Below the pieces are notes generated by a model that made no database searches, had not been told where the DNA came from, and saw only the letters and a list, made by a program, of their open reading frames with translations. From Reyranella sp. (GTDB taxonomy: Bacteria > Pseudomonadota > Alphaproteobacteria > Reyranellales > Reyranellaceae), in contig JAUXWB010000396.1 of assembly GCA_030684475.1 (NCBI GenBank), forward strand, positions 1-64,000: a stretch of DNA of 64,000 nt, in the 5' to 3' direction. Shown in pieces: positions 1-64,000 of this stretch. The position numbers and the translations under genes were made by a program. Every line of letters begins with the position of its first letter. Within the stretch, counting starts at the first letter, position 1.

Positions 1-132
1 CAGTGCGTCGGCTATCTCGCGGCCGGCGCCGACGCCCAGGAGGGCATCAAGTCCTTCTTCGAGAAGCGGGCGCCGAGTTTCCCCCTGAAACCCAGCAAGG
101 ACATGCCGCCCTTCGGACCTTGGATGAAATAG
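1..132 (+). CDS. Enoyl-CoA hydratase/isomerase (crotonase) family, C-terminal fragment
   Basis: The frame is open from base 1 to the TAG at 130-132 and gives the last 43 residues of a protein that begins left of the window. The run EGIKSFFEKRAPSF is the usual C-terminal signature of crotonase-fold enzymes (compare EGIRAFLEKREPDFKG at the end of the crotonase at 5571-6401), followed by a proline-rich tail. The catalytic core is outside the window, so substrate and exact function cannot be judged. It lies 56 bases upstream of the next plus-strand gene, so the two could be co-transcribed. Confidence 0.75.
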   Translation, partial: QCVGYLAAGADAQEGIKSFFEKRAPSFPLKPSKDMPPFGPWMK

Positions 133-188
133 CGGCTTGGAAGGCGGGCCCGCCGGGCGTCTAATGTCGGCCTCGTCGGAGGTCGACC

Positions 189-1793
189 ATGCCGCCTGAC
201 TCTGCATCCGCTACGAGTACGCGTCCCGACCCTCTCTATACCGCGCTGGAAGAGCGCGTCCTGGCACGCGACCAGAAGGGCGCGAGCGAGATCTACTACG
301 GGCTGGTAAAGGCTGGCCGGCCGTTGCCGGAAATGCTGCGCGAGGCCGTGCGCATCCACGCCCCCTACACCCACGTGCCCTATCACGAGCGCATCGACGA
401 CGGCTTCGTGAACTTCGTGAACAACGACCATTGCCTCCTGAGCGCGCGGGCGACGCTGCATCTGTCGAAGATGCTGCCGGGCGAGGCGTCGGGACTGCCG
501 ATGGCCCAGACCATCTGGTACATCCCGACCGGCCTCGACATCTGGAACCAGAAGATCGCCAAGGCGCCCGGCCATTATACGCGCGGCTTCCAGATGGCCG
601 ACGGCCCACCACCGGCGCCGGTGGTGCACTGGCCCGACCAGCCGCCGCTAAAGCTCGACGGGCCGCTGCACGACCGCCTCGGCCAGTGGATGACCCTGGT
701 TCACCGCGGCCAGGTGGTCGACGCCTACCGCACCTTTCTCGGCCTCATGGCCGAACCTGCGGAACGCCGTGCGGCGCTGGCCGAGCTTGTCTTTGCCGGC
801 CTGATCGACGTGCAGGACCGTTCCTTCCAGAACCGCTCCTACACCACCGGCCACAAGTCCTTCCGCGCCCGCGCCACTGTCGAACTGGGCGATGCCATCG
901 GCTGGGACATGGCGCACGACGTGCTCTATGCCGGCGCGCTCGACATCGCCGTCGGCCCGCGCTGGTATTCGCTCTACGAGGTGGCCTGCAATGCCATCAC
1001 CGTCTACCTCGAAGGTCACGAACTGCACGCCGTGCCCTACAGCGGCACGACGGAGAAGGAGCGCGCGATCCTGGCCGATAACAAGGTCCCGCTCACGCAG
1101 GCCGAGGCCGATGCCCTCATCGAGGTCGTGCTGCGCCAACCCGAGCCTGCCTACATCGAACGCCTGACCGAGCTGCTGAAGGCCGGCAAGAATCCGCGCT
1201 CGATACTCGACGCGATCCAACTCGGGGCGGCGCAGGTCGTGTTGGAAACCCACGCCGACATCAACTTCTCGCTGCCCCAGCATTGCTACGAGTACTGCAA
1301 CACGCTGGGCTGGTTCTGGGACAATTTCCAGCATCCGCAGCGGCTGAAGCTGCTCTATCTCGCCGCGGCCTACCTCAACCAGAACGCCTGGCACCAGAAG
1401 CTGAGTGGCGATCTGCTGCCACCGCAGGTCGAGATGCCGTCGATCCCGTCCGGTCTCGACGCCGACCAGATGGCCGCCCGGGTCGAAGCCGCGACCATCG
1501 CCCTCGACGCCCCCAAGGCGCTGGGATGGGTAAGAGCCTATCTGGCGAGCGGCCACGACACGGCGCCGCTGGTGCGGGCGCTCGCCATGGCGGCGAGCCG
1601 GTTGGGCAACGACCCGCACAACCAGGAAATCGCACAATGCATGCTGGAGGATTTCGGCAAGAACCGCCTGCCCGATCGTGGCCGGCTGTTGCTGGCCGCT
1701 GCCCAGCACACGGCGCGGCATCGCAAGTACGGCGATCCGCTCGATTGCAGCCGCCGCTTCGGCAAGGCGCTTGCTGTGGCGGCGTTCGCTTAG
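189..1793 (+). CDS. Large conserved-looking protein of unknown function (534 aa)
   Basis: I do not recognise the family. The start ATG at 189 has a good Shine-Dalgarno (GGAGGT about 5 bases upstream). The protein is rich in aromatic residues and histidines, with notable segments HVPYHERIDDGF and NNDHCLLSARA near residues 60-90, WYIPTGLDIWN near 115 and PQHCYEYCNTLGWFWDN near 360. It has no signal peptide or membrane span, and the rest looks helical. It follows a crotonase and converges with a GNAT gene, with which it overlaps by 4 bases at the stop codons. The His/Tyr-rich segments could bind a metal or cofactor, but that is a guess. A helical oxygenase-like protein of the questin-oxidase type is one possibility to test. 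Confidence 0.85.
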   Translation: MPPDSASATSTRPDPLYTALEERVLARDQKGASEIYYGLVKAGRPLPEMLREAVRIHAPYTHVPYHERIDDGFVNFVNNDHCLLSARATLHLSKMLPGEASGLPMAQTIWYIPTGLDIWNQKIAKAPGHYTRGFQMADGPPPAPVVHWPDQPPLKLDGPLHDRLGQWMTLVHRGQVVDAYRTFLGLMAEPAERRAALAELVFAGLIDVQDRSFQNRSYTTGHKSFRARATVELGDAIGWDMAHDVLYAGALDIAVGPRWYSLYEVACNAITVYLEGHELHAVPYSGTTEKERAILADNKVPLTQAEADALIEVVLRQPEPAYIERLTELLKAGKNPRSILDAIQLGAAQVVLETHADINFSLPQHCYEYCNTLGWFWDNFQHPQRLKLLYLAAAYLNQNAWHQKLSGDLLPPQVEMPSIPSGLDADQMAARVEAATIALDAPKALGWVRAYLASGHDTAPLVRALAMAASRLGNDPHNQEIAQCMLEDFGKNRLPDRGRLLLAAAQHTARHRKYGDPLDCSRRFGKALAVAAFA

Positions 1794-2212
1794 AGCCTGA
1801 GCACGTACATGGCGAAGGGCTCGGCGGGCGCGCTGCGGGGCTCGTACAGTTGCCTCGCCGGAACATTGTCCGGCTCGGTGCCGACCCAGGCTTCCTGGCA
1901 ACCCAGTTCCTTGCCGAGCGCCAACATCGCGTCGAGCAGGCGCCGCGCTATGCCCTGGCGCTGGAGCGCCGGCGCCACCGCCACCTCGTCGATGTAGAGC
2001 TCGGTTGGCCGGCCGTCCGGGTGCCTGTGCACCACAGCCGCGACCTGGCCCACGATCTCGCCATTGGCGATTGCCACCATGAGATGATGACCTGGCGTAG
2101 CGAGATAGTGAGCGAGCTGGCGACGCTCGACCGGATGGTCGAACACGTCCGGGGCAACGCGCTCGAGCAGATCCTCGTCGCCGGGCCCGACATAACGAAT
2201 TTCGACGGTCAT
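1790..2212 (-). CDS. GNAT family N-acetyltransferase
   Basis: 140 aa single-domain GNAT enzyme that should transfer an acetyl group from acetyl-CoA to an amine. The acetyl-CoA pyrophosphate loop is visible as VAVAPALQRQGIARRLL (about residues 76-92, Q/R-x-x-G-x-G/A pattern), and the C-terminal N-x-x-A-x-x-LY motif follows at NVPARQLY. The overall pattern (LYIDEVAVAP...RRQGIA...ALY) resembles AAC(3)-I-type GNATs, but this alone does not support an antibiotic substrate. ATG at 2212 is chosen because the longer frame upstream is a low-complexity Arg/Ala extension lying in the neighbouring TetR gene. It may share transcription with tetR just upstream on the same strand. Confidence 0.85.
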   Translation of the reverse strand: MTVEIRYVGPGDEDLLERVAPDVFDHPVERRQLAHYLATPGHHLMVAIANGEIVGQVAAVVHRHPDGRPTELYIDEVAVAPALQRQGIARRLLDAMLALGKELGCQEAWVGTEPDNVPARQLYEPRSAPAEPFAMYVLRL

Positions 2213-2229
2213 CGGCTGTCTATAGCCCA

Positions 2230-2763
2230 CTAGCGCAGCGCCGCCACCAGCGCCTTGGCGATGGCGGCGGGCCGCTTGCCGCCCGGCCGGTACCAGGTCG
2301 GCGTCCAGTTGAGGGCGCCGAGGAGCTGTAGGCGCCACAAGGTGCGATCGATGGCAGCAGGCAGCGGCAGGGCAGCCGCCAGCTCGACGAAGCGCCGCTC
2401 ATAGCCATCGCGCATCACGACCAGCCGGCGGCGCAGGCGCGGGTCGAGGCGGCTGAGATCGGCGGTCATGACTGCGGCATGTGCCCTGTCGGCCAGCAGC
2501 GATTCGAGGTGGGCGACACAGGCTGCTTCCAGCCGGGTCCACGGTGAGCGCGTCCGGGCAACGGCGGCATCGACGGCGGTTCCGATTTCGGTCACGCCTG
2601 CTTCATATACCGCGGCGATCAACTCGTTCTTGGAGGGGAAGTGATAGTACATCGAGCCCGCGAGCATGCCTGCTTCGCCCGCGATATCGCGCATCGAGGT
2701 GGCTTCGAAGCCACCCTTGGCAAAGCGGCGCGCCGAAATGGCCAGGAGCTTTTCGCGGGACAT
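2230..2763 (-). CDS. TetR/AcrR family transcriptional regulator
   Basis: 177 aa one-component repressor. The N-terminal helix-turn-helix is clear (FAKGGFEATSMRDIAGEAGM..GSMYYHFPSKNELI, about residues 14-50). The C-terminal ligand domain ends with NWTPTWYRPGG, a signature seen in TetR proteins that sense acyl-CoA or steroid-CoA ligands (KstR2/FadR-like), so an acyl-CoA-type effector is plausible. The gene is divergent from the cytochrome P450 gene, with only 58 bases between the start codons. That gap holds a perfect 8-bp inverted repeat (2778-2795), so the protein probably represses both itself and the P450/oxidoreductase operon. Confidence 0.92.
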   Translation of the reverse strand: MSREKLLAISARRFAKGGFEATSMRDIAGEAGMLAGSMYYHFPSKNELIAAVYEAGVTEIGTAVDAAVARTRSPWTRLEAACVAHLESLLADRAHAAVMTADLSRLDPRLRRRLVVMRDGYERRFVELAAALPLPAAIDRTLWRLQLLGALNWTPTWYRPGGKRPAAIAKALVAALR

Positions 2764-2777
2764 GAAGCATTGTAGCA

Positions 2778-2795
2778 ACCAAACACTTGTTTGGT
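2778..2795. promoter_or_regulatory. Palindromic TetR-type operator between tetR and P450
   Basis: ACCAAACA-CT-TGTTTGGT is a perfect 8-bp inverted repeat with a 2-bp spacer, lying 15 bases upstream of the tetR start and 27 bases upstream of the P450 start. Its size and symmetry fit a TetR dimer site. The match to the adjacent regulator is inferred from position only. Confidence 0.75.
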
Positions 2796-2821
2796 AAGTC
2801 GCCGGGCGCTAGCCTCGACCC

Positions 2822-4042
2822 ATGTCCTACGTCTTCGACCTCGGCAATCCGGTGACCAACGCCAACCCCTTCCCCGAGTTCGCGCGACTCCGCGTGGAAG
2901 ATCCGGTGCACTGGTCGCCAGCCATGAAGGCCTGGATCGTGACGCGCTACGCCGACGTGAGGCAGGTGGCGCTGAACAACCGCCAGATCTCCGCCGACCG
3001 GCTGACGCCGTTTTTCAAGTCCAACCCCGAGTACCAGAAGGGCTCGATCGAGAGCCTGGTGCGCTATCTCAACCACTGGATGGTGTTCCGCGATCCGCCG
3101 GACCACACCCGCCTGCGTCGCCTTTTCAACAAGGCCTTTACGCCAACCTCGGTCGAGAACCTGCGGCCCAACATCGAGGACATTGTCTCCCATCTGATCG
3201 ACGGCATGCTGGCCAAGGAGAAACGGGGCGAGACGGTCGACTATATCGCCGACTTCGCCTACCCGCTCCCCGCCTCGGTCATCATGGACCTGTTGGGCCT
3301 GCCGCGCGCCGACCTCGAGCGCGTAAAAATCTGGTCCGACGATATTGCGCTCTTCATCGGCACCGCCCAGGTCGCCGGCAACAAGTACCTGCGTGCCGAA
3401 TCGGGCGCCAAGGCCATGTCCGGCTATTTCCGCACCGTGGTCGAGGACCGCACCACCCGGCCGCGCAACGACATGATCAGCCAGCTCGTGCTGGCGCGCG
3501 ATGATCGCGATGCCCTCAGCACCGACGAGATCATCGGCACGGCGATCCTGCTGCTGTTCGCCGGCCACGAGACCACCACCAACCTGATCGGCAACGGGTT
3601 TCTCTACTCGATGAAACACCGCGGCGAATGGGAGAGGCTGGTCGGCGACCGATCCCTCGCCGCGACGGCTATCGAGGAGTTCCTGCGCTATGACGGCCCG
3701 TCCGGCGCCCTTGCCCGCGTCGCCGCCGCCGACCTGGAAATGGGTGGCAAGACCATCCGCGAGGGACAGCGCGTCTTCGCCTTCATGAACTCGGCCAACC
3801 GCGATCCCGAAGCCTTCGAGGACGCCGAGCGCTTCGACATCGGGCGCGAACCGAACGCCCACCTCACCTTCGGCCACGGCATCCATTTCTGCCTGGGTGC
3901 GCCGCTCGCGCGGCTGGAGGCACAGATCGCGGCGACCCGGCTTGCCGAACGGCTGCCCCACATCCGTCTTTCCGGAGCCGAGCCGGAGTGGCACGATTCC
4001 CTCATTCTGCGCGGCGTGAAGAACCTGCCGGTGGCACTATGA
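2822..4042 (+). CDS. Cytochrome P450
   Basis: 406 aa soluble bacterial P450, a haem monooxygenase inserting one oxygen atom into an organic substrate. All hallmark motifs are present: I-helix oxygen-activation AGHETT (residues 247-252), K-helix E286-x-x-R289, and haem-ligand loop FGHGIHFCLG with Cys357. Length and N-terminus (no membrane anchor) match class I bacterial enzymes of the CYP107/CYP125-like range, but no subfamily can be assigned by eye. No ferredoxin or ferredoxin reductase gene is adjacent, so electrons must come from elsewhere. The stop codon overlaps the ATG of the next gene (ATGA), and the gene sits behind the TetR operator at 2778-2795. Confidence 0.95.
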   Translation: MSYVFDLGNPVTNANPFPEFARLRVEDPVHWSPAMKAWIVTRYADVRQVALNNRQISADRLTPFFKSNPEYQKGSIESLVRYLNHWMVFRDPPDHTRLRRLFNKAFTPTSVENLRPNIEDIVSHLIDGMLAKEKRGETVDYIADFAYPLPASVIMDLLGLPRADLERVKIWSDDIALFIGTAQVAGNKYLRAESGAKAMSGYFRTVVEDRTTRPRNDMISQLVLARDDRDALSTDEIIGTAILLLFAGHETTTNLIGNGFLYSMKHRGEWERLVGDRSLAATAIEEFLRYDGPSGALARVAAADLEMGGKTIREGQRVFAFMNSANRDPEAFEDAERFDIGREPNAHLTFGHGIHFCLGAPLARLEAQIAATRLAERLPHIRLSGAEPEWHDSLILRGVKNLPVAL

Positions 4043-5046
4043 AGGCGATGATCTGCCGCCAATGGGGCGGCCCCGAAGACCTGCGGCTGGAGACGGTGCC
4101 GTCCGCGCCGCTCGGGCCGGGTCAGGTGCGAATCACGACCCTCGCCGCCGGCGTGAGCTTCGCCACCACTCTGGTCATCGCCGGCAAGTACCAGCGCCGT
4201 CCGCCCTTCCCCTTCGCCCCAGGCACCGAGATTTCGGGCGTCGTTACCGAGGTCGATGCGGCTTGCCGGCGCCTCAAGGTTGGCGACGAGGTGGTGGCCG
4301 TGCTCGACTGGGGCGGGCTCGCCGAGGAGGTGGTGGCGCACGAGGTCAACGTCTCCCCCAAGCCGAGGAACCTGGGGTTCGTCGAGGCGATCCAGCTCGC
4401 CATCTCCTACCCGACCTCGGCCGGTGCGCTTACCTGGCCGATGGCGCTGGACGTGCAGAAGGGACAAACCCTGCTGGTTCACGCGGCGGCGGGCGGTGTC
4501 GGCATGGCCGCTGTCGAGATCGGCAAGATCCTGGGCGCCACGGTGATCGCGACGGCCGGCGGCCCGCGTAAGACGGCGTTCGCCAGGGCGCACGGCGCCG
4601 ATCACGTGATCGACTACACCGCCGCCGATTTTCGTGCGGAAGTGCTGAAGCTGACAAACGGCCGCGGCGTCGACCGTGTCTACGATCCGGTCGGCGGCGA
4701 GGTCTTTGCCCAGTCGCTGCGCTGCATGGCCGTCGAGAGCCGCATCTGCCCGATTGGCTTTGCCGGCGGCACCATCCCGCAGATCCCCGCCAACATCCTG
4801 CTGGTCAAGACCATCGCCGTGACCGGCTTCAACTACGGCTACTATGTCGGCTGGAGTCCGCACGACGCCCGCTTCGAGCAGGCCGAAGGTACCTTCGCGC
4901 TGATGGAGCGCATCCGCGGCTGGTGCGAAGCCGGACTTTGCCGCCCGCACATCGACCGCACCTTCCGCCTCGAGCAGGCAGCGGACGCGATGCGCGCCCT
5001 GCTGGAGCGCAGCGTCACCGGCCGCGTGGCGATCGTGATGGAATGA
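4039..5046 (+). CDS. Zinc-independent MDR oxidoreductase, NADPH:quinone reductase type
   Basis: 335 aa medium-chain dehydrogenase/reductase that should reduce a quinone or activated double bond with NADPH. The N-terminal GroES-like domain has the PGTEISGVV segment near residue 70 but no zinc-ligand cysteine cluster. The Rossmann domain has HAAAGGVGMAA (about residue 153) and the GADHVIDY segment. The start at 4039 overlaps the P450 stop by 4 bases and removes a 17-residue extension that is only P450 sequence in another frame. Co-translation with P450 suggests the two act on the same substrate, with this enzyme reducing or detoxifying a product. It is not a typical P450 electron donor. Confidence 0.9.
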   Translation: MKAMICRQWGGPEDLRLETVPSAPLGPGQVRITTLAAGVSFATTLVIAGKYQRRPPFPFAPGTEISGVVTEVDAACRRLKVGDEVVAVLDWGGLAEEVVAHEVNVSPKPRNLGFVEAIQLAISYPTSAGALTWPMALDVQKGQTLLVHAAAGGVGMAAVEIGKILGATVIATAGGPRKTAFARAHGADHVIDYTAADFRAEVLKLTNGRGVDRVYDPVGGEVFAQSLRCMAVESRICPIGFAGGTIPQIPANILLVKTIAVTGFNYGYYVGWSPHDARFEQAEGTFALMERIRGWCEAGLCRPHIDRTFRLEQAADAMRALLERSVTGRVAIVME

Positions 5047-5067
5047 CCGCCAGGCGGCGGGACATCG

Positions 5068-5424
5068 CTACTTCTTGACGAGCGGGCCTTCGAACAGGCA
5101 GTAGCCGTCGAGCATGATCTTCGGCGCGCCGTCCTGGAGAGAGCCGACGACATCGATGGTGTTGTTATTTCCGACGATGGCCTTGGTCTTGAATTTCTTG
5201 TCGGCGCCCATCGACACGTTGAAGAAGCGCTGCGGGCGGCCTTCCTGCTGGAAGAGGCCCTTCACTTCGTTACCGGCCGTCGTGATGTCGATCGTCATCT
5301 TGTAGGTCGGGCACTTGCCCGAACCGACACCATAGCCGGTCCAAGTATAGGCTGGCCCATCAGCTTGAGCCGCACCAGCGAGTAGAACGGTCGCCAGAGT
5401 TCCCACTGCGATTGCCTTGAACAT
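5068..5424 (-). CDS. Small secreted protein of unknown function
   Basis: 118 aa. The first ~22 residues form a Sec signal peptide (basic start, hydrophobic run GTLATVLLAGAA, AQA-D cleavage site). The mature part is small and polar with two cysteines (SGKCPTYK and DGYCLFEG) that could form a disulfide in the periplasm. ATG at 5424 is favoured over the upstream ATG at 5505 because it has a strong Shine-Dalgarno (AGGGAGAA) and places the signal peptide at the N-terminus. It converges with the P450 operon. No family is recognised; a beta-rich periplasmic binding fold is only a guess. Confidence 0.8.
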   Translation of the reverse strand: MFKAIAVGTLATVLLAGAAQADGPAYTWTGYGVGSGKCPTYKMTIDITTAGNEVKGLFQQEGRPQRFFNVSMGADKKFKTKAIVGNNNTIDVVGSLQDGAPKIMLDGYCLFEGPLVKK

Positions 5425-5538
5425 CGAATCTTTCTCCCTGAGAACAAAGTCCCTGATCATCAACGGCCCGCCACCTGTCGTGTTCCACCGCGGACCCGGC
5501 TTCACCCAAGCCTAATCAATTTCGGTGACAAAATCGCC

Positions 5539-5570
5539 TTTTTGAGGGCATCGCGGCGAATTTTTGAGGG
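5539..5570. repeat. Two direct copies of TTTTTGAGGG
   Basis: Two identical 10-bp copies at 5539-5548 and 5561-5570, 22 bases apart, abutting the stop codon of the crotonase gene at 5571. They sit between two minus-strand genes, in the 146-base gap that also holds the leader of the secreted-protein gene. No function is apparent. Confidence 0.6.
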
Positions 5571-6401
5571 TCAGCGACCCTTGAAATCGGGCTCCCGCTT
5601 TTCGAGGAAGGCCCTGATTCCTTCCTTCATGTCCTCGGTCTGCATCAGGGGCAGAAGCTGCAGGAAGACATGATGGACGTGCTCGTTGAACGGCTCGTTC
5701 CACGCCATGCGCATCATGCGCTTGGCGGCCTGGATGGCGAGCGGCGCATTGGCGGCGATTTCCAGGGCCAGGTCGCGGGCCGCGCCCATGACCTCGGCGT
5801 CAGGCACGACCTTGTTGACCAGCCCGATGTCCAGCGACTGGGCGGCGGAGAGGGTCCGGCCGGTGAAGATCAGCTCGGCGGCCTTGGCCCAGCCCAGCAT
5901 CCGCGGCAGATACCAGGTGCCGCCGGATTCGGGCAGGACGCCACGCTTGGCATAGGAGGCCGCGAGCTTGGCCGATTGGGCCATGACCCGGATATCGGCG
6001 CCGAGGGCAAGATCGAGGCCGTAGCCTGCCGCCGAGCCGTTCAACGCGGCGATCACCGGCTTGTCCGTGGCATGCAGCACCGGCGGCGGTGTGTTGCGCA
6101 GGTCGATGTTGGTGGGCGTGGCACCCGAGCCGACGTTGAGATTATCAGTGCCCTTGGACTGCGCCTCGAGATTGAGGCCGGCACAGAAGGCGCGGCCGGT
6201 GCCGGTCAGGATCACGACCCGCACCGCCCGATCCTCGTTGGCCCGGACCAGTGCTCCGGTAAGCTGCTTCAGCATCGGCCCCGAGATGGTGTTCATGCGT
6301 TGCGGCGCGTTCAGGGTGACGGTCGCGATGGCACCGTCGACGCCGTAGAGCAGCTCCTCCGGCATTAGCGCCGGTGTGGCCTGGGCCGCAAACTGGCTCA
6401 T
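5571..6401 (-). CDS. Enoyl-CoA hydratase/isomerase family protein
   Basis: 276 aa crotonase-fold enzyme acting on an acyl-CoA, probably in beta-oxidation. The CoA-binding/oxyanion segments are visible (GRAFCAGLNL near residue 70 and ALNGSAAGYGLDLALGADIRV near 120-140). A glutamate is present at the second catalytic position (LPESGGTWYLPR), while the first position lies in the less typical GYGLDLA context, so hydration versus isomerisation cannot be decided. It is divergent from the threonine aldolase gene with 54 bases between starts. Confidence 0.92.
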   Translation of the reverse strand: MSQFAAQATPALMPEELLYGVDGAIATVTLNAPQRMNTISGPMLKQLTGALVRANEDRAVRVVILTGTGRAFCAGLNLEAQSKGTDNLNVGSGATPTNIDLRNTPPPVLHATDKPVIAALNGSAAGYGLDLALGADIRVMAQSAKLAASYAKRGVLPESGGTWYLPRMLGWAKAAELIFTGRTLSAAQSLDIGLVNKVVPDAEVMGAARDLALEIAANAPLAIQAAKRMMRMAWNEPFNEHVHHVFLQLLPLMQTEDMKEGIRAFLEKREPDFKGR

Positions 6402-6455
6402 GTTTCCTCCGCCTCCCGTATGCGGCTATGGTGGTGCAGGAGAACACGCCACGCC

Positions 6456-7499
6456 ATGCAAAACCGTTTCATCGACCTCTACAGCGACACCAAGACCAAG
6501 CCCTCGCCCGGCATGCGAAAAGCCATGGCCGACGCCGAAGTAGGCGACGAGCAGAAGATGGAGGACCCCACCGTCGAGCGCCTGCGCGAGCGCATCTGCG
6601 ATCTCCTGGGCAAGGAGGACGCGGTTTTCCTGCCGAGCGGAACCATGGCCAACCAGATCGCCATCCGCGTCCATTGCCGGCTGGGCGACGAGGTAATCGC
6701 CGACCGCACTGCGCACATCATCAATGCCGAGGGCGGCGGCACTGCTGCCAATGCCGGCGTCATGATCCGCATGGTCGACGGCCCCAACGGCGTCTTCACC
6801 GGCGAGCAGGTGCGCGATGCCCTGCGCGATCCCAACAGCCGCAATGCACCGCGCTCGCGCCTTGTCTCGATCGAGAACACGTCGAACGGCGGCTGCGGCA
6901 CGGTCTGGCCGCTCGCCACGATGCAGGGCGTGACCAAGGTGGCGCGCGAGGCCGGCCTCAGCCTTCACATGGACGGCGCGCGACTTTGCAATGCGGCCGT
7001 CAAGTCAGGCACCAAGGCGCGCGACTACGCGGCCTGCGTCGACTCGCTCTGGCTCGACTACACCAAGGGCCTGGGCGCCCCGGTCGGCGCCAGCCTTGCC
7101 GGCTCGAAGGACGTCATCAAGGAGGCCTGGCGCCAGAAGCAGAGGCTGGGCGGCTCGATGCGCCAGTCCGGCGTCATCGCGGCGGCGGCGCTCTACGCGC
7201 TCGACCACAACTGGGACCGCCTGGCCGAGGATCACGACAACGCCCGCCATCTCTCGGAGGGCATCGCCAACATCAAGGGTCTCAAGATCGACGTGCCGCG
7301 CATGGAGACCAACCTGGTCTTCTTCGAGATCACCAAGCCCGGCTGGACACCGGCCAAGCTGGTCGAGGCCTGCAAGGAGCGCGGCGTGGGCATGGGCGCC
7401 GCCGCCGGCAACCGCATCCGCGCCGTCACGCACCTCGACGTCAATCGCTCCGAGATCGACACCGCGCTCAAGGTCATCAACGACGCGCTGGCCGCCTAG
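6456..7499 (+). CDS. ltaE: Low-specificity L-threonine aldolase
   Basis: 347 aa fold-type I PLP enzyme that cleaves L-threonine or L-allo-threonine to glycine and acetaldehyde. The PLP lysine is K204 in LDYTKGLGAPVG, and the PLP-ring aspartate is D173 in HMDGARL. The N-terminal DLYSDTKTKPSPGMRKAM is the family's D-x-x-SDT-x-T-x-P-T pattern. ATG 6456 removes a 12-residue extension that runs into the intergenic region; AGGAG lies upstream. It begins a three-gene operon, with the molybdenum hydroxylase 7 bases downstream. Confidence 0.93.
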   Translation: MQNRFIDLYSDTKTKPSPGMRKAMADAEVGDEQKMEDPTVERLRERICDLLGKEDAVFLPSGTMANQIAIRVHCRLGDEVIADRTAHIINAEGGGTAANAGVMIRMVDGPNGVFTGEQVRDALRDPNSRNAPRSRLVSIENTSNGGCGTVWPLATMQGVTKVAREAGLSLHMDGARLCNAAVKSGTKARDYAACVDSLWLDYTKGLGAPVGASLAGSKDVIKEAWRQKQRLGGSMRQSGVIAAAALYALDHNWDRLAEDHDNARHLSEGIANIKGLKIDVPRMETNLVFFEITKPGWTPAKLVEACKERGVGMGAAAGNRIRAVTHLDVNRSEIDTALKVINDALAA

Positions 7500-7506
7500 G
7501 CCACCC

Positions 7507-9789
7507 ATGAACGCGCCGCTGAAGTTCGGCCAGTCGATCGCGCGGCGCGAGGATCAGCGGTTCCTGACCGGCACGGGCCGCTATACCGACGACACCGCGC
7601 CGGACGGGGCGCTGGCCGTTCTGTTCGTGCGCTCGCCGCATGCCCATGCCCGGGTCGCCGGCATCGAGAAGGAGGCAGCACTCGCCTCGCCGGGCGTCGC
7701 CGCGATCTACACCGCCCATGACACGGCCGCCGACAAGCTCGGCCACCTGCCCGCCATCAGCGAGATCAAGGACGAGGCCGGCAATCGTCATCGCGAACCG
7801 CCGCATCTGCCGATGCCGGTCGGCAAGGTGCGCCACGTCGGCGACATCGTGGCCATGATCGTGGCCGGCACGCTTGATCAGGCACGCGACGCCGCCGATC
7901 TGCTGGTCGTCGACTACGAGGAGCTGCCCGCCGTCGTAACGGTGACCCAGGCACTCGAGCCCGGCGCAGCACTGGTCCATGATGACGTGCCGGGCAACCT
8001 GATGTGCCGCTGGGGCAAGGGCGATGCCGCGACCACCGATGCCGCCTTCACCGAGGCCGCGCACATCTCGAAACTCTCGATCCGCTCGCCGCGCCAGATC
8101 GTGCATTACATGGAGACCCGCGCCGCCTGGTCGGCCTACGACGCCGCCAGCGACCTCGTCACCGTCGCCTTCGGCTCGCAGGGCGTGCAGATCCCGCACC
8201 GGCTGATGTGCGAGCGCGTTCTCAACGTCGGCAAGGACAAGCTGCGGCTGGTCACCGAGGACGTGGGTGGCGGCTTCGGGCCGAAGTATCCGATCTATGC
8301 CGAACCGACGCTGATTGCCTGGGCGACGCGCAAGCTCGGGCGCGGCCTGCGCTGGACTGCCGACCGCGCTGAACTGGCCCTGGCCGACAGCCATTCGCGC
8401 GACCTCGTGGCGACGGGCGAACTCGCGCTCGATGCTGCGGGAAAATTCCTGGGTGTACGGGTTAAGGCCGAGGCCAACTACGGCGCCTATGTCTCGATGT
8501 TCGCGCCGACCATCGCCACCACCGGCATGGCCAAGGTGATCTCCGGCCTCTACCGGATTCCGGCGATCCGCCTCGACTTCGACTGCGCCTTCACCAACAC
8601 CGTGCCGGTCGATGCGATCCGCGGCGCCGGCAAGCCCGAGGCCCTGTTCCTGCTGGAGCGGCTGGTCGACATCGCCGCCCACGAGACCGGCCGCACGCCG
8701 ATCGAGCTGCGCCGCCTCAACCTGCTGCGGCCCGAGGACATGCCCTACGCGGCGGCGAGCGGCTACACTTACGACGCGGCGGATTGTCCGCGGCTATTCG
8801 AGACGGCCCTCAGCCAGGCCGACGTTCCGGGCTTCGAAGCACGTCGCGCCGCGAGCGAGGCTGCCGGCAAACGCCGTGGCCTCGGTCTCTCCTGCCACCT
8901 GCACGGCACCGGCGGCATCGCCGACGAGCATGTCGTGGTGCAGGTCGAGCCCGACCGCCTCGTCGCCCGGTTGGGCACGCAGAGCCAAGGCCAGGGCCAC
9001 GAGACGGTCTTCGCCCAGATGCTGTCATCGGCGCTTGGCGTACCGGTCGAGCGCATCGAAATTCGCCAGGGCGACACGCGGAGCATCCCGCACGGCGGCG
9101 GCACTGGTGGCTCGTCGTCCACCATCATCAGCGGCACGACCTTGACTCGGGCCGCCGATGTCGTGATCCAGCGCGGCCGCGATCTTGCCGCCGAGCGGCT
9201 GGAAACCGCACCATCCGATATCGCTTATCGGGACGGTGCCTTCGAGGTCGTGGGCACCGACCGCCGCGTCGGGCTTTTCGAACTGGCCGCATGGAAGCCG
9301 TTCGACGGCGACGCGGTATTCTCCGACAAGATCGAGTCCTTTCCGACCGGCGTCATGGTCTGCGAAGTCGAGGTCGATACCGACACCGGTATCACCCGCA
9401 TCGACCGCTTCACAGCCGTGGCCGACACCGGCGTGGTGGTGAACCCGCGCCTGCTGGCGGGTCAGATGCATGGCGGCATCGTGCACGGGCTCGGCAATGC
9501 CCTGATGGAGGAAGCCGTCTACGACGAGGAAACTGGGCAGCTACTCAGCGGCACCCTGATGGACTATGCCCTGCCGCGCGCCGACGACGTGCCGGACCTG
9601 CAGGTCGGGACGATCTCCACCCCGTCGCCCAACAATTTCCTCGGGCTGAAAGGCATGGGCGAACTGCCGACCAACGGCGCGCCGGCCGCTCTCGGCAACG
9701 CGATACTCGATGCGTTGCGCCCGCTCGGCGTGCGTCACATCGATATGCCGATTACCGCTCACAAGGTTTGGAAGGCATTGAACCGATGA
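7507..9789 (+). CDS. Xanthine dehydrogenase/aldehyde oxidase family, molybdopterin-binding large subunit
   Basis: 760 aa catalytic (CoxL/XdhB-type) subunit that hydroxylates aldehydes or aromatic N-heterocycles at a molybdenum centre. Visible features are the N-terminal QSIARREDQRFLTGTGRYTDD hammerhead start, the Moco-binding GGFGPK loop, and AIRGAGKPEA, which matches the form II motif (AYRGAGR) and not the CO-dehydrogenase AYxCSFR motif, so CO is not the substrate. A glutamate in the position of the general base follows in LKGMGELPTNGAP. The usual FAD (CoxM) and 2Fe-2S (CoxS) partner genes are not adjacent. The stop overlaps the next gene (ATGA). Confidence 0.92.
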   Translation: MNAPLKFGQSIARREDQRFLTGTGRYTDDTAPDGALAVLFVRSPHAHARVAGIEKEAALASPGVAAIYTAHDTAADKLGHLPAISEIKDEAGNRHREPPHLPMPVGKVRHVGDIVAMIVAGTLDQARDAADLLVVDYEELPAVVTVTQALEPGAALVHDDVPGNLMCRWGKGDAATTDAAFTEAAHISKLSIRSPRQIVHYMETRAAWSAYDAASDLVTVAFGSQGVQIPHRLMCERVLNVGKDKLRLVTEDVGGGFGPKYPIYAEPTLIAWATRKLGRGLRWTADRAELALADSHSRDLVATGELALDAAGKFLGVRVKAEANYGAYVSMFAPTIATTGMAKVISGLYRIPAIRLDFDCAFTNTVPVDAIRGAGKPEALFLLERLVDIAAHETGRTPIELRRLNLLRPEDMPYAAASGYTYDAADCPRLFETALSQADVPGFEARRAASEAAGKRRGLGLSCHLHGTGGIADEHVVVQVEPDRLVARLGTQSQGQGHETVFAQMLSSALGVPVERIEIRQGDTRSIPHGGGTGGSSSTIISGTTLTRAADVVIQRGRDLAAERLETAPSDIAYRDGAFEVVGTDRRVGLFELAAWKPFDGDAVFSDKIESFPTGVMVCEVEVDTDTGITRIDRFTAVADTGVVVNPRLLAGQMHGGIVHGLGNALMEEAVYDEETGQLLSGTLMDYALPRADDVPDLQVGTISTPSPNNFLGLKGMGELPTNGAPAALGNAILDALRPLGVRHIDMPITAHKVWKALNR

Positions 9790-10778
9790 AGCGCTGGATA
9801 CGTCGCCTGACGCTCGGGTTGGGCATCCTCATCGTCCTGGTGGCCGGCGCCTTCGCCGCCGTCATCGCCTTCGATTCGCCGGCCGCACCGCCGGTGCTGG
9901 CGGCCGGCAATTCCATCCCCGGAGTCTCACAGTGGAACTTCGCCGAGCTTCCCAAGGTCCAGAGCGTCAAGGCGCGTGACGGCGCGCCACTCAACTATCG
10001 CCTCTATCCCGGCCGCGCCGACCGCGCAGTCGTGCTGGTGCACGGCTCCACCGGCTCCGGCACCGAGATGCTGAAGCTCGCCCAGGCGCTGCAGGTGGCG
10101 GGCGCCACGGTCTACGCCATCAGTCTGCGTGGCCATGGCGGCAGCGGGACCCGGAACGGCGATGTCTCGTATCGCGGCCAACTCGACGACGATTTGGCCG
10201 ACCTCGTCAAAGGCGTGGGGATCGACAAGCAAGGTGTCCATCGCACGCTCGTCGGGTTTTCTTCCGGTGGCGGCTTCGTGTTGCGCGTCGCGGGCGGTCT
10301 GCAGGCCGGACTGTTCGACAACTATCTCGCGATCTCGCCCTACATCGGCCCGGACTCACCCACCAACAAGCCCAATTCCGGCGGCTGGGCCGGCGTGGCG
10401 CTGCCGCGCATCGTGGCCCTGTCCATCCTCGATGGGTTCGGTCTCCCCTGGTTCCAGGGATTGCCGGCCATCCATTTCGCCACCCAGGCGAAAGCGGACG
10501 ACAGCCGGACGCCGGTCTACTCCTTCCGGCTGGTGGCCAGCCTGCAGCTCGGCTTGGACTGGCGCGCGGTGCTGGCGCGCATCAAGGCGCCAACGCGGAT
10601 CGTGGTCGGCGCCGACGACGAGCTGTTCAACGCCGATCAGTTCCAACCGATGATGCAGACCATCAATCCCTGCATCGACGTCATCGTCGTGCCGGGCCAA
10701 AGCCATCTCGGCATGATCGCCGATCCGGCGGCGATGAGCGCGGTCGCGACCGCATGGCTACAACTGATGGAAGACTGA
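9786..10778 (+). CDS. Membrane-anchored alpha/beta hydrolase
   Basis: 330 aa. One N-terminal hydrophobic segment (residues 8-28) after a basic start anchors or exports the protein, and the rest is an alpha/beta-hydrolase domain. The triad is visible: nucleophile Ser159 in GFSSGG, an aspartate in VGADDELF, and histidine in PGQSHLG. The oxyanion HG is at LVHGSTGSG (about 84-92). The family resembles lysophospholipase/esterase-like proteins, and the substrate is unknown. The start overlaps the molybdenum-hydroxylase stop by 4 bases, so it is the third gene of the ltaE operon; one possible role is processing an ester or lactone linked to the aldehyde oxidation step. Confidence 0.88.
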   Translation: MKRWIRRLTLGLGILIVLVAGAFAAVIAFDSPAAPPVLAAGNSIPGVSQWNFAELPKVQSVKARDGAPLNYRLYPGRADRAVVLVHGSTGSGTEMLKLAQALQVAGATVYAISLRGHGGSGTRNGDVSYRGQLDDDLADLVKGVGIDKQGVHRTLVGFSSGGGFVLRVAGGLQAGLFDNYLAISPYIGPDSPTNKPNSGGWAGVALPRIVALSILDGFGLPWFQGLPAIHFATQAKADDSRTPVYSFRLVASLQLGLDWRAVLARIKAPTRIVVGADDELFNADQFQPMMQTINPCIDVIVVPGQSHLGMIADPAAMSAVATAWLQLMED

Positions 10779-10815
10779 GGACTGACTCTGTGAAGCGGGC
10801 GGGCGTCGAGCCTGA

Positions 10816-10829
10816 ATGATCTAGGTCAA
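10816..10829. promoter_or_regulatory. FNR/FixK-like box
   Basis: ATGAT-CTAG-GTCAA (TTGAC-N4-ATCAT on the other strand) matches the FNR/FixK/DNR consensus TTGAT-N4-ATCAA at 8 of 10 positions. Its centre is 41.5 bases before the ATG at 10864, the canonical class II activator distance if transcription starts at that ATG. The predicted regulator is oxygen- or NO-responsive, by inference. Confidence 0.5.
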
Positions 10830-10845
10830 GGCCCGGCCTCGACGA

Positions 10846-10867
10846 TCATGCGAGCCTTCTCGCATGA
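10846..10867 (+). promoter_or_regulatory. Inverted repeat covering the start codon at 10864
   Basis: TCATGCGAG (10846-10854) and CTCGCATGA (10859-10867) are perfect 9-bp arms around a CCTT tetraloop. The start codon ATG lies in the 3' arm. In RNA this would be a very stable hairpin masking initiation. In DNA it could be an operator. No convincing Shine-Dalgarno precedes it. Confidence 0.6.
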
Positions 10868-11448
10868 CCGCAAAGATCCTGATCCTCAATGGACATCCTG
10901 ATCCCGTTCGCAAGGGGCTCTGTCACGCCCTGGCAGACGCTTATGCTGCCGGCGCCGCCGAAGGTGGGCATGAGGTGCGCCGCTTCGACATCGCGACACT
11001 GAATTTCGGCTTCGTCCATTCGCAAAGCGAGTTCGAGCACGGTGAGGTATTGCCAGACATCGTGGCGGCCCAGGAAGCGATCAAATGGGCGACCCACGTC
11101 GCGGTGATCTTCCCGCTCTGGCTGGGCGACGTTCCAGCCGTTCTGAAGGCCTTCCTCGAGCACACGCTGCGGCCGGGCTTCGCCTACGCCTACCGGCCGA
11201 GCGGCTTTCCCGAGATGTTCCTGACGGGACGGTCGGCGCGCATCATCGTGACCATGGGCATGCCCGCCTTCGTCTATCGCTGGTATTTCCGCGCCCACGG
11301 GGTGAAGAACCTCAAGCGCAACATCCTGCGCTTCGTCGGCTTCGCGCCGGTGCGCGACACCATGCTCGGCAGCGTCGGCACGCGCAGCGAAGCCCAGATC
11401 GCGCGCTGGTTCGACGACATGAAGGGGCTCGGCCGCCGGGCTGCCTAA
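10864..11448 (+). CDS. Flavodoxin-fold NAD(P)H oxidoreductase (NQO1/KefF family)
   Basis: 194 aa Flavodoxin_2-family enzyme using FMN/FAD and NAD(P)H to reduce quinones or similar acceptors. The N-terminal ILILNGHPDP phosphate loop, the FPLWLGDVPAVLKAFLEHTLRPGFAY segment (about residues 82-107) and the GRSARIIVTMGMP strand are family hallmarks. It is monocistronic, converging with cbpM. The start codon lies inside a perfect 9-bp inverted repeat and downstream of an FNR-like box, suggesting redox or oxygen control and possibly a leaderless mRNA. Confidence 0.9.
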   Translation: MTAKILILNGHPDPVRKGLCHALADAYAAGAAEGGHEVRRFDIATLNFGFVHSQSEFEHGEVLPDIVAAQEAIKWATHVAVIFPLWLGDVPAVLKAFLEHTLRPGFAYAYRPSGFPEMFLTGRSARIIVTMGMPAFVYRWYFRAHGVKNLKRNILRFVGFAPVRDTMLGSVGTRSEAQIARWFDDMKGLGRRAA

Positions 11449-11449
11449 G

Positions 11450-11779
11450 CTAGCGTTCGCCCAGCCTCGCGAGCGCCGCCGCAATCGCCTCGCGCGTCGC
11501 CCCCGGCTGTTCGGCGATCGCGCGGCCGATCAAATCGAGTTGGCCACGCAACGTGTGCACCTGGTCGACGAGGTCGATCACCATCTCGACCGTCTCGTCA
11601 TCGAGGCCGAGATCGCCGGTCAGCTCGGCCAGCAGATGCGTGCGGGCCACGTCGATCGTCTCGAACGTCCACGTATCGGCGTCACCGGTGGGTCGCAGCA
11701 GGCCACGTGCCACCCAGCGTTCGACATGGACGGTTGTGAGGCCGCCGTGCAGGCGCAACAGGTCGTCGAGCGTCGTCAT
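11450..11779 (-). CDS. cbpM: Chaperone modulator CbpM
   Basis: 109 aa MerR-like helix-turn-helix protein without a recognisable effector domain, directly following and overlapping (ATGA) the DnaJ-like cbpA gene. CbpM inhibits the DnaJ-like co-chaperone CbpA by binding its J-domain. The segment TTVHVERWVARGLLRPTG, then a C-terminal helical DETVEMVIDLVDQVHTLRGQLDLI, matches the family. The assignment rests on context plus length. ATG 11779 is chosen for the overlap with cbpA; the upstream frame is cbpA sequence. Confidence 0.85.
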   Translation of the reverse strand: MTTLDDLLRLHGGLTTVHVERWVARGLLRPTGDADTWTFETIDVARTHLLAELTGDLGLDDETVEMVIDLVDQVHTLRGQLDLIGRAIAEQPGATREAIAAALARLGER

Positions 11780-12705
11780 GTGAACTGCTCCATGGCCTTG
11801 CGCGGATCGTAGGCACGCCCCGCTTCCCACTTCTCGAGAAACTCCTTCAGCTTGTCATCCGGCTGCTCGGGCAAAGTAACCTTCAACTTGACATACTGAT
11901 CGCCACGCTGACCGGACTTGCGGTCGAGCAGGCCGCGGCCCCTGAGACGAAGCGACGTGCCGGTATTGGAACCTGCGGGGACATTCAGCATGACCGCGCC
12001 GCCCACCGTCGGTACGCGGATCTTGCCGCCCAATGCCGCCTCGGTGAGCGTCACCGGCAGTTCGACATGGATGTCGTTGTCGCGCGCCTCGAAAAAGGCG
12101 TGGGGCTCGACCCGCAATTCGACATAGGCATCGCCCGGCGGACCGCCATTGGCGCCCGGCATGCCCTGCCCCTTCAGCCGCAACGTCTGGCCGTCGGCCG
12201 CACCTTCGGGAATGTCGATGTCGAGGGTCTTGCCGCCGGGCAGGCCGACTCGCTGCTTGCCGCCGCGCGCTGCGACCAGGAACGGCACGCGAAGCGTGTA
12301 GGTGAGTGGCAGGCCGCCCATGTCGAAGCCACCGCCCGCACTCCCGAATCCGTGGCGGTCGCCGAACATTTCCGAGAAGATCCCGCCCATGTCGACGAAG
12401 GATTCGTGGCCGCCCGCGTGGGCGTACTTGCCGGCGCCGGGGCCGCCTGCCTGATCGCGATAGAAGCCGCGCGGCGGCATCTCCTGGCCCGTGGCGTCGA
12501 TCTCGCCGGCATCGAAACGGCGACGCTTCTCCGGATCGGAGAGCAGATCGTTGGCTTGCGAGATTTCCTTGAATTTCGCTTCGGCCGCCTTGTCACCCGG
12601 ATTGAGATCGGGATGGTGTTTTTTGGCGAGGCTGCGGAACGCTTTCCGAATGTCGTCTTCGGAAGCGGTTCGCGGCACGCCGAGCACTGAATAGGGGTCG
12701 CTCAT
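11776..12705 (-). CDS. cbpA: Curved-DNA-binding protein CbpA / DnaJ C-terminal domain protein
   Basis: 309 aa type II J-domain co-chaperone for DnaK. The J-domain is at residues 1-70 with the HPD motif at 31-33. A Gly/Phe-rich linker spans about 95-130, and two DnaJ C-terminal peptide-binding beta-domains follow (LPLTYTLRVPFLVAARGG..., then DIHVELPVTLTEAALGGKIRVPT). The cysteine zinc-finger of true DnaJ is absent, as expected for CbpA. It is co-transcribed with cbpM, whose start overlaps its stop. Nucleoid binding is known for E. coli CbpA, not shown here. Confidence 0.93.
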   Translation of the reverse strand: MSDPYSVLGVPRTASEDDIRKAFRSLAKKHHPDLNPGDKAAEAKFKEISQANDLLSDPEKRRRFDAGEIDATGQEMPPRGFYRDQAGGPGAGKYAHAGGHESFVDMGGIFSEMFGDRHGFGSAGGGFDMGGLPLTYTLRVPFLVAARGGKQRVGLPGGKTLDIDIPEGAADGQTLRLKGQGMPGANGGPPGDAYVELRVEPHAFFEARDNDIHVELPVTLTEAALGGKIRVPTVGGAVMLNVPAGSNTGTSLRLRGRGLLDRKSGQRGDQYVKLKVTLPEQPDDKLKEFLEKWEAGRAYDPRKAMEQFT

Positions 12706-12734
12706 GCCCCTACAATGTGGTGTGAGTTGTACTC

Positions 12735-14212
12735 TTACAAGGCCTTGGCCGGACTGAGCAGCCTATTCGGCGTTCCGGCAAGATCGTCGACATGACCGGT
12801 AATGCAGCTGTTGTGCGCGCCTGGTACGTGATCCTCAACGACCTGAGGCGCCAATCCCTTCCAGGCCGCTGCCGAAAATTCAGGGCGGCTCGCATACTCG
12901 TCGCTCAACAGGCAGACCACACGGCTGCGGATGCGCGGCGGCAGATAGTGGGACATCGCGCGGTAATAAGCCGTGCGCAGCGAAGCGCCGGTCGCCGCCG
13001 TGCCCTGGTACATTCGCTTGGCCACGCGCCAGATGAGAGCACGATCCTTCTGCATAAGCCGCCGCGTGCCCGACCAGACAGCCGGCATGCCCCGTGTCTT
13101 GACGCGATCGCCGATGGCCTTTGGCGCGATCCCTCCCAAGGCGCTGACGGTCCGGGCGATGCCACGCAACGTCGGGCGAGCGTTGATGGAAAAGGTGTCC
13201 ACCAGCACGACCTGCTCGACCTCGCGGCCCACGGCCTCGAGCTGGTGTGCGATCTCCCAAACGGCGAGGCCGCCGTGACAGTAGCCGGCGAGCCGGAACT
13301 TCCCTTCGGGTTGGGCCGCCAGAAGATAGGGCACGTAGCGCCTGGCCATCGCCTCGATGGTGTCGAACCCGCCGCCTTGTCGAAATTGGGATGGAGCAGA
13401 TAGATCGGCCCCTCGTCCTTGATGAGTTCGGCCAGGCGAAGGGCATAATTGCCCCAGCCGTCGAAATCGCCGTGGCAGATGAACAACGGCCGGCCGCTGC
13501 CGTCCTTGACCTTGGTGACGACCTCGTGGCGGGCCGCGGCGGCGCGGGCCAGGGTCGTGGCCAGGTGACGCACCGTGAGCTCAGCCTTGATGTCTGATGA
13601 GGCGATCGCCTGCCGGGTGATCGCTTCCAATTCCAGAAGCATTTCGGTGGCCTGGAGCGAATCGCCTCCAGCTTCGAAGAAGTCGTCGTCGATGCCGAAA
13701 TCGGAATGGTTGAGGACCCGCACCCAGATCGCGGCGATCTGGATCTGCAGCGGCTCGTCCGGATGGACATTTTTCCGGACCTGGCGGGAGAAGTCGGCGG
13801 ACAGCTGCGACCGCGAGATCTTGCCGGTCGTCCCTTTGGGCAGGGCCGGCAGGATATGGACGTGTCGAGGCATCTGGAATGGCGCCAGACGGTCGCGCAG
13901 GAACTCGACCAGCGCTGACGACGAGGTTTCTTCCGTGTTGTCGTTCAAGACCACAGCAGCGGCGACGCTCTCTCCCAGCCGGGGATGGGGAACGGCGAAG
14001 GCTGCGGCTTCCCGCACCGCGGGATGCTGCAGCAGCATCTTCCCGACATCGTACGGCGATATTTTCTCGCCGCCCCGGTTGATGATCTCCTTGGTGCGCC
14101 CGGCGATCGTCAGAATGCCGTCGGCATCGACGACGCCGAGATCACCGGTGGCGAGACAGCCATCGACCAGGCCGGCGGGTGCGTCGTCGATGTCGTTGAG
14201 ATATCCCGGCAT
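12735..14212 (-). pseudogene. Remnant of an AMP-ligase / carrier protein / thioesterase megasynthase
   Basis: Reading leftward, the locus encodes the C-terminal quarter of an acyl-AMP ligase (MPGYLND...GCLATGDLG...GRTKEIINRGGEKISP...TTGKISR, about 14212-13800). A phosphopantetheine carrier domain follows (FFEAGGDSLQATE, Ser codon near 13660), then an alpha/beta thioesterase domain (13540-12735). The N-terminal ~400 residues of the ligase are missing, because the homology begins 27 bases after the stop of the upstream ABC gene. The thioesterase is split by a frameshift near 13368-13380: HPNFDK is in one frame, while FDTIEAMARRYVPYL and the rest are in another, and one missing base in a GGCGGCGGG run explains the shift. 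The thioesterase elbow is AGYCHGG, with Cys in the nucleophile position. It looks like a decayed gene, unless the frameshift is an assembly error. Confidence 0.82.
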
Positions 14213-14238
14213 GACGCGGGACCACGACCAACCACACG

Positions 14239-15198
14239 CTAGCCGCGCGGCGCGGCGTTGAGCCCGTTCACGACATCCGCGAACAGCCGGTATTTGACGC
14301 CGACGACCGAGAGTTCGCGGCCCCAGTTCACCAGATCGCCCCATGGGTCGTTGAGCTTGCCCAGCCCCGAGACGATCGCCACCACCGCGCCGACCTCGAT
14401 GCGGCCCTCGACGGCGAACCAGCCGCCGACGCCCAGCGCCACGGCGACCGAGAAGTAGTACATGAGGTTCATCGCCAGATTCATCGTGTACTTGAACTTG
14501 TAGATGCCCATGTTGAGCGTGAACACCCGGTCGATGCGCTGGCTCTCGCTCGACAGGTCGCGGATGTCGACGACGGCGCCGGCGATGCCACTGCTCACCT
14601 CGCGCATGGTGCGGATGCGGGCCTCGGCGCGGCGGTTGATCGCCCACTGCATGATCGGCACGAACACCAGCTGCGGCAGGAAGAACAGCGGGCAGAGCGC
14701 TGCCATCCACGGCTCGAGGTAGATCATGTAGCCGATGACGCTGGCCAGGATACCGCCCTGCAGCAGCGGCTCGGAGATGCTGATGCCGACGAAGCCGCCG
14801 ATCGGCTGGGCCTCCTCGACGATCATCGCGATCTCGATGCCGGTGGTGTCGGACGACAGCATCTCGGGCGCGAGGTCGCCACGCTGGACGTGAAGCGTCC
14901 GCCGGAGCGCCCGCACCTCGGTCTCGCTCACCCAGGCGCGATAGACGTTGAGCACGAGCTTGAGCGACTGTTCGAGGATCGCCACCCCGGCATAGGCCAG
15001 CGCCAGCAGGAAGATGGTGCGGACGGCGCCGCTGCCGATGGCATCGTTGACGATGCGGCGCTGCAGCTCGAGCGGCACGGCGCTCAGCGCGAACACCGCG
15101 ACCGACAGCACGGCAAGCGCGGCCTGGTGCCGGCCGCTCTTCTGCAGGACGTAGCCCATAATCGTCCGCGGCAACATCGGGGACCGCCCAGGGCTCAT
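14239..15198 (-). CDS. ABC transporter transmembrane domain without ATPase domain
   Basis: 319 aa with about six hydrophobic spans (first near AALAVLSVAVFALSAVP, last near LMYYFSVAVALGVGGWF), matching an ABC exporter membrane domain. The EAQPIGGFVGISISEPLLQGG segment and a C-terminal VKYRLFADVVNGLNAAPRG look like the linker to a nucleotide-binding domain. The protein stops there, with no Walker A or signature motif. The stop is directly followed by the ligase remnant, so a deletion that removed the ATPase domain is likely. The start ATG 15198 overlaps the GST stop (ATGA). Natural half-transporters with a separate ATPase exist, but none is nearby. Confidence 0.75.
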   Translation of the reverse strand: MSPGRSPMLPRTIMGYVLQKSGRHQAALAVLSVAVFALSAVPLELQRRIVNDAIGSGAVRTIFLLALAYAGVAILEQSLKLVLNVYRAWVSETEVRALRRTLHVQRGDLAPEMLSSDTTGIEIAMIVEEAQPIGGFVGISISEPLLQGGILASVIGYMIYLEPWMAALCPLFFLPQLVFVPIMQWAINRRAEARIRTMREVSSGIAGAVVDIRDLSSESQRIDRVFTLNMGIYKFKYTMNLAMNLMYYFSVAVALGVGGWFAVEGRIEVGAVVAIVSGLGKLNDPWGDLVNWGRELSVVGVKYRLFADVVNGLNAAPRG

Positions 15199-16211
15199 GC
15201 CAGGGTGCGCAGGCACCCGGCTTCCTCGAGCACGGGATCGAGCCGCTGGCGGGCCGCTGCCGGCAGCGTGGCCAGGCGCTTGCGGAGCGCGTCGAAGCAC
15301 TTGCCCTGGTAGCGGAACGGCGCCTGGGCATAGGGCCGACCAAGCAGCTCGACCTCGAAGGTCGCGGCGCCGTCCTGCAGGGCGCGGGCGTTGGCGGCGA
15401 GGAACGGCAGGTAGGTTTGCCCGGCGTGTTGCAGAAGCGCGGCGATGCCCTCGGGCAGGGGGTCCGCCGCATCGATCCACGTCCCCTCGACACCCGAGGC
15501 GTCGTCGAGACGCATCAGCCAGCAGAAGACGTCCGGTGCCCGGGCGCGCATCTCGGCGGCGGGCGTCGGATCGACCGAGAGGATCTGCAGCTGGCCATAG
15601 AAGCCGAAGTCGGCCAATGACGGCCGCGAGCCCAGCAGGAAGGGCAGCGCTCTCACATGGTGATCGAGCGTATCGAGCACGAAGCGGTAGCTTTCCTCGA
15701 TCACCGGCCGGTTCTGTTCGGTGCAGCCGACCAGCGCCATGCGTCCGACCTGGCGATCGTTGAAGGCCAGCATCGCCTGCCGGCGCGCGCCTGCTTCCAT
15801 CACCGGATCGCGCGAGCTCACAACCCAGGTCTGGGCGAAGTCGCGGTCGGCAGCGTAATACCAGCGGTAATGGAACATCATCTTGGTGATCCATTCGTCG
15901 CCGAAGTCCTCGAGCAGGTCGCTGAGATAGGCGAGGCCCGGATCGTCTGGAATCACGGAACGCTGGCCTGGATGCTCGCGTTCGAGGGCATGGGCGAGCG
16001 GCGTAGAGTCGTTCATCACCCTTCCGTCGGGAAAGCGCAGCACCGGGATGACCGGCGGCAGGCCGGCAGCCACCGCGACGTCGCGCGGGTTGCCGGTGGC
16101 GTGCCAGACGAACGGCAGGCGGCGGTAGCGCATCAGCGCCCGCATCTTCGCCGAGTAGGGCGACGGGTTCAGCCCGTGCAGCGCATAGACGCCGCTCCCA
16201 GGCCCGCTCAC
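15195..16211 (-). CDS. Glutathione S-transferase family protein
   Basis: 338 aa with an N-terminal thioredoxin-like GST domain (YALHGLNPSPYSAKMRALMRYRRLPFVW, about residues 8-35, and a P-V-LRFPDGRVMNDST segment near 57-70, where the cis-Pro and glutathione-binding S/T lie). A long helical C-terminal domain contains PFLLGSRPSLADFGFYGQL, the usual GST N-capping/ADFxFY motif. The start is GTG at 16211, overlapping the acyl-CoA dehydrogenase stop (GTGA), and the stop overlaps the ABC gene (ATGA). It is longer than typical GSTs (200-230 aa). Which substrate it conjugates is unknown. Confidence 0.85.
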   Translation of the reverse strand: MSGPGSGVYALHGLNPSPYSAKMRALMRYRRLPFVWHATGNPRDVAVAAGLPPVIPVLRFPDGRVMNDSTPLAHALEREHPGQRSVIPDDPGLAYLSDLLEDFGDEWITKMMFHYRWYYAADRDFAQTWVVSSRDPVMEAGARRQAMLAFNDRQVGRMALVGCTEQNRPVIEESYRFVLDTLDHHVRALPFLLGSRPSLADFGFYGQLQILSVDPTPAAEMRARAPDVFCWLMRLDDASGVEGTWIDAADPLPEGIAALLQHAGQTYLPFLAANARALQDGAATFEVELLGRPYAQAPFRYQGKCFDALRKRLATLPAAARQRLDPVLEEAGCLRTLA

Positions 16212-17416
16212 AGCCCCAATACCGCCTTGGCGATGATGTTGCGCTGGACCTCGTTGGAGCCGGCGTAGATCGTGGCGGCGCGGTTGTTGAGATAGAGCGG
16301 CATCGCGGTGATGCCCCACTCCGGCGTCACCGTCGGCGCGTTGTGGCCGAGCAGCCGCGCCTCGGGCTCGAAGGGCGCGGCATACCAGGCCAGCGCCTCG
16401 ATCCCGAGATGGTCGATCTTCTGCGAAGTCTCGCTGCCCCGGATCTTCATCGCCGACGAGGCCGCCCCCGGATTCTTGCCCTTGCTGAGGTCGGACAGCA
16501 CCTGCAGCTCGATCATCTCCAGCGCCTGGATGTCCATCTCGGCCTCGGCCAGGCGCTCGGCGAAGCTGCGTTCGGTGGCGAGCTTGCCGGAACCGTCAGC
16601 CGCCTCCTCGCGCACGATACGGCGCAGGTCGTCGAGTCTTGCATAGAGGTTGGGCGTATAGGCCTCGCCGCCGCGCTCGAACTCGAGCAGGTACTTGGCC
16701 ACCGTCCAGCCGGCGTTCTCCGGCCCGATGCGGTTGGCGATCGGTGTCCGGACGTTGTCGAAGAACACCTGGTTGACCTCGTGATCGCCGGCCAGCGTGA
16801 CGATCGGCTTCACGGTGAGGCCCGGCGTGTCCATCGAATCGATCAGCACGAAGGAGATGCCGTCCTGCGGCTTGCCTTCCGCCGCGGTGCGCACCAGGCA
16901 GAACATGTGGTCGGCGACATGGGCTCCGGTGGTCCAGATCTTGGTGCCGTTGATCACGTAGTCGTCGCCGTCCCTCACCGCCCGGGTCTTGAGGCTGGCG
17001 AGGTCGGAGCCCGAGCCCGGCTCGGAGTAGCCCTGGCAGAAGATGATGTCGCCCGACACGATGCGCGGCAGGTACTTGGCCTTCTGCTCCGGCGTGCCGT
17101 ATTTCATGATGACGGGCCCCACCATGCGCAGCCCCATGGCGAAGATGCGCGGCGCGTCGACGGCCGTGCACTCGCGCGAGAAGATGTAGCGTTGGGTGGC
17201 GCTCCAGCCCGTGCCGCCATGTTCCTTGGGCCAGGTCGGCGCCGACCAGCCCTTGCGGGCCAGCACCTTGTGCCAGCGCACACCGGCTGCAACGTCGGCG
17301 AAGACGCCGCCGGTCTTGCGCCCGGCCTCGCGCAGGTCTTCGGTGAGGTTCTCGTCGAGAAAGCGGCGGACCTCGCTGCGAAAGGCCTCATCCTGGGCGC
17401 TGAGTGCTAGATCCAC
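16208..17416 (-). CDS. Acyl-CoA dehydrogenase
   Basis: 402 aa FAD enzyme forming a 2-enoyl-CoA from an acyl-CoA. The N-terminal helical domain, the FAD/substrate segments CQGYSEPGSGSDLASLKTRA (about 130-150) and YVINGTKIWTTGAHVADHMF (155-175), and the C-terminal NRAATIYAGSNEVQRNIIAKAVLGL tail are standard for the family. It is the first gene of a coupled string (ACAD, GST, ABC membrane domain), all overlapping by 4 bases. The SEPGSGSD plus late-domain pattern resembles ACADs from aromatic, terpenoid and steroid degradation as much as fatty-acid ones. Confidence 0.93.
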   Translation of the reverse strand: MDLALSAQDEAFRSEVRRFLDENLTEDLREAGRKTGGVFADVAAGVRWHKVLARKGWSAPTWPKEHGGTGWSATQRYIFSRECTAVDAPRIFAMGLRMVGPVIMKYGTPEQKAKYLPRIVSGDIIFCQGYSEPGSGSDLASLKTRAVRDGDDYVINGTKIWTTGAHVADHMFCLVRTAAEGKPQDGISFVLIDSMDTPGLTVKPIVTLAGDHEVNQVFFDNVRTPIANRIGPENAGWTVAKYLLEFERGGEAYTPNLYARLDDLRRIVREEAADGSGKLATERSFAERLAEAEMDIQALEMIELQVLSDLSKGKNPGAASSAMKIRGSETSQKIDHLGIEALAWYAAPFEPEARLLGHNAPTVTPEWGITAMPLYLNNRAATIYAGSNEVQRNIIAKAVLGL

Positions 17417-17550
17417 GGGCTTCCTCCAGCTTGTCTGTCCACAGAAGCTATCGGTTGCCGCCGCCGGCCGTCCAGAGCACGGCTGACAGAGGCTTCCGAC
17501 GGGCGGTATGGTTCGTGCATGTTGCGTTAAGTCCGACCGCGGAGATCGCC

Positions 17551-18465
17551 ATGGCCCGGCTGCTGTGTCTGTTCGCGTTTCTGCTGCTCGCCCTGCCTGC
17601 CGCTGCCCAGGACCGCAAGGAAGTCGACGTGGCCCTGGTGCTGGCCATCGACATCTCGGGAAGCATCGACCCCGACGAGGCCCGCCTGCAGCGCCAGGGC
17701 TATGTCGAGGCCTTCCGCGATCCGGTGATCGTCAGGGCGATCCTGAGCGGCAACCACGGCCGGATCGCCGTCGCCTACTTCGAATGGGCCGACTCCTGGG
17801 TGCAGAAGCTGCTGGTCGACTGGACCCTGCTCGATTCCGAGGCGGCGATCCTGGCCTTCACCAGCCGTCTCGCCCACGCGCCGATCTCGATCGCACGTCG
17901 CACTTCGATCAGCGGCGCCATCCGCTACGCCATCCCGCTGTTCGACCGCGCGCCCTACGACACCGAGCGCAAGGTGCTCGACATCTCGGGCGACGGCTCG
18001 AACAACGACGGCGGCCTGGTCACCGACCTCAGGCACGACGCGCTCAAGGAGCGCATCGTGATCAACGGGCTGCCGATCATGAACGACCGGCCCAACCCCT
18101 ACGGCTTCCCGAGCGAGACCGACCTCGACCGCTACTATCTTCACTGCGTCGTCGGCGGCCCGCGCTCCTTCGTCGAGGTCGCCGTCAATTTCGAGGACTT
18201 TCCCCGCGCCGTGCGCAAGAAGCTCCTTCAGGAAGTGGCCGACGTCGGGCCGCGTCCCGACTTCGATGTCGACGACCTCGGTGTGCCCGTCTCGCCCGCG
18301 GGACGCGACGGCGTCCAGCTCGCGCAGGCCACACCGCGTCGAACCAGCGGCGCGCCCGAGGATTACACCCGCTTCGTGCGGCCCGAATACGAGCTGGGCT
18401 GCGACGTGGGCGAGCGCCGCAGCCGCGAATTCTGGCAGCGCCGCTTCGGCGTCACGCCGGACTGA
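17551..18465 (+). CDS. Secreted DUF1194 (von Willebrand A-like) protein
   Basis: 304 aa. Residues 1-20 form a Sec signal peptide (MARLLCLFAFLLLALPAAAQ). A VWA-like domain follows with an intact MIDAS metal motif D34-x-S36-x-S38 (LAIDISGSID) and a later conserved DISGDGSNN. This matches DUF1194, a periplasmic or surface family of unknown function in alphaproteobacteria, and divalent-metal-dependent protein binding is the general VWA role. ATG 17551 places the signal peptide at the N-terminus. A lone Cys occurs late (ELGCDVGE). It is likely monocistronic. Confidence 0.88.
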   Translation: MARLLCLFAFLLLALPAAAQDRKEVDVALVLAIDISGSIDPDEARLQRQGYVEAFRDPVIVRAILSGNHGRIAVAYFEWADSWVQKLLVDWTLLDSEAAILAFTSRLAHAPISIARRTSISGAIRYAIPLFDRAPYDTERKVLDISGDGSNNDGGLVTDLRHDALKERIVINGLPIMNDRPNPYGFPSETDLDRYYLHCVVGGPRSFVEVAVNFEDFPRAVRKKLLQEVADVGPRPDFDVDDLGVPVSPAGRDGVQLAQATPRRTSGAPEDYTRFVRPEYELGCDVGERRSREFWQRRFGVTPD

Positions 18466-18497
18466 AGGTTTCCTATCCTGCGCGGGGTACGCGCCCT

Positions 18498-18998
18498 TCA
18501 AGCGACTGATCCCCCTGCCTCTTTCGCCGGTTCCGCGGCCTCGGAACGGGAAACATTGTGGGACATTTTTTCGCCCGCCCGGCGGTTGAAGTAGTCGAGT
18601 ACCCGGATCGAGGCGAGGTGGGTGAACGTCCGCCGCCAGCCGACGTCCACCCCCTTGTGGTAGACCGAGCGCAATTCGCCCTCCCGGACGATCGCCATCA
18701 GCCTGTCCTCGATAATATCCCGGCGTTGTAACTGGATCGCGTCCCAGCGCTCGCGAAACTTGGGATCGCGTTCGCGCCAGCGATAGACGGTCGACAGCGG
18801 CACGCCGGTGCGCTTGGCGGCCAGGCTGACCTCGCCGCACAGGCGCAGCTGGCGGAGAAAGAAAACCCGAAGACGGGGCGGCGTGCGCCGCTTCACCGGG
18901 CCACGCAGCACCCGCGCCAGCGACTCCGAGGGACCTCCGGCCGGCACCACCGCTTCCGTCGGACCGGCGCTCGATTGCGAAGCTTCCTGGACATCCAT
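18498..18998 (-). CDS. Helix-turn-helix protein, phage terminase small-subunit-like
   Basis: 166 aa with a central DNA-binding domain (FLRQLRLCGEVSLAAKRTGVPLSTVYRWRERDPKFRERWDAI, about 45-90) like the homeodomain HTH in terminase small subunits and related phage-derived regulators. The rest is low complexity and polar. ATG 18998 is chosen over 19004 because it sits 6 bases after GGAAGGAG. A strong promoter with a perfect TTGACA lies upstream (19040-19068). No other phage gene is near, so it is either a domesticated phage protein or a transcription factor. It is divergent from the TetR gene at 19249. Confidence 0.75.
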   Translation of the reverse strand: MDVQEASQSSAGPTEAVVPAGGPSESLARVLRGPVKRRTPPRLRVFFLRQLRLCGEVSLAAKRTGVPLSTVYRWRERDPKFRERWDAIQLQRRDIIEDRLMAIVREGELRSVYHKGVDVGWRRTFTHLASIRVLDYFNRRAGEKMSHNVSRSEAAEPAKEAGGSVA

Positions 18999-19039
18999 GG
19001 CCATCTCCTTCCCTTCATTGGATCGGATCTTCAGCCGGA

Positions 19040-19068
19040 TAAATAGTATTTTCCTATTGTCCTGTCAA
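19040..19068 (-). promoter_or_regulatory. Sigma70-type promoter for the HTH gene
   Basis: On the minus strand, TTGACA (19063-19068) is followed after 17 bases by TATTTA (19040-19045). The -35 is perfect and the -10 is weak, in an AT-rich patch of otherwise GC-rich DNA. The predicted leader to the ATG at 18998 is about 35 bases. Confidence 0.6.
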
Positions 19069-19078
19069 ACCCTATTGT
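19053..19078. repeat. Direct repeat CCTATTGT flanking the -35 box
   Basis: Two exact copies at 19053-19060 and 19071-19078, 18 bases apart, flank the TTGACA element. Same-face spacing of tandem sites around a -35 suggests a regulator binding site, possibly the HTH protein itself. This is inference. Confidence 0.5.
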
Positions 19079-19248
19079 GAGACCGGCTCCGGTCGGCAAC
19101 GACCGTCAGGGCCTCGACGAGACGCCGGATGAGCGGTGCGACGGCCGGGACGCCGAAAGCGACAACGTGCAAGCCGCATGCCGATACCGTCGTGCGACCT
19201 CGGCAGTATTCTGTAGCGTTCGCTCCAAAATCGTGCTCTGGTCACCAA

Positions 19249-19866
19249 ATGGGGCGCCTAAAGGAATTCGACGAAACCAAAGCCATCGACGGCGCCGTCG
19301 ACTGCTTCTGGGCGCGCGGCTACAAGGCTACCTCGGTGCGCGACCTCGCCGGACGCATGGGGATCGGCGGCGCCAGCCTCTACAATGCCTACGGCGGCAA
19401 GCGCGCCCTGTTCGTCACGGCACTGGCCCGCTACGCCGACCGCTCGATGCGCGAACGAATCGCCCGACTGGAGTGCGGCGGGCGGCCGAAAGAAGCCATC
19501 CGGGCCTTTCTCGCGGAAATCATCGAGCGGTCCCTCGCCGACCGCGACCGCAAGGGCTGCCTGCTGGTCAACTCGGCGCTCGACGTGGCGCCGCACGATA
19601 CCGAAATCGGCAGGGTCGTCGCCGGCTACCTCGAGGAAATTCGCGCCTTCTTTCAGCGCAACATCGAGGCGGGCCGCCGCGCCGGCCAGATGCCGCGCAA
19701 CCTCGACGCCGCGGGCGTCTCGGCCCACCTGCTGGGGGTCCTGATGGGGATCCGGGTGCTGGCGCGCGCCAAACCCGACCGCGCACTCCTCGAAAGCGTG
19801 GCCCGCCCGGCGCTCGACCTGCTGGACGCGCCGGCGACGCCGCGCGTCCGGAGGCGCCGGCCATGA
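19249..19866 (+). CDS. TetR/AcrR family transcriptional regulator
   Basis: 205 aa. The N-terminal HTH is clear (AVDCFWARGYKATSVRDLAGRMGIGGASLYNAYGGKRALF, about residues 13-52), of the ComR/YxaF-like type with SLYNAYGGK. The C-terminal domain includes DRDRKGCLLVNSALDVAPHD, with a conserved cysteine after KG typical of this subgroup (NemR/ComR-like; some members sense electrophiles or metals). ATG 19249 is chosen because homology begins there. The stop overlaps the DUF1330 gene (ATGA), so the regulator is probably the first gene of the operon with DUF1330 and the redoxin. Confidence 0.9.
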   Translation: MGRLKEFDETKAIDGAVDCFWARGYKATSVRDLAGRMGIGGASLYNAYGGKRALFVTALARYADRSMRERIARLECGGRPKEAIRAFLAEIIERSLADRDRKGCLLVNSALDVAPHDTEIGRVVAGYLEEIRAFFQRNIEAGRRAGQMPRNLDAAGVSAHLLGVLMGIRVLARAKPDRALLESVARPALDLLDAPATPRVRRRRP

Positions 19867-20288
19867 GCGCCCGGACGGCCACGATCGAACATCTCAACGT
19901 CGAGGCGCTGTCCGCCCTGCCGGACGATGCCCCAGTGACGATGCTCAACCTGATGCGCTTTCGCGAGCGTTCCCTCGACGGCAACGGCAGCGGCTGGGAC
20001 GCCTACCTGCGCTACAGCGCCCTCGCCATCAGGACGATCAAGGCGCAGGGCGGCACCATCGTGTGGACGGGTACCGCGGAAGCCGTGGCGCTCGGCATTC
20101 CGGACGACAACCGCTGGGACTACGTCGCGCTCGTGCGCTACCCCTCGCGCAAATCCTTCATCGCCATGATGACTTCGGCCGACTACGCCCGGGCCAACCT
20201 CGAGCGCGAAAACGGCTGCGCTGCGCACGCGATCATCGCGATCCGCGAAACCTACAACAAGCTCACGACCGCACCGACCAAGGAGTAG
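19863..20288 (+). CDS. DUF1330-like protein
   Basis: 141 aa ferredoxin-like alpha/beta-barrel protein of the DUF1330 type (VTMLNLMRFRERS near residue 25, then WDAYLRYSALAIRTIKAQGGTIVWTGTAEAVALG, then YVALVRYPSRKSFIAMMTSADYARA). The biochemical role is unknown; related dimeric barrels act as small oxidoreductases or stress proteins. The start overlaps the TetR stop and has GGAGG 8 bases upstream. Three bases separate its stop from the ATG of the redoxin gene, whose Shine-Dalgarno AAGGAG lies in the last codons here. Confidence 0.88.
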   Translation: MSARTATIEHLNVEALSALPDDAPVTMLNLMRFRERSLDGNGSGWDAYLRYSALAIRTIKAQGGTIVWTGTAEAVALGIPDDNRWDYVALVRYPSRKSFIAMMTSADYARANLERENGCAAHAIIAIRETYNKLTTAPTKE

Positions 20289-20291
20289 AAG

Positions 20292-20945
20292 ATGTCACTG
20301 GCAGACAAACTGGCAGAAGCCCGCGCCGCAAGCGCGGGCCGGATCCCGCCCGAACGGGCGGCCATTATGCATCGGGCGACGGGCGATCTGCGGAAGTCCG
20401 GGATTCTCGACCGCATCGTGCCGGTCGGCAAACCCGCTCCGGCCTTCGAACTGGCCAACCACGACGGCCGCCGGGTTTCGTCGGCCGACCTCCTCGCGGC
20501 CGGGCCGTTGGTCCTGTCGTTCTTCCGAGGGTCGTGGTGACCCTATTGCAGGCATGAGCTGGACGCTCTGCAGACCATCTACACCGACATCGCAGGCCTC
20601 GGCGCCTCGCTGGTCGTGATCTCGCCCGAACTGCCGGCACGCACGGCAGACATGGCCGCCAAACAGAAGCTCACCTTTCCGATCGTGTGGGACGAGAAGT
20701 CGACGACCGCCGAAGCCTTCGGCCTCGCCTTCACCCTGCCTGACGACCTGAAGGCCGTCTATATGGGCTTCGGCAACGACCTCGCCGTCCGCAACGGCGA
20801 TCCGTCATGGCGCCTGCCGGTTCCGTCGCGGTTCGTGATCGACGGCGCGGGGATCGTGCGGCTGGTGCAGGCCGACCCCGACTACAGGTACCGGCCCGAG
20901 CCGGAGACGACGCTCGACGCGCTGCGCAAGGTCGTCACAGGTTGA
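20292..20945 (+). CDS. Putative selenocysteine-containing AhpC/TSA-type redoxin
   Basis: 217 aa if the in-frame TGA at 20538-20540 is read as selenocysteine. The frame before it encodes the redoxin N-terminus (GKPAPAFELANHDGRRVSSADLLAAGPLVLSFFRGSW). The same frame continues with PYCRHELDALQTIYTDIAGLGASLVVISPEL, WDEKSTTAEAFGLAF and RFVIDGAGIVR to the TAG-free end at TGA 20943-20945. The family normally has FFRGSW-C-PYC here, so the TGA replaces exactly the N-terminal (peroxidatic) Cys of a C-x-x-C, giving U83-P-Y-C86. A SECIS-like hairpin follows at the expected distance. AAGGAG is 6 bases before the ATG. The role would be thiol/selenol-dependent peroxide or disulfide reduction. The alternative is a nonsense mutation in a decaying gene. 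Confidence 0.8.
20552..20571 (+). other. Candidate bacterial SECIS hairpin
   Basis: Starting 12 bases after the TGA, GCA-(U)-GAGC pairs with GCUC-UGC around a five-base loop UGGAC (20560-20564). This gives 7 base pairs with one bulged U (20555), four pairs below the loop, and GG in the loop. The loop begins 19 nt after the TGA. Known bacterial SECIS elements have a bulged U, a short upper stem and a G-containing loop roughly 16-37 nt after the UGA. The structure was worked out by eye. Confidence 0.7.
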
Positions 20946-20971
20946 GTAAAGCAACCAAGGCCGATCGAGGC

Positions 20972-21334
20972 ATGACCCGGAACGACTCGATCGGTCTCTG
21001 CCGGGAGCAGCACGCCGAGCTCTACACCAGCGACGGCGTGTTGCGTCTGGTCGTCGATCATCCGGCCAATGCCCAGCTGATCGGGACGTGCGCCCAGGCC
21101 GGTCTGGTGCGGGCCGCAGACCTCACCGTCGAGACGGGAGACCGGACCGCCGTCGTCTACGTCGCCCGGGGTGGCAGCGCCTCGCGGATCGCCACCGCGA
21201 CGGCGGTGCGGTGCGCGGATGGTGCCATCGGCCTGGCCGAATGGCGGATCGAGCCGGGCTTCGAGCATGCCGCCACCGCCGAGGACGGGGCCGAGCTCCA
21301 CCGGATCACGCGGATCGCCGGCCCGCAGCGCTGA
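20972..21334 (+). CDS. Hypothetical protein downstream of the redoxin gene
   Basis: 120 aa from ATG 20972; a TTG at 20942 overlapping the redoxin stop (TTGA) is an alternative start giving 130 aa. The protein is small, soluble and alternates beta-like stretches (GVLRLVVDHPANAQLIGT, DLTVETGDRTAVVYVARGG, GAIGLAEWRIEPGFEH) with no signal peptide or membrane span. No family is recognised. Same strand and near-overlap place it in the TetR-DUF1330-redoxin operon. It converges with the ABC-F gene, 4 bases apart. Confidence 0.65.
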   Translation: MTRNDSIGLCREQHAELYTSDGVLRLVVDHPANAQLIGTCAQAGLVRAADLTVETGDRTAVVYVARGGSASRIATATAVRCADGAIGLAEWRIEPGFEHAATAEDGAELHRITRIAGPQR

Positions 21335-21338
21335 AGCA

Positions 21339-22871
21339 TCACCGCTGCGCGTCGAAGAAGACGTCGGCGCTCTCGACCTCGACCAGCCGGCCCTTGCGGA
21401 TCTCCAAGAAGCGCGTCGCCGCCGTCCGGGTGAAATAGCGGTCATGGCTGACGAACAGGCAAGAGACGTCGCCCTGCTCGAGCTCGGCCTCCAGCGCCTC
21501 CTGTCCCTCGATGTCGAGATGGTTGGTCGGTTCATCCAGCAAATAGATGTTGGGCCGCAGCAGCTTCATCTTCAGGAACACCAGCCGGGCGCGCTCGCCG
21601 TGACTCAGCAGGCCGATCGGCTGGCGGATACGCGCGAAGGCGAAGCCCGCCTGGGCCAGCAGCCGCACCGCCTCCTTCTCGGTGGCGCCCTCGGCTTCGA
21701 CGACATAGGCGAGGATCGCCGTGGCTGTCGGCAGGTCGCGCATCGCCTGGTCGAAGTAGACCAGCCGGCAGGACGGATTGAAGCGGATCGCAGCCTGGCT
21801 GTCGTAGTGCTCCAGCGCCGGATCATATGCGGCGGCGAGCGCCGACAGCAGCGTCGACTTGCCGGCGCCGTTGGCGCCCAGCACGGCGACGCGATCGCCG
21901 GCGGCCACGGTCAGGCGATCGATGGCCAGGAGCTTGCGCCCGCCGCCCGGCACGGAGACGGCGAGGTCGGAGATTCTGAGCACCACCTTGGCGTCGATCT
22001 CGCTGTCACTGAGCTCGAGCCGGCGTTCGCGCGTCGCGTAGGTCTGGGTCCGCTCGGCCTCGATCTTCGCAATCCGTGACTCGACGGCGTTCTTGCGCTT
22101 GTTGAGGTCGGGGTTCTTGACCGCCCAGACCTTGTAGCGCGCCGCCGCCCGCTCCAGCCGCTCGATCTCCTTGGCCTCGAGGCGGCTGCGCGCCGCCGCC
22201 GTCGCATCGCGGCGCAGCAGCTCCTCGCGGGCCAGCGAGAACCGCGTCCTGAAGGCGTGGACGCCGTCGCTGCGCAGGAACAGCGTGCGCTCGGTCACGC
22301 GGTCGAGGCATTCGCGGTCGTGGCTCACGATCAGCATCGGGATCTTGAAATCGACGGTGAGCCAGCGCTCCAGCGTGTTGATGTTGGCGAGGTCGAGATG
22401 GTTGGTCGGCTCGTCGAGGATCAGGAGGTCGGGCTCCTCCAGCCGCGCCGCCGCGGCGATCAGCATCAGCCGCTGCCAGCCGCCCGACAAGGTGCCGAAC
22501 GCCTGCTCCGCGATCTCCGGCGCGACGCCGATCTCGTCCAGCAGGACGTCGATGCGCCAGTCCTCGCCGCCGAGGCCGACTCGCCCCAGCGAGGCGCTCA
22601 TCACCTCGCGCACCGTCAGCCCGGCCAGGCCTTCGGGAATGTCCTGCGGCAGGCTGCCGACTCGCAGGCTGCGCGAACGGATCACCTGGCCAGCATTGAG
22701 CTCGAGCGCGCCGGTCAGGCACTTCAACAAGGTGGACTTGCCGGCGCCGTTCTCGCCGACCAGCGCCGTGCGCGCGTCGTCGAGCAGGAAGGAGACGTCC
22801 TCGAAGACGCGCCCCGCACCGTAGTAGAAACTGGCCTTCTCCATGCCCAGCACGGCCTGACGCGGCGCCAT
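21339..22871 (-). CDS. ABC-F family ATP-binding protein
   Basis: 510 aa with two ABC ATPase domains and no membrane part. Walker A motifs are GENGAGKST (near residue 40) and GANGAGKST (near 330). Signatures are LSGGW and LSHGERAR, and Walker B segments LLILDEPTNHLD and IYLLDEPTNHLD carry the EPTNHLD typical of ABC-F. The linker (about 215-275) is basic and helical, as expected for the P-site tRNA interaction motif. ABC-F proteins act on ribosomes as translation factors or resistance proteins; which one applies here is unknown. It is divergent from the DUF4239 gene across 149 bases that contain a GC-rich 12-bp palindrome (22904-22915). Confidence 0.93.
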   Translation of the reverse strand: MAPRQAVLGMEKASFYYGAGRVFEDVSFLLDDARTALVGENGAGKSTLLKCLTGALELNAGQVIRSRSLRVGSLPQDIPEGLAGLTVREVMSASLGRVGLGGEDWRIDVLLDEIGVAPEIAEQAFGTLSGGWQRLMLIAAAARLEEPDLLILDEPTNHLDLANINTLERWLTVDFKIPMLIVSHDRECLDRVTERTLFLRSDGVHAFRTRFSLAREELLRRDATAAARSRLEAKEIERLERAAARYKVWAVKNPDLNKRKNAVESRIAKIEAERTQTYATRERRLELSDSEIDAKVVLRISDLAVSVPGGGRKLLAIDRLTVAAGDRVAVLGANGAGKSTLLSALAAAYDPALEHYDSQAAIRFNPSCRLVYFDQAMRDLPTATAILAYVVEAEGATEKEAVRLLAQAGFAFARIRQPIGLLSHGERARLVFLKMKLLRPNIYLLDEPTNHLDIEGQEALEAELEQGDVSCLFVSHDRYFTRTAATRFLEIRKGRLVEVESADVFFDAQR

Positions 22872-23020
22872 GGTCGCTCTCGCGATTTCCGTTCGATCAT
22901 TGGGCCCCGCGGGGCGGAGCGGCGGTTTTGGGACGCGAGGCTCGACCCGTCAATAGCAGGTTGTGTTATAGCGACCTGAACGCGCTTCGAGCGACCATCG
23001 CCAGCGGCAGAAAGGGCACG

Positions 23021-23803
23021 ATGATCGACTGGCTCTACTCCCTCCCCGAATCGGCCCTGCTGGCGCTCTCGGCGCTGGTCCTGGTGCTGGGCATGGTGGT
23101 CCTGCCACGGGTGATCGGCCGGCTGCCCTGGATGACGCCCAGCGACTTCCACACCGACTTCGTCATCCGCGTCCAGACCACGCTTTTCACCATGACCAGC
23201 CTGGTCGTGGCCTTCACGCTGGTGCAGGCCGATCTCAACGCCCGCCAGGCCGATGCCCTGGTCCAGGCCGAAGCGTCGCAGATCAACAGTCTCGACCGCC
23301 TTCTGACGCGCTACGGCGATGCCGACGTCGCGGCCATCAGGCCGCATCTGCTCGCCTACGCGAAATCGATCGTCAAGGACGAGTGGCCCGCCATGCTGAC
23401 CGACCAGGGCAGCGAGAAGACGCGCTCGTTGTACGTCCCGGTCGCGCAGATGATCCTGACGATCGATCCGGCCACGCCGCGGCAGATCCAGATTTTCGCC
23501 GAAATGCTCAAGGCCATCGACGCGATCTCCGAGATGCGCGACCGGCGGCTGAACGCCCTCTCGGTGGCGCTGCGGGGGATCTACTGGGAAGTCGTTCTCT
23601 TCTCGGTCGTCGTCGTCGTCCTGGTGAGCGCGACGATCCAGCAGACGCCGTTTCGCACCACGGTTCTGGCCGCCCAGGCCGCCGTCCTGGGCGCCTTCAT
23701 CGGCTTCGTCTTTCTGATGGATCAGCCCTTCAAAGGCCAGAAGTCGATCAATGCCGACGCCATCGTCCAGGCGGTCTCCAGGATGGAGGCCCGCACCAGG
23801 TAG
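23021..23803 (+). CDS. DUF4239 (bestrophin-like) membrane protein
   Basis: 260 aa. It has an N-terminal membrane span (LLALSALVLVLGMVVLPRVIG, about 9-29), a second hydrophobic stretch near TTLFTMTSLVVAFTLVQADL (46-65), a long soluble helical region with RQADALVQAEASQINSL, and two closely spaced C-terminal spans (VVLFSVVVVVLVSATI and TTVLAAQAAVLGAFIGFVFLMDQPF). This topology and the VVAFTLVQA...EA-x-x-I-x-x-L pattern match DUF4239, relatives of bestrophin channels of unknown function. ATG 23021 is chosen for the AAGGG upstream and because a 31-residue upstream extension is not membrane-like. Confidence 0.85.
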   Translation: MIDWLYSLPESALLALSALVLVLGMVVLPRVIGRLPWMTPSDFHTDFVIRVQTTLFTMTSLVVAFTLVQADLNARQADALVQAEASQINSLDRLLTRYGDADVAAIRPHLLAYAKSIVKDEWPAMLTDQGSEKTRSLYVPVAQMILTIDPATPRQIQIFAEMLKAIDAISEMRDRRLNALSVALRGIYWEVVLFSVVVVVLVSATIQQTPFRTTVLAAQAAVLGAFIGFVFLMDQPFKGQKSINADAIVQAVSRMEARTR

Positions 23804-23884
23804 GCGTCAATTCTGTTGCCATCGGCCGGGTCGGCCGGCAGCCTCCAGAGCCGAATACCGATCCAAGCATCGAGGAACAGAACC

Positions 23885-24685
23885 ATGGCCGTCGTTGAAA
23901 CCGAACGTCACGGGCAGGTGCTCGTGGTCCGCATGAACCGGCCCGAGCGCCTGAACGCCCTCAGTCACGAGATGAGGACGGAACTCGCCCAGGCCTGGAC
24001 CGATTTCCGGCACAGCAAGGAGTTCGAGGTCGCCATCTTCACCGGCACAGGCCGCGGCTTCTGCGCCGGCGAGGACATGAAGGAGTCGCTGCAGAAGGGT
24101 GTGGCCGGCGGCCAGCGGCCGGCGATCGAGGACCCGTTCGTGTCGGGCACGCTCGAGAAGCCGGTGATCGCCGCGATCAACGGCTTCGCCATGGGCGGCG
24201 GCTTCATGCTGGTCGAGCGCACCGATCTCCGCGTCGCGGTACGCGAGGCGGTGTTCGAGGTCTCCGAGGCCAAGCGCTGGCTGCTCGGCGGCTACAACCA
24301 CGGCCATGTCGCCAACGTGCCCTATCCCATCGCCATGGAGATGGCGCTGGGCTTCCGTTTCAGTGCCCAGCGCTTTTACGAGATCGGCTTCCTCAACCGC
24401 CTGGTCGAGGCCGACCAGCTGATGCCGACGGCGCTCGCCATGGCCGATCACCTGCTGACGCTGCCGCCGGCGTCGCGCGTCAACACCGTGCACATGATGC
24501 GCCAGATGCGCCCGGCGCCGGCGCCCGAGATGCAGCGCCTGGCCGCGGCCCTGCACGACCACGGCGCCAAGAGCGACCTGATGGAGTCGCGCGCCGCCTT
24601 CGCCGAGAAGCGCAAGCCCAACTTCAAGGGCTGGAACGATCCCGAGGACCGCTACAAGCTGCCGACGCTCGAGTCGGTCAAGTGA
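23885..24685 (+). CDS. Enoyl-CoA hydratase/isomerase family protein
   Basis: 266 aa crotonase-fold acyl-CoA enzyme. The N-terminal VLVVRMNRPERLNALSHEM, oxyanion-hole segments GRGFCAGEDM (near 60) and INGFAMGGGFMLVERTDLRVA (98-118), and the VSEAKRWLLGG region in place of the usual PE-x-x-x-G-x-x-P are visible. A glutamate is at the first catalytic position (SEA). The tail AFAEKRKPNFKGWNDPEDRY is typical of short-chain members. ATG 23885 begins the homology. It converges with a GNAT gene, overlapping by 8 bases. Confidence 0.92.
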   Translation: MAVVETERHGQVLVVRMNRPERLNALSHEMRTELAQAWTDFRHSKEFEVAIFTGTGRGFCAGEDMKESLQKGVAGGQRPAIEDPFVSGTLEKPVIAAINGFAMGGGFMLVERTDLRVAVREAVFEVSEAKRWLLGGYNHGHVANVPYPIAMEMALGFRFSAQRFYEIGFLNRLVEADQLMPTALAMADHLLTLPPASRVNTVHMMRQMRPAPAPEMQRLAAALHDHGAKSDLMESRAAFAEKRKPNFKGWNDPEDRYKLPTLESVK

Positions 24686-25115
24686 TCGGGTAGTCGTAGC
24701 GGATGAATCCGACGTGGCGCGCGACCTTGTCGTAGAGGCCGCGGGCGCGGATGTTGTTGGCCTGGGTCAGCCAGTAGTAGCGCGGGCAGCCGTGCGCCCG
24801 CGCCGCCGCCGCGACTTCCTCGATCAGTGCCCGCGCCGCGCCCTGACCGCGCACCGTCTCGTCGACGAACAGGTCGGCGAGATAGCAGACGTCGTCGAAC
24901 CAGACGCTGGCATGGAACAGGTAGTGGGCGATGCCGACCACGCGGCCGTCGAGCCGCGCGGCGAGGCCGTGCAACTCCTCGGCCTTCATCAGCCGGCGCC
25001 ACGCGCGGTCGTAGTCGGCGTCGGGCAGCACCCGCTCGTAGAAGGTGTTGTAGCCGACCGCGAGCGGCTGCCAGCCGGCGCGGTCGGTCTCGCGAATCGG
25101 CGTGATCTCGATCAT
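24678..25115 (-). CDS. GNAT family N-acetyltransferase
   Basis: 145 aa. The acetyl-CoA loop is VDETVRGQGAARALIEEV (about residues 88-105, R-G-Q-G-A pattern), preceded by the YLADLFV strand and followed by YYWLTQANNIRARGLYDKVARHVGFIRY, the N-x-x-A-x-x-LY motif of the family. This pattern is common in small GNATs acting on diamines or amino acids; the substrate is not determinable. It lies 32 bases downstream of the DUF1428 gene on the same strand and may be co-transcribed with it. Confidence 0.88.
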   Translation of the reverse strand: MIEITPIRETDRAGWQPLAVGYNTFYERVLPDADYDRAWRRLMKAEELHGLAARLDGRVVGIAHYLFHASVWFDDVCYLADLFVDETVRGQGAARALIEEVAAAARAHGCPRYYWLTQANNIRARGLYDKVARHVGFIRYDYPIT

Positions 25116-25147
25116 GCCGCTTTTCTAGCGCAGGCAAGGCGTGCGGC

Positions 25148-25507
25148 CTAGGCTGCGACCAGCGTCTTGAAGCCGCCGTAGGCCATGCGCTTCATGTCGA
25201 AAGGCATCTCCTTCGGCATGCCGGGACCCGTCAGCCGCTTGTCGGCCATGACCTTGGCGTTGACCTTGTCGCGATGGGCGCGTGACTTGTAGACGATGTA
25301 GGAGAACACGACGGTTTCGCCCGCCTTGGTCTTGGCGAGCTTGGTAAAGGGCATGCCCATCTTCACCTTGAGGTCGTCGCCGACGCACTCGCGGTAGTCG
25401 AGCGCCCCATGCTCGCGCCAGATCTTGCCGGCCTTGCGGGCCATGCTCTTGTAGATTGCCAACTTCTTCTTGGGCACGACCAGAACGAAGCCATCGACAT
25501 AGGACAT
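25148..25507 (-). CDS. DUF1428 family protein
   Basis: 119 aa small alpha/beta-barrel protein of DUF1428 (MSYVDGFVLVVPKKKLAIYKSMARKAGKIWREHGALDYRECVGDD..., then VVFSYIVYKSRAHRDKVNAKVMAD, and FDMKRMAYGGFKTLV at the end). Function is unknown; the fold is ferredoxin-like, as in stress-responsive small proteins. AGGAG lies 6 bases before the ATG. The short promoter region contains a perfect inverted repeat (25523-25540) next to a consensus -35, so it is probably under repressor control. Confidence 0.88.
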   Translation of the reverse strand: MSYVDGFVLVVPKKKLAIYKSMARKAGKIWREHGALDYRECVGDDLKVKMGMPFTKLAKTKAGETVVFSYIVYKSRAHRDKVNAKVMADKRLTGPGMPKEMPFDMKRMAYGGFKTLVAA

Positions 25508-25522
25508 GACATGCTCCTGATA

Positions 25523-25568
25523 CTTAACTGTGTAGTTAAGGACTAGGCACTTGCCTACCGGGTGTCAA
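25523..25568 (-). promoter_or_regulatory. Promoter and operator of the DUF1428 gene
   Basis: On the minus strand a perfect -35 TTGACA (25563-25568) is followed 22 bases later by the palindrome CTTAACT-GTGT-AGTTAAG (25523-25540, 7-bp arms). The palindrome overlaps the expected transcription start and precedes the Shine-Dalgarno. Such a position suits a MarR/HxlR/ArsR-type repressor. The -35 lies inside the 3' end of the LysR gene. Confidence 0.6.
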
Positions 25569-26461
25569 TCAGGCCGCAGCACCGGCAAGACCCCGAGCCG
25601 CTTGGCGGCAAAGTCGAGGAAGGTTTCGATCTTGGGCGCACGATGGGCGCGGCCCTTGGTGACGAGGTGAACCGGCAGCGGCGGCTGTTCCCAGGCCTGC
25701 AGCAGGCGCACCAGCCGGCCGACGGCGAGATCCTCGGCCACCTGGTAGGACAGGAGCTGGACGATGCCATGGCCGTCGCGCGCCGCACGCAGCCGCGTCT
25801 CGACGTCGTCGACGCGCAACCGCCCGGTCATGTGCACCGGCGCGCCGCGCCGCGCGCCGGCGAAGACCCAGTCGATCGTGCTGCGCGCGGTGCCGAGGAT
25901 GGCTTCGTGGCCGGCGAGTTCGCCGGGCGTCCGCGGCGTGCCGCGCCGTTTGAGATAGACCGGGCTCGCCACCCACAGCCGGCGCACGTGGCCCACCGGC
26001 CGCACCGTCAAAGTCGAATCGGCGAGCGCTCCGATACGCAGTGCGACGTCGATACCCTCCTCGATCAGGTCGATGTTGCGGTCGTTCAGCAGCAGCTCGA
26101 CCTCAACTCCGTCGTGGGCGTCGAGGAAGCGCGACACGATCGGCGCGATGTGGCGGCGGCCGAATTGCACCGGCGCGGTGACACGGAGCAGGCCGCGGAC
26201 GGGTGCGTCGCGGGCACCCGAGGTCGCGGCCTCGTAGTCCTGCATCAGGCTGCGCGCCTTGTCGTAGAGCGCGCGACCGGCCTCGGTGGGCGCGAGGCGG
26301 CGCGTCGTGCGGTCGACCAGACGGACGCCGATGCGGTCCTCGAGCGCCGCCAGGGCCCGCGTCACGGCGGGCGGCGACCGCCGCAACCGCGACGCGGCGC
26401 GCACCAGGCTGCCTTCTTCCACGATGCGTACGAAGACGCCGAGTTCGTCCAGACGATCCAT
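25565..26461 (-). CDS. LysR family transcriptional regulator
   Basis: 298 aa from ATG 26461. The N-terminal winged HTH is typical (LGVFVRIVEEGSLVRAASRLRRSPPAVTRALAALEDRIGVRLVDRTTRRLAPTEAG, about 6-60), and the effector domain begins GLLRVTAPVQFGRRHIAPIVSRFL. The DRLDELGVFVRIVEEGS start and TTRRLAPTEAG belong to the large alphaproteobacterial CrgA/DmlR-like group. ATG 26464 one codon upstream is equally possible. It is divergent from the GFA/PNPOx-like operon, with a palindromic LysR-type box (26468-26484) right at its start codon, so it likely autoregulates and controls that operon. Confidence 0.92.
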   Translation of the reverse strand: MDRLDELGVFVRIVEEGSLVRAASRLRRSPPAVTRALAALEDRIGVRLVDRTTRRLAPTEAGRALYDKARSLMQDYEAATSGARDAPVRGLLRVTAPVQFGRRHIAPIVSRFLDAHDGVEVELLLNDRNIDLIEEGIDVALRIGALADSTLTVRPVGHVRRLWVASPVYLKRRGTPRTPGELAGHEAILGTARSTIDWVFAGARRGAPVHMTGRLRVDDVETRLRAARDGHGIVQLLSYQVAEDLAVGRLVRLLQAWEQPPLPVHLVTKGRAHRAPKIETFLDFAAKRLGVLPVLRPD

Positions 26462-26467
26462 CATATT

Positions 26468-26484
26468 ATTCCATAAAATGGAAT
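26468..26484. promoter_or_regulatory. LysR-type palindromic box
   Basis: ATTCCAT-AAA-ATGGAAT is a perfect 7-bp inverted repeat containing T-N11-A, the LysR box pattern. It begins 7 bases upstream of the lysR start codon and lies about 80 bases before the divergent GFA-family gene, as expected for a shared regulatory site. Confidence 0.7.
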
Positions 26485-26562
26485 TATGACTTTTACATTC
26501 CTGCTCTACCCGGCGCAATCGAGGGGACCTATCTTCGGCCGGTCCCAGCGAGGAGACCGGAC

Positions 26563-26958
26563 ATGTTGAACGGGAGCTGTCTGTGCGGCGGCCTCGCCTA
26601 CGAGGTCGATGCCGAATTGAGCCGGATCGCGCATTGCCATTGCCCGACCTGCCGCAAGACCCATGGTGCCGCCTTCTCGTCGGTCGCCGCGGTGCCGCGC
26701 GAGAAATTCCGCTGGACCAAGGGCGCCGAACTCCTGGGCGCCTTCGAATCCTCGCCCGGCAAGTTCCGCCGCTTCTGCACTAGGTGCGGCTCGCACATCA
26801 TGGCCGAGCGCACGGCCCAGCCCACCGTGCTGCTGCGGCTGGGCTGCCTCGATACCACCGTCGGTGAGCTGCCCCAGGTCCATATCTGGCGATCACAGGG
26901 CGCCTCCTGGTACGACCCGAAGACATCCATCGAGGAATTGCCGGAGGGGCTCACGTGA
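26563..26958 (+). CDS. GFA/CENP-V family zinc protein
   Basis: 131 aa small zinc-binding protein of the Gfa (glutathione-dependent formaldehyde-activating enzyme-like) family. The metal ligands are SCLCGG (C6, C8), HCHCPTC (C25, C27, C30) and CTRCGSH (C72, C75). The true formaldehyde activity is doubtful for most members. ATG 26563 has AGGAG 7 bases upstream. The stop overlaps the GTG of the next gene (GTGA). Expression is probably controlled by the divergent LysR. Confidence 0.92.
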   Translation: MLNGSCLCGGLAYEVDAELSRIAHCHCPTCRKTHGAAFSSVAAVPREKFRWTKGAELLGAFESSPGKFRRFCTRCGSHIMAERTAQPTVLLRLGCLDTTVGELPQVHIWRSQGASWYDPKTSIEELPEGLT

Positions 26959-27884
26959 ACCCGCAGGACGACGCGACGGACTTCCTGCCCTTCCACCGCG
27001 ACGAGCTGGCGGCGCAGGCGATTGCCAGACAGGGACCCAAGGGCGCGCGCCTGCGCCCCTTCATGCCCGACCAGCACCGCGAATTCTTCGCCGGGCTGTC
27101 CTACCTGTTCGCGGCCATCGCCGACGAACAAGGCTGGCCGGTCGCCTCGGTGCTTGCCGGCGCTCCCGGCTTCGTGCAATCGCCCGATCCCGTGACCTTG
27201 CGGATCGCGGCGCTGCCCGGAACGGACGATCCCGCCGCCGCGGGCCTGGCGATCGGCCGCGAGGTCGGCCTGCTCGGCCTCGATCTCACCAACCGACGGC
27301 GCAACCGCGCCAATGGGCGTCTCGAAACGGTCGATGCCGGCGGCCTCACGGTGCGCGTCGCCCAGAGCTTCGGCAATTGCGCCCAGTACATCCAGACGCG
27401 CCAACCGACGGCGATGGCGCGGACGCCGGCGCCCATCGAGGCCTTCGAGGGGCTGGACGAGGCGGCACGCGCGCTGGTCGCGGCGGCGGACACGTTCTTC
27501 GTCGCCAGCCGGTCAAGACCCGAGGTCGGCCGCGACGGCGGCCTCGACATGTCCCACCGCGGCGGCCGGCCGGGCTTTGTCGGCGTCGAGGGTGACACGC
27601 TCTCCATTCCCGATTTTCGCGGCAACCGCTTTTTCAACACCCTGGGTAACCTCCTGGGCGAGCCGCGCGCCGGCCTGCTGTTCATCGACTTCGCGTCAGG
27701 CGACCTGCTGCAGCTCCAGGGCCGGGTGGCGATCGACTGGACCCCCGGCGGCGCGGGACCCGCCGGCACGGAGCGGCTGTGGCGGGTCGAGGTCGAGCAC
27801 GGCTGGCGCCGGCGCGCCGCCTTCCCCTTCTCCTGGACCTTCGGCGACTATGCGCCGACCACGCTCAGGACGGGCGCATGGTGA
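26955..27884 (+). CDS. Pyridoxamine 5'-phosphate oxidase-like FMN-binding split-barrel protein
   Basis: 309 aa with two split-barrel-like parts. The N-terminal half has FHRDELAAQAIARQG and a strand-rich region. The C-terminal half carries DTFFVASRSR, DMSHRGGRPGFVGVEGDTLSIPDFRGNRFFNTLGNLLGEPRAGLLFIDF, matching PNPOx-like proteins (F-x-A-S-x-x-x-G-x-D-x-S-HRGG-x-PGFV). These usually bind FMN; the substrate is unknown. The GTG start at 26955 overlaps the GFA gene stop, so the two are translated together. It converges with the aroQ-type gene and overlaps its 3' end by 20 bases. Confidence 0.88.
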   Translation: MNPQDDATDFLPFHRDELAAQAIARQGPKGARLRPFMPDQHREFFAGLSYLFAAIADEQGWPVASVLAGAPGFVQSPDPVTLRIAALPGTDDPAAAGLAIGREVGLLGLDLTNRRRNRANGRLETVDAGGLTVRVAQSFGNCAQYIQTRQPTAMARTPAPIEAFEGLDEAARALVAAADTFFVASRSRPEVGRDGGLDMSHRGGRPGFVGVEGDTLSIPDFRGNRFFNTLGNLLGEPRAGLLFIDFASGDLLQLQGRVAIDWTPGGAGPAGTERLWRVEVEHGWRRRAAFPFSWTFGDYAPTTLRTGAW

Positions 27885-28320
27885 CCGAATTCAGGCCACG
27901 CAGCCGGGACACCATGGCCTCGAGCGCGAGGACGTAGGAGTCGACACCGAAGCCCGCGATCACGCCGATCGCCGAGTCCGACGTGATCGAGCGGCGGCCG
28001 CGCTTCTCGATGTTGGTGATGTGGATCTCGATGGCCGGCGCGCCGATCGAGCGCAGGCAGTCGCGCAGCGCGTGTCCGGCATGGAGAAAACCGGCCGGAT
28101 TGAACAAAATGCCGTCGACCTTGGCCCGGTCGGCCTTGTAGATTGCCGACACGGCGGCACCTTCGGTGTTGGTGTACATGATGTCGAGCGACACGCCGAG
28201 CCGACGCGCCTGCCGGCGCAGCATGGCGTCCAGTTCCTTGGCGCTCGTCGTCCCGTAGAGTTCGGGCTGGCGGCGGCCCAGATATTCCATATTCGCGCCC
28301 TGAATCAACAGTAGCTTCAT
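27865..28320 (-). CDS. aroQ: Type II 3-dehydroquinate dehydratase
   Basis: 151 aa dodecameric-type enzyme converting 3-dehydroquinate to 3-dehydroshikimate in the shikimate pathway or quinate breakdown. The key residues are present: the GANMEYLGRRQPELYG loop with Tyr22 as base, Asn74 in FNPAGF, His100 in IEIHITN and an Arg-rich lid (EKRGRRS). The motifs are divergent (GANMEYLG for GPNLNLLG, NPAGFLHAG for NPAGYTHTS), so it may be a paralogue with a catabolic role and not the housekeeping enzyme. The 3' end overlaps the PNPOx-like gene by 20 bases. Confidence 0.88.
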   Translation of the reverse strand: MKLLLIQGANMEYLGRRQPELYGTTSAKELDAMLRRQARRLGVSLDIMYTNTEGAAVSAIYKADRAKVDGILFNPAGFLHAGHALRDCLRSIGAPAIEIHITNIEKRGRRSITSDSAIGVIAGFGVDSYVLALEAMVSRLRGLNSVTMRPS

Positions 28321-28429
28321 CGCGTCCCCAAGTGCTCGACGCGCCGCCTCCCACAGGCCCGCAGCGGTTGTCCTGGCGAAGCCTATAACAATTCTCGCAC
28401 TAACTGAAAGCTTCCAGAATGCAGGCCAG

Positions 28430-29881
28430 CTATCGCGGCAGCGTCGTGCTGCCCATCAGTGCCTCGTCGATCGACCGCGCGCACTGGCGACCCTCGCGAA
28501 TCGCCCAGACGACCAGCGACTGGCCGCGGCGCATGTCGCCAGCGGCGAACAGCTTGGCCACCGAGGTCCTGTAGTCATTCACGTTGGCCGCGACGTTGCC
28601 GCGCGGATCGAGCGCCACGCCGGCCTGCTCGACCATGCCGGGCTTGCGCGGACCGACGAATCCCATGGCCAGCAGCACCAGATCGGCTTTCAGCCGGAAG
28701 GCGCTGCCCGCAACCTCCTGCATCGCCATGCGGCCATCGGCGCCCTTGGCCCATTCGACGCGGACGCATTCCAGCGCCTCGATCCGGCCGTCCTTGCCGA
28801 TTGCCTTCTTCGTGAGCACCGCGAAATCGCGTTCGACACCCTCCTCGTGCGAGGACGAGGTCCGCATCTTGAGAGGCCAGTCCGGCCAGGTCAGTGCCTT
28901 GTTTTCATGCTCCGGCGGCTGCGGCATGACCTCTAGCTGGGTCACCGAGGCGGCGCCCTGGCGATTGGACGTGCCGACACAGTCCGAACCGGTGTCGCCG
29001 CCGCCGATCACGATGACATGCTTGCCCTTGGCCGTGAGCGTGCCCTTGGGCGCGGCGCGCGCCTCGTCGTCGCCGGCGACCCGCTTGTTCTGCTGCACCA
29101 GGAAGTCCATGGCGTAGTGGATGCCGTCGAACTCACGCCCGGGCACCTCGAGGTCGCGCGGCAGCTCGGCGCCGCCGGTCAGCGCCACGGCGTCGTAGCC
29201 TTCGAGCAGCGACTTGATCGAGAGCGTGGCGCCGACCTCGACACCGGTGCGGAATTCGACGCCCTCGGCCTCCATCTGGCGCATGCGCCGGTCGATCAGG
29301 CGCTTCTCCATCTTGAAGTCGGGAATGCCGTAGCGCAGCAGCCCGCCGATGCGATCGGCCTTCTCGAACAGCGCCACCGAATGGCCGGCGCGGGCGAGCT
29401 GCTGGGCGCAGGCCATGCCGGCCGGGCCGGAGCCCACGACGGCGACTCGCTTGCCGGTCTTCCGCGCCGGCACCAGCGGGACGACCCAGCCCTCCTGCCA
29501 GCCGCGATCGACGATGGCGCATTCGATCGACTTGATGGTGACCGGGTTGTCGTCGATGTTCAGCGTACAGGCCGCCTCGCACGGCGCCGGACAGATGCGG
29601 CCGGTGAATTCCGGGAAATTGTTGGTCGAGTGCAGCATCTCGAGCGCGTCCCGCCAGCGGTCGCGGCGCACGAGGTCGTTCCAGTCGGGGATCAGGTTGT
29701 TGACCGGACAGCCGTTGTGACAGAACGGAATGCCGCAATCCATGCAGCGCGCGCCCTGCCGGCCGATCTCGGCCGGCGGCAGCGGCAGCACGAATTCCTT
29801 CCAGCTCTTCAGGCGCTTCTCGACCTTCTCGTAGGGCCGGTCCTTGCGCTCGATTTCCAGAAACCCCGTCGGCAGACCCAT
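28430..29881 (-). CDS. gltD: Glutamate synthase (NADPH) small subunit
   Basis: 483 aa beta subunit of GOGAT. It passes NADPH electrons via FAD and [4Fe-4S] clusters to GltB. The N-terminal cluster cysteines are in [14 protein letters not shown] (about 46-59) and CPAPCEAAC (about 97-105). The FAD-binding [13 protein letters not shown] (near 151) and the second dinucleotide fold [12 protein letters not shown] (near 300) follow. Five bases separate it from the gltB stop, so it is co-transcribed. It forms the nitrogen-assimilation pair with gltB. Confidence 0.96.
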
Positions 29882-29886
29882 CTACG

Positions 29887-34536
<4,650 letters not shown>

Positions 34537-34685
34537 CGACTCTGTCCTGCTGGCGCGGAGGCAGCATCCCCCGGATGCGTCCGTTCGGGCATTATTAGCC
34601 CGGCTGCCGGGCCGGGTGAAAGCAATTGTTGCGGCGCAAAAGGCCCTGTAACTTGGTCGCAGCTCTCCTCAAAGGTGGGACTGAG

Positions 34686-34970
34686 ATGTCGCTTCGGTCA
34701 ATTCGTCGCCTGTCGGCTGTCGCCGTCGCCCTATCGCTGGCCACCGCCGCGGCCGCCTGCGCGGGCCCGGGCGCGAGCCAGGCCTACACCGGCCCGGGCT
34801 GGTATCTGGAGAAGCCATACATGCTCGTTCTCGGCGGTCCGAAGGTCTTCGCCGGGCCGATGTCGTACGACAAGTGCGAGGAGCAGCGGGCCAAGATCGG
34901 CGGCGACCTGTCGACCGACATGCTCTGCGTCAATCATCCCGGCAAGCCCACCAAGTACGGTCTCTACTAG
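34686..34970 (+). CDS. Small exported protein, possible lipoprotein
   Basis: 94 aa. A basic N-terminus is followed by a hydrophobic segment (LSAVAVALSLATAAAACAGPG, about 9-29) with Cys in an AAAC context that resembles a lipobox; cleavage by signal peptidase I after ASQA is the alternative. The mature part is short, with WYLEKPYMLVLGG and cysteines in DKCEEQRA and DMLCVNHPG that may form a disulfide. ATG 34686 has an AAGGTGGG Shine-Dalgarno. No function is recognised. Confidence 0.75.
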   Translation: MSLRSIRRLSAVAVALSLATAAAACAGPGASQAYTGPGWYLEKPYMLVLGGPKVFAGPMSYDKCEEQRAKIGGDLSTDMLCVNHPGKPTKYGLY

Positions 34971-35084
34971 CGAAACCGACGCCGAATAGCCGCCGGTAAC
35001 GGAATTCGGCCAAGCGAGCGTACTGGCCGCGAGATGACCGGGAAACGGTACCTCGTCGTGCTCGGCATGACTAAAGTGCGACCA

Positions 35085-35873
35085 ATGCAAAAATTCATTC
35101 ACATCACCGACACCCATTTCGTGCCGCCGGGCAACCTGCTCTACGGCCTCAACCCGATCGACCGGCTGGCGCTCTGTGTCGCCGACGTGAACCGCAACCA
35201 TGCGGACGCGGCCTTCGCGATCCTGACCGGCGACCTCGCGCACAAGGGCGAGCCCGAGGCCTATGCGGCCCTGAAGCGCGAACTCGACAAGCTCGTGATC
35301 CCCTACCATCTGCTGGTCGGCAACCACGACGATCGCGCCAATTTCCACGCGACCTTTCCGCAGGCCAAGTTCGACGAGAACGGCTTCGTCCAGTACACGC
35401 TCGACATGGGCGAGGGCGTGACGGGCGTCTGCCTCGATACCAACGAGCCCGGCAAGCCGTGGGGCACCTTTTGCGAAACGCGCGGCGCCTGGCTCAAGGC
35501 CACGCTCGACCGGCTCGGCAATAAGCCGGTCATCGTCTTCATTCACCATCCGCCCTTCAAGGTGCGACTCCGGCGCATGGACGACATCTCGTTGCTTGAA
35601 CCGCAGCATTTCATCAAGGCGATCGAGGGTCGGACCAATATCCGGCACATGTTCTTCGGCCATCTGCACCGGCCGGTCGCGGGAAGCTGGCGCGGCATTC
35701 CGATTTCGACCCTGCGCGCGACCAGCCATCAGGTGGCGCTCGACTTCGTCATAGAAGGCCGCATCCCCGGCAGTCACGAGCCGCCGGCCTATGGCGTCTG
35801 CCTGCTCGAGGAGGACCAGATGATCGTGCACATGCACGACTATCTCGACCGGACGAACACCTTCCTGCTCTAG
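35085..35873 (+). CDS. Calcineurin-like metallophosphoesterase, CpdA family
   Basis: 262 aa phosphodiesterase with the full dinuclear-metal motif set: D9-x-H11 (HITDTHF), GDLAHKG (near 50), GNHDDR (near 82), HHPPF (near 160) and GHLHRP (near 200). The family includes CpdA, which hydrolyses cyclic AMP; related class III enzymes act on other nucleotides or phospholipids. ATG 35085 is chosen because the DxH motif normally lies within 12 residues of the start; ATGs at 35034 and 35067 would give extensions. It converges with putA. Confidence 0.88.
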   Translation: MQKFIHITDTHFVPPGNLLYGLNPIDRLALCVADVNRNHADAAFAILTGDLAHKGEPEAYAALKRELDKLVIPYHLLVGNHDDRANFHATFPQAKFDENGFVQYTLDMGEGVTGVCLDTNEPGKPWGTFCETRGAWLKATLDRLGNKPVIVFIHHPPFKVRLRRMDDISLLEPQHFIKAIEGRTNIRHMFFGHLHRPVAGSWRGIPISTLRATSHQVALDFVIEGRIPGSHEPPAYGVCLLEEDQMIVHMHDYLDRTNTFLL

Positions 35874-35899
35874 CCGCCCCTGTCCAGCCGCCCCTGTCC
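35872..35899. repeat. Tandem 14-bp duplication between convergent stop codons
   Basis: AGCCGCCCCTGTCC occurs twice in perfect tandem (35872-35885 and 35886-35899). It starts inside the TAG of the phosphoesterase gene and ends at the stop codon of putA. A shortened third echo (TAGCCG) follows. It looks like a recent slippage event. Confidence 0.8.
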
Positions 35900-38800
35900 T
35901 AGCCGATCGCCATCAGGCTGGCGTTTCCGCCGGCCGCCGCCGTGTTGACGCTGAGCGTCACCTCGTCGAACAGGAATTCCAGCGGATAGGGCGCAACAAA
36001 GATCGGCACGATCGGTCCGTCGCGCGCCGCCAATTTGCGGCCGAGCGCCAGAAGGTCGTCGGCGCTGCCGTCGAACAGCACGGCCGACACCGTCGCGTCC
36101 TCGACATCCACGACCGCACGATTGCCGGTCGCCGTCGCCGCATCGATCTGCGACTGCAAATGCGCAGGATCCTCCGCGACGCAGAGGATGGTGCCTCTGG
36201 GTCGCAGCGCGTAGCTGTTGCGCTCGCCGACCGGTCCCGTCAGGTCGACGGCTTCCGGCGGCATCAGCGGCGGCCGCTTCGACAGCAGCCGCCGCACATA
36301 GAGCGGCCCGCCCGCTTTCGGTCCCGTGCCCGACAGCCCATGACCGCCGAACGGCTGCACACCGACCACGGCGCCGATCATGTTGCGATTGACGTACTGG
36401 TTGCCGGCGGCACTCGCCGCCGTGGCCCGCTCGATCGTCTCGTCGATGCGGCTGTGCACGCCGAAAGTGAGGCCGAAGCCCGTCGCATTGACCGCCCGCA
36501 CCACTGCCGCCAAGTCCTCGCGACGATAGCGCAGCACATGCAGGACCGGCCCGAACACTTCTCCCGACAGATCGGAAACGGCGCCGATCTCGATCAAAGT
36601 CGGCGGCACGAACAGGCCATGTCGTGTCTCCGGCGGCAACGCCACCTGATGAACGGCATGGCCCGCTGCGCGCATGCGCTCGACATGGTCGACCAGGCGC
36701 TTCTGCGCGTCGGCCGAGATCACCGGGCCGAAGTCGACCGACAGGCGGTCGGGAGTGCCGATGCCCAGCTCCGCCATCGCCCCCTTCAGCATGGCGAGCA
36801 CGCGATCGGCGATGTCCTCCTGCAGGCAGAGCACGCGCAGCGCCGAGCAGCGCTGGCCAGCCGAATCGAAGGCCGAGGTCAGCGCATCGCCCACCAGTTG
36901 CTCGGCCAAGGCCGAGGAGTCGGCGATCAACGCGTTCTGCCCCCCGGTCTCGGCAATCAATGTCCGCGGCCGGCCGTCGGCGCCCAGTCGCCCGGCGAGT
37001 TGGCGCTGGATCGACCGCGCCACCTCGGTCGAGCCGGTGAAGACCACGCCCGCCACCGCCGGATTGCCGACCAGCCGCCCGCCCACCTCGCCGTCGCCAG
37101 GCAGGAACTGGAGAGCGCCCGGCGGCACGCCGGCCTCGTGGAACAGGCCGACCATGAGAGCCGCGATCAGTGGCGTCTCCCCGGCGGGCTTGGCGATCAC
37201 CGCGTTGCCGGCGGCCAGGGCGCCCGCGACCTGGCCGGTGAAGATCGACAGCGGGAAATTCCATGGGCTGATGCAGGCGACGACACCGAGCGGCGCCAAC
37301 GCATCGGGCGCATGGCTCGCGACCTCGCCCGCGTAGTAGCGCAGGAAGTCGACCGCCTCGCGCACCTCGCCGATCGCATTGCCGAGCGTCTTGCCGGCCT
37401 CGCGCACGATCGGGCCGAGCAGCGCCGGCAGCCGCGTCTCCAGGAGATCGGCGACCCGCCGAAGGCAGGCCGCACGCGCCGCCGGCGTCTCCTGCCACGG
37501 CACCGCCAGCGTGCAGGCGGTATCGACCTGTTCCGCCGCGGCATCGAACACTGTTCCGACCAGGTCGCGCCGGTCCGCCGGATTGCGGATCTCGCGCGCC
37601 CTCCCGCCCTGCGAACCATCGGCCAAAAGCGGCACCGCGCGCAACGACTCGGCCGCGCCTTTCACCAGGATCGTGGCGAGCGAGGCGAGCACCTGCTCGT
37701 TCGCGAGATCGAGACCCCGCGAATTGGCCCGGGCCGGCGCGAACAGGTCGCGCGGCAGGGCGATCGCGGGATGCGGTGCGCCGACCGGCCGCAGGGCGCG
37801 GGCGCGCTCGACCGGATCGGCCAGCAGCGCGTCGATGGCGACCTCGGGATTGGCGATTTGGTTCACGAAGGACGTGTTGGCACCGTTCTCCAGCAGGCGG
37901 CGCACCAGGTAGGCCAGCAGAGTCTCGTGCGTGCCGACCGGCGCGTAGATGCGGCACGGCCTATTGAGCTTCTCCGGACCGACCACTTCCTCGTACAGCG
38001 TCTCGCCCATGCCGTGCAGGCACTGGAACTCGTACTGACCGGCATAGTAATTCTCGCCGGCCATGGCGTGGATGGTCGCGAGCGTCAGTGCGTTGTGAGT
38101 GGCGAATTGCGGGAACGCGGCGTAGGGCGCCGCGAGCAGTTTGCGCGCACAGGCGAGATACGAGACGTCGGTGTGGATCTTGCGCGTGAAAACCGGAAAG
38201 TCGTCGAGCCCGTCGACCTGCGCGCGCTTGATCTCGCTGTCCCAATAGGCACCCTTGACCAACCGGACCATCAGCCGGCGCCGGCTGCGGCGGCCGAGGT
38301 CGATCAGGTGATCGATCACGAACGCGGCGCGCTTCTGGTAGGCCTGCACCACGAAGCCTACGCCGTTCCAGCCCTCGAGTTCCGGCTCGAAGCAGAGCCG
38401 CTCCAGCAGATCGAGCGAGATTTCCAGACGGTCGGCTTCCTCGGCATCGATGTTGAGGCCGATGTCGTAGTGCCGCGCCAGCACGGCGAGCGCCTTGAGG
38501 CGCGGATAGAGTTCGGCCTGCACGCGCTCGATCTGGGTGCGGCCATAACGCGGGTGCAGCGCCGAGAGCTTCAGCGAAATGCCCGGACCTTCGTAGATGC
38601 CGCGGCGGCCGGCGGCACGGCCGATGGCATGGATCGCCTGCTCGTAGGCCGCCCTGTAGTGCTCGGCCTGCGCCGCCGTGACGGCCGCCTCGCCCAGCAT
38701 GTCGTAGGAGTAGCGGAAGCCCTCGGCCTCCAGGCGGCGGCCGTTGGCCAGCGCCTCGTCGATGGTCTGGCCCGCCACGAACTGCTCGCCCATCAACCGC

Positions 38801-39327
38801 ATGGCGAGATTGACGCCGGTACGGATCAAGGGCTCGCCGCCGCGCGCGATCAGGCGGCTGAGCGCCGCCGACAGGCCCTGCTCGCTGCTGGTCGCGGTCA
38901 GGCGGCCGGTCAGCAGCAGGCCCCAGGTCGCGGCGTTCACGAACAGCGACGGGCTGTGGCCGAGATGGGCGCGCCAGTCGCCGCCACCGATCTTGTCGCG
39001 GATCAGCGCGTCGCGCGTCTCGTCGTCAGGGATGCGCAGCAGCGCCTCGGCAAGGCACATCAGCGCCACGCCCTCCTGGCTGGACAGAGCATATTCGCGG
39101 ATCAACCCCTCGACGCCACCCGACGGCGTCCTGGCCCGGAGCACCTCCACAAGCCGGTGCGCCAGGGCCGCCGCCCGCGCGGTCGTCGCCGGCGGCAGGC
39201 TTGCCTGCTCGATCAGCGGCGGCAGACACTCCGGCTCGGGCCGCCGGCAGGCGGCGGTGATTGCCGCCACGAGCGGGCTCTGTGGCTGAATCGAATGCGC
39301 AAAATCACGGAACGGCGTCGGGGGCAT
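35899..39327 (-). CDS. putA: Bifunctional proline dehydrogenase / L-glutamate-gamma-semialdehyde dehydrogenase
   Basis: 1142 aa enzyme oxidising proline to glutamate with FAD and NAD+. An N-terminal arm is followed by the proline dehydrogenase barrel (about 170-470; EGPGISLKLSALHPRYGR, GYWDSEIKRAQ-type VKGAYWDSEIKRAQ, RIYAPVGTHETLLAYLVRRLLENGANTSF). The P5C dehydrogenase domain (about 550-1010) has the catalytic Cys in FDSAGQRCSALR and the base in AETGGQN. A C-terminal beta-flap region follows. No N-terminal ribbon-helix-helix DNA-binding domain is present, so it cannot autoregulate as E. coli PutA does, and no putR-like regulator is adjacent. Confidence 0.96.
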   Translation of the reverse strand: MPPTPFRDFAHSIQPQSPLVAAITAACRRPEPECLPPLIEQASLPPATTARAAALAHRLVEVLRARTPSGGVEGLIREYALSSQEGVALMCLAEALLRIPDDETRDALIRDKIGGGDWRAHLGHSPSLFVNAATWGLLLTGRLTATSSEQGLSAALSRLIARGGEPLIRTGVNLAMRLMGEQFVAGQTIDEALANGRRLEAEGFRYSYDMLGEAAVTAAQAEHYRAAYEQAIHAIGRAAGRRGIYEGPGISLKLSALHPRYGRTQIERVQAELYPRLKALAVLARHYDIGLNIDAEEADRLEISLDLLERLCFEPELEGWNGVGFVVQAYQKRAAFVIDHLIDLGRRSRRRLMVRLVKGAYWDSEIKRAQVDGLDDFPVFTRKIHTDVSYLACARKLLAAPYAAFPQFATHNALTLATIHAMAGENYYAGQYEFQCLHGMGETLYEEVVGPEKLNRPCRIYAPVGTHETLLAYLVRRLLENGANTSFVNQIANPEVAIDALLADPVERARALRPVGAPHPAIALPRDLFAPARANSRGLDLANEQVLASLATILVKGAAESLRAVPLLADGSQGGRAREIRNPADRRDLVGTVFDAAAEQVDTACTLAVPWQETPAARAACLRRVADLLETRLPALLGPIVREAGKTLGNAIGEVREAVDFLRYYAGEVASHAPDALAPLGVVACISPWNFPLSIFTGQVAGALAAGNAVIAKPAGETPLIAALMVGLFHEAGVPPGALQFLPGDGEVGGRLVGNPAVAGVVFTGSTEVARSIQRQLAGRLGADGRPRTLIAETGGQNALIADSSALAEQLVGDALTSAFDSAGQRCSALRVLCLQEDIADRVLAMLKGAMAELGIGTPDRLSVDFGPVISADAQKRLVDHVERMRAAGHAVHQVALPPETRHGLFVPPTLIEIGAVSDLSGEVFGPVLHVLRYRREDLAAVVRAVNATGFGLTFGVHSRIDETIERATAASAAGNQYVNRNMIGAVVGVQPFGGHGLSGTGPKAGGPLYVRRLLSKRPPLMPPEAVDLTGPVGERNSYALRPRGTILCVAEDPAHLQSQIDAATATGNRAVVDVEDATVSAVLFDGSADDLLALGRKLAARDGPIVPIFVAPYPLEFLFDEVTLSVNTAAAGGNASLMAIG

Positions 39328-39444
39328 GTCGGTTTGCCTGAGATAGGGCTAACATGGCCGGCAAAACAAGAGTTTCGGGGTGGGTTGCTGGCGTGCCGTC
39401 ATCAAATCCGCCAACCTGACGCTGTAGTGAAGGGAAGGTTCGCC

Positions 39445-40713
39445 ATGGATACCCGCATCGACCCGACCGTCCGCGACGATGCCACGACGCCGCATGGTGC
39501 CTGGCCCGAAGACTCGGTCGCCCGCGTTCCCTACTGGGTCTATCAGAACCCCGACAACTACACCCGGGAGCAGCGCCGCATTTTCGAGGGCGCCACCTGG
39601 AATTTCGTCTGCCTTGAGACCGACATTCCCGAAAAAGGCGACTACCGCACCAACCAGGTGGGCGGCATGCCCGTCATCGTGGTGCGCGCCGCCGACGGCT
39701 CGATCAACTGCTTCGAAAATCGCTGCGCCCATCGCGGTGCGCTGATCGCCTTCGACGAGGGCGGCAACGTCCAGAACCACTTCAAGTGCATCTACCACGC
39801 CTGGAGCTACGACCTTGCCGGCAATCTCAAGGGCATCGCCTTCGAGCACGGCGTCGGCGGCAAGGGTGGCCTGCCCAAGGATTTCTGTCGCGACAGCTTC
39901 AATCCACGCAAGCTCAGGACCACGACTCTGGGCGGCCTGGTCTTCGCCACCCTGTCGCCGGACACGCTGCCGATCGAGGCATATCTCGGCGAAGAGGTGC
40001 TCGGCCGCGCCAGGCGCGTGCTCAGCCGGCCGCTGAAGGTGACCGGTCGCTTCGTCCAGCCGCTGCCCAACAACTGGAAGCTCTATGTCGAGAACGTCAA
40101 GGACACCTACCACGCGAGCCTGCTGCATCTCTTCTTCACCACCTTCCGCATCTCGCGCCTGACCCAGGGCGGCGGCGTGATCGTGAGCCCCGACGGCGGC
40201 CATCACGCCAGCTACACGATCGGCACGCCCGAGGGAGCCGACGCCACCGCCTATCGCGACCAGGGCATCCGTTCCGACAGCGACTACAAGCTCATCGATC
40301 CCAGCATGCTCGATGCCGTCGACGAGTTCGGCGACAGCATCCAGCTCCAGATGCTGTCGATCTTCCCGGCCACCATCCTGCAGCAGGTCAACAACTGCCT
40401 GGCCGTGCGCCAGATCGTGCCCAAGGGCCCCGACAGGATGGAGCTGCACTGGACCTACCTCGGCTTCGCCGACGACACGCCCGAGATGACGCGGCGGCGG
40501 CTGAAGCAGCAAAACCTGGTGGGACCCGCGGGTCTCGTCTCCATGGAAGACGGATGCGTCGGCGGCTTCGTGCAGCGCGGCATCGCCGAGGCGGGCGAGC
40601 ACGTGTCGGTGGTCGAGATGGGCGGCCGCGAGGCCGAGAGCCAGGCGACGCGCGCCACCGAGGCGTCGGTGCGCGGCTTCTGGAAGGCCTACCGCCGTCA
40701 CATGGGCTACTGA
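39445..40713 (+). CDS. Rieske non-haem iron ring-hydroxylating dioxygenase, alpha subunit
   Basis: 422 aa catalytic subunit of an aromatic-ring dihydroxylating dioxygenase. The Rieske [2Fe-2S] ligands are C94-x-H96 and C115-x2-H118 (RCAHRG...CIYHAW). The mononuclear iron ligands are in D220-x2-H223-x4-H228 (KDTYHASLLH). The adjacent beta subunit and PdxA-family dehydrogenase give a tphA2-A3-B-like order, so a carboxylated aromatic such as terephthalate or a relative is a plausible substrate; anthranilate/benzoate-type enzymes also have these motifs. GAAGG precedes the ATG. No reductase gene is near. Confidence 0.93.
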   Translation: MDTRIDPTVRDDATTPHGAWPEDSVARVPYWVYQNPDNYTREQRRIFEGATWNFVCLETDIPEKGDYRTNQVGGMPVIVVRAADGSINCFENRCAHRGALIAFDEGGNVQNHFKCIYHAWSYDLAGNLKGIAFEHGVGGKGGLPKDFCRDSFNPRKLRTTTLGGLVFATLSPDTLPIEAYLGEEVLGRARRVLSRPLKVTGRFVQPLPNNWKLYVENVKDTYHASLLHLFFTTFRISRLTQGGGVIVSPDGGHHASYTIGTPEGADATAYRDQGIRSDSDYKLIDPSMLDAVDEFGDSIQLQMLSIFPATILQQVNNCLAVRQIVPKGPDRMELHWTYLGFADDTPEMTRRRLKQQNLVGPAGLVSMEDGCVGGFVQRGIAEAGEHVSVVEMGGREAESQATRATEASVRGFWKAYRRHMGY

Positions 40714-40715
40714 GG

Positions 40716-41180
40716 ATGGACGTCGCCCGCCTGGTCGAACTGAACGCGGCCTACGCGCGTGTCATCGACACCGAGCAGTACGAGCAATGGCCCGAGCTGT
40801 TCGATGATCCCTGCCTCTACAAGATCACCACCGCCGAGAACGTCGCGCGCGGCTACGAGTCGGGCATCATCTATGCCGATTCGCGCGGCATGCTGCAGGA
40901 TCGCGTCTCGGCGCTGCGCAAGGCCAACATCTACGAGCGCCAGCGCTACCGCCATATCGTGGGCCTGCCGGTCGTGCTGGGCCGCGCCGACGGCACGGCC
41001 GACGTCGAGACGCCGTTCCTGATCGTCCGCATCATGGGCGACGGCAAGATGGACGTCTTCGCGACCGGCTGCTACCGCGACAAGGTGAAGGAGAACGGCT
41101 CGGGCGCGCTGCGTTTCAGCGAACGCGTCGCCGTCTGTGACAGCAGCCGCTTCGACACGCTGGTCGCCATTCCGTTCTGA
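40716..41180 (+). CDS. Ring-hydroxylating dioxygenase, beta subunit
   Basis: 154 aa small subunit with the NTF2-like cone fold that supports the alpha subunit in an alpha3beta3 enzyme. The N-terminus LVELNAAYARVIDTEQYEQWPELFDDPCLYKITTAENVARGY and the YRHIVGLPVV strand are typical. The start is 2 bases after the alpha stop, and the stop overlaps the next ATG by one base (TGATG), so the three genes are tightly coupled. It has no catalytic residues of its own. Confidence 0.92.
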   Translation: MDVARLVELNAAYARVIDTEQYEQWPELFDDPCLYKITTAENVARGYESGIIYADSRGMLQDRVSALRKANIYERQRYRHIVGLPVVLGRADGTADVETPFLIVRIMGDGKMDVFATGCYRDKVKENGSGALRFSERVAVCDSSRFDTLVAIPF

Positions 41181-42082
41181 TGCGCATCGCCATCGCGCTC
41201 GGCGATCCCAACGGCATCGGGCCGGAGATCGCCCTGAAGGCGGCGGCGGCGGCGAAGGCAACGCCCATCCTGGTCGGCGACCGCTTCGTCATCGAGGCGA
41301 CGGCCAAGCACCTGAGCGTGCCGGTTCCCGAAATCGCCGACGTGCCCGCCCTGGACGGCGCCGCCTTCGCGCCCGGCACGCTCGATCCGCGCGCCGGCAA
41401 GGCGACGGTGGCCTACGCCTCGGCGGCGGTGAGACTGGCGCTGGAGGGCAAGGTCGATGCCGTCATCGGCTGTCCCCACTCGGAGACGGCCGTCAACCGC
41501 GCCGGCATCAAGTTCAGCGGCTACGGCGGCTTCGTCGCCGAGGTCACCGCAACACCGCGTGACAAGGTGTTCATGATGCTGGTCGCGAAGGGGTTGCGTA
41601 TCGCCCATGTCACGCTGCACGAATCGGTCGCGGCGGCGCTCACCCGGATGACGCCGGAACTCGTGGTCGCCGCCGCCGAAGCGACGGTGGCAACCGCCGG
41701 TCGCCTCGGCATCGCCCAGCCCACCTTGGGCGTGTTCGGCATCAATCCGCATGCCGGCGAAGATGGGCTCTTCGGCGACGACGACGAGCGCGTCACCAAG
41801 CCCGCGGTCGCCGAGCTGCGCCGGCGCGGCACCGCGGCCGACGGCCCGGTCGGTGCCGATCTGCTGCTGAGCCAGCGCCGCCACGACTTCTACCTCGCCA
41901 TGTTCCACGACCAGGGCCACATCCCGATCAAGCTGATCTCGCCTCTGCGCGCATCGGCGCTGATCCTGGGTGTGCCGGTGCTGTTCGCGAGTGTCGCCCA
42001 CGGTTGCGCCTTCGACATCGCGGGCAAGGGCGTCGCCGATCCGACCGGCGTGATCGAGACCTTGAACCTACTTGTAGGATGA
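41180..42082 (+). CDS. PdxA-family dehydrogenase, probably aromatic cis-diol dehydrogenase (TphB-like)
   Basis: 300 aa zinc-dependent, NAD-linked beta-hydroxyacid dehydrogenase of the PdxA family. The N-terminal ALGDPNGIGPEIALKAA, metal-ligand histidines in VTLHES, INPHAGEDGLFGDDD and MFHDQGHIPIK, and the AHGCAFDIAGKGVADP end are visible. True PdxA oxidises 4-phosphohydroxy-threonine for vitamin B6, while TphB, a family member, oxidises the cis-dihydrodiol made by terephthalate dioxygenase. Coupling to the dioxygenase genes favours the second role. It converges with the VOC gene, overlapping by 15 bases. Confidence 0.88.
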   Translation: MRIAIALGDPNGIGPEIALKAAAAAKATPILVGDRFVIEATAKHLSVPVPEIADVPALDGAAFAPGTLDPRAGKATVAYASAAVRLALEGKVDAVIGCPHSETAVNRAGIKFSGYGGFVAEVTATPRDKVFMMLVAKGLRIAHVTLHESVAAALTRMTPELVVAAAEATVATAGRLGIAQPTLGVFGINPHAGEDGLFGDDDERVTKPAVAELRRRGTAADGPVGADLLLSQRRHDFYLAMFHDQGHIPIKLISPLRASALILGVPVLFASVAHGCAFDIAGKGVADPTGVIETLNLLVG

Positions 42083-42475
42083 AACCTCGATCAGGCTGCC
42101 GTCAGGATCGCGGCAGTAGACCGAGACGATGGTACCCATGGCGCCGCGCTTCTCCGTCGGCCCCTCCTCGATGGCGACGCCGCAGGCGCGCAGGTGGTCG
42201 GCCACCTGCTGCGGCGCGGCCTTGGTAAGAAAGCAGAGATCGTCGCTGCCCGGCGCCACCTGCCTGCCCGTGAACCATTGCTTCTGCGTTGCGGTGATGG
42301 GTCTGAGGTTGATCTTCTGCCGGCCGAACTTCATGGACGTGACCGGACCCCTGCCCGGCCCCGCGTCCCACACTTCGCGAGTCATGCCGAGCACGCGCTG
42401 ATACCACTCGGCCGCGACCTCGACGTCTCGGACGTTGATGACGATATGGTCGATTGCGTCGACGACAACAGCCAT
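42068..42475 (-). CDS. VOC family (glyoxalase/dioxygenase-fold) protein
   Basis: 135 aa vicinal-oxygen-chelate protein: IDHIVINVRDVEVAAEWYQRVLGM at the N-terminus, then two beta-alpha-beta-beta-beta modules ending in YCRDPDGSLIEVSSY, where the metal-ligand Glu lies (E in LIEVSS) and His9-10 (DHIV) is the first ligand. Family members include glyoxalases, fosfomycin-type resistance proteins and extradiol dioxygenases, and this small form cannot be assigned. It follows the ThDP-enzyme gene by 2 bases and is likely its operon partner. Confidence 0.88.
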   Translation of the reverse strand: MAVVVDAIDHIVINVRDVEVAAEWYQRVLGMTREVWDAGPGRGPVTSMKFGRQKINLRPITATQKQWFTGRQVAPGSDDLCFLTKAAPQQVADHLRACGVAIEEGPTEKRGAMGTIVSVYCRDPDGSLIEVSSYK

Positions 42476-42477
42476 GG

Positions 42478-44208
42478 CTAGAGCCTCGTCACTTTGGCGT
42501 GCAGAATGGCAGAGCGGCCGTCGCGGACGGCGGCGAGGCAGCGGGTGATGGCGGCCTCGACGGCGTCGGGCTCCGAGACCAGTTCGCCGTGCGCGCCGGC
42601 GGCCTCGGCGACCATGGCGAAGTTCATGTCGGGCGACAGGGTCGCGCCGTAGTCGCCGCCCGCCTTGGCCTCGCCGTCGGGATAGACACGCAAGGTCGCC
42701 TCCTTCACCGCCGCCCAGCCGGTATTGTCGAGCACGACCGTCAGCACCGGCAGCTTGTATTGCCGCGACACCGCCAAGGTCGATTGCGGATTGGAGAAGT
42801 AGAAGGTGCCGTCACCCACGATCTGCACGATCGTGCGCTCGGGCATCGCGAGTTTCAGGCCGAGCGCCATTCCGCCGGAGAAACCAAGGCCGCCGCCCGC
42901 CAGGCCAACCAAGGTGCCGGCCTGGGTGCGCGGCATCTGGGCGGACACCACCGGCCCGTTGCGGATCGCTTCGTTGAGCACGATGTCGGAAGGCGCGAGC
43001 GCCTTGGCGAGCGTAGCACAAAGGAAATGCGGGCTGATCTGGCCCGCGACGCCGCGGTTTGCAGCCGCCTTGGCGGCCTGGTCTCGTCGCGCCCTGCCCT
43101 CTTCCTGGAGCGCCGCGACCCTTGCCGCGGCGCGGGTCTTGAAGCCCGCATCGGCGCGTGCCTTCAGGGTCACCAGCAGATCGGCCAGGATGCGATGGCT
43201 GTCGCCCTGCAGACGCAGGTTTCCCGGGAAGGTCCACATCGGGAAATTGCGCTTCTCGGGATCGACATCGACATGCGCCCACCAAGTCGCAGGATTGTCC
43301 GGCATGTCGCTCGGGATCCACGGCACGTCGACATCGACCAGCAGGCCAACATCGGCGTCGCTGAGCGCCTTGGCCGGCATGAAACCGCCGTGGCAGGGCG
43401 AATCGTGCGGCAGGTTCACGTAGAGGGGATTGAACTCGACGACCCGGATGCCGGCGAAACGCGCCAGTTCGTCGAGTACCGCAACGGTCGCATGATTGCG
43501 TCCGGCATAGGCGGAGATCAGCAGCGGCCGCTCGGCGGCCAGCAGTTTCGTGGCAATAGCGTCGATCGAACCGGCATCGAGGCCGCGCGCCGACACGGCG
43601 CCGAACCGCTCCGCGGGATACGAACGAATCTGACCTTCCGACCAGGTATCGGTCAGCGTCTCGCGCGGGAAGGTGAGATAGACCGGTCCCTTGGGATCGC
43701 TCTCCATCACCGTGTGGGCGCGGCGCAGCGCCTCCTTGGCGATCACGCCAGAGGGCAGATTGTATTCCCACTTGGTGTAGGGCCGCACCACGCTCGCCTG
43801 GTCAAACGGCTCCTGCACGAAATGCACATAGGTGTCGCGCGTGCCCATGAGCTCGCCGCGCGTCGTGAAGGGCGCCTTGCCGGCCATCAGCAGCACGGGA
43901 ATGCGGGCGCGACAGAGATTGTGCAGCGCCATCGCCGAATTGGCGGTGCCGGCATCGACATGGACCATGACGCCCTGGCCGCGGCCGGTGGCGATGGCGT
44001 AGCCCGCCGCCATGTGGACGGCGGTGTTCTCATGCGGGCAGAGGATGGTCACGGGCATCTCGCGGCCCGCGCGCTTGAACGAAGCCATGGCCTCGATCAA
44101 CGGTGCGTGGTCGGTGCCGAAATTGCAGAACAGATAGTCGAAACCCAACTCGTTCAGGCCCTCGAGGAAAAAATGTCCGGCGGAGTGCCGTGCCTCGTTG
44201 GTGTCCAT
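42478..44208 (-). CDS. Thiamine-diphosphate-dependent enzyme, acetolactate-synthase-like
   Basis: 576 aa ThDP enzyme of the acetolactate synthase / benzoylformate decarboxylase superfamily. The catalytic Glu60 is in CPHENTAVHMAAGYA (PYR domain). The PP domain carries the ThDP/Mg motif GDGTFYFSNPQS...VVLDN (about 465-495). The central domain has no clear FAD-binding pattern. It lacks obvious signatures of true AHAS and no small ilvH-like subunit is adjacent, so a 2-oxoacid decarboxylase or lyase is more likely. ATG 44208 is preferred over GTG 44214 because GAGGT lies at good spacing. It forms an operon with the VOC gene. Confidence 0.9.
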   Translation of the reverse strand: MDTNEARHSAGHFFLEGLNELGFDYLFCNFGTDHAPLIEAMASFKRAGREMPVTILCPHENTAVHMAAGYAIATGRGQGVMVHVDAGTANSAMALHNLCRARIPVLLMAGKAPFTTRGELMGTRDTYVHFVQEPFDQASVVRPYTKWEYNLPSGVIAKEALRRAHTVMESDPKGPVYLTFPRETLTDTWSEGQIRSYPAERFGAVSARGLDAGSIDAIATKLLAAERPLLISAYAGRNHATVAVLDELARFAGIRVVEFNPLYVNLPHDSPCHGGFMPAKALSDADVGLLVDVDVPWIPSDMPDNPATWWAHVDVDPEKRNFPMWTFPGNLRLQGDSHRILADLLVTLKARADAGFKTRAAARVAALQEEGRARRDQAAKAAANRGVAGQISPHFLCATLAKALAPSDIVLNEAIRNGPVVSAQMPRTQAGTLVGLAGGGLGFSGGMALGLKLAMPERTIVQIVGDGTFYFSNPQSTLAVSRQYKLPVLTVVLDNTGWAAVKEATLRVYPDGEAKAGGDYGATLSPDMNFAMVAEAAGAHGELVSEPDAVEAAITRCLAAVRDGRSAILHAKVTRL

Positions 44209-44396
44209 GCGCACCTCATTTCACTTTGACGTTGGCTACCATTGCGGCCACCCGGCGAAGACCACGGCGACGCAAAGGCCGAGGATCGGTCGCAGCATGA
44301 TGGCGCGAAGACTAGGCCGGAGGCCGCGCGATCGCCAGTCCGGCGTTGAAACGGGAGAGGGGAATATATGGTCGAGGACGGCTATAAGCGGCCGCG

Positions 44397-46844
44397 ATGG
44401 ACTCGCTGCCTGTCGACGAGGCTCTGCCGCGCCTGAAGGAGGCGCTGGCAGTGCGCAATGCCGCCGTGCTGGTCGCCCCGCCGGGCGCCGGCAAGACGAC
44501 GCGCGTGCCGCTGGCGCTGCTCGATGCACCGTGGCTCGAAGGCCGCCGGATCGTCATGCAGGAGCCGCGCCGGCTCGCCGCGCGGGCGGCGGCGCGCCGC
44601 ATGGCGGCGACCCTCGGTGAGACGGCGGGTGAGACAGTGGGCTATCGCGTGCGGCTCGACAGCAAGATCGGGCCGCGCACGCGCATCGAAGTCGTGACCG
44701 ACGGGCTGTTCCTGCGGATGCTGCAGGATGATCCGTCGCTGGACGGCATCGGCTGCGTGATCTTCGACGAGTTGCACGAGCGCGGCCTGGAGACCGACCT
44801 GTCGTTCGCCCTGGTGCGCGAAGCGCAGACGGCGCTGCGCGAGGACCTCCGGGTCGTGGCCATGTCGGCGACACTCGATCCCGGGCCGGTTGCGGACAGG
44901 CTGGGCGGCGCTTCCGTGATCGAAAGCGCCGGCCGCATGTTCCCGGTAGACACGCGCCATCTCGACCACGAGGCAGCGGGACGCATCGAGGATGCCGTAG
45001 CCGCCGCGATCCGGCGGGCGCTGGCCGAAGAGAGCGGCAGCGCGCTGGTGTTCCTGCCTGGCGTCGGCGAAATCCGCCGGGTCGAGGAGCGGCTGCAGGG
45101 TCTCGGCCCCGCGATCGACATTGCGCCGCTCTACGGCGATCTATCGCCGGCCGACCAGGACCGCGCCATCGCGCCATCTCCCGCCGGCCGGCGCAAGGTG
45201 GTGCTGGCGACCTCGATTGCCGAAACCAGCCTCACCATCGAGGGTGTGCGGATTGTGATCGATTGCGGCCTGATGCGGGTGCCGCGCTTTTCACCGCGTT
45301 CGGGCATGACACGGCTGGAGACGGTGCGCGTGAGCCAAGCCTCGGCCGACCAGCGCCGCGGCCGCGCCGGCCGCCTGGAACCCGGCATATGCTACCGGCT
45401 GTGGACCGAGGAGGCCGAGCGCGGGCTGCTGCCCTTCACGCCCCCGGAAATCCTCGATGCCGATCTGGCGCCGCTCGCGCTGGAGCTGGCGGCCTGGGGC
45501 GTGGCCGATGCCGCGAGCCTGCCGTGGCTGACCCCGCCGCCGGCAGCGGCGCTCGCCGCGGCCCGGGGACTGCTGGCCGACCTCGGCGCCACCGACGAAG
45601 CCGGCACGATCACGCCGCACGGCCGCGCCATGGCCCGCCTCGGCCAGCATCCGCGATTGGCGCACCTCGTGCTCAAGGGCCGCGAGCTGGGTCAGGGCAA
45701 GGTCGCGGCCCTGCTGGTGGCGATCCTGGGCGAGCGCGATTTCCTGCGTCTGCCACCGGGGCAACGCGACGCCGACCTGCGCCACCGCGTCGATATCGCG
45801 CTCTCCGGAAAGGCGCCGCGGCAGATCCTCGAGGTCGCTCGGCGCCTGACACAGGGCCGCGATTCGGACAGTTCCATGACCGGCGCCCTGCTGGCGCTCG
45901 CCTACCCCGACCGCATCGGCCGCCGGCGCGCCGGCAAGGCGGGACGCTACCTGTTGTCGGGCGGTCGCGGGGCGGCCCTGCCGGAAGGCGATCCGATGAC
46001 GAACGAAGAGTTCCTGGTCGTGGCGGATCTCGACGGCTCGACTCAGGACTCGCGCATCTTTCTCGCCGCCCCCGTCGCCGCCGCCGAGATCGAGGAGCTC
46101 TATGCCGACCGCATCGTGGCGGAAGAAATCGTGCACTGGAGTCCGCGCGAGGGCGCCGTTCTGGCCCGCCGTCGCCGTCGCCTGGGCGCACTCCTGCTGG
46201 AGGACAAGCCGCTCGCCCGGCCCGACACGGAAAAACTGAAGGCCGCCATGCTCGACGGCATCCGCCAGCTCGGGCCCGGCGCGCTACCCTGGAGCGACGA
46301 CTTGGCGAAATGGCGGGAGCGCGTGACCTTCATGCGCACCCACGACGAGACCTGGCCCGACCTTTCCGACACTGCCCTTGTTGGCACGCTCGACTCTTGG
46401 CTGGGACCTTTCCTTAACGGCGTGTCGCGCCGCGATCACCTGGCGCGCGTCGATCTCGCGGCGGCGCTGAAGGCATTGGTGCCCTGGGACCGGCAGCGCG
46501 ACCTCGACCGGCTGGTGCCCAGCCACATCGAAGTGCCGAGCGGCTCACGCGTGCCGGTGGACTACACCAATCCGGCCGAGCCTACCCTCTCGGTGCGCCT
46601 GCAGGAGATGTTTGGCCTCAGCGACACGCCGCGGATCGCCGGCGGCAAGGTGCCGCTTACCGTGCACCTGCTGTCGCCCGCACGACGGCCGGTGCAAGTG
46701 ACGCGCGACCTCGCAAGCTTCTGGGCCACCGGCTACAAGTCGGTGAAGGCGGAGCTGAAAGGTCGCTATCCGCGCCACTACTGGCCGGACGACCCGCTGA
46801 TCGCCGAGCCGACGGCGCGGGTACGGCATCCCCGGCCGCGCTGA
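44397..46844 (+). CDS. hrpB: ATP-dependent RNA helicase HrpB
   Basis: 815 aa DExH-box helicase. Walker A is APPGAGKTTRVPLALL (about 27-42), motif II is DELHER (near 125), motif III SATLD, and the C-terminal RecA domain has TSIAETSLTIEGV and QRRGRAGR. The HrpB C-terminal domain ends with the typical RFLSPAxRPVQVTxDLxxFW-like segment (here LLSPARRPVQVTRDLASFW) and YPRHYWPDDP. The length is normal. HrpB is a non-essential helicase whose bacterial substrate is poorly known. It converges with the DUF2798 gene. Confidence 0.95.
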   Translation: MDSLPVDEALPRLKEALAVRNAAVLVAPPGAGKTTRVPLALLDAPWLEGRRIVMQEPRRLAARAAARRMAATLGETAGETVGYRVRLDSKIGPRTRIEVVTDGLFLRMLQDDPSLDGIGCVIFDELHERGLETDLSFALVREAQTALREDLRVVAMSATLDPGPVADRLGGASVIESAGRMFPVDTRHLDHEAAGRIEDAVAAAIRRALAEESGSALVFLPGVGEIRRVEERLQGLGPAIDIAPLYGDLSPADQDRAIAPSPAGRRKVVLATSIAETSLTIEGVRIVIDCGLMRVPRFSPRSGMTRLETVRVSQASADQRRGRAGRLEPGICYRLWTEEAERGLLPFTPPEILDADLAPLALELAAWGVADAASLPWLTPPPAAALAAARGLLADLGATDEAGTITPHGRAMARLGQHPRLAHLVLKGRELGQGKVAALLVAILGERDFLRLPPGQRDADLRHRVDIALSGKAPRQILEVARRLTQGRDSDSSMTGALLALAYPDRIGRRRAGKAGRYLLSGGRGAALPEGDPMTNEEFLVVADLDGSTQDSRIFLAAPVAAAEIEELYADRIVAEEIVHWSPREGAVLARRRRRLGALLLEDKPLARPDTEKLKAAMLDGIRQLGPGALPWSDDLAKWRERVTFMRTHDETWPDLSDTALVGTLDSWLGPFLNGVSRRDHLARVDLAAALKALVPWDRQRDLDRLVPSHIEVPSGSRVPVDYTNPAEPTLSVRLQEMFGLSDTPRIAGGKVPLTVHLLSPARRPVQVTRDLASFWATGYKSVKAELKGRYPRHYWPDDPLIAEPTARVRHPRPR

Positions 46845-46847
46845 CGC

Positions 46848-47093
46848 CTATCTCTGCTCGATGACGCGGGCCAGCAGGCGCCGCATCACCGGCATCAGGA
46901 ACAGCATGATGGGGAAGGCCAGGATCCACGAGGCGATCCATGACTCCATCCAGCGCGACAGCATGCCGTCGACAAAGCCGATGGCCCGAAGGGTGGCCAC
47001 GCCCGAGACCAGGAACGTCATGATGAACGTCAGGGCCAAAGGCAGGGCGAAATGCATCGTGCGGGCGGGGAGTTTCTTCACGGCGGCCGGCAC
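46848..47093 (-). CDS. DUF2798 small membrane protein
   Basis: 81 aa with two hydrophobic spans (HFALPLALTFIMTFLVSGVATL, about 14-35, and WIASWILAFPIMLFLMPVMRRLL, about 52-74) and a basic N-terminus, matching the DUF2798 pattern (two-helix inner-membrane protein, function unknown). It is divergent from the amidase gene across 50 bases. Confidence 0.85.
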   Translation of the reverse strand: MPAAVKKLPARTMHFALPLALTFIMTFLVSGVATLRAIGFVDGMLSRWMESWIASWILAFPIMLFLMPVMRRLLARVIEQR

Positions 47094-47143
47094 AATATGG
47101 TACGGGCAATGGACGCGTCCATTGCCGGAACGGAAACCCTCCC

Positions 47144-48601
47144 ATGTCGCTCGCCCTACCCTTCCAGACCGCCAAGCAGCTCGCCGCGGCAGTTCGAAAG
47201 AAGAAGATCGGCTGCCTCGAACTGCTCGACCTCTACCTGAAGCGGGTCGAGGCCTATAATCCCGAGCTCAACGCCGTCATCGCCACCGACATCGAAGGCG
47301 CGCGCAAACGGGCCAAGGCCGCCGACAAGGCGGTGAAGGAAGGCAAGAAGCTGGGGCCTCTGCACGGTGTGCCGATGACCATCAAGGAATCGTTTGACGT
47401 CGCGGGCCACCCGACGACCTGGGGCGATCCGGCCTTCAAGGATACCATCGTCAAGACGGACTCTCTGGTGGCCCGGCGCATGACCGCGGCCGGCGTGACG
47501 CTTTTCGGCAAGACCAACGTGCCGCTGAACCTGGCCGACTGGCAGAGCTACAACGAGGTCTACGGCTCGACCAACAATCCATGGGATCTCGGCCGCACGC
47601 CGGGAGGCTCGTCGGGCGGCGCGGGCGCGGCGCTGGCCGCCGGCCTCACGGGCATCGAAGCCGGCAGCGACATCGGTGCCTCGATCCGCAACCCCGCGCA
47701 CTACTGCGGCGTCTGGGGCCACAAGCCGACCTGGGGCGTGGTCAGTCCCAAGGGCCACGCGCTTGCCGGCAACGTCGCCTACGGCGACATCGGCGTGGTC
47801 GGTCCGCTGGCCCGCGGCGCGGCGGATCTTGAGATCGCCATGGACGTCATGGCCGGGCCCGACGCGATCGACGGTCGCGGCTGGACGCTCAGCCTGCCGC
47901 GCTCGAAAAAGAAGAAGCTGCGGGACTTCAAGGTGGCGGTGCTGCTCAGCGACCCCAACGCCGAGGTCGACGGCTCGGTGCAGGCCGAGATCCAGAAGCT
48001 CGCCGACTTCCTCGCCAAGAGGAAGGCCAAGGTGAGCACGACGGCGCGGCCGGCCATTGACACCGCCGAAATGAACGATGTCTTCATCCGGATGCTGCGC
48101 GCGGCGACGTCGACGCGGATGACGGACGCCGTGTACGAGCAGGCCCTGGCCGATGCCAAGAGTCTGCCGACCTCCGACATGAGCTATTTCGCCCAGATGC
48201 AGCGCGGCAATTCGCTACCACACCGTACCTGGCTGCAGCTCAACGAGAAGCGCCATCGGATGCGGCTGGCGTGGGACTCCTTTTTCGAGGACTACGACCT
48301 GATGCTGTGTCCGGTCGCGGTGACGGCGGCCTTCCCGCACGACCAGGCGGGCCTGCGCCATCTGCGGACCATCGTGGTCAACAACAGGAAGGTGCCGGTA
48401 GTCGACCAGATCTTCTGGGCCGGTTATGCGGGCCTCACCTATCTTCCGTCGACGGTGGCCCCGATCGGCCAGACCGCGGACGGCCTGCCGGTCGGCGTCC
48501 AGATCATCGGCCCGCAGTACGGCGACTACGGCTGCATCCAGTTCGCCAAGCTGCTGGAGAAGGAATACCGCAGCTTCGAACCGCCCCCCGCCTACAGCTG
48601 A
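47144..48601 (+). CDS. Amidase signature family enzyme
   Basis: 485 aa amidase with the Ser-cis-Ser-Lys triad: Lys81 (MTIKESFD), cis-Ser157 in [14 protein letters not shown], and nucleophile Ser180 in [12 protein letters not shown]. It hydrolyses an amide, which cannot be named. The family also includes GatA, but no gatB/gatC is near and the C-terminus ([29 protein letters not shown]) fits stand-alone amidases. It precedes apt by 14 bases, so the two may form an operon. Confidence 0.93.
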
Positions 48602-48615
48602 GCCCAGGAAGGCAC

Positions 48616-49143
48616 ATGAGCAAGCACATCGATCTCAAGAAGCACATCCGCTCGATCCCGGATTTCCCCAAGCCGGGCATCCTGTTCTATGACATCTCGA
48701 CCCTGCTGGCCCATGCCAAGGCCTGGCACGAGACCATCGAACGGATGGCCGACGCGCTCAGGCCCTACAAGCCCGACGTGCTGGCCGGCGTCGAATCGCG
48801 CGGCTTCCTGCTGGCGGCCCCCCTCGCGCTGGCGCTCGGCACCGGCTTCGTGATGATGCGCAAGCAGGGCAAGCTGCCCGGCATCACGGTGCGCCACACC
48901 TATGCGCTGGAATACGGCACCGACACGATCGAGATCCAGCAGGACGCGATCAAGAAGGGTGCGCGCGTCGTGCTGGTCGACGACCTGCTGGCCACCGGCG
49001 GCACCATGGCCGCCGCGGTGAAGCTTCTGCAGCAGGTCGGCGGCGAGGTGCCAGCGGCGGCCTGCGTGATCGAACTCACCTTCCTGGAGGGGCGCAAGAA
49101 GCTCGACGTGCCGGTGGAGACGCTGCTCAAGTACGACAGCTGA
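48616..49143 (+). CDS. apt: Adenine phosphoribosyltransferase
   Basis: 175 aa type I phosphoribosyltransferase converting adenine and PRPP to AMP in purine salvage. The N-terminus is [23 protein letters not shown], where Apt has FxDITxLL, the flexible-loop region is [16 protein letters not shown], and the PRPP-binding motif is [13 protein letters not shown] (near 118-130). The length is standard. AGGAA precedes the ATG. Confidence 0.95.
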
Positions 49144-49200
49144 GCGCGACCGCTTTCCGCCCTACCGCCAAACCGGCTACGATGGCGGGGGGAGGAATAA

Positions 49201-50292
49201 ATGATCTCAGTTCCAGAGTGCTTTTCCGAAAGCTATGCCGAGGCGCGCCCGAAATTCTGCAGCGCGGCGGCACAGGCAGGCGGTGCGTTGCGTTCCTGGT
49301 TCAATCCCAAGGCGCGCGGACCCAACGGCGAGGCGCTCTATCTCGACACCGCGCGATTCGGGTCGGCGGATGCCGCCAACATGCTGGTGCTGATCGCCGG
49401 CACCCACGGCGTCGAGGGTCATTGCGGCTCGGGGGCGGAGATCGCCTGGCTGCGGACCGGGGGGCCGGACCGGCTGCCCAAGGACACCGGTGCGCTGGTC
49501 GTCCACGCCATCAATCCCTACGGCTTCGCCTGGACCCGCCGCGTGACCGAGGACAACGTCGATCTCAACCGCAACTTCGTCGATCACGACAAGGGCTACC
49601 CGGAGAACGAAGGCTACCTCGCCCTTGCCGAGGCGATCCTTCCCCGCGAATGGAACGAGGCCAGCACGGCAAAGACCGAGGCCGTGTTCGCGGCCTACGC
49701 CCAGAAGCATGGGGCCTTCGGGCTGCAGGGCGCGATCAGCTCCGGCCAGTACAGCCATTCCGACGGCGTCTTCTTCGGCGGCAACGGACCGACCTGGAGC
49801 AATCGCACCATCCGGGCCATTGCCCGCGAGGAACTGTCGCGGGCGCGCCGAGTCGGGATCATCGACTTTCACACCGGCCTCGGTCCGTTCGGCCATGGCG
49901 AACTGATCTGCGCGGTAGCGCCCACGGCAAAGTCATTCGCCCGTTCCAAGGCCTGGTACGGCGACGAAATGACCTCGCCGGAGAGCGGTACCTCGACCTC
50001 GGCGGTGGTGGTGGGCTGCATGACGGATGCGTTCCCGCAGGAATTGCCCGACGCCGAGGTGACGTCGATCGCGGTCGAATACGGCACCTATTCCGTGCCC
50101 GAGGTGCTGGGAGCGGTGCGCGCCGACAACTGGCTGCACCAGCGCGGCGACCTCGGTTCGACCCTGGGCCGCAGCCTCAAGGCCGACATGAAGGAGCGCT
50201 TCTTTCCATCGGGCGACAAATGGCGGGAGATGGTGTGGACCCGCGCCGACCAGACCATCGGTTGGGCACTCAAGGGGCTCTGCGGACCATGA
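49201..50292 (+). CDS. DUF2817 zinc-carboxypeptidase-like (M14-related) protein
   Basis: 363 aa. The zinc-site pattern of M14-like hydrolases is visible: IAGTHGVEGHCGS (H-x2-E, about 67-79), NVDLNRNFVDHDKGYPEN, and IDFHTGLGPFGHGE with the third His; TSIAVEYGTYSV may hold the catalytic Glu. The N-terminal SVPECFSESYAEARPKF is characteristic of DUF2817. There is no signal peptide, so it is cytoplasmic. The substrate is unknown; succinylglutamate/aspartoacylase-like deacylation is a possibility. ATG 49201 follows GGGAGGAATAA. Confidence 0.88.
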   Translation: MISVPECFSESYAEARPKFCSAAAQAGGALRSWFNPKARGPNGEALYLDTARFGSADAANMLVLIAGTHGVEGHCGSGAEIAWLRTGGPDRLPKDTGALVVHAINPYGFAWTRRVTEDNVDLNRNFVDHDKGYPENEGYLALAEAILPREWNEASTAKTEAVFAAYAQKHGAFGLQGAISSGQYSHSDGVFFGGNGPTWSNRTIRAIAREELSRARRVGIIDFHTGLGPFGHGELICAVAPTAKSFARSKAWYGDEMTSPESGTSTSAVVVGCMTDAFPQELPDAEVTSIAVEYGTYSVPEVLGAVRADNWLHQRGDLGSTLGRSLKADMKERFFPSGDKWREMVWTRADQTIGWALKGLCGP

Positions 50293-50302
50293 GGGGCCGC
50301 GG

Positions 50303-52114
50303 GTGAGCATCGTCTCCCCCAGCGAGGACTCGTCCCGGCTCCGGCTCCGCCGGGCGCTGCAGCAGGCGCCGCTGTTCGCCGAACTCGACACCAAGAGCCT
50401 GATGGTGGTCGAGCGCGAACTGGCGCTCCTCGTCCTGCCGGGCGGCACACCGCTGTTCCGCCAGGGCGAGGCCGCCGACGCCGTTTACCTGGTGGCGAGC
50501 GGCTGCCTCGGCGTATTCCGACACCAGGAAGACGAAGTCGATGAGCCGATCCTGATCGCCGAGATCACGCCGGGCAACATCGTCGGCGAGATGTCCCTGC
50601 TGTCCGAAAGCGAGCGCACCCGCAGCGTCGCGGCGTTGCGCGACAGCGAGGTCTGGCGGCTGTCCCGTGCCAATTTCGACACCCTGACGGCGCAGCATCA
50701 CGAGGTGCTGCCGACGCTCATGCGATACGTCGCGGCGCGCAATGCCGCCCCGCTGGGCAAGCGCCGGCGCCAGCCGCGGACCTTCGCCATCCTGCCGGCC
50801 GGACCCGGCGTGCCGGCGGCGCGTTTCGCGGTGCTGCTGGCCGGTGCGCTGGGCCGCATCGGCAACCAGGTCCAGATGCTCGGTTCCGACTCGCTGGACG
50901 AGGAACCGGAATGGTTCGCCCGCTGCGAGATGGACTCGTCCTTCGTTCTCTATCGTGCCGACCCGACGCTCACGCCGTGGACCGAGCTCTGCCTGCGGCA
51001 GGCCGACTGCCTGGTGGTCGTGCGCGATGCCGACTCCGGCTTGCCGACCAGGGTGCCCTTCGAGATCGAGGCGGCGCGATCAGGCGCGGTGTTCCACCGC
51101 CGCCGCGAACTGGTGCTGTTGCACGAAGGGCACGATCCAGAGCCAGGTTCGACGACTGCCGCGCTGGCGGGCGGGCTCTACGGCCAGCACCATCACGTCC
51201 GCCTCGACGTGCTTGCCGACGTAGACCGGCTGGGGCGGCTCCTTACCGGCCACGCCGTCGGCCTCGTGATGGCCGGCGGCGGCGCACGGGCCTTCACCCA
51301 CATCGGTGTGGTCAAGGCGTTGCGCGCCTCCGGCGTGCCGATCGACCTGATCGGCGGCACCAGCATGGGCGCCATCGTGGCCGCCGGCGTGGCGGCGCGC
51401 TGGACCGACGAGGAACTCGTGGCCCGGTTCCGGCGGTCGTTCGTCGATACCAATCCCCTCAGCGACTACACCATCCCGGCGATCTCGCTGTTCGCCGGGC
51501 GCCGTGTCGGGCGCCTGCTGCGCGCGGCTTTCGAGGAGCGGGACATCGAGGACCTGATACTGCCCTTCTTCTGCGTCACCGCGAATCTCACCACCTCCAC
51601 CGCCGACGTCCATACGGTCGGCCGCCTGTGGCGCTGGCTGCGCGCCAGCGTATCGATCCCCGGCGTCCTGCCGCCTTTCAACCAGGCGGGCGAAGTTCAT
51701 GTCGACGGTGGCGTCATCGACAACTTCCCGGTGCGGGCGATGCGCCGCCTGGGGCGCGGCGTGACCATCGGCGTCGACATCGACACCGGCGGCGCGCTGG
51801 CGGCGGGCGCCGGCGTGATGGAGCCCTGGTCGGCGTGGGAATTCTTCCGGCGCCTGATATGGCGACGCGACGAGACGCTGCCGATCCCCTCGATCGTGCG
51901 CATCCTGCTGCGCTCGGCGCTGGTGTCCAGCGCCGAGCGCGCGATGGAGGATCGCATTGCCGCCGACCTGCTGATCGTGCCGCCCATGAACCACATCGAC
52001 CTGCTCGACTGGACGAGCTTCGATGCCGCCGTCGAGGTCGGCTATCGCACCACGATGGAGGCTCTCGACAAGGCCCGCGCTGCCCCGACCGGCGCCCGGC
52101 TCTTCGTGGCGTGA
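50303..52114 (+). CDS. Cyclic-nucleotide-binding domain fused to patatin-like phospholipase
   Basis: 603 aa from GTG 50303. Residues about 10-140 form a CRP-like cyclic-nucleotide-binding domain (GTPLFRQGEAADAVYLVASGCLGVF, PGNIVGEMSLLSESERTRSVAALRDSEVWRLS). A middle region follows. The patatin domain (about 318-600) has the oxyanion loop GGGARAFTHIG, nucleophile GTSMG and catalytic DGG (DGGVIDNFP). This architecture is the bacterial counterpart of neuropathy target esterase, a lysophospholipase. Ligand regulation by a nucleotide is inferred from the domain only. It lies 10 bases after the DUF2817 gene. Confidence 0.92.
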   Translation: MSIVSPSEDSSRLRLRRALQQAPLFAELDTKSLMVVERELALLVLPGGTPLFRQGEAADAVYLVASGCLGVFRHQEDEVDEPILIAEITPGNIVGEMSLLSESERTRSVAALRDSEVWRLSRANFDTLTAQHHEVLPTLMRYVAARNAAPLGKRRRQPRTFAILPAGPGVPAARFAVLLAGALGRIGNQVQMLGSDSLDEEPEWFARCEMDSSFVLYRADPTLTPWTELCLRQADCLVVVRDADSGLPTRVPFEIEAARSGAVFHRRRELVLLHEGHDPEPGSTTAALAGGLYGQHHHVRLDVLADVDRLGRLLTGHAVGLVMAGGGARAFTHIGVVKALRASGVPIDLIGGTSMGAIVAAGVAARWTDEELVARFRRSFVDTNPLSDYTIPAISLFAGRRVGRLLRAAFEERDIEDLILPFFCVTANLTTSTADVHTVGRLWRWLRASVSIPGVLPPFNQAGEVHVDGGVIDNFPVRAMRRLGRGVTIGVDIDTGGALAAGAGVMEPWSAWEFFRRLIWRRDETLPIPSIVRILLRSALVSSAERAMEDRIAADLLIVPPMNHIDLLDWTSFDAAVEVGYRTTMEALDKARAAPTGARLFVA

Positions 52115-52157
52115 GCGGTGCGGCGCCTTGACAGGTCGCCTTGCTGCCACCCACTAT

Positions 52158-52173
52158 TTCACCAATCGGTTAA
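52158..52173. promoter_or_regulatory. Imperfect dyad in the arsR promoter
   Basis: TTCACCAATCGGTTAA is an imperfect palindrome (TTnACCnATnGGTnAA) 22 bases before the arsR start. A TTGACA at 52128-52133 upstream gives a likely -35 with CACTAT as a weak -10. The arrangement suggests autorepression by the ArsR-family protein. Confidence 0.45.
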
Positions 52174-52195
52174 TAAAGAACAAGGTACGAAACGA

Positions 52196-52570
52196 ATGAC
52201 GCCGGACCGTCTCGGCGCGACCTTCGCGGCCCTCTCCGACCCGACACGGCGGGCCATCCTGGCGCGCTTGATGCGCGGCGAAGCCGCGGTCGGCGAGCTG
52301 GCTTCGCCCTTCGACATGACGCTGCCCGCGATCTCCAAGCATCTCAAGGTACTGGAGCGCGCCGGCCTGATCGAGCGCGGTCGCGACGCCCAGCGGCGAC
52401 CGTGCCGACTCGTGGCCGAACCACTGCGCGAGATTTCCGAGTGGGTCGCCGCCTATCGGCAGTTCTGGGAGCAGCGTTTCGACCGGCTGGAGGCTTTTCT
52501 GCAAGAGGCACAGGCGGCCGGTCGGCCACGTACCGGGAAGGGAAAGGCTCATGCCCGCAAAGGCAAGTGA
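52196..52570 (+). CDS. ArsR family winged-helix regulator
   Basis: 124 aa. The winged HTH is clear (ATFAALSDPTRRAILARLMRGEAAVGELASPFDMTLPAISKHLKVLERAGLIERGRD, about 8-63). No metal-binding cysteines are present, so it is of the metal-independent type that pairs with SRPBCC/AHSA1 genes. ATG 52196 is chosen as the start of homology. The 3' end overlaps the SRPBCC gene by 20 bases, giving a classical ArsR-AHSA1 pair. Confidence 0.92.
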   Translation: MTPDRLGATFAALSDPTRRAILARLMRGEAAVGELASPFDMTLPAISKHLKVLERAGLIERGRDAQRRPCRLVAEPLREISEWVAAYRQFWEQRFDRLEAFLQEAQAAGRPRTGKGKAHARKGK

Positions 52571-53030
52571 CGCTCTACGAATGGACAGCCGCGAATTCAC
52601 GCTGACACGCGTGCTGAGGGCACCACGCGACCTGGTGTTCCGTGCCTTCGTCGACCCCGAACGCATGAGGCATTGGTGGGTGCCGCGCGGTTTCACCATG
52701 CTGTCATGCAAACTCGACCTGCGCGAAGGCGGTGCCTGGCGCATGACCATCCGCGCCGAGGAGACCGGCGCGGTGCAGACCGAGGTCGGGGTCTACCGCG
52801 AAATCCGCGAGCCGGAGCGGCTGGCCTTCACCCACGCCTGGGTCCGCGCCGATGGCACGCTCACCCAACAGACTCTGGTCACGGCCACATTTGTCGAGCG
52901 CGGCAACGGGACGGAGGTGAGCTTCCGTCAGGAGGACTTCGCCACGGCCGCCGCCTGCCTGTCGCACGAGAGCGGCTGGGGCACCTCGCTCAACCAGCTC
53001 ATCGGTTACCTGGCCGAACGGGGAAAATAG
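52551..53030 (+). CDS. SRPBCC (AHSA1-like START) domain protein
   Basis: 159 aa ligand-binding fold protein: FTLTRVLRAPRDLVFRAFVDPERMRHWWVPRGFT at the N-terminus (Pfam AHSA1 pattern), GGAWRMTIRAEETG, LAFTHAWVRADG and a C-terminal WGTSLNQLIGYLAE helix. Such proteins bind hydrophobic ligands, and those paired with ArsR regulators probably respond to or modify a small molecule. It starts inside the arsR gene (20-base overlap), and the NTF2-like gene follows 13 bases after its stop. Confidence 0.9.
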   Translation: MPAKASDALRMDSREFTLTRVLRAPRDLVFRAFVDPERMRHWWVPRGFTMLSCKLDLREGGAWRMTIRAEETGAVQTEVGVYREIREPERLAFTHAWVRADGTLTQQTLVTATFVERGNGTEVSFRQEDFATAAACLSHESGWGTSLNQLIGYLAERGK

Positions 53031-53043
53031 GGGAGTGGACGAC

Positions 53044-53412
53044 ATGGCGACACCAGCGGCGCAGCATCTTGAGACCTTGCGCGATCTCAACCGCAACTAC
53101 ATCCGCTCCGTCGAGGAGGCGGATGTGCGCTGGTTCGACGCGCACCTGGCGGACGACTTCCACAACACCAACCCCGACGGCTCCCTGATCGACCGTGCGG
53201 CCTTCCTGGCACAGATCGGGCGCGGCTCGGCGGTCAGGAACATCCAGGAGCACGACGTCAAGATCAGGCTGCTGGGCGACTTCGCCATCATCCACGCGCG
53301 CACGACCTACACCAAGCCCGACGGCTCGACTGGCGGCGGTCGCTACACCGACGACTGGCAGCGCCGGCCGGAAGGCTGGCGCTGCGTATCAGCCCACGTC
53401 AGCCGCTTCTGA
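53044..53412 (+). CDS. SnoaL/NTF2-like protein
   Basis: 122 aa cone-fold protein (LRDLNRNYIRSVEEADVRWFDAHLADDFHNTNPDGSLIDRAAFLAQI..., then VKIRLLGDFAIIHARTTYTKPDGSTGGGRYTDDWQRRPEGWRCVSAHVSRF), of the DUF4440/SnoaL type that binds or isomerises small molecules. A GTG three codons upstream (53035) is an alternative start; ATG 53044 has AGGGGAG at better spacing. It is third in the ArsR operon and next to the MFS gene. Confidence 0.85.
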   Translation: MATPAAQHLETLRDLNRNYIRSVEEADVRWFDAHLADDFHNTNPDGSLIDRAAFLAQIGRGSAVRNIQEHDVKIRLLGDFAIIHARTTYTKPDGSTGGGRYTDDWQRRPEGWRCVSAHVSRF

Positions 53413-53425
53413 GCGCACCAGCGCA

Positions 53426-54604
53426 GTGGCCCATTCCAATGGCGTCCCGACGCCGGCAGCAGGCTGGCGCGTCGTCTTCGCCTGCTTCATGTCGGCGCTG
53501 TTCGCCTGGGGTTTCGGCTTCTACGCGCATGGCATCTATCTGGTGGAACTCAAGAAAGCGCATGGCTGGTCGACCGGACTGATCTCCTCGATCGTGACGG
53601 CGCACTACGTCCTGGGTGCGCTTCTGCTGCCGCGCATCGGCGAATGGATCGGCCGCTTCGGTCCGTGCGCAGTGATGCTCACCGGCATCACGGCCACCGC
53701 TTCCGCACTGCTTCTCCTGCCGGCGATCGACGCGCCCTGGCAGCTTGCCCTGCTGTTCGTCGTGATGGCCGCCGGCTGGAACGCGACAAGCGTCGCGCCG
53801 ATCGTGTCGACGATCGGCCAGTGGTTCGACCGACAGCGGGGTCTCGCCCTCAATCTCGCGCTGAGCGGCGCCACCGCCGCCGGGCTGGTGGTGGCGCCCG
53901 CCCTGCTCGCCGCCATCGCCGCTTTCGGTTTCGCCGATGCGCTGCGCATGCTGGTGATCGCCGGGCTGATCCTGGCCGGCGGCGCCGTGGCGGCGTTCGT
54001 ACGGCAAGGTGCCGCGCGGCCATCGGCGGCCGACGCCGCGCGCAACCGCTGGGCGCCGCTCCGAACCTGGCACTTCTGGAGCATCGCGGGGCCGTTCGCT
54101 CTCGTGCTGGTGGCACAGGTCGGCTTCCTGACGCATCTCGTGCCGCTGATCAGCGATCGCGCCGGCGTCGATCCCGGGTTCGCGATCGCGGTCAACGCCT
54201 TCATGGCGCTGGTCGGACGGATCGTGCTGGGCTTCATCATCGACCGGCTTGAGCCGCGTGGTGCGGCCTCGCTGTCGTTCCTCGTCCAGGTCGGCGCCAT
54301 CGCCGTGTTGGCCTTCGCCCAGACGCCGCTGGTGATCTACGGCGCCTGCGCCGTCTACGGCTTCTCGGTCGGCAACAACATCACCCTCTCACCGCTCATC
54401 GTACAGCGGGAGTATACCGCCGGCGCCTTTCCCGCGGTGGTGGCGCTGTCGACCGCCGTCGTGCAGGTCCTTTACGCCTTCGGCCCGGGCCTGCTGGGAG
54501 TTCTGCGCGACGCGTTCGGCAGCTACAGCGTGCCCCTTGCCGTCTGCATTGCCCTGAATCTCGCGGCCGCTGCTCTGGTCCTGTTCCGCCCTCGCGCGGC
54601 CTAG
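53426..54604 (+). CDS. Major facilitator superfamily transporter
   Basis: 392 aa with about 12 hydrophobic helices and the MFS cytoplasmic-loop pattern between helices 2 and 3 (LLLPRIGEWIGRFG, where D/G-x-x-x-D/E-R-x-G-R is typical). The repeat after helix 7 (GRIVLGFIIDRLEPRG) is also visible. The family is broad (monocarboxylate/oxalate-formate-like), with substrate unknown. No ATG is available; GTG 53426 fits, 13 bases after the SnoaL stop. Its TAG overlaps the convergent DUF2000 stop by 4 bases (CTAG). Confidence 0.88.
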   Translation: MAHSNGVPTPAAGWRVVFACFMSALFAWGFGFYAHGIYLVELKKAHGWSTGLISSIVTAHYVLGALLLPRIGEWIGRFGPCAVMLTGITATASALLLLPAIDAPWQLALLFVVMAAGWNATSVAPIVSTIGQWFDRQRGLALNLALSGATAAGLVVAPALLAAIAAFGFADALRMLVIAGLILAGGAVAAFVRQGAARPSAADAARNRWAPLRTWHFWSIAGPFALVLVAQVGFLTHLVPLISDRAGVDPGFAIAVNAFMALVGRIVLGFIIDRLEPRGAASLSFLVQVGAIAVLAFAQTPLVIYGACAVYGFSVGNNITLSPLIVQREYTAGAFPAVVALSTAVVQVLYAFGPGLLGVLRDAFGSYSVPLAVCIALNLAAAALVLFRPRAA

Positions 54605-55011
54605 GACAGGAACTTCAGGCCGTTCACGACCTTGTCGATGGTCTTGCGGGGGCCGTGAACGCCCAGCCCGACGAAATCCATTGCGTCGATGGGCGCTGCG
54701 GCCACGACGGCACGGTTGTCGGCATCGTTGGTCGTGGTGAACATCGGCTCGATGTAGATTGCGGGCACCAGCTCGCGCGACAACGCCCGCTGGTGGGTGC
54801 GGCGCAACTCGTCAAGCGTGGCGCCGTAGACGAACAGCGGCTCGCGGATCAGGGGCGTGTAGTCCCGCCCCGATCCGTCGCGGTACGGCTCGCCGACGAT
54901 ATTGGGGTGGGCGCCGGCGAGACCGCCGGCCAGAAAGCCCGCGACATTGGCGGCCTGCCAGCCGGCGAGGTCGCGGCGCAGGACAAGGATGGTCTTGGTA
55001 TCGTAGATCAT
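54601..55011 (-). CDS. DUF2000 family protein
   Basis: 136 aa from ATG 55011 (family-like start MIYDTKTILVLRRDLAGWQAANVAGFL); ATGs at 55020 and 55029 would add 3 or 6 residues. The LAGAHPNIVGEPYRDGSG, REPLFVYGATLDELRRTHQRALSRELVPAIYIEPMFTT and C-terminal GLGVHGPRKTIDKVVNGLKFL segments match DUF2000, a Pth2-like fold of unknown function. It is divergent from the AraC gene with a 47-base gap and is probably regulated by it. Confidence 0.88.
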   Translation of the reverse strand: MIYDTKTILVLRRDLAGWQAANVAGFLAGGLAGAHPNIVGEPYRDGSGRDYTPLIREPLFVYGATLDELRRTHQRALSRELVPAIYIEPMFTTTNDADNRAVVAAAPIDAMDFVGLGVHGPRKTIDKVVNGLKFLS

Positions 55012-55058
55012 CCTGCCCATATGAGGCATCGTGGCTCATCCGTCTTGAAGGTTTGTGC

Positions 55059-55883
55059 ATGAGCGTGCCGGACCAGATCCGCTTCGACGAACCGCACGCC
55101 GGCCTGCAGCGCCTCGCCGCGCGATTTGGCGGCCATGCCTACGATCTGCACCGCCACGAAACCTACGGAGTCGGGCTGACGCTGCGCGGCGTGCAGGCCT
55201 TCCACTATCGCGGCGCGCGAACCGCCAGCCGGGCCGGACAGGTCATCGTTCTCCATCCCGACGAAGCGCACGACGGCCATGCCGGCGTGGCCGACGGCTT
55301 TGCCTACCGCATGCTCTACGTCGATCCGGGCGCGATCTCGACGGCCCTCGGCAATGCGCCGCCACCCTTCGTGCCCGAGGCCGTGGCCGACGACCCCGCG
55401 CTCACCACCGTGCTGCACGAAGCCTTCACCGACTTTCCCCGCAGCCTGGAGCCGCTGGCGATCGACGCCGTCGTTGGACGGCTGGCCGAAGGCCTGGCGT
55501 CACGCGCCGACTCTGCCCGCCGACCGCTGCGTGGTGCGACCGAGCGCCGTGCCGTCGCCCATCATGCCGTCGAGCGCGTCCGCGACTTCCTCGTGGCCGA
55601 GGCCCCGCGCACCATCGCTTCGGAAGAGCTGGAGCGCGTGAGCGGCCTCGACCGTTTCATGCTCGCCAGGCACTTCCGCGCCGCCTTCGGCACCTCGCCG
55701 CATCGTTTCCAGGTGGGACGCCGCCTCGCCCGGGCACGGACGATGATCGCCCAAGGGACGCCGCTGTCCGAGACCGCCGCCGCAACCGGCTTTGCCGACC
55801 AGAGCCACCTCACACGGCACTTTGCAGCGCGCTTCGGCCTGACACCGGGCCGCTGGGCGATGCTGGCTCGCCCCTCCGCCTAG
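55059..55883 (+). CDS. AraC family transcriptional regulator
   Basis: 274 aa. The N-terminal cupin-like effector domain contains HRHETYGVGLTLRGVQAFHYRGAR and HPDEAHDGHAG. The C-terminal double HTH is AVERVRDFLVAEAPRTIASEELERVSGLDRFMLARHFRAAFGTSPHRFQVGRRLARARTMIAQGTPLSETAAATGFADQSHLTRHFAARFGLTPGRW. It belongs to the group often placed divergently from DUF2000 or efflux genes. ATG 55059 has AAGG at fair spacing. It converges with the FAD-monooxygenase gene, sharing 4 bases (CTAG). Confidence 0.92.
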   Translation: MSVPDQIRFDEPHAGLQRLAARFGGHAYDLHRHETYGVGLTLRGVQAFHYRGARTASRAGQVIVLHPDEAHDGHAGVADGFAYRMLYVDPGAISTALGNAPPPFVPEAVADDPALTTVLHEAFTDFPRSLEPLAIDAVVGRLAEGLASRADSARRPLRGATERRAVAHHAVERVRDFLVAEAPRTIASEELERVSGLDRFMLARHFRAAFGTSPHRFQVGRRLARARTMIAQGTPLSETAAATGFADQSHLTRHFAARFGLTPGRWAMLARPSA

Positions 55884-57106
55884 GAGTCGAGCGGGTAGCG
55901 GCCCTCGGCATCGAGCGTCTCGGCCGACAGCCAACCGCGACGCAGGCCGGCGAGCGTTGTCGTCATCGTGCCGCGCAGGCCCGGCGCGCGGCACGCGGGG
56001 CCCATCAGCGCGTCCCGGGCCAATCCAAGCAACGGCAGGCGCGACTGGAAGAAGGGCGTCAGCAGATGGCTGGCCTGGCGATAGAAGCGGACGGACGGCT
56101 CGCGCCATCGCGCGAACAATGCCAGTGCTGCGGCAAGGTCGTTGCTCGTGGCCAGCGCCCGCGACAAGGCGTGGGCGTCGAGCAGCCCGAGATTGGCGCC
56201 CTGGCCGAGCTGGGGGCTGGTGCCATGCGCCGCATCGCCAATGAACAGAACCGGCCCCTCGTTCCAACGCGGCAGTGCGACGTGCCGATAGGTGGCGCGG
56301 GCGAAGTCGCCGGCCGCGCCGGCCTGTTCGATCAGCGCTGCCGCCTCCGGCCAGAGCGTCAGCGCCGCCGCCCGCCAGGCATCTATATCGATCGGTAGCC
56401 CCGGCTCCAGCGCGGCAGCCGGCAGGCTCCAGAACAGGGTGACCAGGTTCTGTCCGATTGGAAGCAGCCCCATCATGGTCGTGGTCCCATGGACGCGCTG
56501 CTGCAGCATCCCGGGGGCCGTGGCGAAGCCCCTGCAATCGGGCACGGTCGCCCAGATGCAGCCCCAGGGATAGAGCGGCGCCCGTGCCCCGGGCATGAGC
56601 CGATTGCGCAGCCGCGAATGCGCCCCGTCGGCCACCACGACGAGATCGAACGGACCGTGCCGGCGACCTGCCTTGTCGACCATCGTCGCGCGCGCACCGT
56701 CGCGCACGATGTCAACGATCTCTGCCTCGGCAATCAACCCGGCGCTCGATCGCCGCAACCTGTCGTGCAGCAACCCGAACAGGGCGCCGCGATGGATTCC
56801 GAGTCCATACGCCGCCCGATGCAGGTCGGCGTAGGCGAGGTCGAGGACCACGTGCTTGAGATGATTCAGGCCCAGCAGACCATCGATCCGGGCACCCAGC
56901 CGCTCCGCCTGCTCGCCAAGGCCGAGGGCGCGCAGCACCGCCAGACCGGTCGGCTGCAACAACAGCCCGGCCCCCAAAGGCTGAGGCTCGGCGAAGCGTT
57001 CGAAGACGGTGACACGGTGTCCGGCGTCGGCAAGAAACGTCGCAGCGGTCTGGCCGGCGACGCCGCAACCGACGACGCCGACCTCCAGACTCCCGGCCGC
57101 GGTCAA
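55880..57106 (-). CDS. FAD-dependent monooxygenase (PHBH-fold)
   Basis: 408 aa group A flavoprotein hydroxylase. The FAD motifs are GVVGCGVAGQTAATFLADAGHRVTVFER (GxGxxG, residues 12-17), DG motif VVVADGAHSRLR (near 155), and GD motif FIGDAAHGTSPQLGQGANLGLLDA (near 285-305). It should hydroxylate an aromatic or cyclic substrate with NAD(P)H. No ATG fits; TTG 57106, overlapping the SDR stop (TTGA), gives a sensible start. Context (SDR, MaoC) is acyl-CoA metabolism, so the role may be linked to a cyclic substrate. Confidence 0.88.
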   Translation of the reverse strand: MTAAGSLEVGVVGCGVAGQTAATFLADAGHRVTVFERFAEPQPLGAGLLLQPTGLAVLRALGLGEQAERLGARIDGLLGLNHLKHVVLDLAYADLHRAAYGLGIHRGALFGLLHDRLRRSSAGLIAEAEIVDIVRDGARATMVDKAGRRHGPFDLVVVADGAHSRLRNRLMPGARAPLYPWGCIWATVPDCRGFATAPGMLQQRVHGTTTMMGLLPIGQNLVTLFWSLPAAALEPGLPIDIDAWRAAALTLWPEAAALIEQAGAAGDFARATYRHVALPRWNEGPVLFIGDAAHGTSPQLGQGANLGLLDAHALSRALATSNDLAAALALFARWREPSVRFYRQASHLLTPFFQSRLPLLGLARDALMGPACRAPGLRGTMTTTLAGLRRGWLSAETLDAEGRYPLDS

Positions 57107-57927
57107 AGTCCGCCGTTGACCACCAGGCATTGGCCGCTGACGTAGTCGCTGTCCGGACTGCAGAAGAGATAGACCGAACCCGCGGCCTCCTCCGGCAGTC
57201 CACCGCGGCCAAGCGGGATCATCTGGTTCATGGCCGCGATCCGGCCGCCCTGCACGCCGACCTTGACCTTGCGGCCCTGGACCTCGATCTCGCCGGCCTC
57301 GCCCTGGGAAAGCGGCTGGGTGAGGCGCGTCTGGATGTAGCCGAAGGCCACGGCATTCACCGTGACGTCGTAGCGACCGAACTCCTTGGCCAGCGTCTTG
57401 GTGAGGCCGACGATGCCGGCCTTGCCGGCGGAGTAGTTCGACTGGCCGGCGTTGCCGTTGACACCGGAGGTCGAGGAGATGTTCACGACTTTGCGCACGA
57501 TCCGCTTGCCCGCCGCGCGCTCCTTTTCCACCGCCTCGCGGAAGTGGATCTGGAAGGCGCGCAGGATGCGGAACGGCGCCGTCAGATGGACGTCGAGGAT
57601 GGCGTACCACTGCTCGTCGGTCATCTTCTGGATGACGCTGTCCCACGTGTAGCCGGCGTTGTTGACCACGACATGGCAGTCGCCGAAGGCGTCGACCGCG
57701 GTCTTGACGATGCGGTCGCCGAAGTCGGGCTTCGACACGTCGCCGACGCAGGCCACCGCCTTGCCGCCCATCTTCTCGATCTCGGCGATGACTTCCTTGG
57801 CCGGTGCCTCGTCGATGTCGTTGATCACCACCTTGGCGTCGTCGCGCACCAGGCGCAGCGCGATCTCGCGACCGATGCCGCGCCCCGAGCCGGTGACGAT
57901 CGCCACCTTGCCATCCATCTGACCCAT
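57103..57927 (-). CDS. Short-chain dehydrogenase/reductase
   Basis: 274 aa Rossmann enzyme, 3-oxoacyl- or 3-hydroxyacyl-CoA type. The cofactor motif is TGSGRGIG, and the catalytic Ser-Tyr-Lys is in NISSTSGVNGNAGQSNYSAGKAG. A region LTQPLSQGEAGEIEVQGRKVKVGVQGGRIAAMNQ replaces the usual short loop before IPLGRGGLPEEAAGSVYLFCSPDSDYVSGQCLVVNGG. AGGGAGAG precedes the ATG, and longer starts at 58008 are excluded by this. It lies between the MaoC genes and the FAD monooxygenase. Confidence 0.92.
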   Translation of the reverse strand: MGQMDGKVAIVTGSGRGIGREIALRLVRDDAKVVINDIDEAPAKEVIAEIEKMGGKAVACVGDVSKPDFGDRIVKTAVDAFGDCHVVVNNAGYTWDSVIQKMTDEQWYAILDVHLTAPFRILRAFQIHFREAVEKERAAGKRIVRKVVNISSTSGVNGNAGQSNYSAGKAGIVGLTKTLAKEFGRYDVTVNAVAFGYIQTRLTQPLSQGEAGEIEVQGRKVKVGVQGGRIAAMNQMIPLGRGGLPEEAAGSVYLFCSPDSDYVSGQCLVVNGGL

Positions 57928-57947
57928 CTGATTGCTCTCCCTGAAGA

Positions 57948-58370
57948 CTAGGCGGCGGCCACGGTGGCGTGGCCCTGCAGCGTATCCTGACCGTTCTGGT
58001 TGGTGCACCTGATCTCGAGGTCAATCAGCTTCTCGCCGTTCTCCTCGCGTTTGCCCGTGACCTTGCCGGAAAGCGTGATGACATCGCCGACCCAGGTGAT
58101 CGAGGTGAAGCGCGTGCCGAGCTTGCGGATCCTGTCACGCGGCGCGTAGCTGGTGACGAGCCGGCCGAGGAAGCCCATCGACAGCATGCCGTGGGCGAAC
58201 ACGTCCTTGAAACCGAACTTCTTGGCGAAGTCGAGGTCGACGTGGATCGGGTTATGGTCACCCGAGCCGCCGCAATAGAGCGCGAGCTGGTGGCGGCTGA
58301 TCGGTGGCAGCACGATCGGCTTGATCGCGTCGCCCACCTTGACCTGGTCGAACCTGGGAACGTTTGCCAT
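57948..58370 (-). CDS. MaoC-like (R)-enoyl-CoA hydratase subunit, HadB-type
   Basis: 140 aa hot-dog-fold hydratase. The catalytic Asp/His-containing loop is YCGGSGDHNPIHVDLDFAKKFGFKDVFAHGMLSMGFLGRLV (about 38-77), the R-hydratase motif. Paired with the next gene, it resembles the HadA-HadB heterodimers in which only this subunit carries the catalytic dyad. GGAGGG precedes ATG 58370. The SDR gene follows it by 20 bases. Confidence 0.9.
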   Translation of the reverse strand: MANVPRFDQVKVGDAIKPIVLPPISRHQLALYCGGSGDHNPIHVDLDFAKKFGFKDVFAHGMLSMGFLGRLVTSYAPRDRIRKLGTRFTSITWVGDVITLSGKVTGKREENGEKLIDLEIRCTNQNGQDTLQGHATVAAA

Positions 58371-58381
58371 GTTGCCCTCCC

Positions 58382-58843
58382 TCACTTCTTCGCCGCGTCG
58401 GGATTGCGCACCACCGTGATGCCGGTGCCCTTGGCCACAAGCTTTCCGGTCTGGTCCTTCATCGATGTCTCCGAGACCACGAACCAGAGCGCACCACCCT
58501 TCTTGTCGTAGATGTCGACCACTTTCTGCTGGCAGGTGATCCTATCGCCGACGTGGACCGGCGCGTAGTAATCATAGTGCTGCTCGCCATGCAGGATCAG
58601 GCCGATGTCGACGTCGAGCAGGCGCAGCAGGCCGCCCTTCTCCGGATCGTCGTTGGTGATGGCCTGCAAGAAAGTGGGCGGCACCGGCAGTGCCCTGTAG
58701 CCGGCGGCCTTGGCTGCGGCCTCGTCGACGTAGATGGGATCTTCCTCGCCGATGGCCTTGCAGAAAAGCTTCACTCGGCCGGCTTCGACCGCCGTCGTAA
58801 AGGCCTTGAATTCATGGCCGACATGTTTCTTGTCGAGCTGCAT
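58382..58843 (-). CDS. MaoC-like hydratase subunit, HadA-type (FAS1_DH region)
   Basis: 153 aa hot-dog protein with the N-terminal-half dehydratase pattern (VEAGRVKLFCKAIGEEDPIYVDEAAAKAAGYRALPVPPTFL...). It lacks the D-x-N-P-x-H catalytic loop found in the downstream subunit, so it probably stabilises that subunit and holds the acyl chain, as HadA does for HadB. A terminator (58865-58908) separates it from the thiolase gene upstream. Confidence 0.88.
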   Translation of the reverse strand: MQLDKKHVGHEFKAFTTAVEAGRVKLFCKAIGEEDPIYVDEAAAKAAGYRALPVPPTFLQAITNDDPEKGGLLRLLDVDIGLILHGEQHYDYYAPVHVGDRITCQQKVVDIYDKKGGALWFVVSETSMKDQTGKLVAKGTGITVVRNPDAAKK

Positions 58844-58864
58844 GGCATTTCCTCCTGGTCGTTC

Positions 58865-58908
58865 AAAGAAAAGCCCTCTCCCCGACCACGCGGGCCAGAG
58901 AGAGGGCT
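58865..58908 (-). terminator. Rho-independent terminator after the thiolase gene
   Basis: On the minus strand, AGCCCTCTC (58908-58900) pairs with GAGAGGGCT (58880-58872), a perfect 9-bp stem, followed by TTTCTTT. It lies just past the thiolase stop and before the MaoC genes, so it may end or attenuate the thiolase transcript. The loop is 19 bases, long for a terminator. Confidence 0.7.
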
Positions 58909-58922
58909 CACGTCTTCGCTGG

Positions 58923-60122
58923 TTACTCGTAGCGGCCGACGATGGCCACGCTGGAGATGTTCTCTCGCGGTGCGCCGCCCAGGTTGTGGGTCATGCCGAT
59001 GCGCGGGTTCTTGAGCTGGCGGGGACCGGCCTTGCCCTGGAGCTGCAGGTACATCTCGTAGAGCATGCGCAGGCCCGAGGCGCCGATCGGATGGCCGAAG
59101 CACTTGAGGCCACCGTCGATCTGGCAGGGGATCTTGCCGTCGGCGTCATAGAAGCCGTCGAGCACGTCCTTCCAGCCCTTGCCGGTCTCGGAAATGTGCA
59201 GGTCTTCCATGGTCACGAGCTCGGTGACCGAGAAGCAGTCGTGGACCTCGAACATCGACACTTCGTCGCGCGGGTTCTTGATGCCGGCCTCTTCATAGGC
59301 CTTCTTGGAGGCGATGCGCGTGGTGTGGAAGTAGCTGCCGTCCCACGAGTTGTGGCCCGACTCGGAGCCGTTCGAGACCGAGAGCTGCAGCGCCTTGACC
59401 GAGACGATGTCCTTCTTGCCGAGCGCCTTGGCGATCTCGGGCGTGGTCACGATCGCCGCGGCCGCACCATCCGACACGCCGCAGCAGTCGAACAAGCCGA
59501 GCGGCGAGGCGATCATCGGCGCGTTCAGGATGGTGTCCATCTCGACGGCCTTCTGCAGATGGGCCTTCGGGTTCTTGGCGCCGTTCTGGTGGCTCTTCCA
59601 CGAGACGTGGCCGATCGCCTTCTTGAGGTCCTCGCCGCTCACGCCGTGCGCCGTCATGTAGGCGGTGGCGAGCTGGGCGAAGTTGCCCGGCGCCGTGCCG
59701 TTGGCGTTCCACAGGGCCTGCAGCGGACCGCCGCGGCCGCCGGGAAGGCCGCCGTAGCCGGTGTCCTTCAGCTTCTCGACTCCGAGTGCCAGGGCGAAGT
59801 CGGCGGCGCCGGAGGCCACGGCATAGCAGGCGCCGCGAAAGGCCTCGGTGCCCGAGGCGCACATGTTCTCGACGTGCGTCACCGGGATGTTGGGCAGGCG
59901 CAGCGTGGTGCTGAGCGGGATACCCGACTTGCCGACGTGGACTTCGTCGATCGCCGTGGAGAACCAGGCGGCCTGGAGCTGGTTCTGGTCGATACCGGCG
60001 TCCTTCAGGCACTCCTTGTAGGCCTCGAGCATCAGCTCCTCGGCGCCGCTGTCCCAGCGTTCGCCGAACTTCGAGCAGCCCATTCCGAGAATTGCGACCT
60101 TGTCCTTGATGCCCCGAGCCAT
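58923..60122 (-). CDS. SCP2-type thiolase (acetyl-CoA acetyltransferase family)
   Basis: 399 aa thiolase. The acyl-carrying Cys88 is in HVENMCASGTEAFRGACY. The C-terminal HDCFSVTELV and GGLKCFGHPIGASG (second His site, GHPxGASG) are SCP2-thiolase signatures. It lacks the third-domain Cys pattern of classical degradative thiolases. Together with the HMGS/DUF35 fusion upstream, it resembles the archaeal acetoacetyl-CoA thiolase-HMGS complex, but other thiolase/DUF35 pairs act as side-chain aldolases. It is separated from the fusion gene by 56 bases. Confidence 0.93.
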   Translation of the reverse strand: MARGIKDKVAILGMGCSKFGERWDSGAEELMLEAYKECLKDAGIDQNQLQAAWFSTAIDEVHVGKSGIPLSTTLRLPNIPVTHVENMCASGTEAFRGACYAVASGAADFALALGVEKLKDTGYGGLPGGRGGPLQALWNANGTAPGNFAQLATAYMTAHGVSGEDLKKAIGHVSWKSHQNGAKNPKAHLQKAVEMDTILNAPMIASPLGLFDCCGVSDGAAAAIVTTPEIAKALGKKDIVSVKALQLSVSNGSESGHNSWDGSYFHTTRIASKKAYEEAGIKNPRDEVSMFEVHDCFSVTELVTMEDLHISETGKGWKDVLDGFYDADGKIPCQIDGGLKCFGHPIGASGLRMLYEMYLQLQGKAGPRQLKNPRIGMTHNLGGAPRENISSVAIVGRYE

Positions 60123-60178
60123 GGTAGGCCTCCTGTAGTGGGGGTGGAATACTAGACCTTTGACCGGTGGAAGGCGAC

Positions 60179-61621
60179 TTAGACCGGCGCCGCCTTCCAG
60201 AAGTAACGCTTGAAGCCGCCGCGCATCGTGTCGTTGTCACGGATGCGGAAGGTCATGCGCATCTTGGCGCCGACCTTGACCTGTTCCTTGTCGCTGTCGG
60301 TGAAGTCGGCCATGAAGCGCCCGCCCTCGGGGAAGGTGATCATGCCGTAATAACCCGGCGGATCCGGCGAATAGACCAGCGAATCGGCGGTGAAGGACAT
60401 CACCGCGCACTCGAGGCCGGCCATCGCGTAGGGATCCTGACTGTCGATGGCATGGCAGTTGGGATTGACGCAGACCTGGCTGCGCGGGAACTGCACCGTG
60501 CCGCAGACCTTGCACTTGCCGCCCACCAGGCCGTAGATCATGTCGCGCTTGCGCCACAGGACGGAGAGCGCCGTCTTCTTGTCGAACTCGGCGCGCATGC
60601 CCTTCTCGATCGGCAGCATGTCGTTGAAGGCGAGGAACTTCATGTAGTTCTTCTCTTCCTTGCGCCGCGCCATCCAGCCCGACAGGCCCTTGCGCCTAGG
60701 CAGCTTGTCCTTCTCGGCCGTGACTTCGAAGACCAGCGTGTCGACGCCCTGGCCGAACGCCACGACCATGATCTTGTCGCCGGCCTTGGCGCTCTCCAAC
60801 GCATCGACCAGCATGACCAGCGCGTGGGCGGCGCCAGTGTCGCCGAGTGAAGCGCCCAGCAGGTCGCGGACCGCGCCCTCGCCGATGCCGCAGATCTTGG
60901 CCATCTGCTTCGGAACGGCCGGCATCAGACTCGGCATGATGAAATGGGTGATATCGGAGCCCTTGAGCTTGCACGCCGCGAGCGCCGCCTTGATCGCCGG
61001 CGGCACGATCTTCGAGTAGCCCTCATCACGGATCCAGCGTTCTTCCCAGCCGTAGTCGAACTCCGCCTCATCGCCGCGGAAATGGTCGACGAAATCCATC
61101 GACACCGAATGATGGCCAACGAGCTTGGCGATCACGTTCTCGGTGCCGCAGAGCAGCGCCGCGGCGCCGTCGCCATAGTTGAGTTCGTTGGCCGAGGCGA
61201 CGCGGGCCATGCGCTTGTCGGCCGCCGCCACCAGAGACGGCGCGCCGTCCTTGGAAGCATTGAGGCCGGCGATCAGGGCTGAAGTGCCGGCCTTCAGAGA
61301 GCCGCCGATGTCGGTGGCCGAGAGGTTCTGCTCGACGTTGAGCGCGGTGCCGATGACACCGGCATTCTGGCGGTCCTTGAAGGGATGCGTCGTCGAGGCG
61401 AAGTAGATGTTGCGGACGTCCTCGGCCTTGTGGCTGGTCAGGCAATCGCGCGACGCCTCGACCGCCATGGTGATCGAATCCTCGTCCCAGTTGGCCATCG
61501 AGCGCTCGCCCTTGGCGAGGCCGCGCAGACCTGGGGCGAACCACTTGTTGGCGTCGTACGCCGCCTGACGGTTGAGGCGCAGGCGCGGCACATAGGCGCC
61601 GAAGGCGACGATTCCGACCAT
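60179..61621 (-). CDS. HMG-CoA-synthase-like domain fused to DUF35 zinc-ribbon/OB domain
   Basis: 480 aa. Residues 1-330 follow the HMG-CoA synthase/ketoacyl-synthase III fold (MVGIVAFGAYVPRLRLNR start, GASLGDTGAAHALVMLVDAL). Residues about 340-480 are a DUF35 domain with a zinc ribbon (C370, C373, C384, C389) and a C-terminal OB fold (MITFPEGGRFMADFTDSD). The HMGS catalytic Cys (normally C-K-A-G-T) is Leu109 here (SLKAGT), the Glu in GSES-HP is Thr77, and the histidine of FHxP is Ile (FIMPS), so classical HMGS chemistry seems impossible. It may bind acyl-CoA and pass it on to the adjacent thiolase. GGAGG precedes the ATG. Confidence 0.88.
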   Translation of the reverse strand: MVGIVAFGAYVPRLRLNRQAAYDANKWFAPGLRGLAKGERSMANWDEDSITMAVEASRDCLTSHKAEDVRNIYFASTTHPFKDRQNAGVIGTALNVEQNLSATDIGGSLKAGTSALIAGLNASKDGAPSLVAAADKRMARVASANELNYGDGAAALLCGTENVIAKLVGHHSVSMDFVDHFRGDEAEFDYGWEERWIRDEGYSKIVPPAIKAALAACKLKGSDITHFIMPSLMPAVPKQMAKICGIGEGAVRDLLGASLGDTGAAHALVMLVDALESAKAGDKIMVVAFGQGVDTLVFEVTAEKDKLPRRKGLSGWMARRKEEKNYMKFLAFNDMLPIEKGMRAEFDKKTALSVLWRKRDMIYGLVGGKCKVCGTVQFPRSQVCVNPNCHAIDSQDPYAMAGLECAVMSFTADSLVYSPDPPGYYGMITFPEGGRFMADFTDSDKEQVKVGAKMRMTFRIRDNDTMRGGFKRYFWKAAPV

Positions 61622-61642
61622 TCTTGTCTTTCCTCCGATTAC

Positions 61643-61660
61643 CCGGCGGGAGCCCGCCGG
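61643..61660 (-). promoter_or_regulatory. GC-rich hairpin in the leader of the HMGS-DUF35 gene
   Basis: CCGGCGGG-AG-CCCGCCGG is a perfect 8-bp inverted repeat with a 2-base spacer, just upstream of the Shine-Dalgarno of the gene starting at 61621. It could form a leader stem or be part of an operator. Confidence 0.5.
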
Positions 61661-61663
61661 CTC

Positions 61664-61679
61664 ATGAACGCTTGTTCAT
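61664..61679. promoter_or_regulatory. Palindromic operator upstream of the HMGS-DUF35/thiolase operon
   Basis: ATGAAC-GCTT-GTTCAT is a perfect 6-bp inverted repeat with a 4-base spacer, 43 bases before the gene start. The core AACGCTTGTT differs by one base from AACACTTGTT in the TetR operator at 2778-2795. TetR-type control of an acyl-CoA operon is inferred. Confidence 0.55.
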
Positions 61680-61745
61680 TCGCTCTTAGCGCGCCGGCCC
61701 GCGCGGTGCGAGCCGGTTTTCGTCATGGCAGCCAGCGACGCGGAA

Positions 61746-62591
61746 CTATCTTCCGGTCTGCGGAACCGCGCCCGGCTGAGGCGGCATCTCGCGAACCAGA
61801 TTGCGGTAGCCGGCATCAGGCGGAATGTGCAGGTAGCGCTTGCCGTCCTTGGTCTCGACCCAGGGCTGGACCGTGATGACCTTGCGCTTGGCCGCCTGGG
61901 CGAGCGCGCCGGCGACGGTGCCGCCCTCGGCCAGCAACTCGAGGTTCTTCTGCGTGGCATGGACCAGCGTGCGCCGTCCCGCCATGGCCTCGTCGATCGC
62001 CTCCTGAGCACCGACCCAGACGGAATCGGTCGATTCGGATCCGTCGTGCAGCGCCACTTGATCCTCGGGCGCTTCAGCCAGGAAAAACCATGTATCGAAG
62101 CGCTTGGGCACAAAGGTCGGCGTGATCCAATGCGCGAAGGGCGTCATGAGTTCGGTCGCGAGTTCAAGATCCTCGGCCTCGACCAGATCGAGGATGCTCG
62201 CCTCGTCCTTGGCGAGCTTGGCCCGCCAGCGATCCTCGATCGGCTTGAGCTCGGCGGCGGCGATCAACGTCCGCTGGCCACGCTTGCGCGCCAGCAGGAC
62301 GCCGCATTCCTCGAAGGCCTCGCGCACACCGGCGATACGGAACTTGAGTTCATCGTCGCCGATATTGTCGGGGCCGCCCGAGCGGGCGCGCAGGCGCTTG
62401 TCGCCGTCGGCATCCTCGAGCTTGCCACCGGGAAACACCAGGGCACCGGAGAAGGAATCGATCTGGTGATGGCGCACCACCATGAAGACCTCGAGCGGCG
62501 AGGCGGCATCGCCGCGCCTGGAGGGCCTGAGCAGCAGGACGGTGGTGGCGGCACGCGGTGGTGCCGTTTCCTTCTTGGGCGTGTCGTTCAT
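61746..62591 (-). CDS. Nudix hydrolase, NUDT19-like
   Basis: 281 aa. The Nudix box is split: GALVFPGGKLE is followed by about 30 inserted residues (ADADGDKRLRARSGG-type) before AGVREAFEECGVLLA, so the G-x5-E part and the REAFEECG part are separated, as in NUDT19/RP2p-type coenzyme A diphosphatases. It probably hydrolyses CoA or acyl-CoA esters. ATG 62591 is the start of homology; 14 upstream residues are non-homologous. It lies upstream of the acyl-CoA operon on the same strand, with a 124-base gap carrying its leader. Confidence 0.88.
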   Translation of the reverse strand: MNDTPKKETAPPRAATTVLLLRPSRRGDAASPLEVFMVVRHHQIDSFSGALVFPGGKLEDADGDKRLRARSGGPDNIGDDELKFRIAGVREAFEECGVLLARKRGQRTLIAAAELKPIEDRWRAKLAKDEASILDLVEAEDLELATELMTPFAHWITPTFVPKRFDTWFFLAEAPEDQVALHDGSESTDSVWVGAQEAIDEAMAGRRTLVHATQKNLELLAEGGTVAGALAQAAKRKVITVQPWVETKDGKRYLHIPPDAGYRNLVREMPPQPGAVPQTGR

Positions 62592-62698
62592 TTGTATCCG
62601 TTGTCTCCGTGAGGCGTTGAGTTTCCCATACAACCGGCGACAGAGTCATCGACCGAGTGTATTCTTGGAGCGCGCGTTTCGCCCTGAAGGAGGACGGC

Positions 62699-63277
62699 AT
62701 GTCCATGACGGCAGACAACACTGGCCCCCACAGCCTGGCCGACGGCCTCAAGGCGCTGCGGGCCAAATGGGGATGGATCGTCGCCCTCGGCATCGTTTTC
62801 CTGATCGCGGGTATCGTGGCGCTGGGCAGTGTCGTGGCTGCCACCGCCTCGGCAGTGATGATCGTCGGCATCATGATGCTGCTGGGCGGCTTGATGGAAA
62901 TCATCGCCGCGTTCAGCGTCAAGAGCTGGGGCAAGTTCCTGTTCTGGCTGCTGCTGGGAGCGCTCTACGTCGCTGCCGGCGTCATCGCCATCATGAACCC
63001 GTTCGCCGCCGCCACCATCCTCACCCTGATGCTGGGTGTCGCCCTCATGGTCGGCGGAATCCTGCGCGTCTTCCTCGCCTTCCAGATGAAGAGCGCCGGC
63101 GCGCCGTGGGGCTGGGTCGCCCTCTCGGGCGTCATCACCCTGGTGCTGGGCGGCATGATCATCGCCCAGTGGCCGGCGTCCAGCTTCTTCGTGCTCGGCA
63201 TCTTCCTCGGAATCGACCTGATCTTCATCGGTTCCGGCTGGATCACGATGGGCCTGGCACTCAAGAAGCGGGCGTAG
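62699..63277 (+). CDS. HdeD family integral membrane protein
   Basis: 192 aa with six hydrophobic helices in three pairs and short loops (GWIVALGIVFLIAGIVALGSVV, VMIVGIMMLLGGLMEIIAAF, KFLFWLLLGALYVAAGVIAIMNP, ATILTLMLGVALMVGGILRVFLAF, GWVALSGVITLVLGGMIIAQWP, FFVLGIFLGIDLIFIGSGWITMG). The repeated two-helix pattern with FAAATILTLMLG matches HdeD, linked to acid stress in E. coli. AAGGAGGA precedes ATG 62699. Confidence 0.9.
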   Translation: MSMTADNTGPHSLADGLKALRAKWGWIVALGIVFLIAGIVALGSVVAATASAVMIVGIMMLLGGLMEIIAAFSVKSWGKFLFWLLLGALYVAAGVIAIMNPFAAATILTLMLGVALMVGGILRVFLAFQMKSAGAPWGWVALSGVITLVLGGMIIAQWPASSFFVLGIFLGIDLIFIGSGWITMGLALKKRA

Positions 63278-64000
63278 CTACTTCCGGGTCGGATCTTCGG
63301 CGACCTGCACCAGCAGCTTGCCGAAGTTCCTTCCCTTCAGCAGACCCATGAAGGCCTCGGGCGCGTTCTCGATGCCCTTCACGATGTCCTCGCGATACTT
63401 GATCTTGCCGGCCTTCACGGCAGCAGGCACTTCCTTCCAGAAATCTTCCATCTGGCCGAAGTGATCGGACACGATGAAGCCGGTCACGGTGGCGCGCTTG
63501 ACCAGGAGCAGGCGCCAGTCGGGACCGGGGGTCATCTGCATCTCGTTGTACTGCGAGATCAGGCCGCATAACGGCACGCGCGCGAAGTCGTTGAGCTGCG
63601 GAACCACGGCGGCCTGCACGGCGCCGCCGACGTTCTCGAAATAGACGTCGATGCCCTTGGGCACGGCGGTACGGATCTCCTTGAAGAGATTGGCGCCGGC
63701 GGCGCGGTAGTCGACGCAGGCGTCGAAGCCCAGCTCCTTCACCACGTAGTCGCACTTGTCCTTGCCCCCGGCGATGCCGACCGCGCGGCATCCATGCAGC
63801 CTGGCGAGCTGGCCGACCACCGAGCCGACTGCGCCCGACGCGGCCGAGACGACCACGGTCTCGCCCGCCTTGGGTTTGCCGATCTGCATCAGCCCCCACC
63901 AGGCGGTCATGCCCGGCATGCCGAGCACTGAGAGCGCCAACGACAGGGGCGCGGCGCCCGGGTCGAGCTTCATGCTCATGGTGCCGTCGGAAACGGCATA
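63278..64000 (-). CDS. NADP-dependent MDR reductase, CurA/leukotriene-B4-dehydrogenase type (5' end beyond window)
   Basis: The gene is cut at the right edge; the frame is open through 64000 (YAVSDGTMSMKLDPG) and the C-terminal 240 residues are present. MPGMTAWWGLMQIGKPKAGETVVVSAASGAVGSVVGQLARLHGCRAVGIAGG is the family's NADPH-binding segment (AASGAVGS), then DVYFENVGG and NDFARVPLCGLISQYN. These enzymes reduce activated 2-alkenals or curcumin-type enones. It converges with the HdeD gene. Confidence 0.92.
   Translation of the reverse strand, partial: YAVSDGTMSMKLDPGAAPLSLALSVLGMPGMTAWWGLMQIGKPKAGETVVVSAASGAVGSVVGQLARLHGCRAVGIAGGKDKCDYVVKELGFDACVDYRAAGANLFKEIRTAVPKGIDVYFENVGGAVQAAVVPQLNDFARVPLCGLISQYNEMQMTPGPDWRLLLVKRATVTGFIVSDHFGQMEDFWKEVPAAVKAGKIKYREDIVKGIENAPEAFMGLLKGRNFGKLLVQVAEDPTRK

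Follow-up and report, generated by a model that had tools for sequence, protein, structure and literature searches.

A gene for a peroxiredoxin-like (Prx-like) protein in Reyranella almost certainly encodes a selenoprotein. On the sequence comparisons given below, its in-frame UGA would be recoded, by way of SelB, tRNA-Sec and a hairpin in the message, to give a Sec83-Pro-Tyr-Cys86 active site, and this was the best explanation of the data as a whole. Despite its internal stop codon, the open reading frame very probably gives rise to a working selenium enzyme. The gene was examined within the window, that is, the whole stretch of 64,000 nucleotides analysed, together with the remaining contigs of the host assembly (5.6 Mb in 550 contigs, 85% complete and 6.6% contaminated). 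The features of the locus are collected in Table 1.

Table 1. Features of the selenoprotein gene and its upstream neighbours, numbered by position in the window.
Feature	Position	Strand	Remarks
TetR-family regulator	19129..19866	+	Same-strand upstream neighbour in most loci of the genus
DUF1330 (PF07045) protein, 141 aa	19863..20288	+	Directly upstream; separated by 3 nt from the selenoprotein ATG
Prx-like AhpC/TSA-fold selenoprotein (predicted) CDS, 217 aa	20292..20945	+	ATG to TGA stop; profile match, conservation and fold model
In-frame UGA, predicted Sec83 of UxxC (U-P-Y-C86)	20538..20540	+	TGA shared by 42 genomes; homologues from genomes lacking sel genes have Cys
Cys86 codon, partner thiol of UxxC	20547..20549	+	Counterpart of the peroxidatic Cys in alignments to true peroxiredoxins
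Putative bacterial SECIS hairpin	20552..20571	+	Synonymous constraint; upper stem kept in 16/16 aligned sequences
GCT (Ala) codon, 3' arm of the hairpin	20565..20567	+	Invariant, 41/41 genes

The frame opens with the ATG at 20292, runs through 82 codons to the internal TGA, and continues for a further 134 codons to the terminal TGA at 20943-20945; the residues around the internal codon read FFRGSW-U-PYC. The read-through product was matched by the PF00578 (AhpC-TSA) profile across residues 45-191, on both sides of the TGA, with an E-value of 2.6e-27 and a score of 95.7 bits (cut-off 26 bits). The codon reading and this spanning match bore out the proposal, made from the sequence alone, that an in-frame TGA joins two halves lying in the same frame. 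Only this one of the 14 AhpC-TSA genes in the genome contained an internal stop. Other read-through frames with a UxxC or CxxU motif in the window (14 rows besides this gene, some of them repeated) were set aside; their flanks resembled those of chance frames in GC-rich DNA.

An AlphaFold2 model of the product, built with 32 sequences, gave one continuous domain with a pLDDT of 95.8 and a pTM of 0.91. Truncation at the TGA followed by re-initiation would instead yield an 82-residue peptide and a separate protein of 109 residues starting at a GTG at 20616. Both pieces exist as mechanical open reading frames, but their separation would cut the predicted fold, and the invariant residues P84, Y85 and C86 lie between the TGA and position 20616; this explanation is very unlikely.

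Genes with the internal TGA were found in 42 of the 146 genomes searched, the window's own included, at identities down to 45%. Thirty-four of these genomes belonged to the genus Reyranella, four to other genera of the family and four to other families of the class; the isolate Reyranella aquatilis KCTC 52223 (L069) has the TGA form. From the 42 genomes, 41 genes were read codon by codon and each had the TGA at the UxxC site, within a UPYC motif (41/41). No Cys orthologue was found within the genus, and in the six homologues in which the aligned residue was read it was Cys and not Trp. Values of dN/dS were 0.07-0.28 before the TGA and 0.10-0.28 after it, indicating purifying selection on both sides. 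In the phylogenetic tree the Sec forms were grouped on one side of a branch with moderate support (93/49, 94% of bootstraps).

These results bear on two other readings of the TGA. Under the standard code the frame ends after 82 residues, as expected of a redoxin gene in decay that had picked up a nonsense mutation there, but the same TGA occurs in 42 genomes of several families, further internal stops or frameshifts were absent from the sequences read, and both flanks are under purifying selection; a pseudogene is extremely improbable. When the relatives were aligned for inactivating mutations, as the sequence-only reading had suggested, none were seen, and the site held only the same TGA or, outside the family, Cys. 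Hardly more credible is the decoding of TGA as an amino acid other than Sec, whether by near-cognate readthrough or under a changed code (TGA=Trp, for example). A frame that is open under a changed code does not by itself prove Sec, but TGA also serves as the terminal stop of the Reyranella gene and of most of its orthologues, the homologues align Cys rather than Trp, and the pattern is accounted for by a full Sec pathway that co-occurs with the TGA gene.

The components of that pathway were all located in the assembly. The selA gene was present, apparently split by a contig break, with its pieces at the ends of contigs C104 and C193. The selB gene (445.9 bits) was found on C193, adjoined by selC, a tRNA-Sec with the anticodon tca (UCA) and a score of 71.4 bits, and selD was present with a score of 296.6 bits. 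A genome devoid of sel genes had been named as grounds for abandoning the selenoprotein assignment, and all four genes were found. The earlier remark that no sel genes lie in the window was not contradicted, as the window held no tRNA of any kind and the sel genes were on other contigs. The selD sequence formed part of a 744-residue frame (L052:3992-6226), the N-terminal half of which was judged by eye to be NADH-dehydrogenase-like; in this it resembles the fusions called Ndh-SelD in PMC2398784. Between selA and selB, and overlapping the 3' end of selA, was a further frame (L050:4324-5454) in which Sel1-like (TPR-type) repeats were recognised, again by eye.

Either selA or selB was detected above cut-off in 40 of the 42 genomes with the TGA gene. 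The two others (G019 and G047) had the TGA gene and neither selA nor selB; both are draft assemblies, so an assembly gap is the likely cause. In two further genomes of the genus (G016 and G058) the TGA gene and selA lay together on one chromosome-size contig (C1), which rules out binning or contamination as the source of the pairing between the TGA gene and the sel genes. The four nearest Cys homologues, all from outside the family (G076, G084, G110 and G115; L144, L146, L147 and L148), came from genomes with no selA or selB above cut-off. Outside the family, selA/selB therefore accompanied the TGA form in four of four genomes versus none of four for the Cys form (Fisher test, p = 0.03, uncorrected for shared descent). 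Remoter Cys homologues (about 31-40% identity, and 43% for one in L140) occurred in sel-positive genomes as well and are probably paralogues. The one in L140 (genome G072, L140:7264-7728) was of the Cys type and shared its strand with the Sec gene, from which it was separated by about 3 kb. The original assignment as a probable selenoprotein was strengthened by the sel genes, the TGA in 42 genomes, the Cys counterparts outside the family and the purifying selection.

Translation of the UGA as Sec would be carried out by SelB and tRNA-Sec and steered by an intragenic hairpin that begins 11 nt past the codon. Read 5' to 3', the hairpin comprises GCA, a bulged U (20555), GAGC, the loop UGGAC, GCUC and UGC, and has a 3-bp stem, the bulge, a 4-bp stem and a 5-nt loop. 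Its seven base pairs are capped by a small apical loop containing G. In the SECIS of E. coli fdhF, a bulged U and G residues in the loop occur at comparable distances. In representatives of three other families (L141, L143 and L145) the stem was GCAGAGC-UGUAU-GCUUUGC, with seven pairs and no bulge.

Synonymous diversity within the gene was lowest at codons 88-93, which lie on the hairpin, at 0.15 of the expected value versus a median of 0.71. The Ala codon in the 3' arm was GCT in every gene read, while GCT made up 40 of the 1105 other Ala codons (3.6%) in the same genes, and none of six Cys homologues used GCT at the corresponding codon. Since the genes share descent, the 41 occurrences do not amount to 41 independent events. 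The hairpin was no more stable than dinucleotide shuffles (z of -0.02 for 42 nt and -1.09 for 26 nt), and its lower stem was not kept in all sequences. RNAalifold placed the lower stem slightly differently, pairing columns 21-24 with 45-48. Compensatory pairs were found neither for that structure nor for the U-bulge hairpin, so the RNA argument rests on the synonymous constraint. No Rfam match was obtained at the site at gathering or E-value thresholds. With an ordinary free energy and no compensatory changes, the hairpin is support for a SECIS element and not proof of one.

The solved folds nearest to the model were the peroxiredoxins Bcp4 and AhpE (Z about 22); chains of Bcp4, BcpB and AhpE superposed on 151-158 residues of it with Z values of 20.8-22.3 and an rmsd of 1.3-2.1. 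In the model, residue 83 immediately precedes the first active-site helix, which starts at residue 84. The sequence-only reading had placed the TGA at the peroxidatic cysteine and taken Cys86 as the resolving one. Alignment with the solved peroxiredoxins 5epf and 2cx3 gave a different assignment: the peroxidatic Cys was matched by Cys86, and the Thr/Ser of T/SxxC by Sec83, so the wording "peroxidatic cysteine" is not supported for the TGA. Against ResA (the CPHC variant 3c71), Sec83 aligned with the first Cys of CxxC. On these alignments the TGA is better described as standing for the first residue, the nucleophile, in a CxxC of thioredoxin type.

By analogy with the UxxC class, reduction of peroxides or disulfides by a UxxC selenol/thiol couple is the likeliest chemistry. 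Positioned where the first active-site helix has its N-terminus, the selenolate would most likely attack a peroxide or disulfide substrate; a Se-S bond would then form between Sec83 and Cys86, to be reduced in turn, as may be expected from the same class, by thioredoxin or a low-molecular-weight thiol. A selenoprotein acting as a true peroxiredoxin, with Sec attacking peroxide, would differ from this in function only and overlaps with the best explanation. It has in its favour the peroxiredoxin fold (Bcp4 and AhpE, Z about 22) and a Sec at the redox site, but Cys86 aligns to the peroxidatic Cys and residue 83 to Thr/Ser, in an alignment that cannot decide the attacking residue, and published classifications keep Prx (TxxU) and Prx-like (UxxC) proteins apart (PMC2398784, PMC13188914). 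Such a function appears rather unlikely. Somewhat less likely again is a hybrid peroxidase/disulfide reductase, with Sec in place of the catalytic Thr and Cys at the peroxidatic position, encoded in a dedicated TetR/DUF1330 operon.

Prx-like thiol:disulfide oxidoreductases (PF00578, UxxC) are a known predicted selenoprotein family, apart from the Prx TxxU family (PMC9312934, PMC13188914). A 2026 review ranks the Prx-like UxxC class as predicted (PMC13188914), and 225 "Prx-like 1" sequences were reported in the GOS survey (PMC2398784). The Reyranella protein, as yet unannotated, belongs with these known Prx-like UxxC selenoproteins as judged by sequence, its biochemical function being that suggested by the class. 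Shared with them are a PF00578 match above cut-off, the UxxC motif, a hairpin just past the UGA and Cys homologues elsewhere; the likeness to the GOS Prx-like 1 members is one of described features. The present genes differ in coming from Reyranella and other alphaproteobacteria and, in Reyranella, in lying behind a TetR gene and often a DUF1330 gene. A classical Sec peroxiredoxin (TxxU), which has Sec at the peroxidatic position and Thr/Ser three residues ahead of it, was considered and rejected, as Sec83 was at the Thr/Ser position and Cys86 at the peroxidatic one in the alignments to 5epf and 2cx3.

Other families were more distant. Homologues named "Peroxiredoxin-like family protein", from plasmids of Rhizobium, Methylobacterium, Paraburkholderia and others, were 41-48% identical to the Reyranella protein; they are annotated as ordinary proteins, and the Cys-type ones that were read have Cys in place of Sec. 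AhpE and Bcp/PrxQ have the same fold, but the Reyranella protein carries Sec83 at the Thr/Ser of their T/SxxC motif and, outside the aligned core, has some 40 additional, helical residues at its N-terminus. The UPYC of the Reyranella protein aligns with the CxxC of ResA-type oxidoreductases, but structures of the Prx branch outranked ResA in the fold comparison. Similarity to the SelL-related redox protein family (NF040769) was detectable at 41.8 bits, well short of the cut-off of 120 bits. In the literature searched, Reyranella occurred together with selenocysteine only in an unrelated feed paper, and a search for soil alphaproteobacterial selenoproteins returned none. The assignment extends the known UxxC class to Reyranella, and R. 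aquatilis KCTC 52223 is an isolate suited to the study of UxxC Prx-like chemistry.

Upstream of the selenoprotein gene, the start of the DUF1330 gene overlaps the stop of the TetR gene (ATGA). Across the loci of the genus, the TetR gene was on the same strand in most and DUF1330 was present in about half; neither was found on the same strand in the loci of other families. The conserved order suggests that the TetR regulator, and in many loci the DUF1330 gene, may form a small inducible operon with the selenoprotein gene.

A second selenoprotein is likely in the same genome. An AhpD-like gene of the carboxymuconolactone decarboxylase family (G000:C302:16337-17083, + strand; L158) has a CPFU motif with an in-frame TGA at contig position 16757. 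Its hairpin, with 11-nt spacing, a 7-bp stem and a 5-nt loop, has the same geometry as that of the Prx-like gene. The 41 genomes in which relatives of the AhpD-like gene were found all belonged to the genus, and each relative contained a TGA (scored for its presence). This second Sec gene would explain why selA is kept in species without the Prx-like gene. No Sec formate dehydrogenase alpha subunit was detected above the family cut-off in this genome despite its Sec pathway; the intact pathway in the genus would serve two or more likely redox selenoproteins. Both would be cut short by annotation that always treats TGA as a stop.
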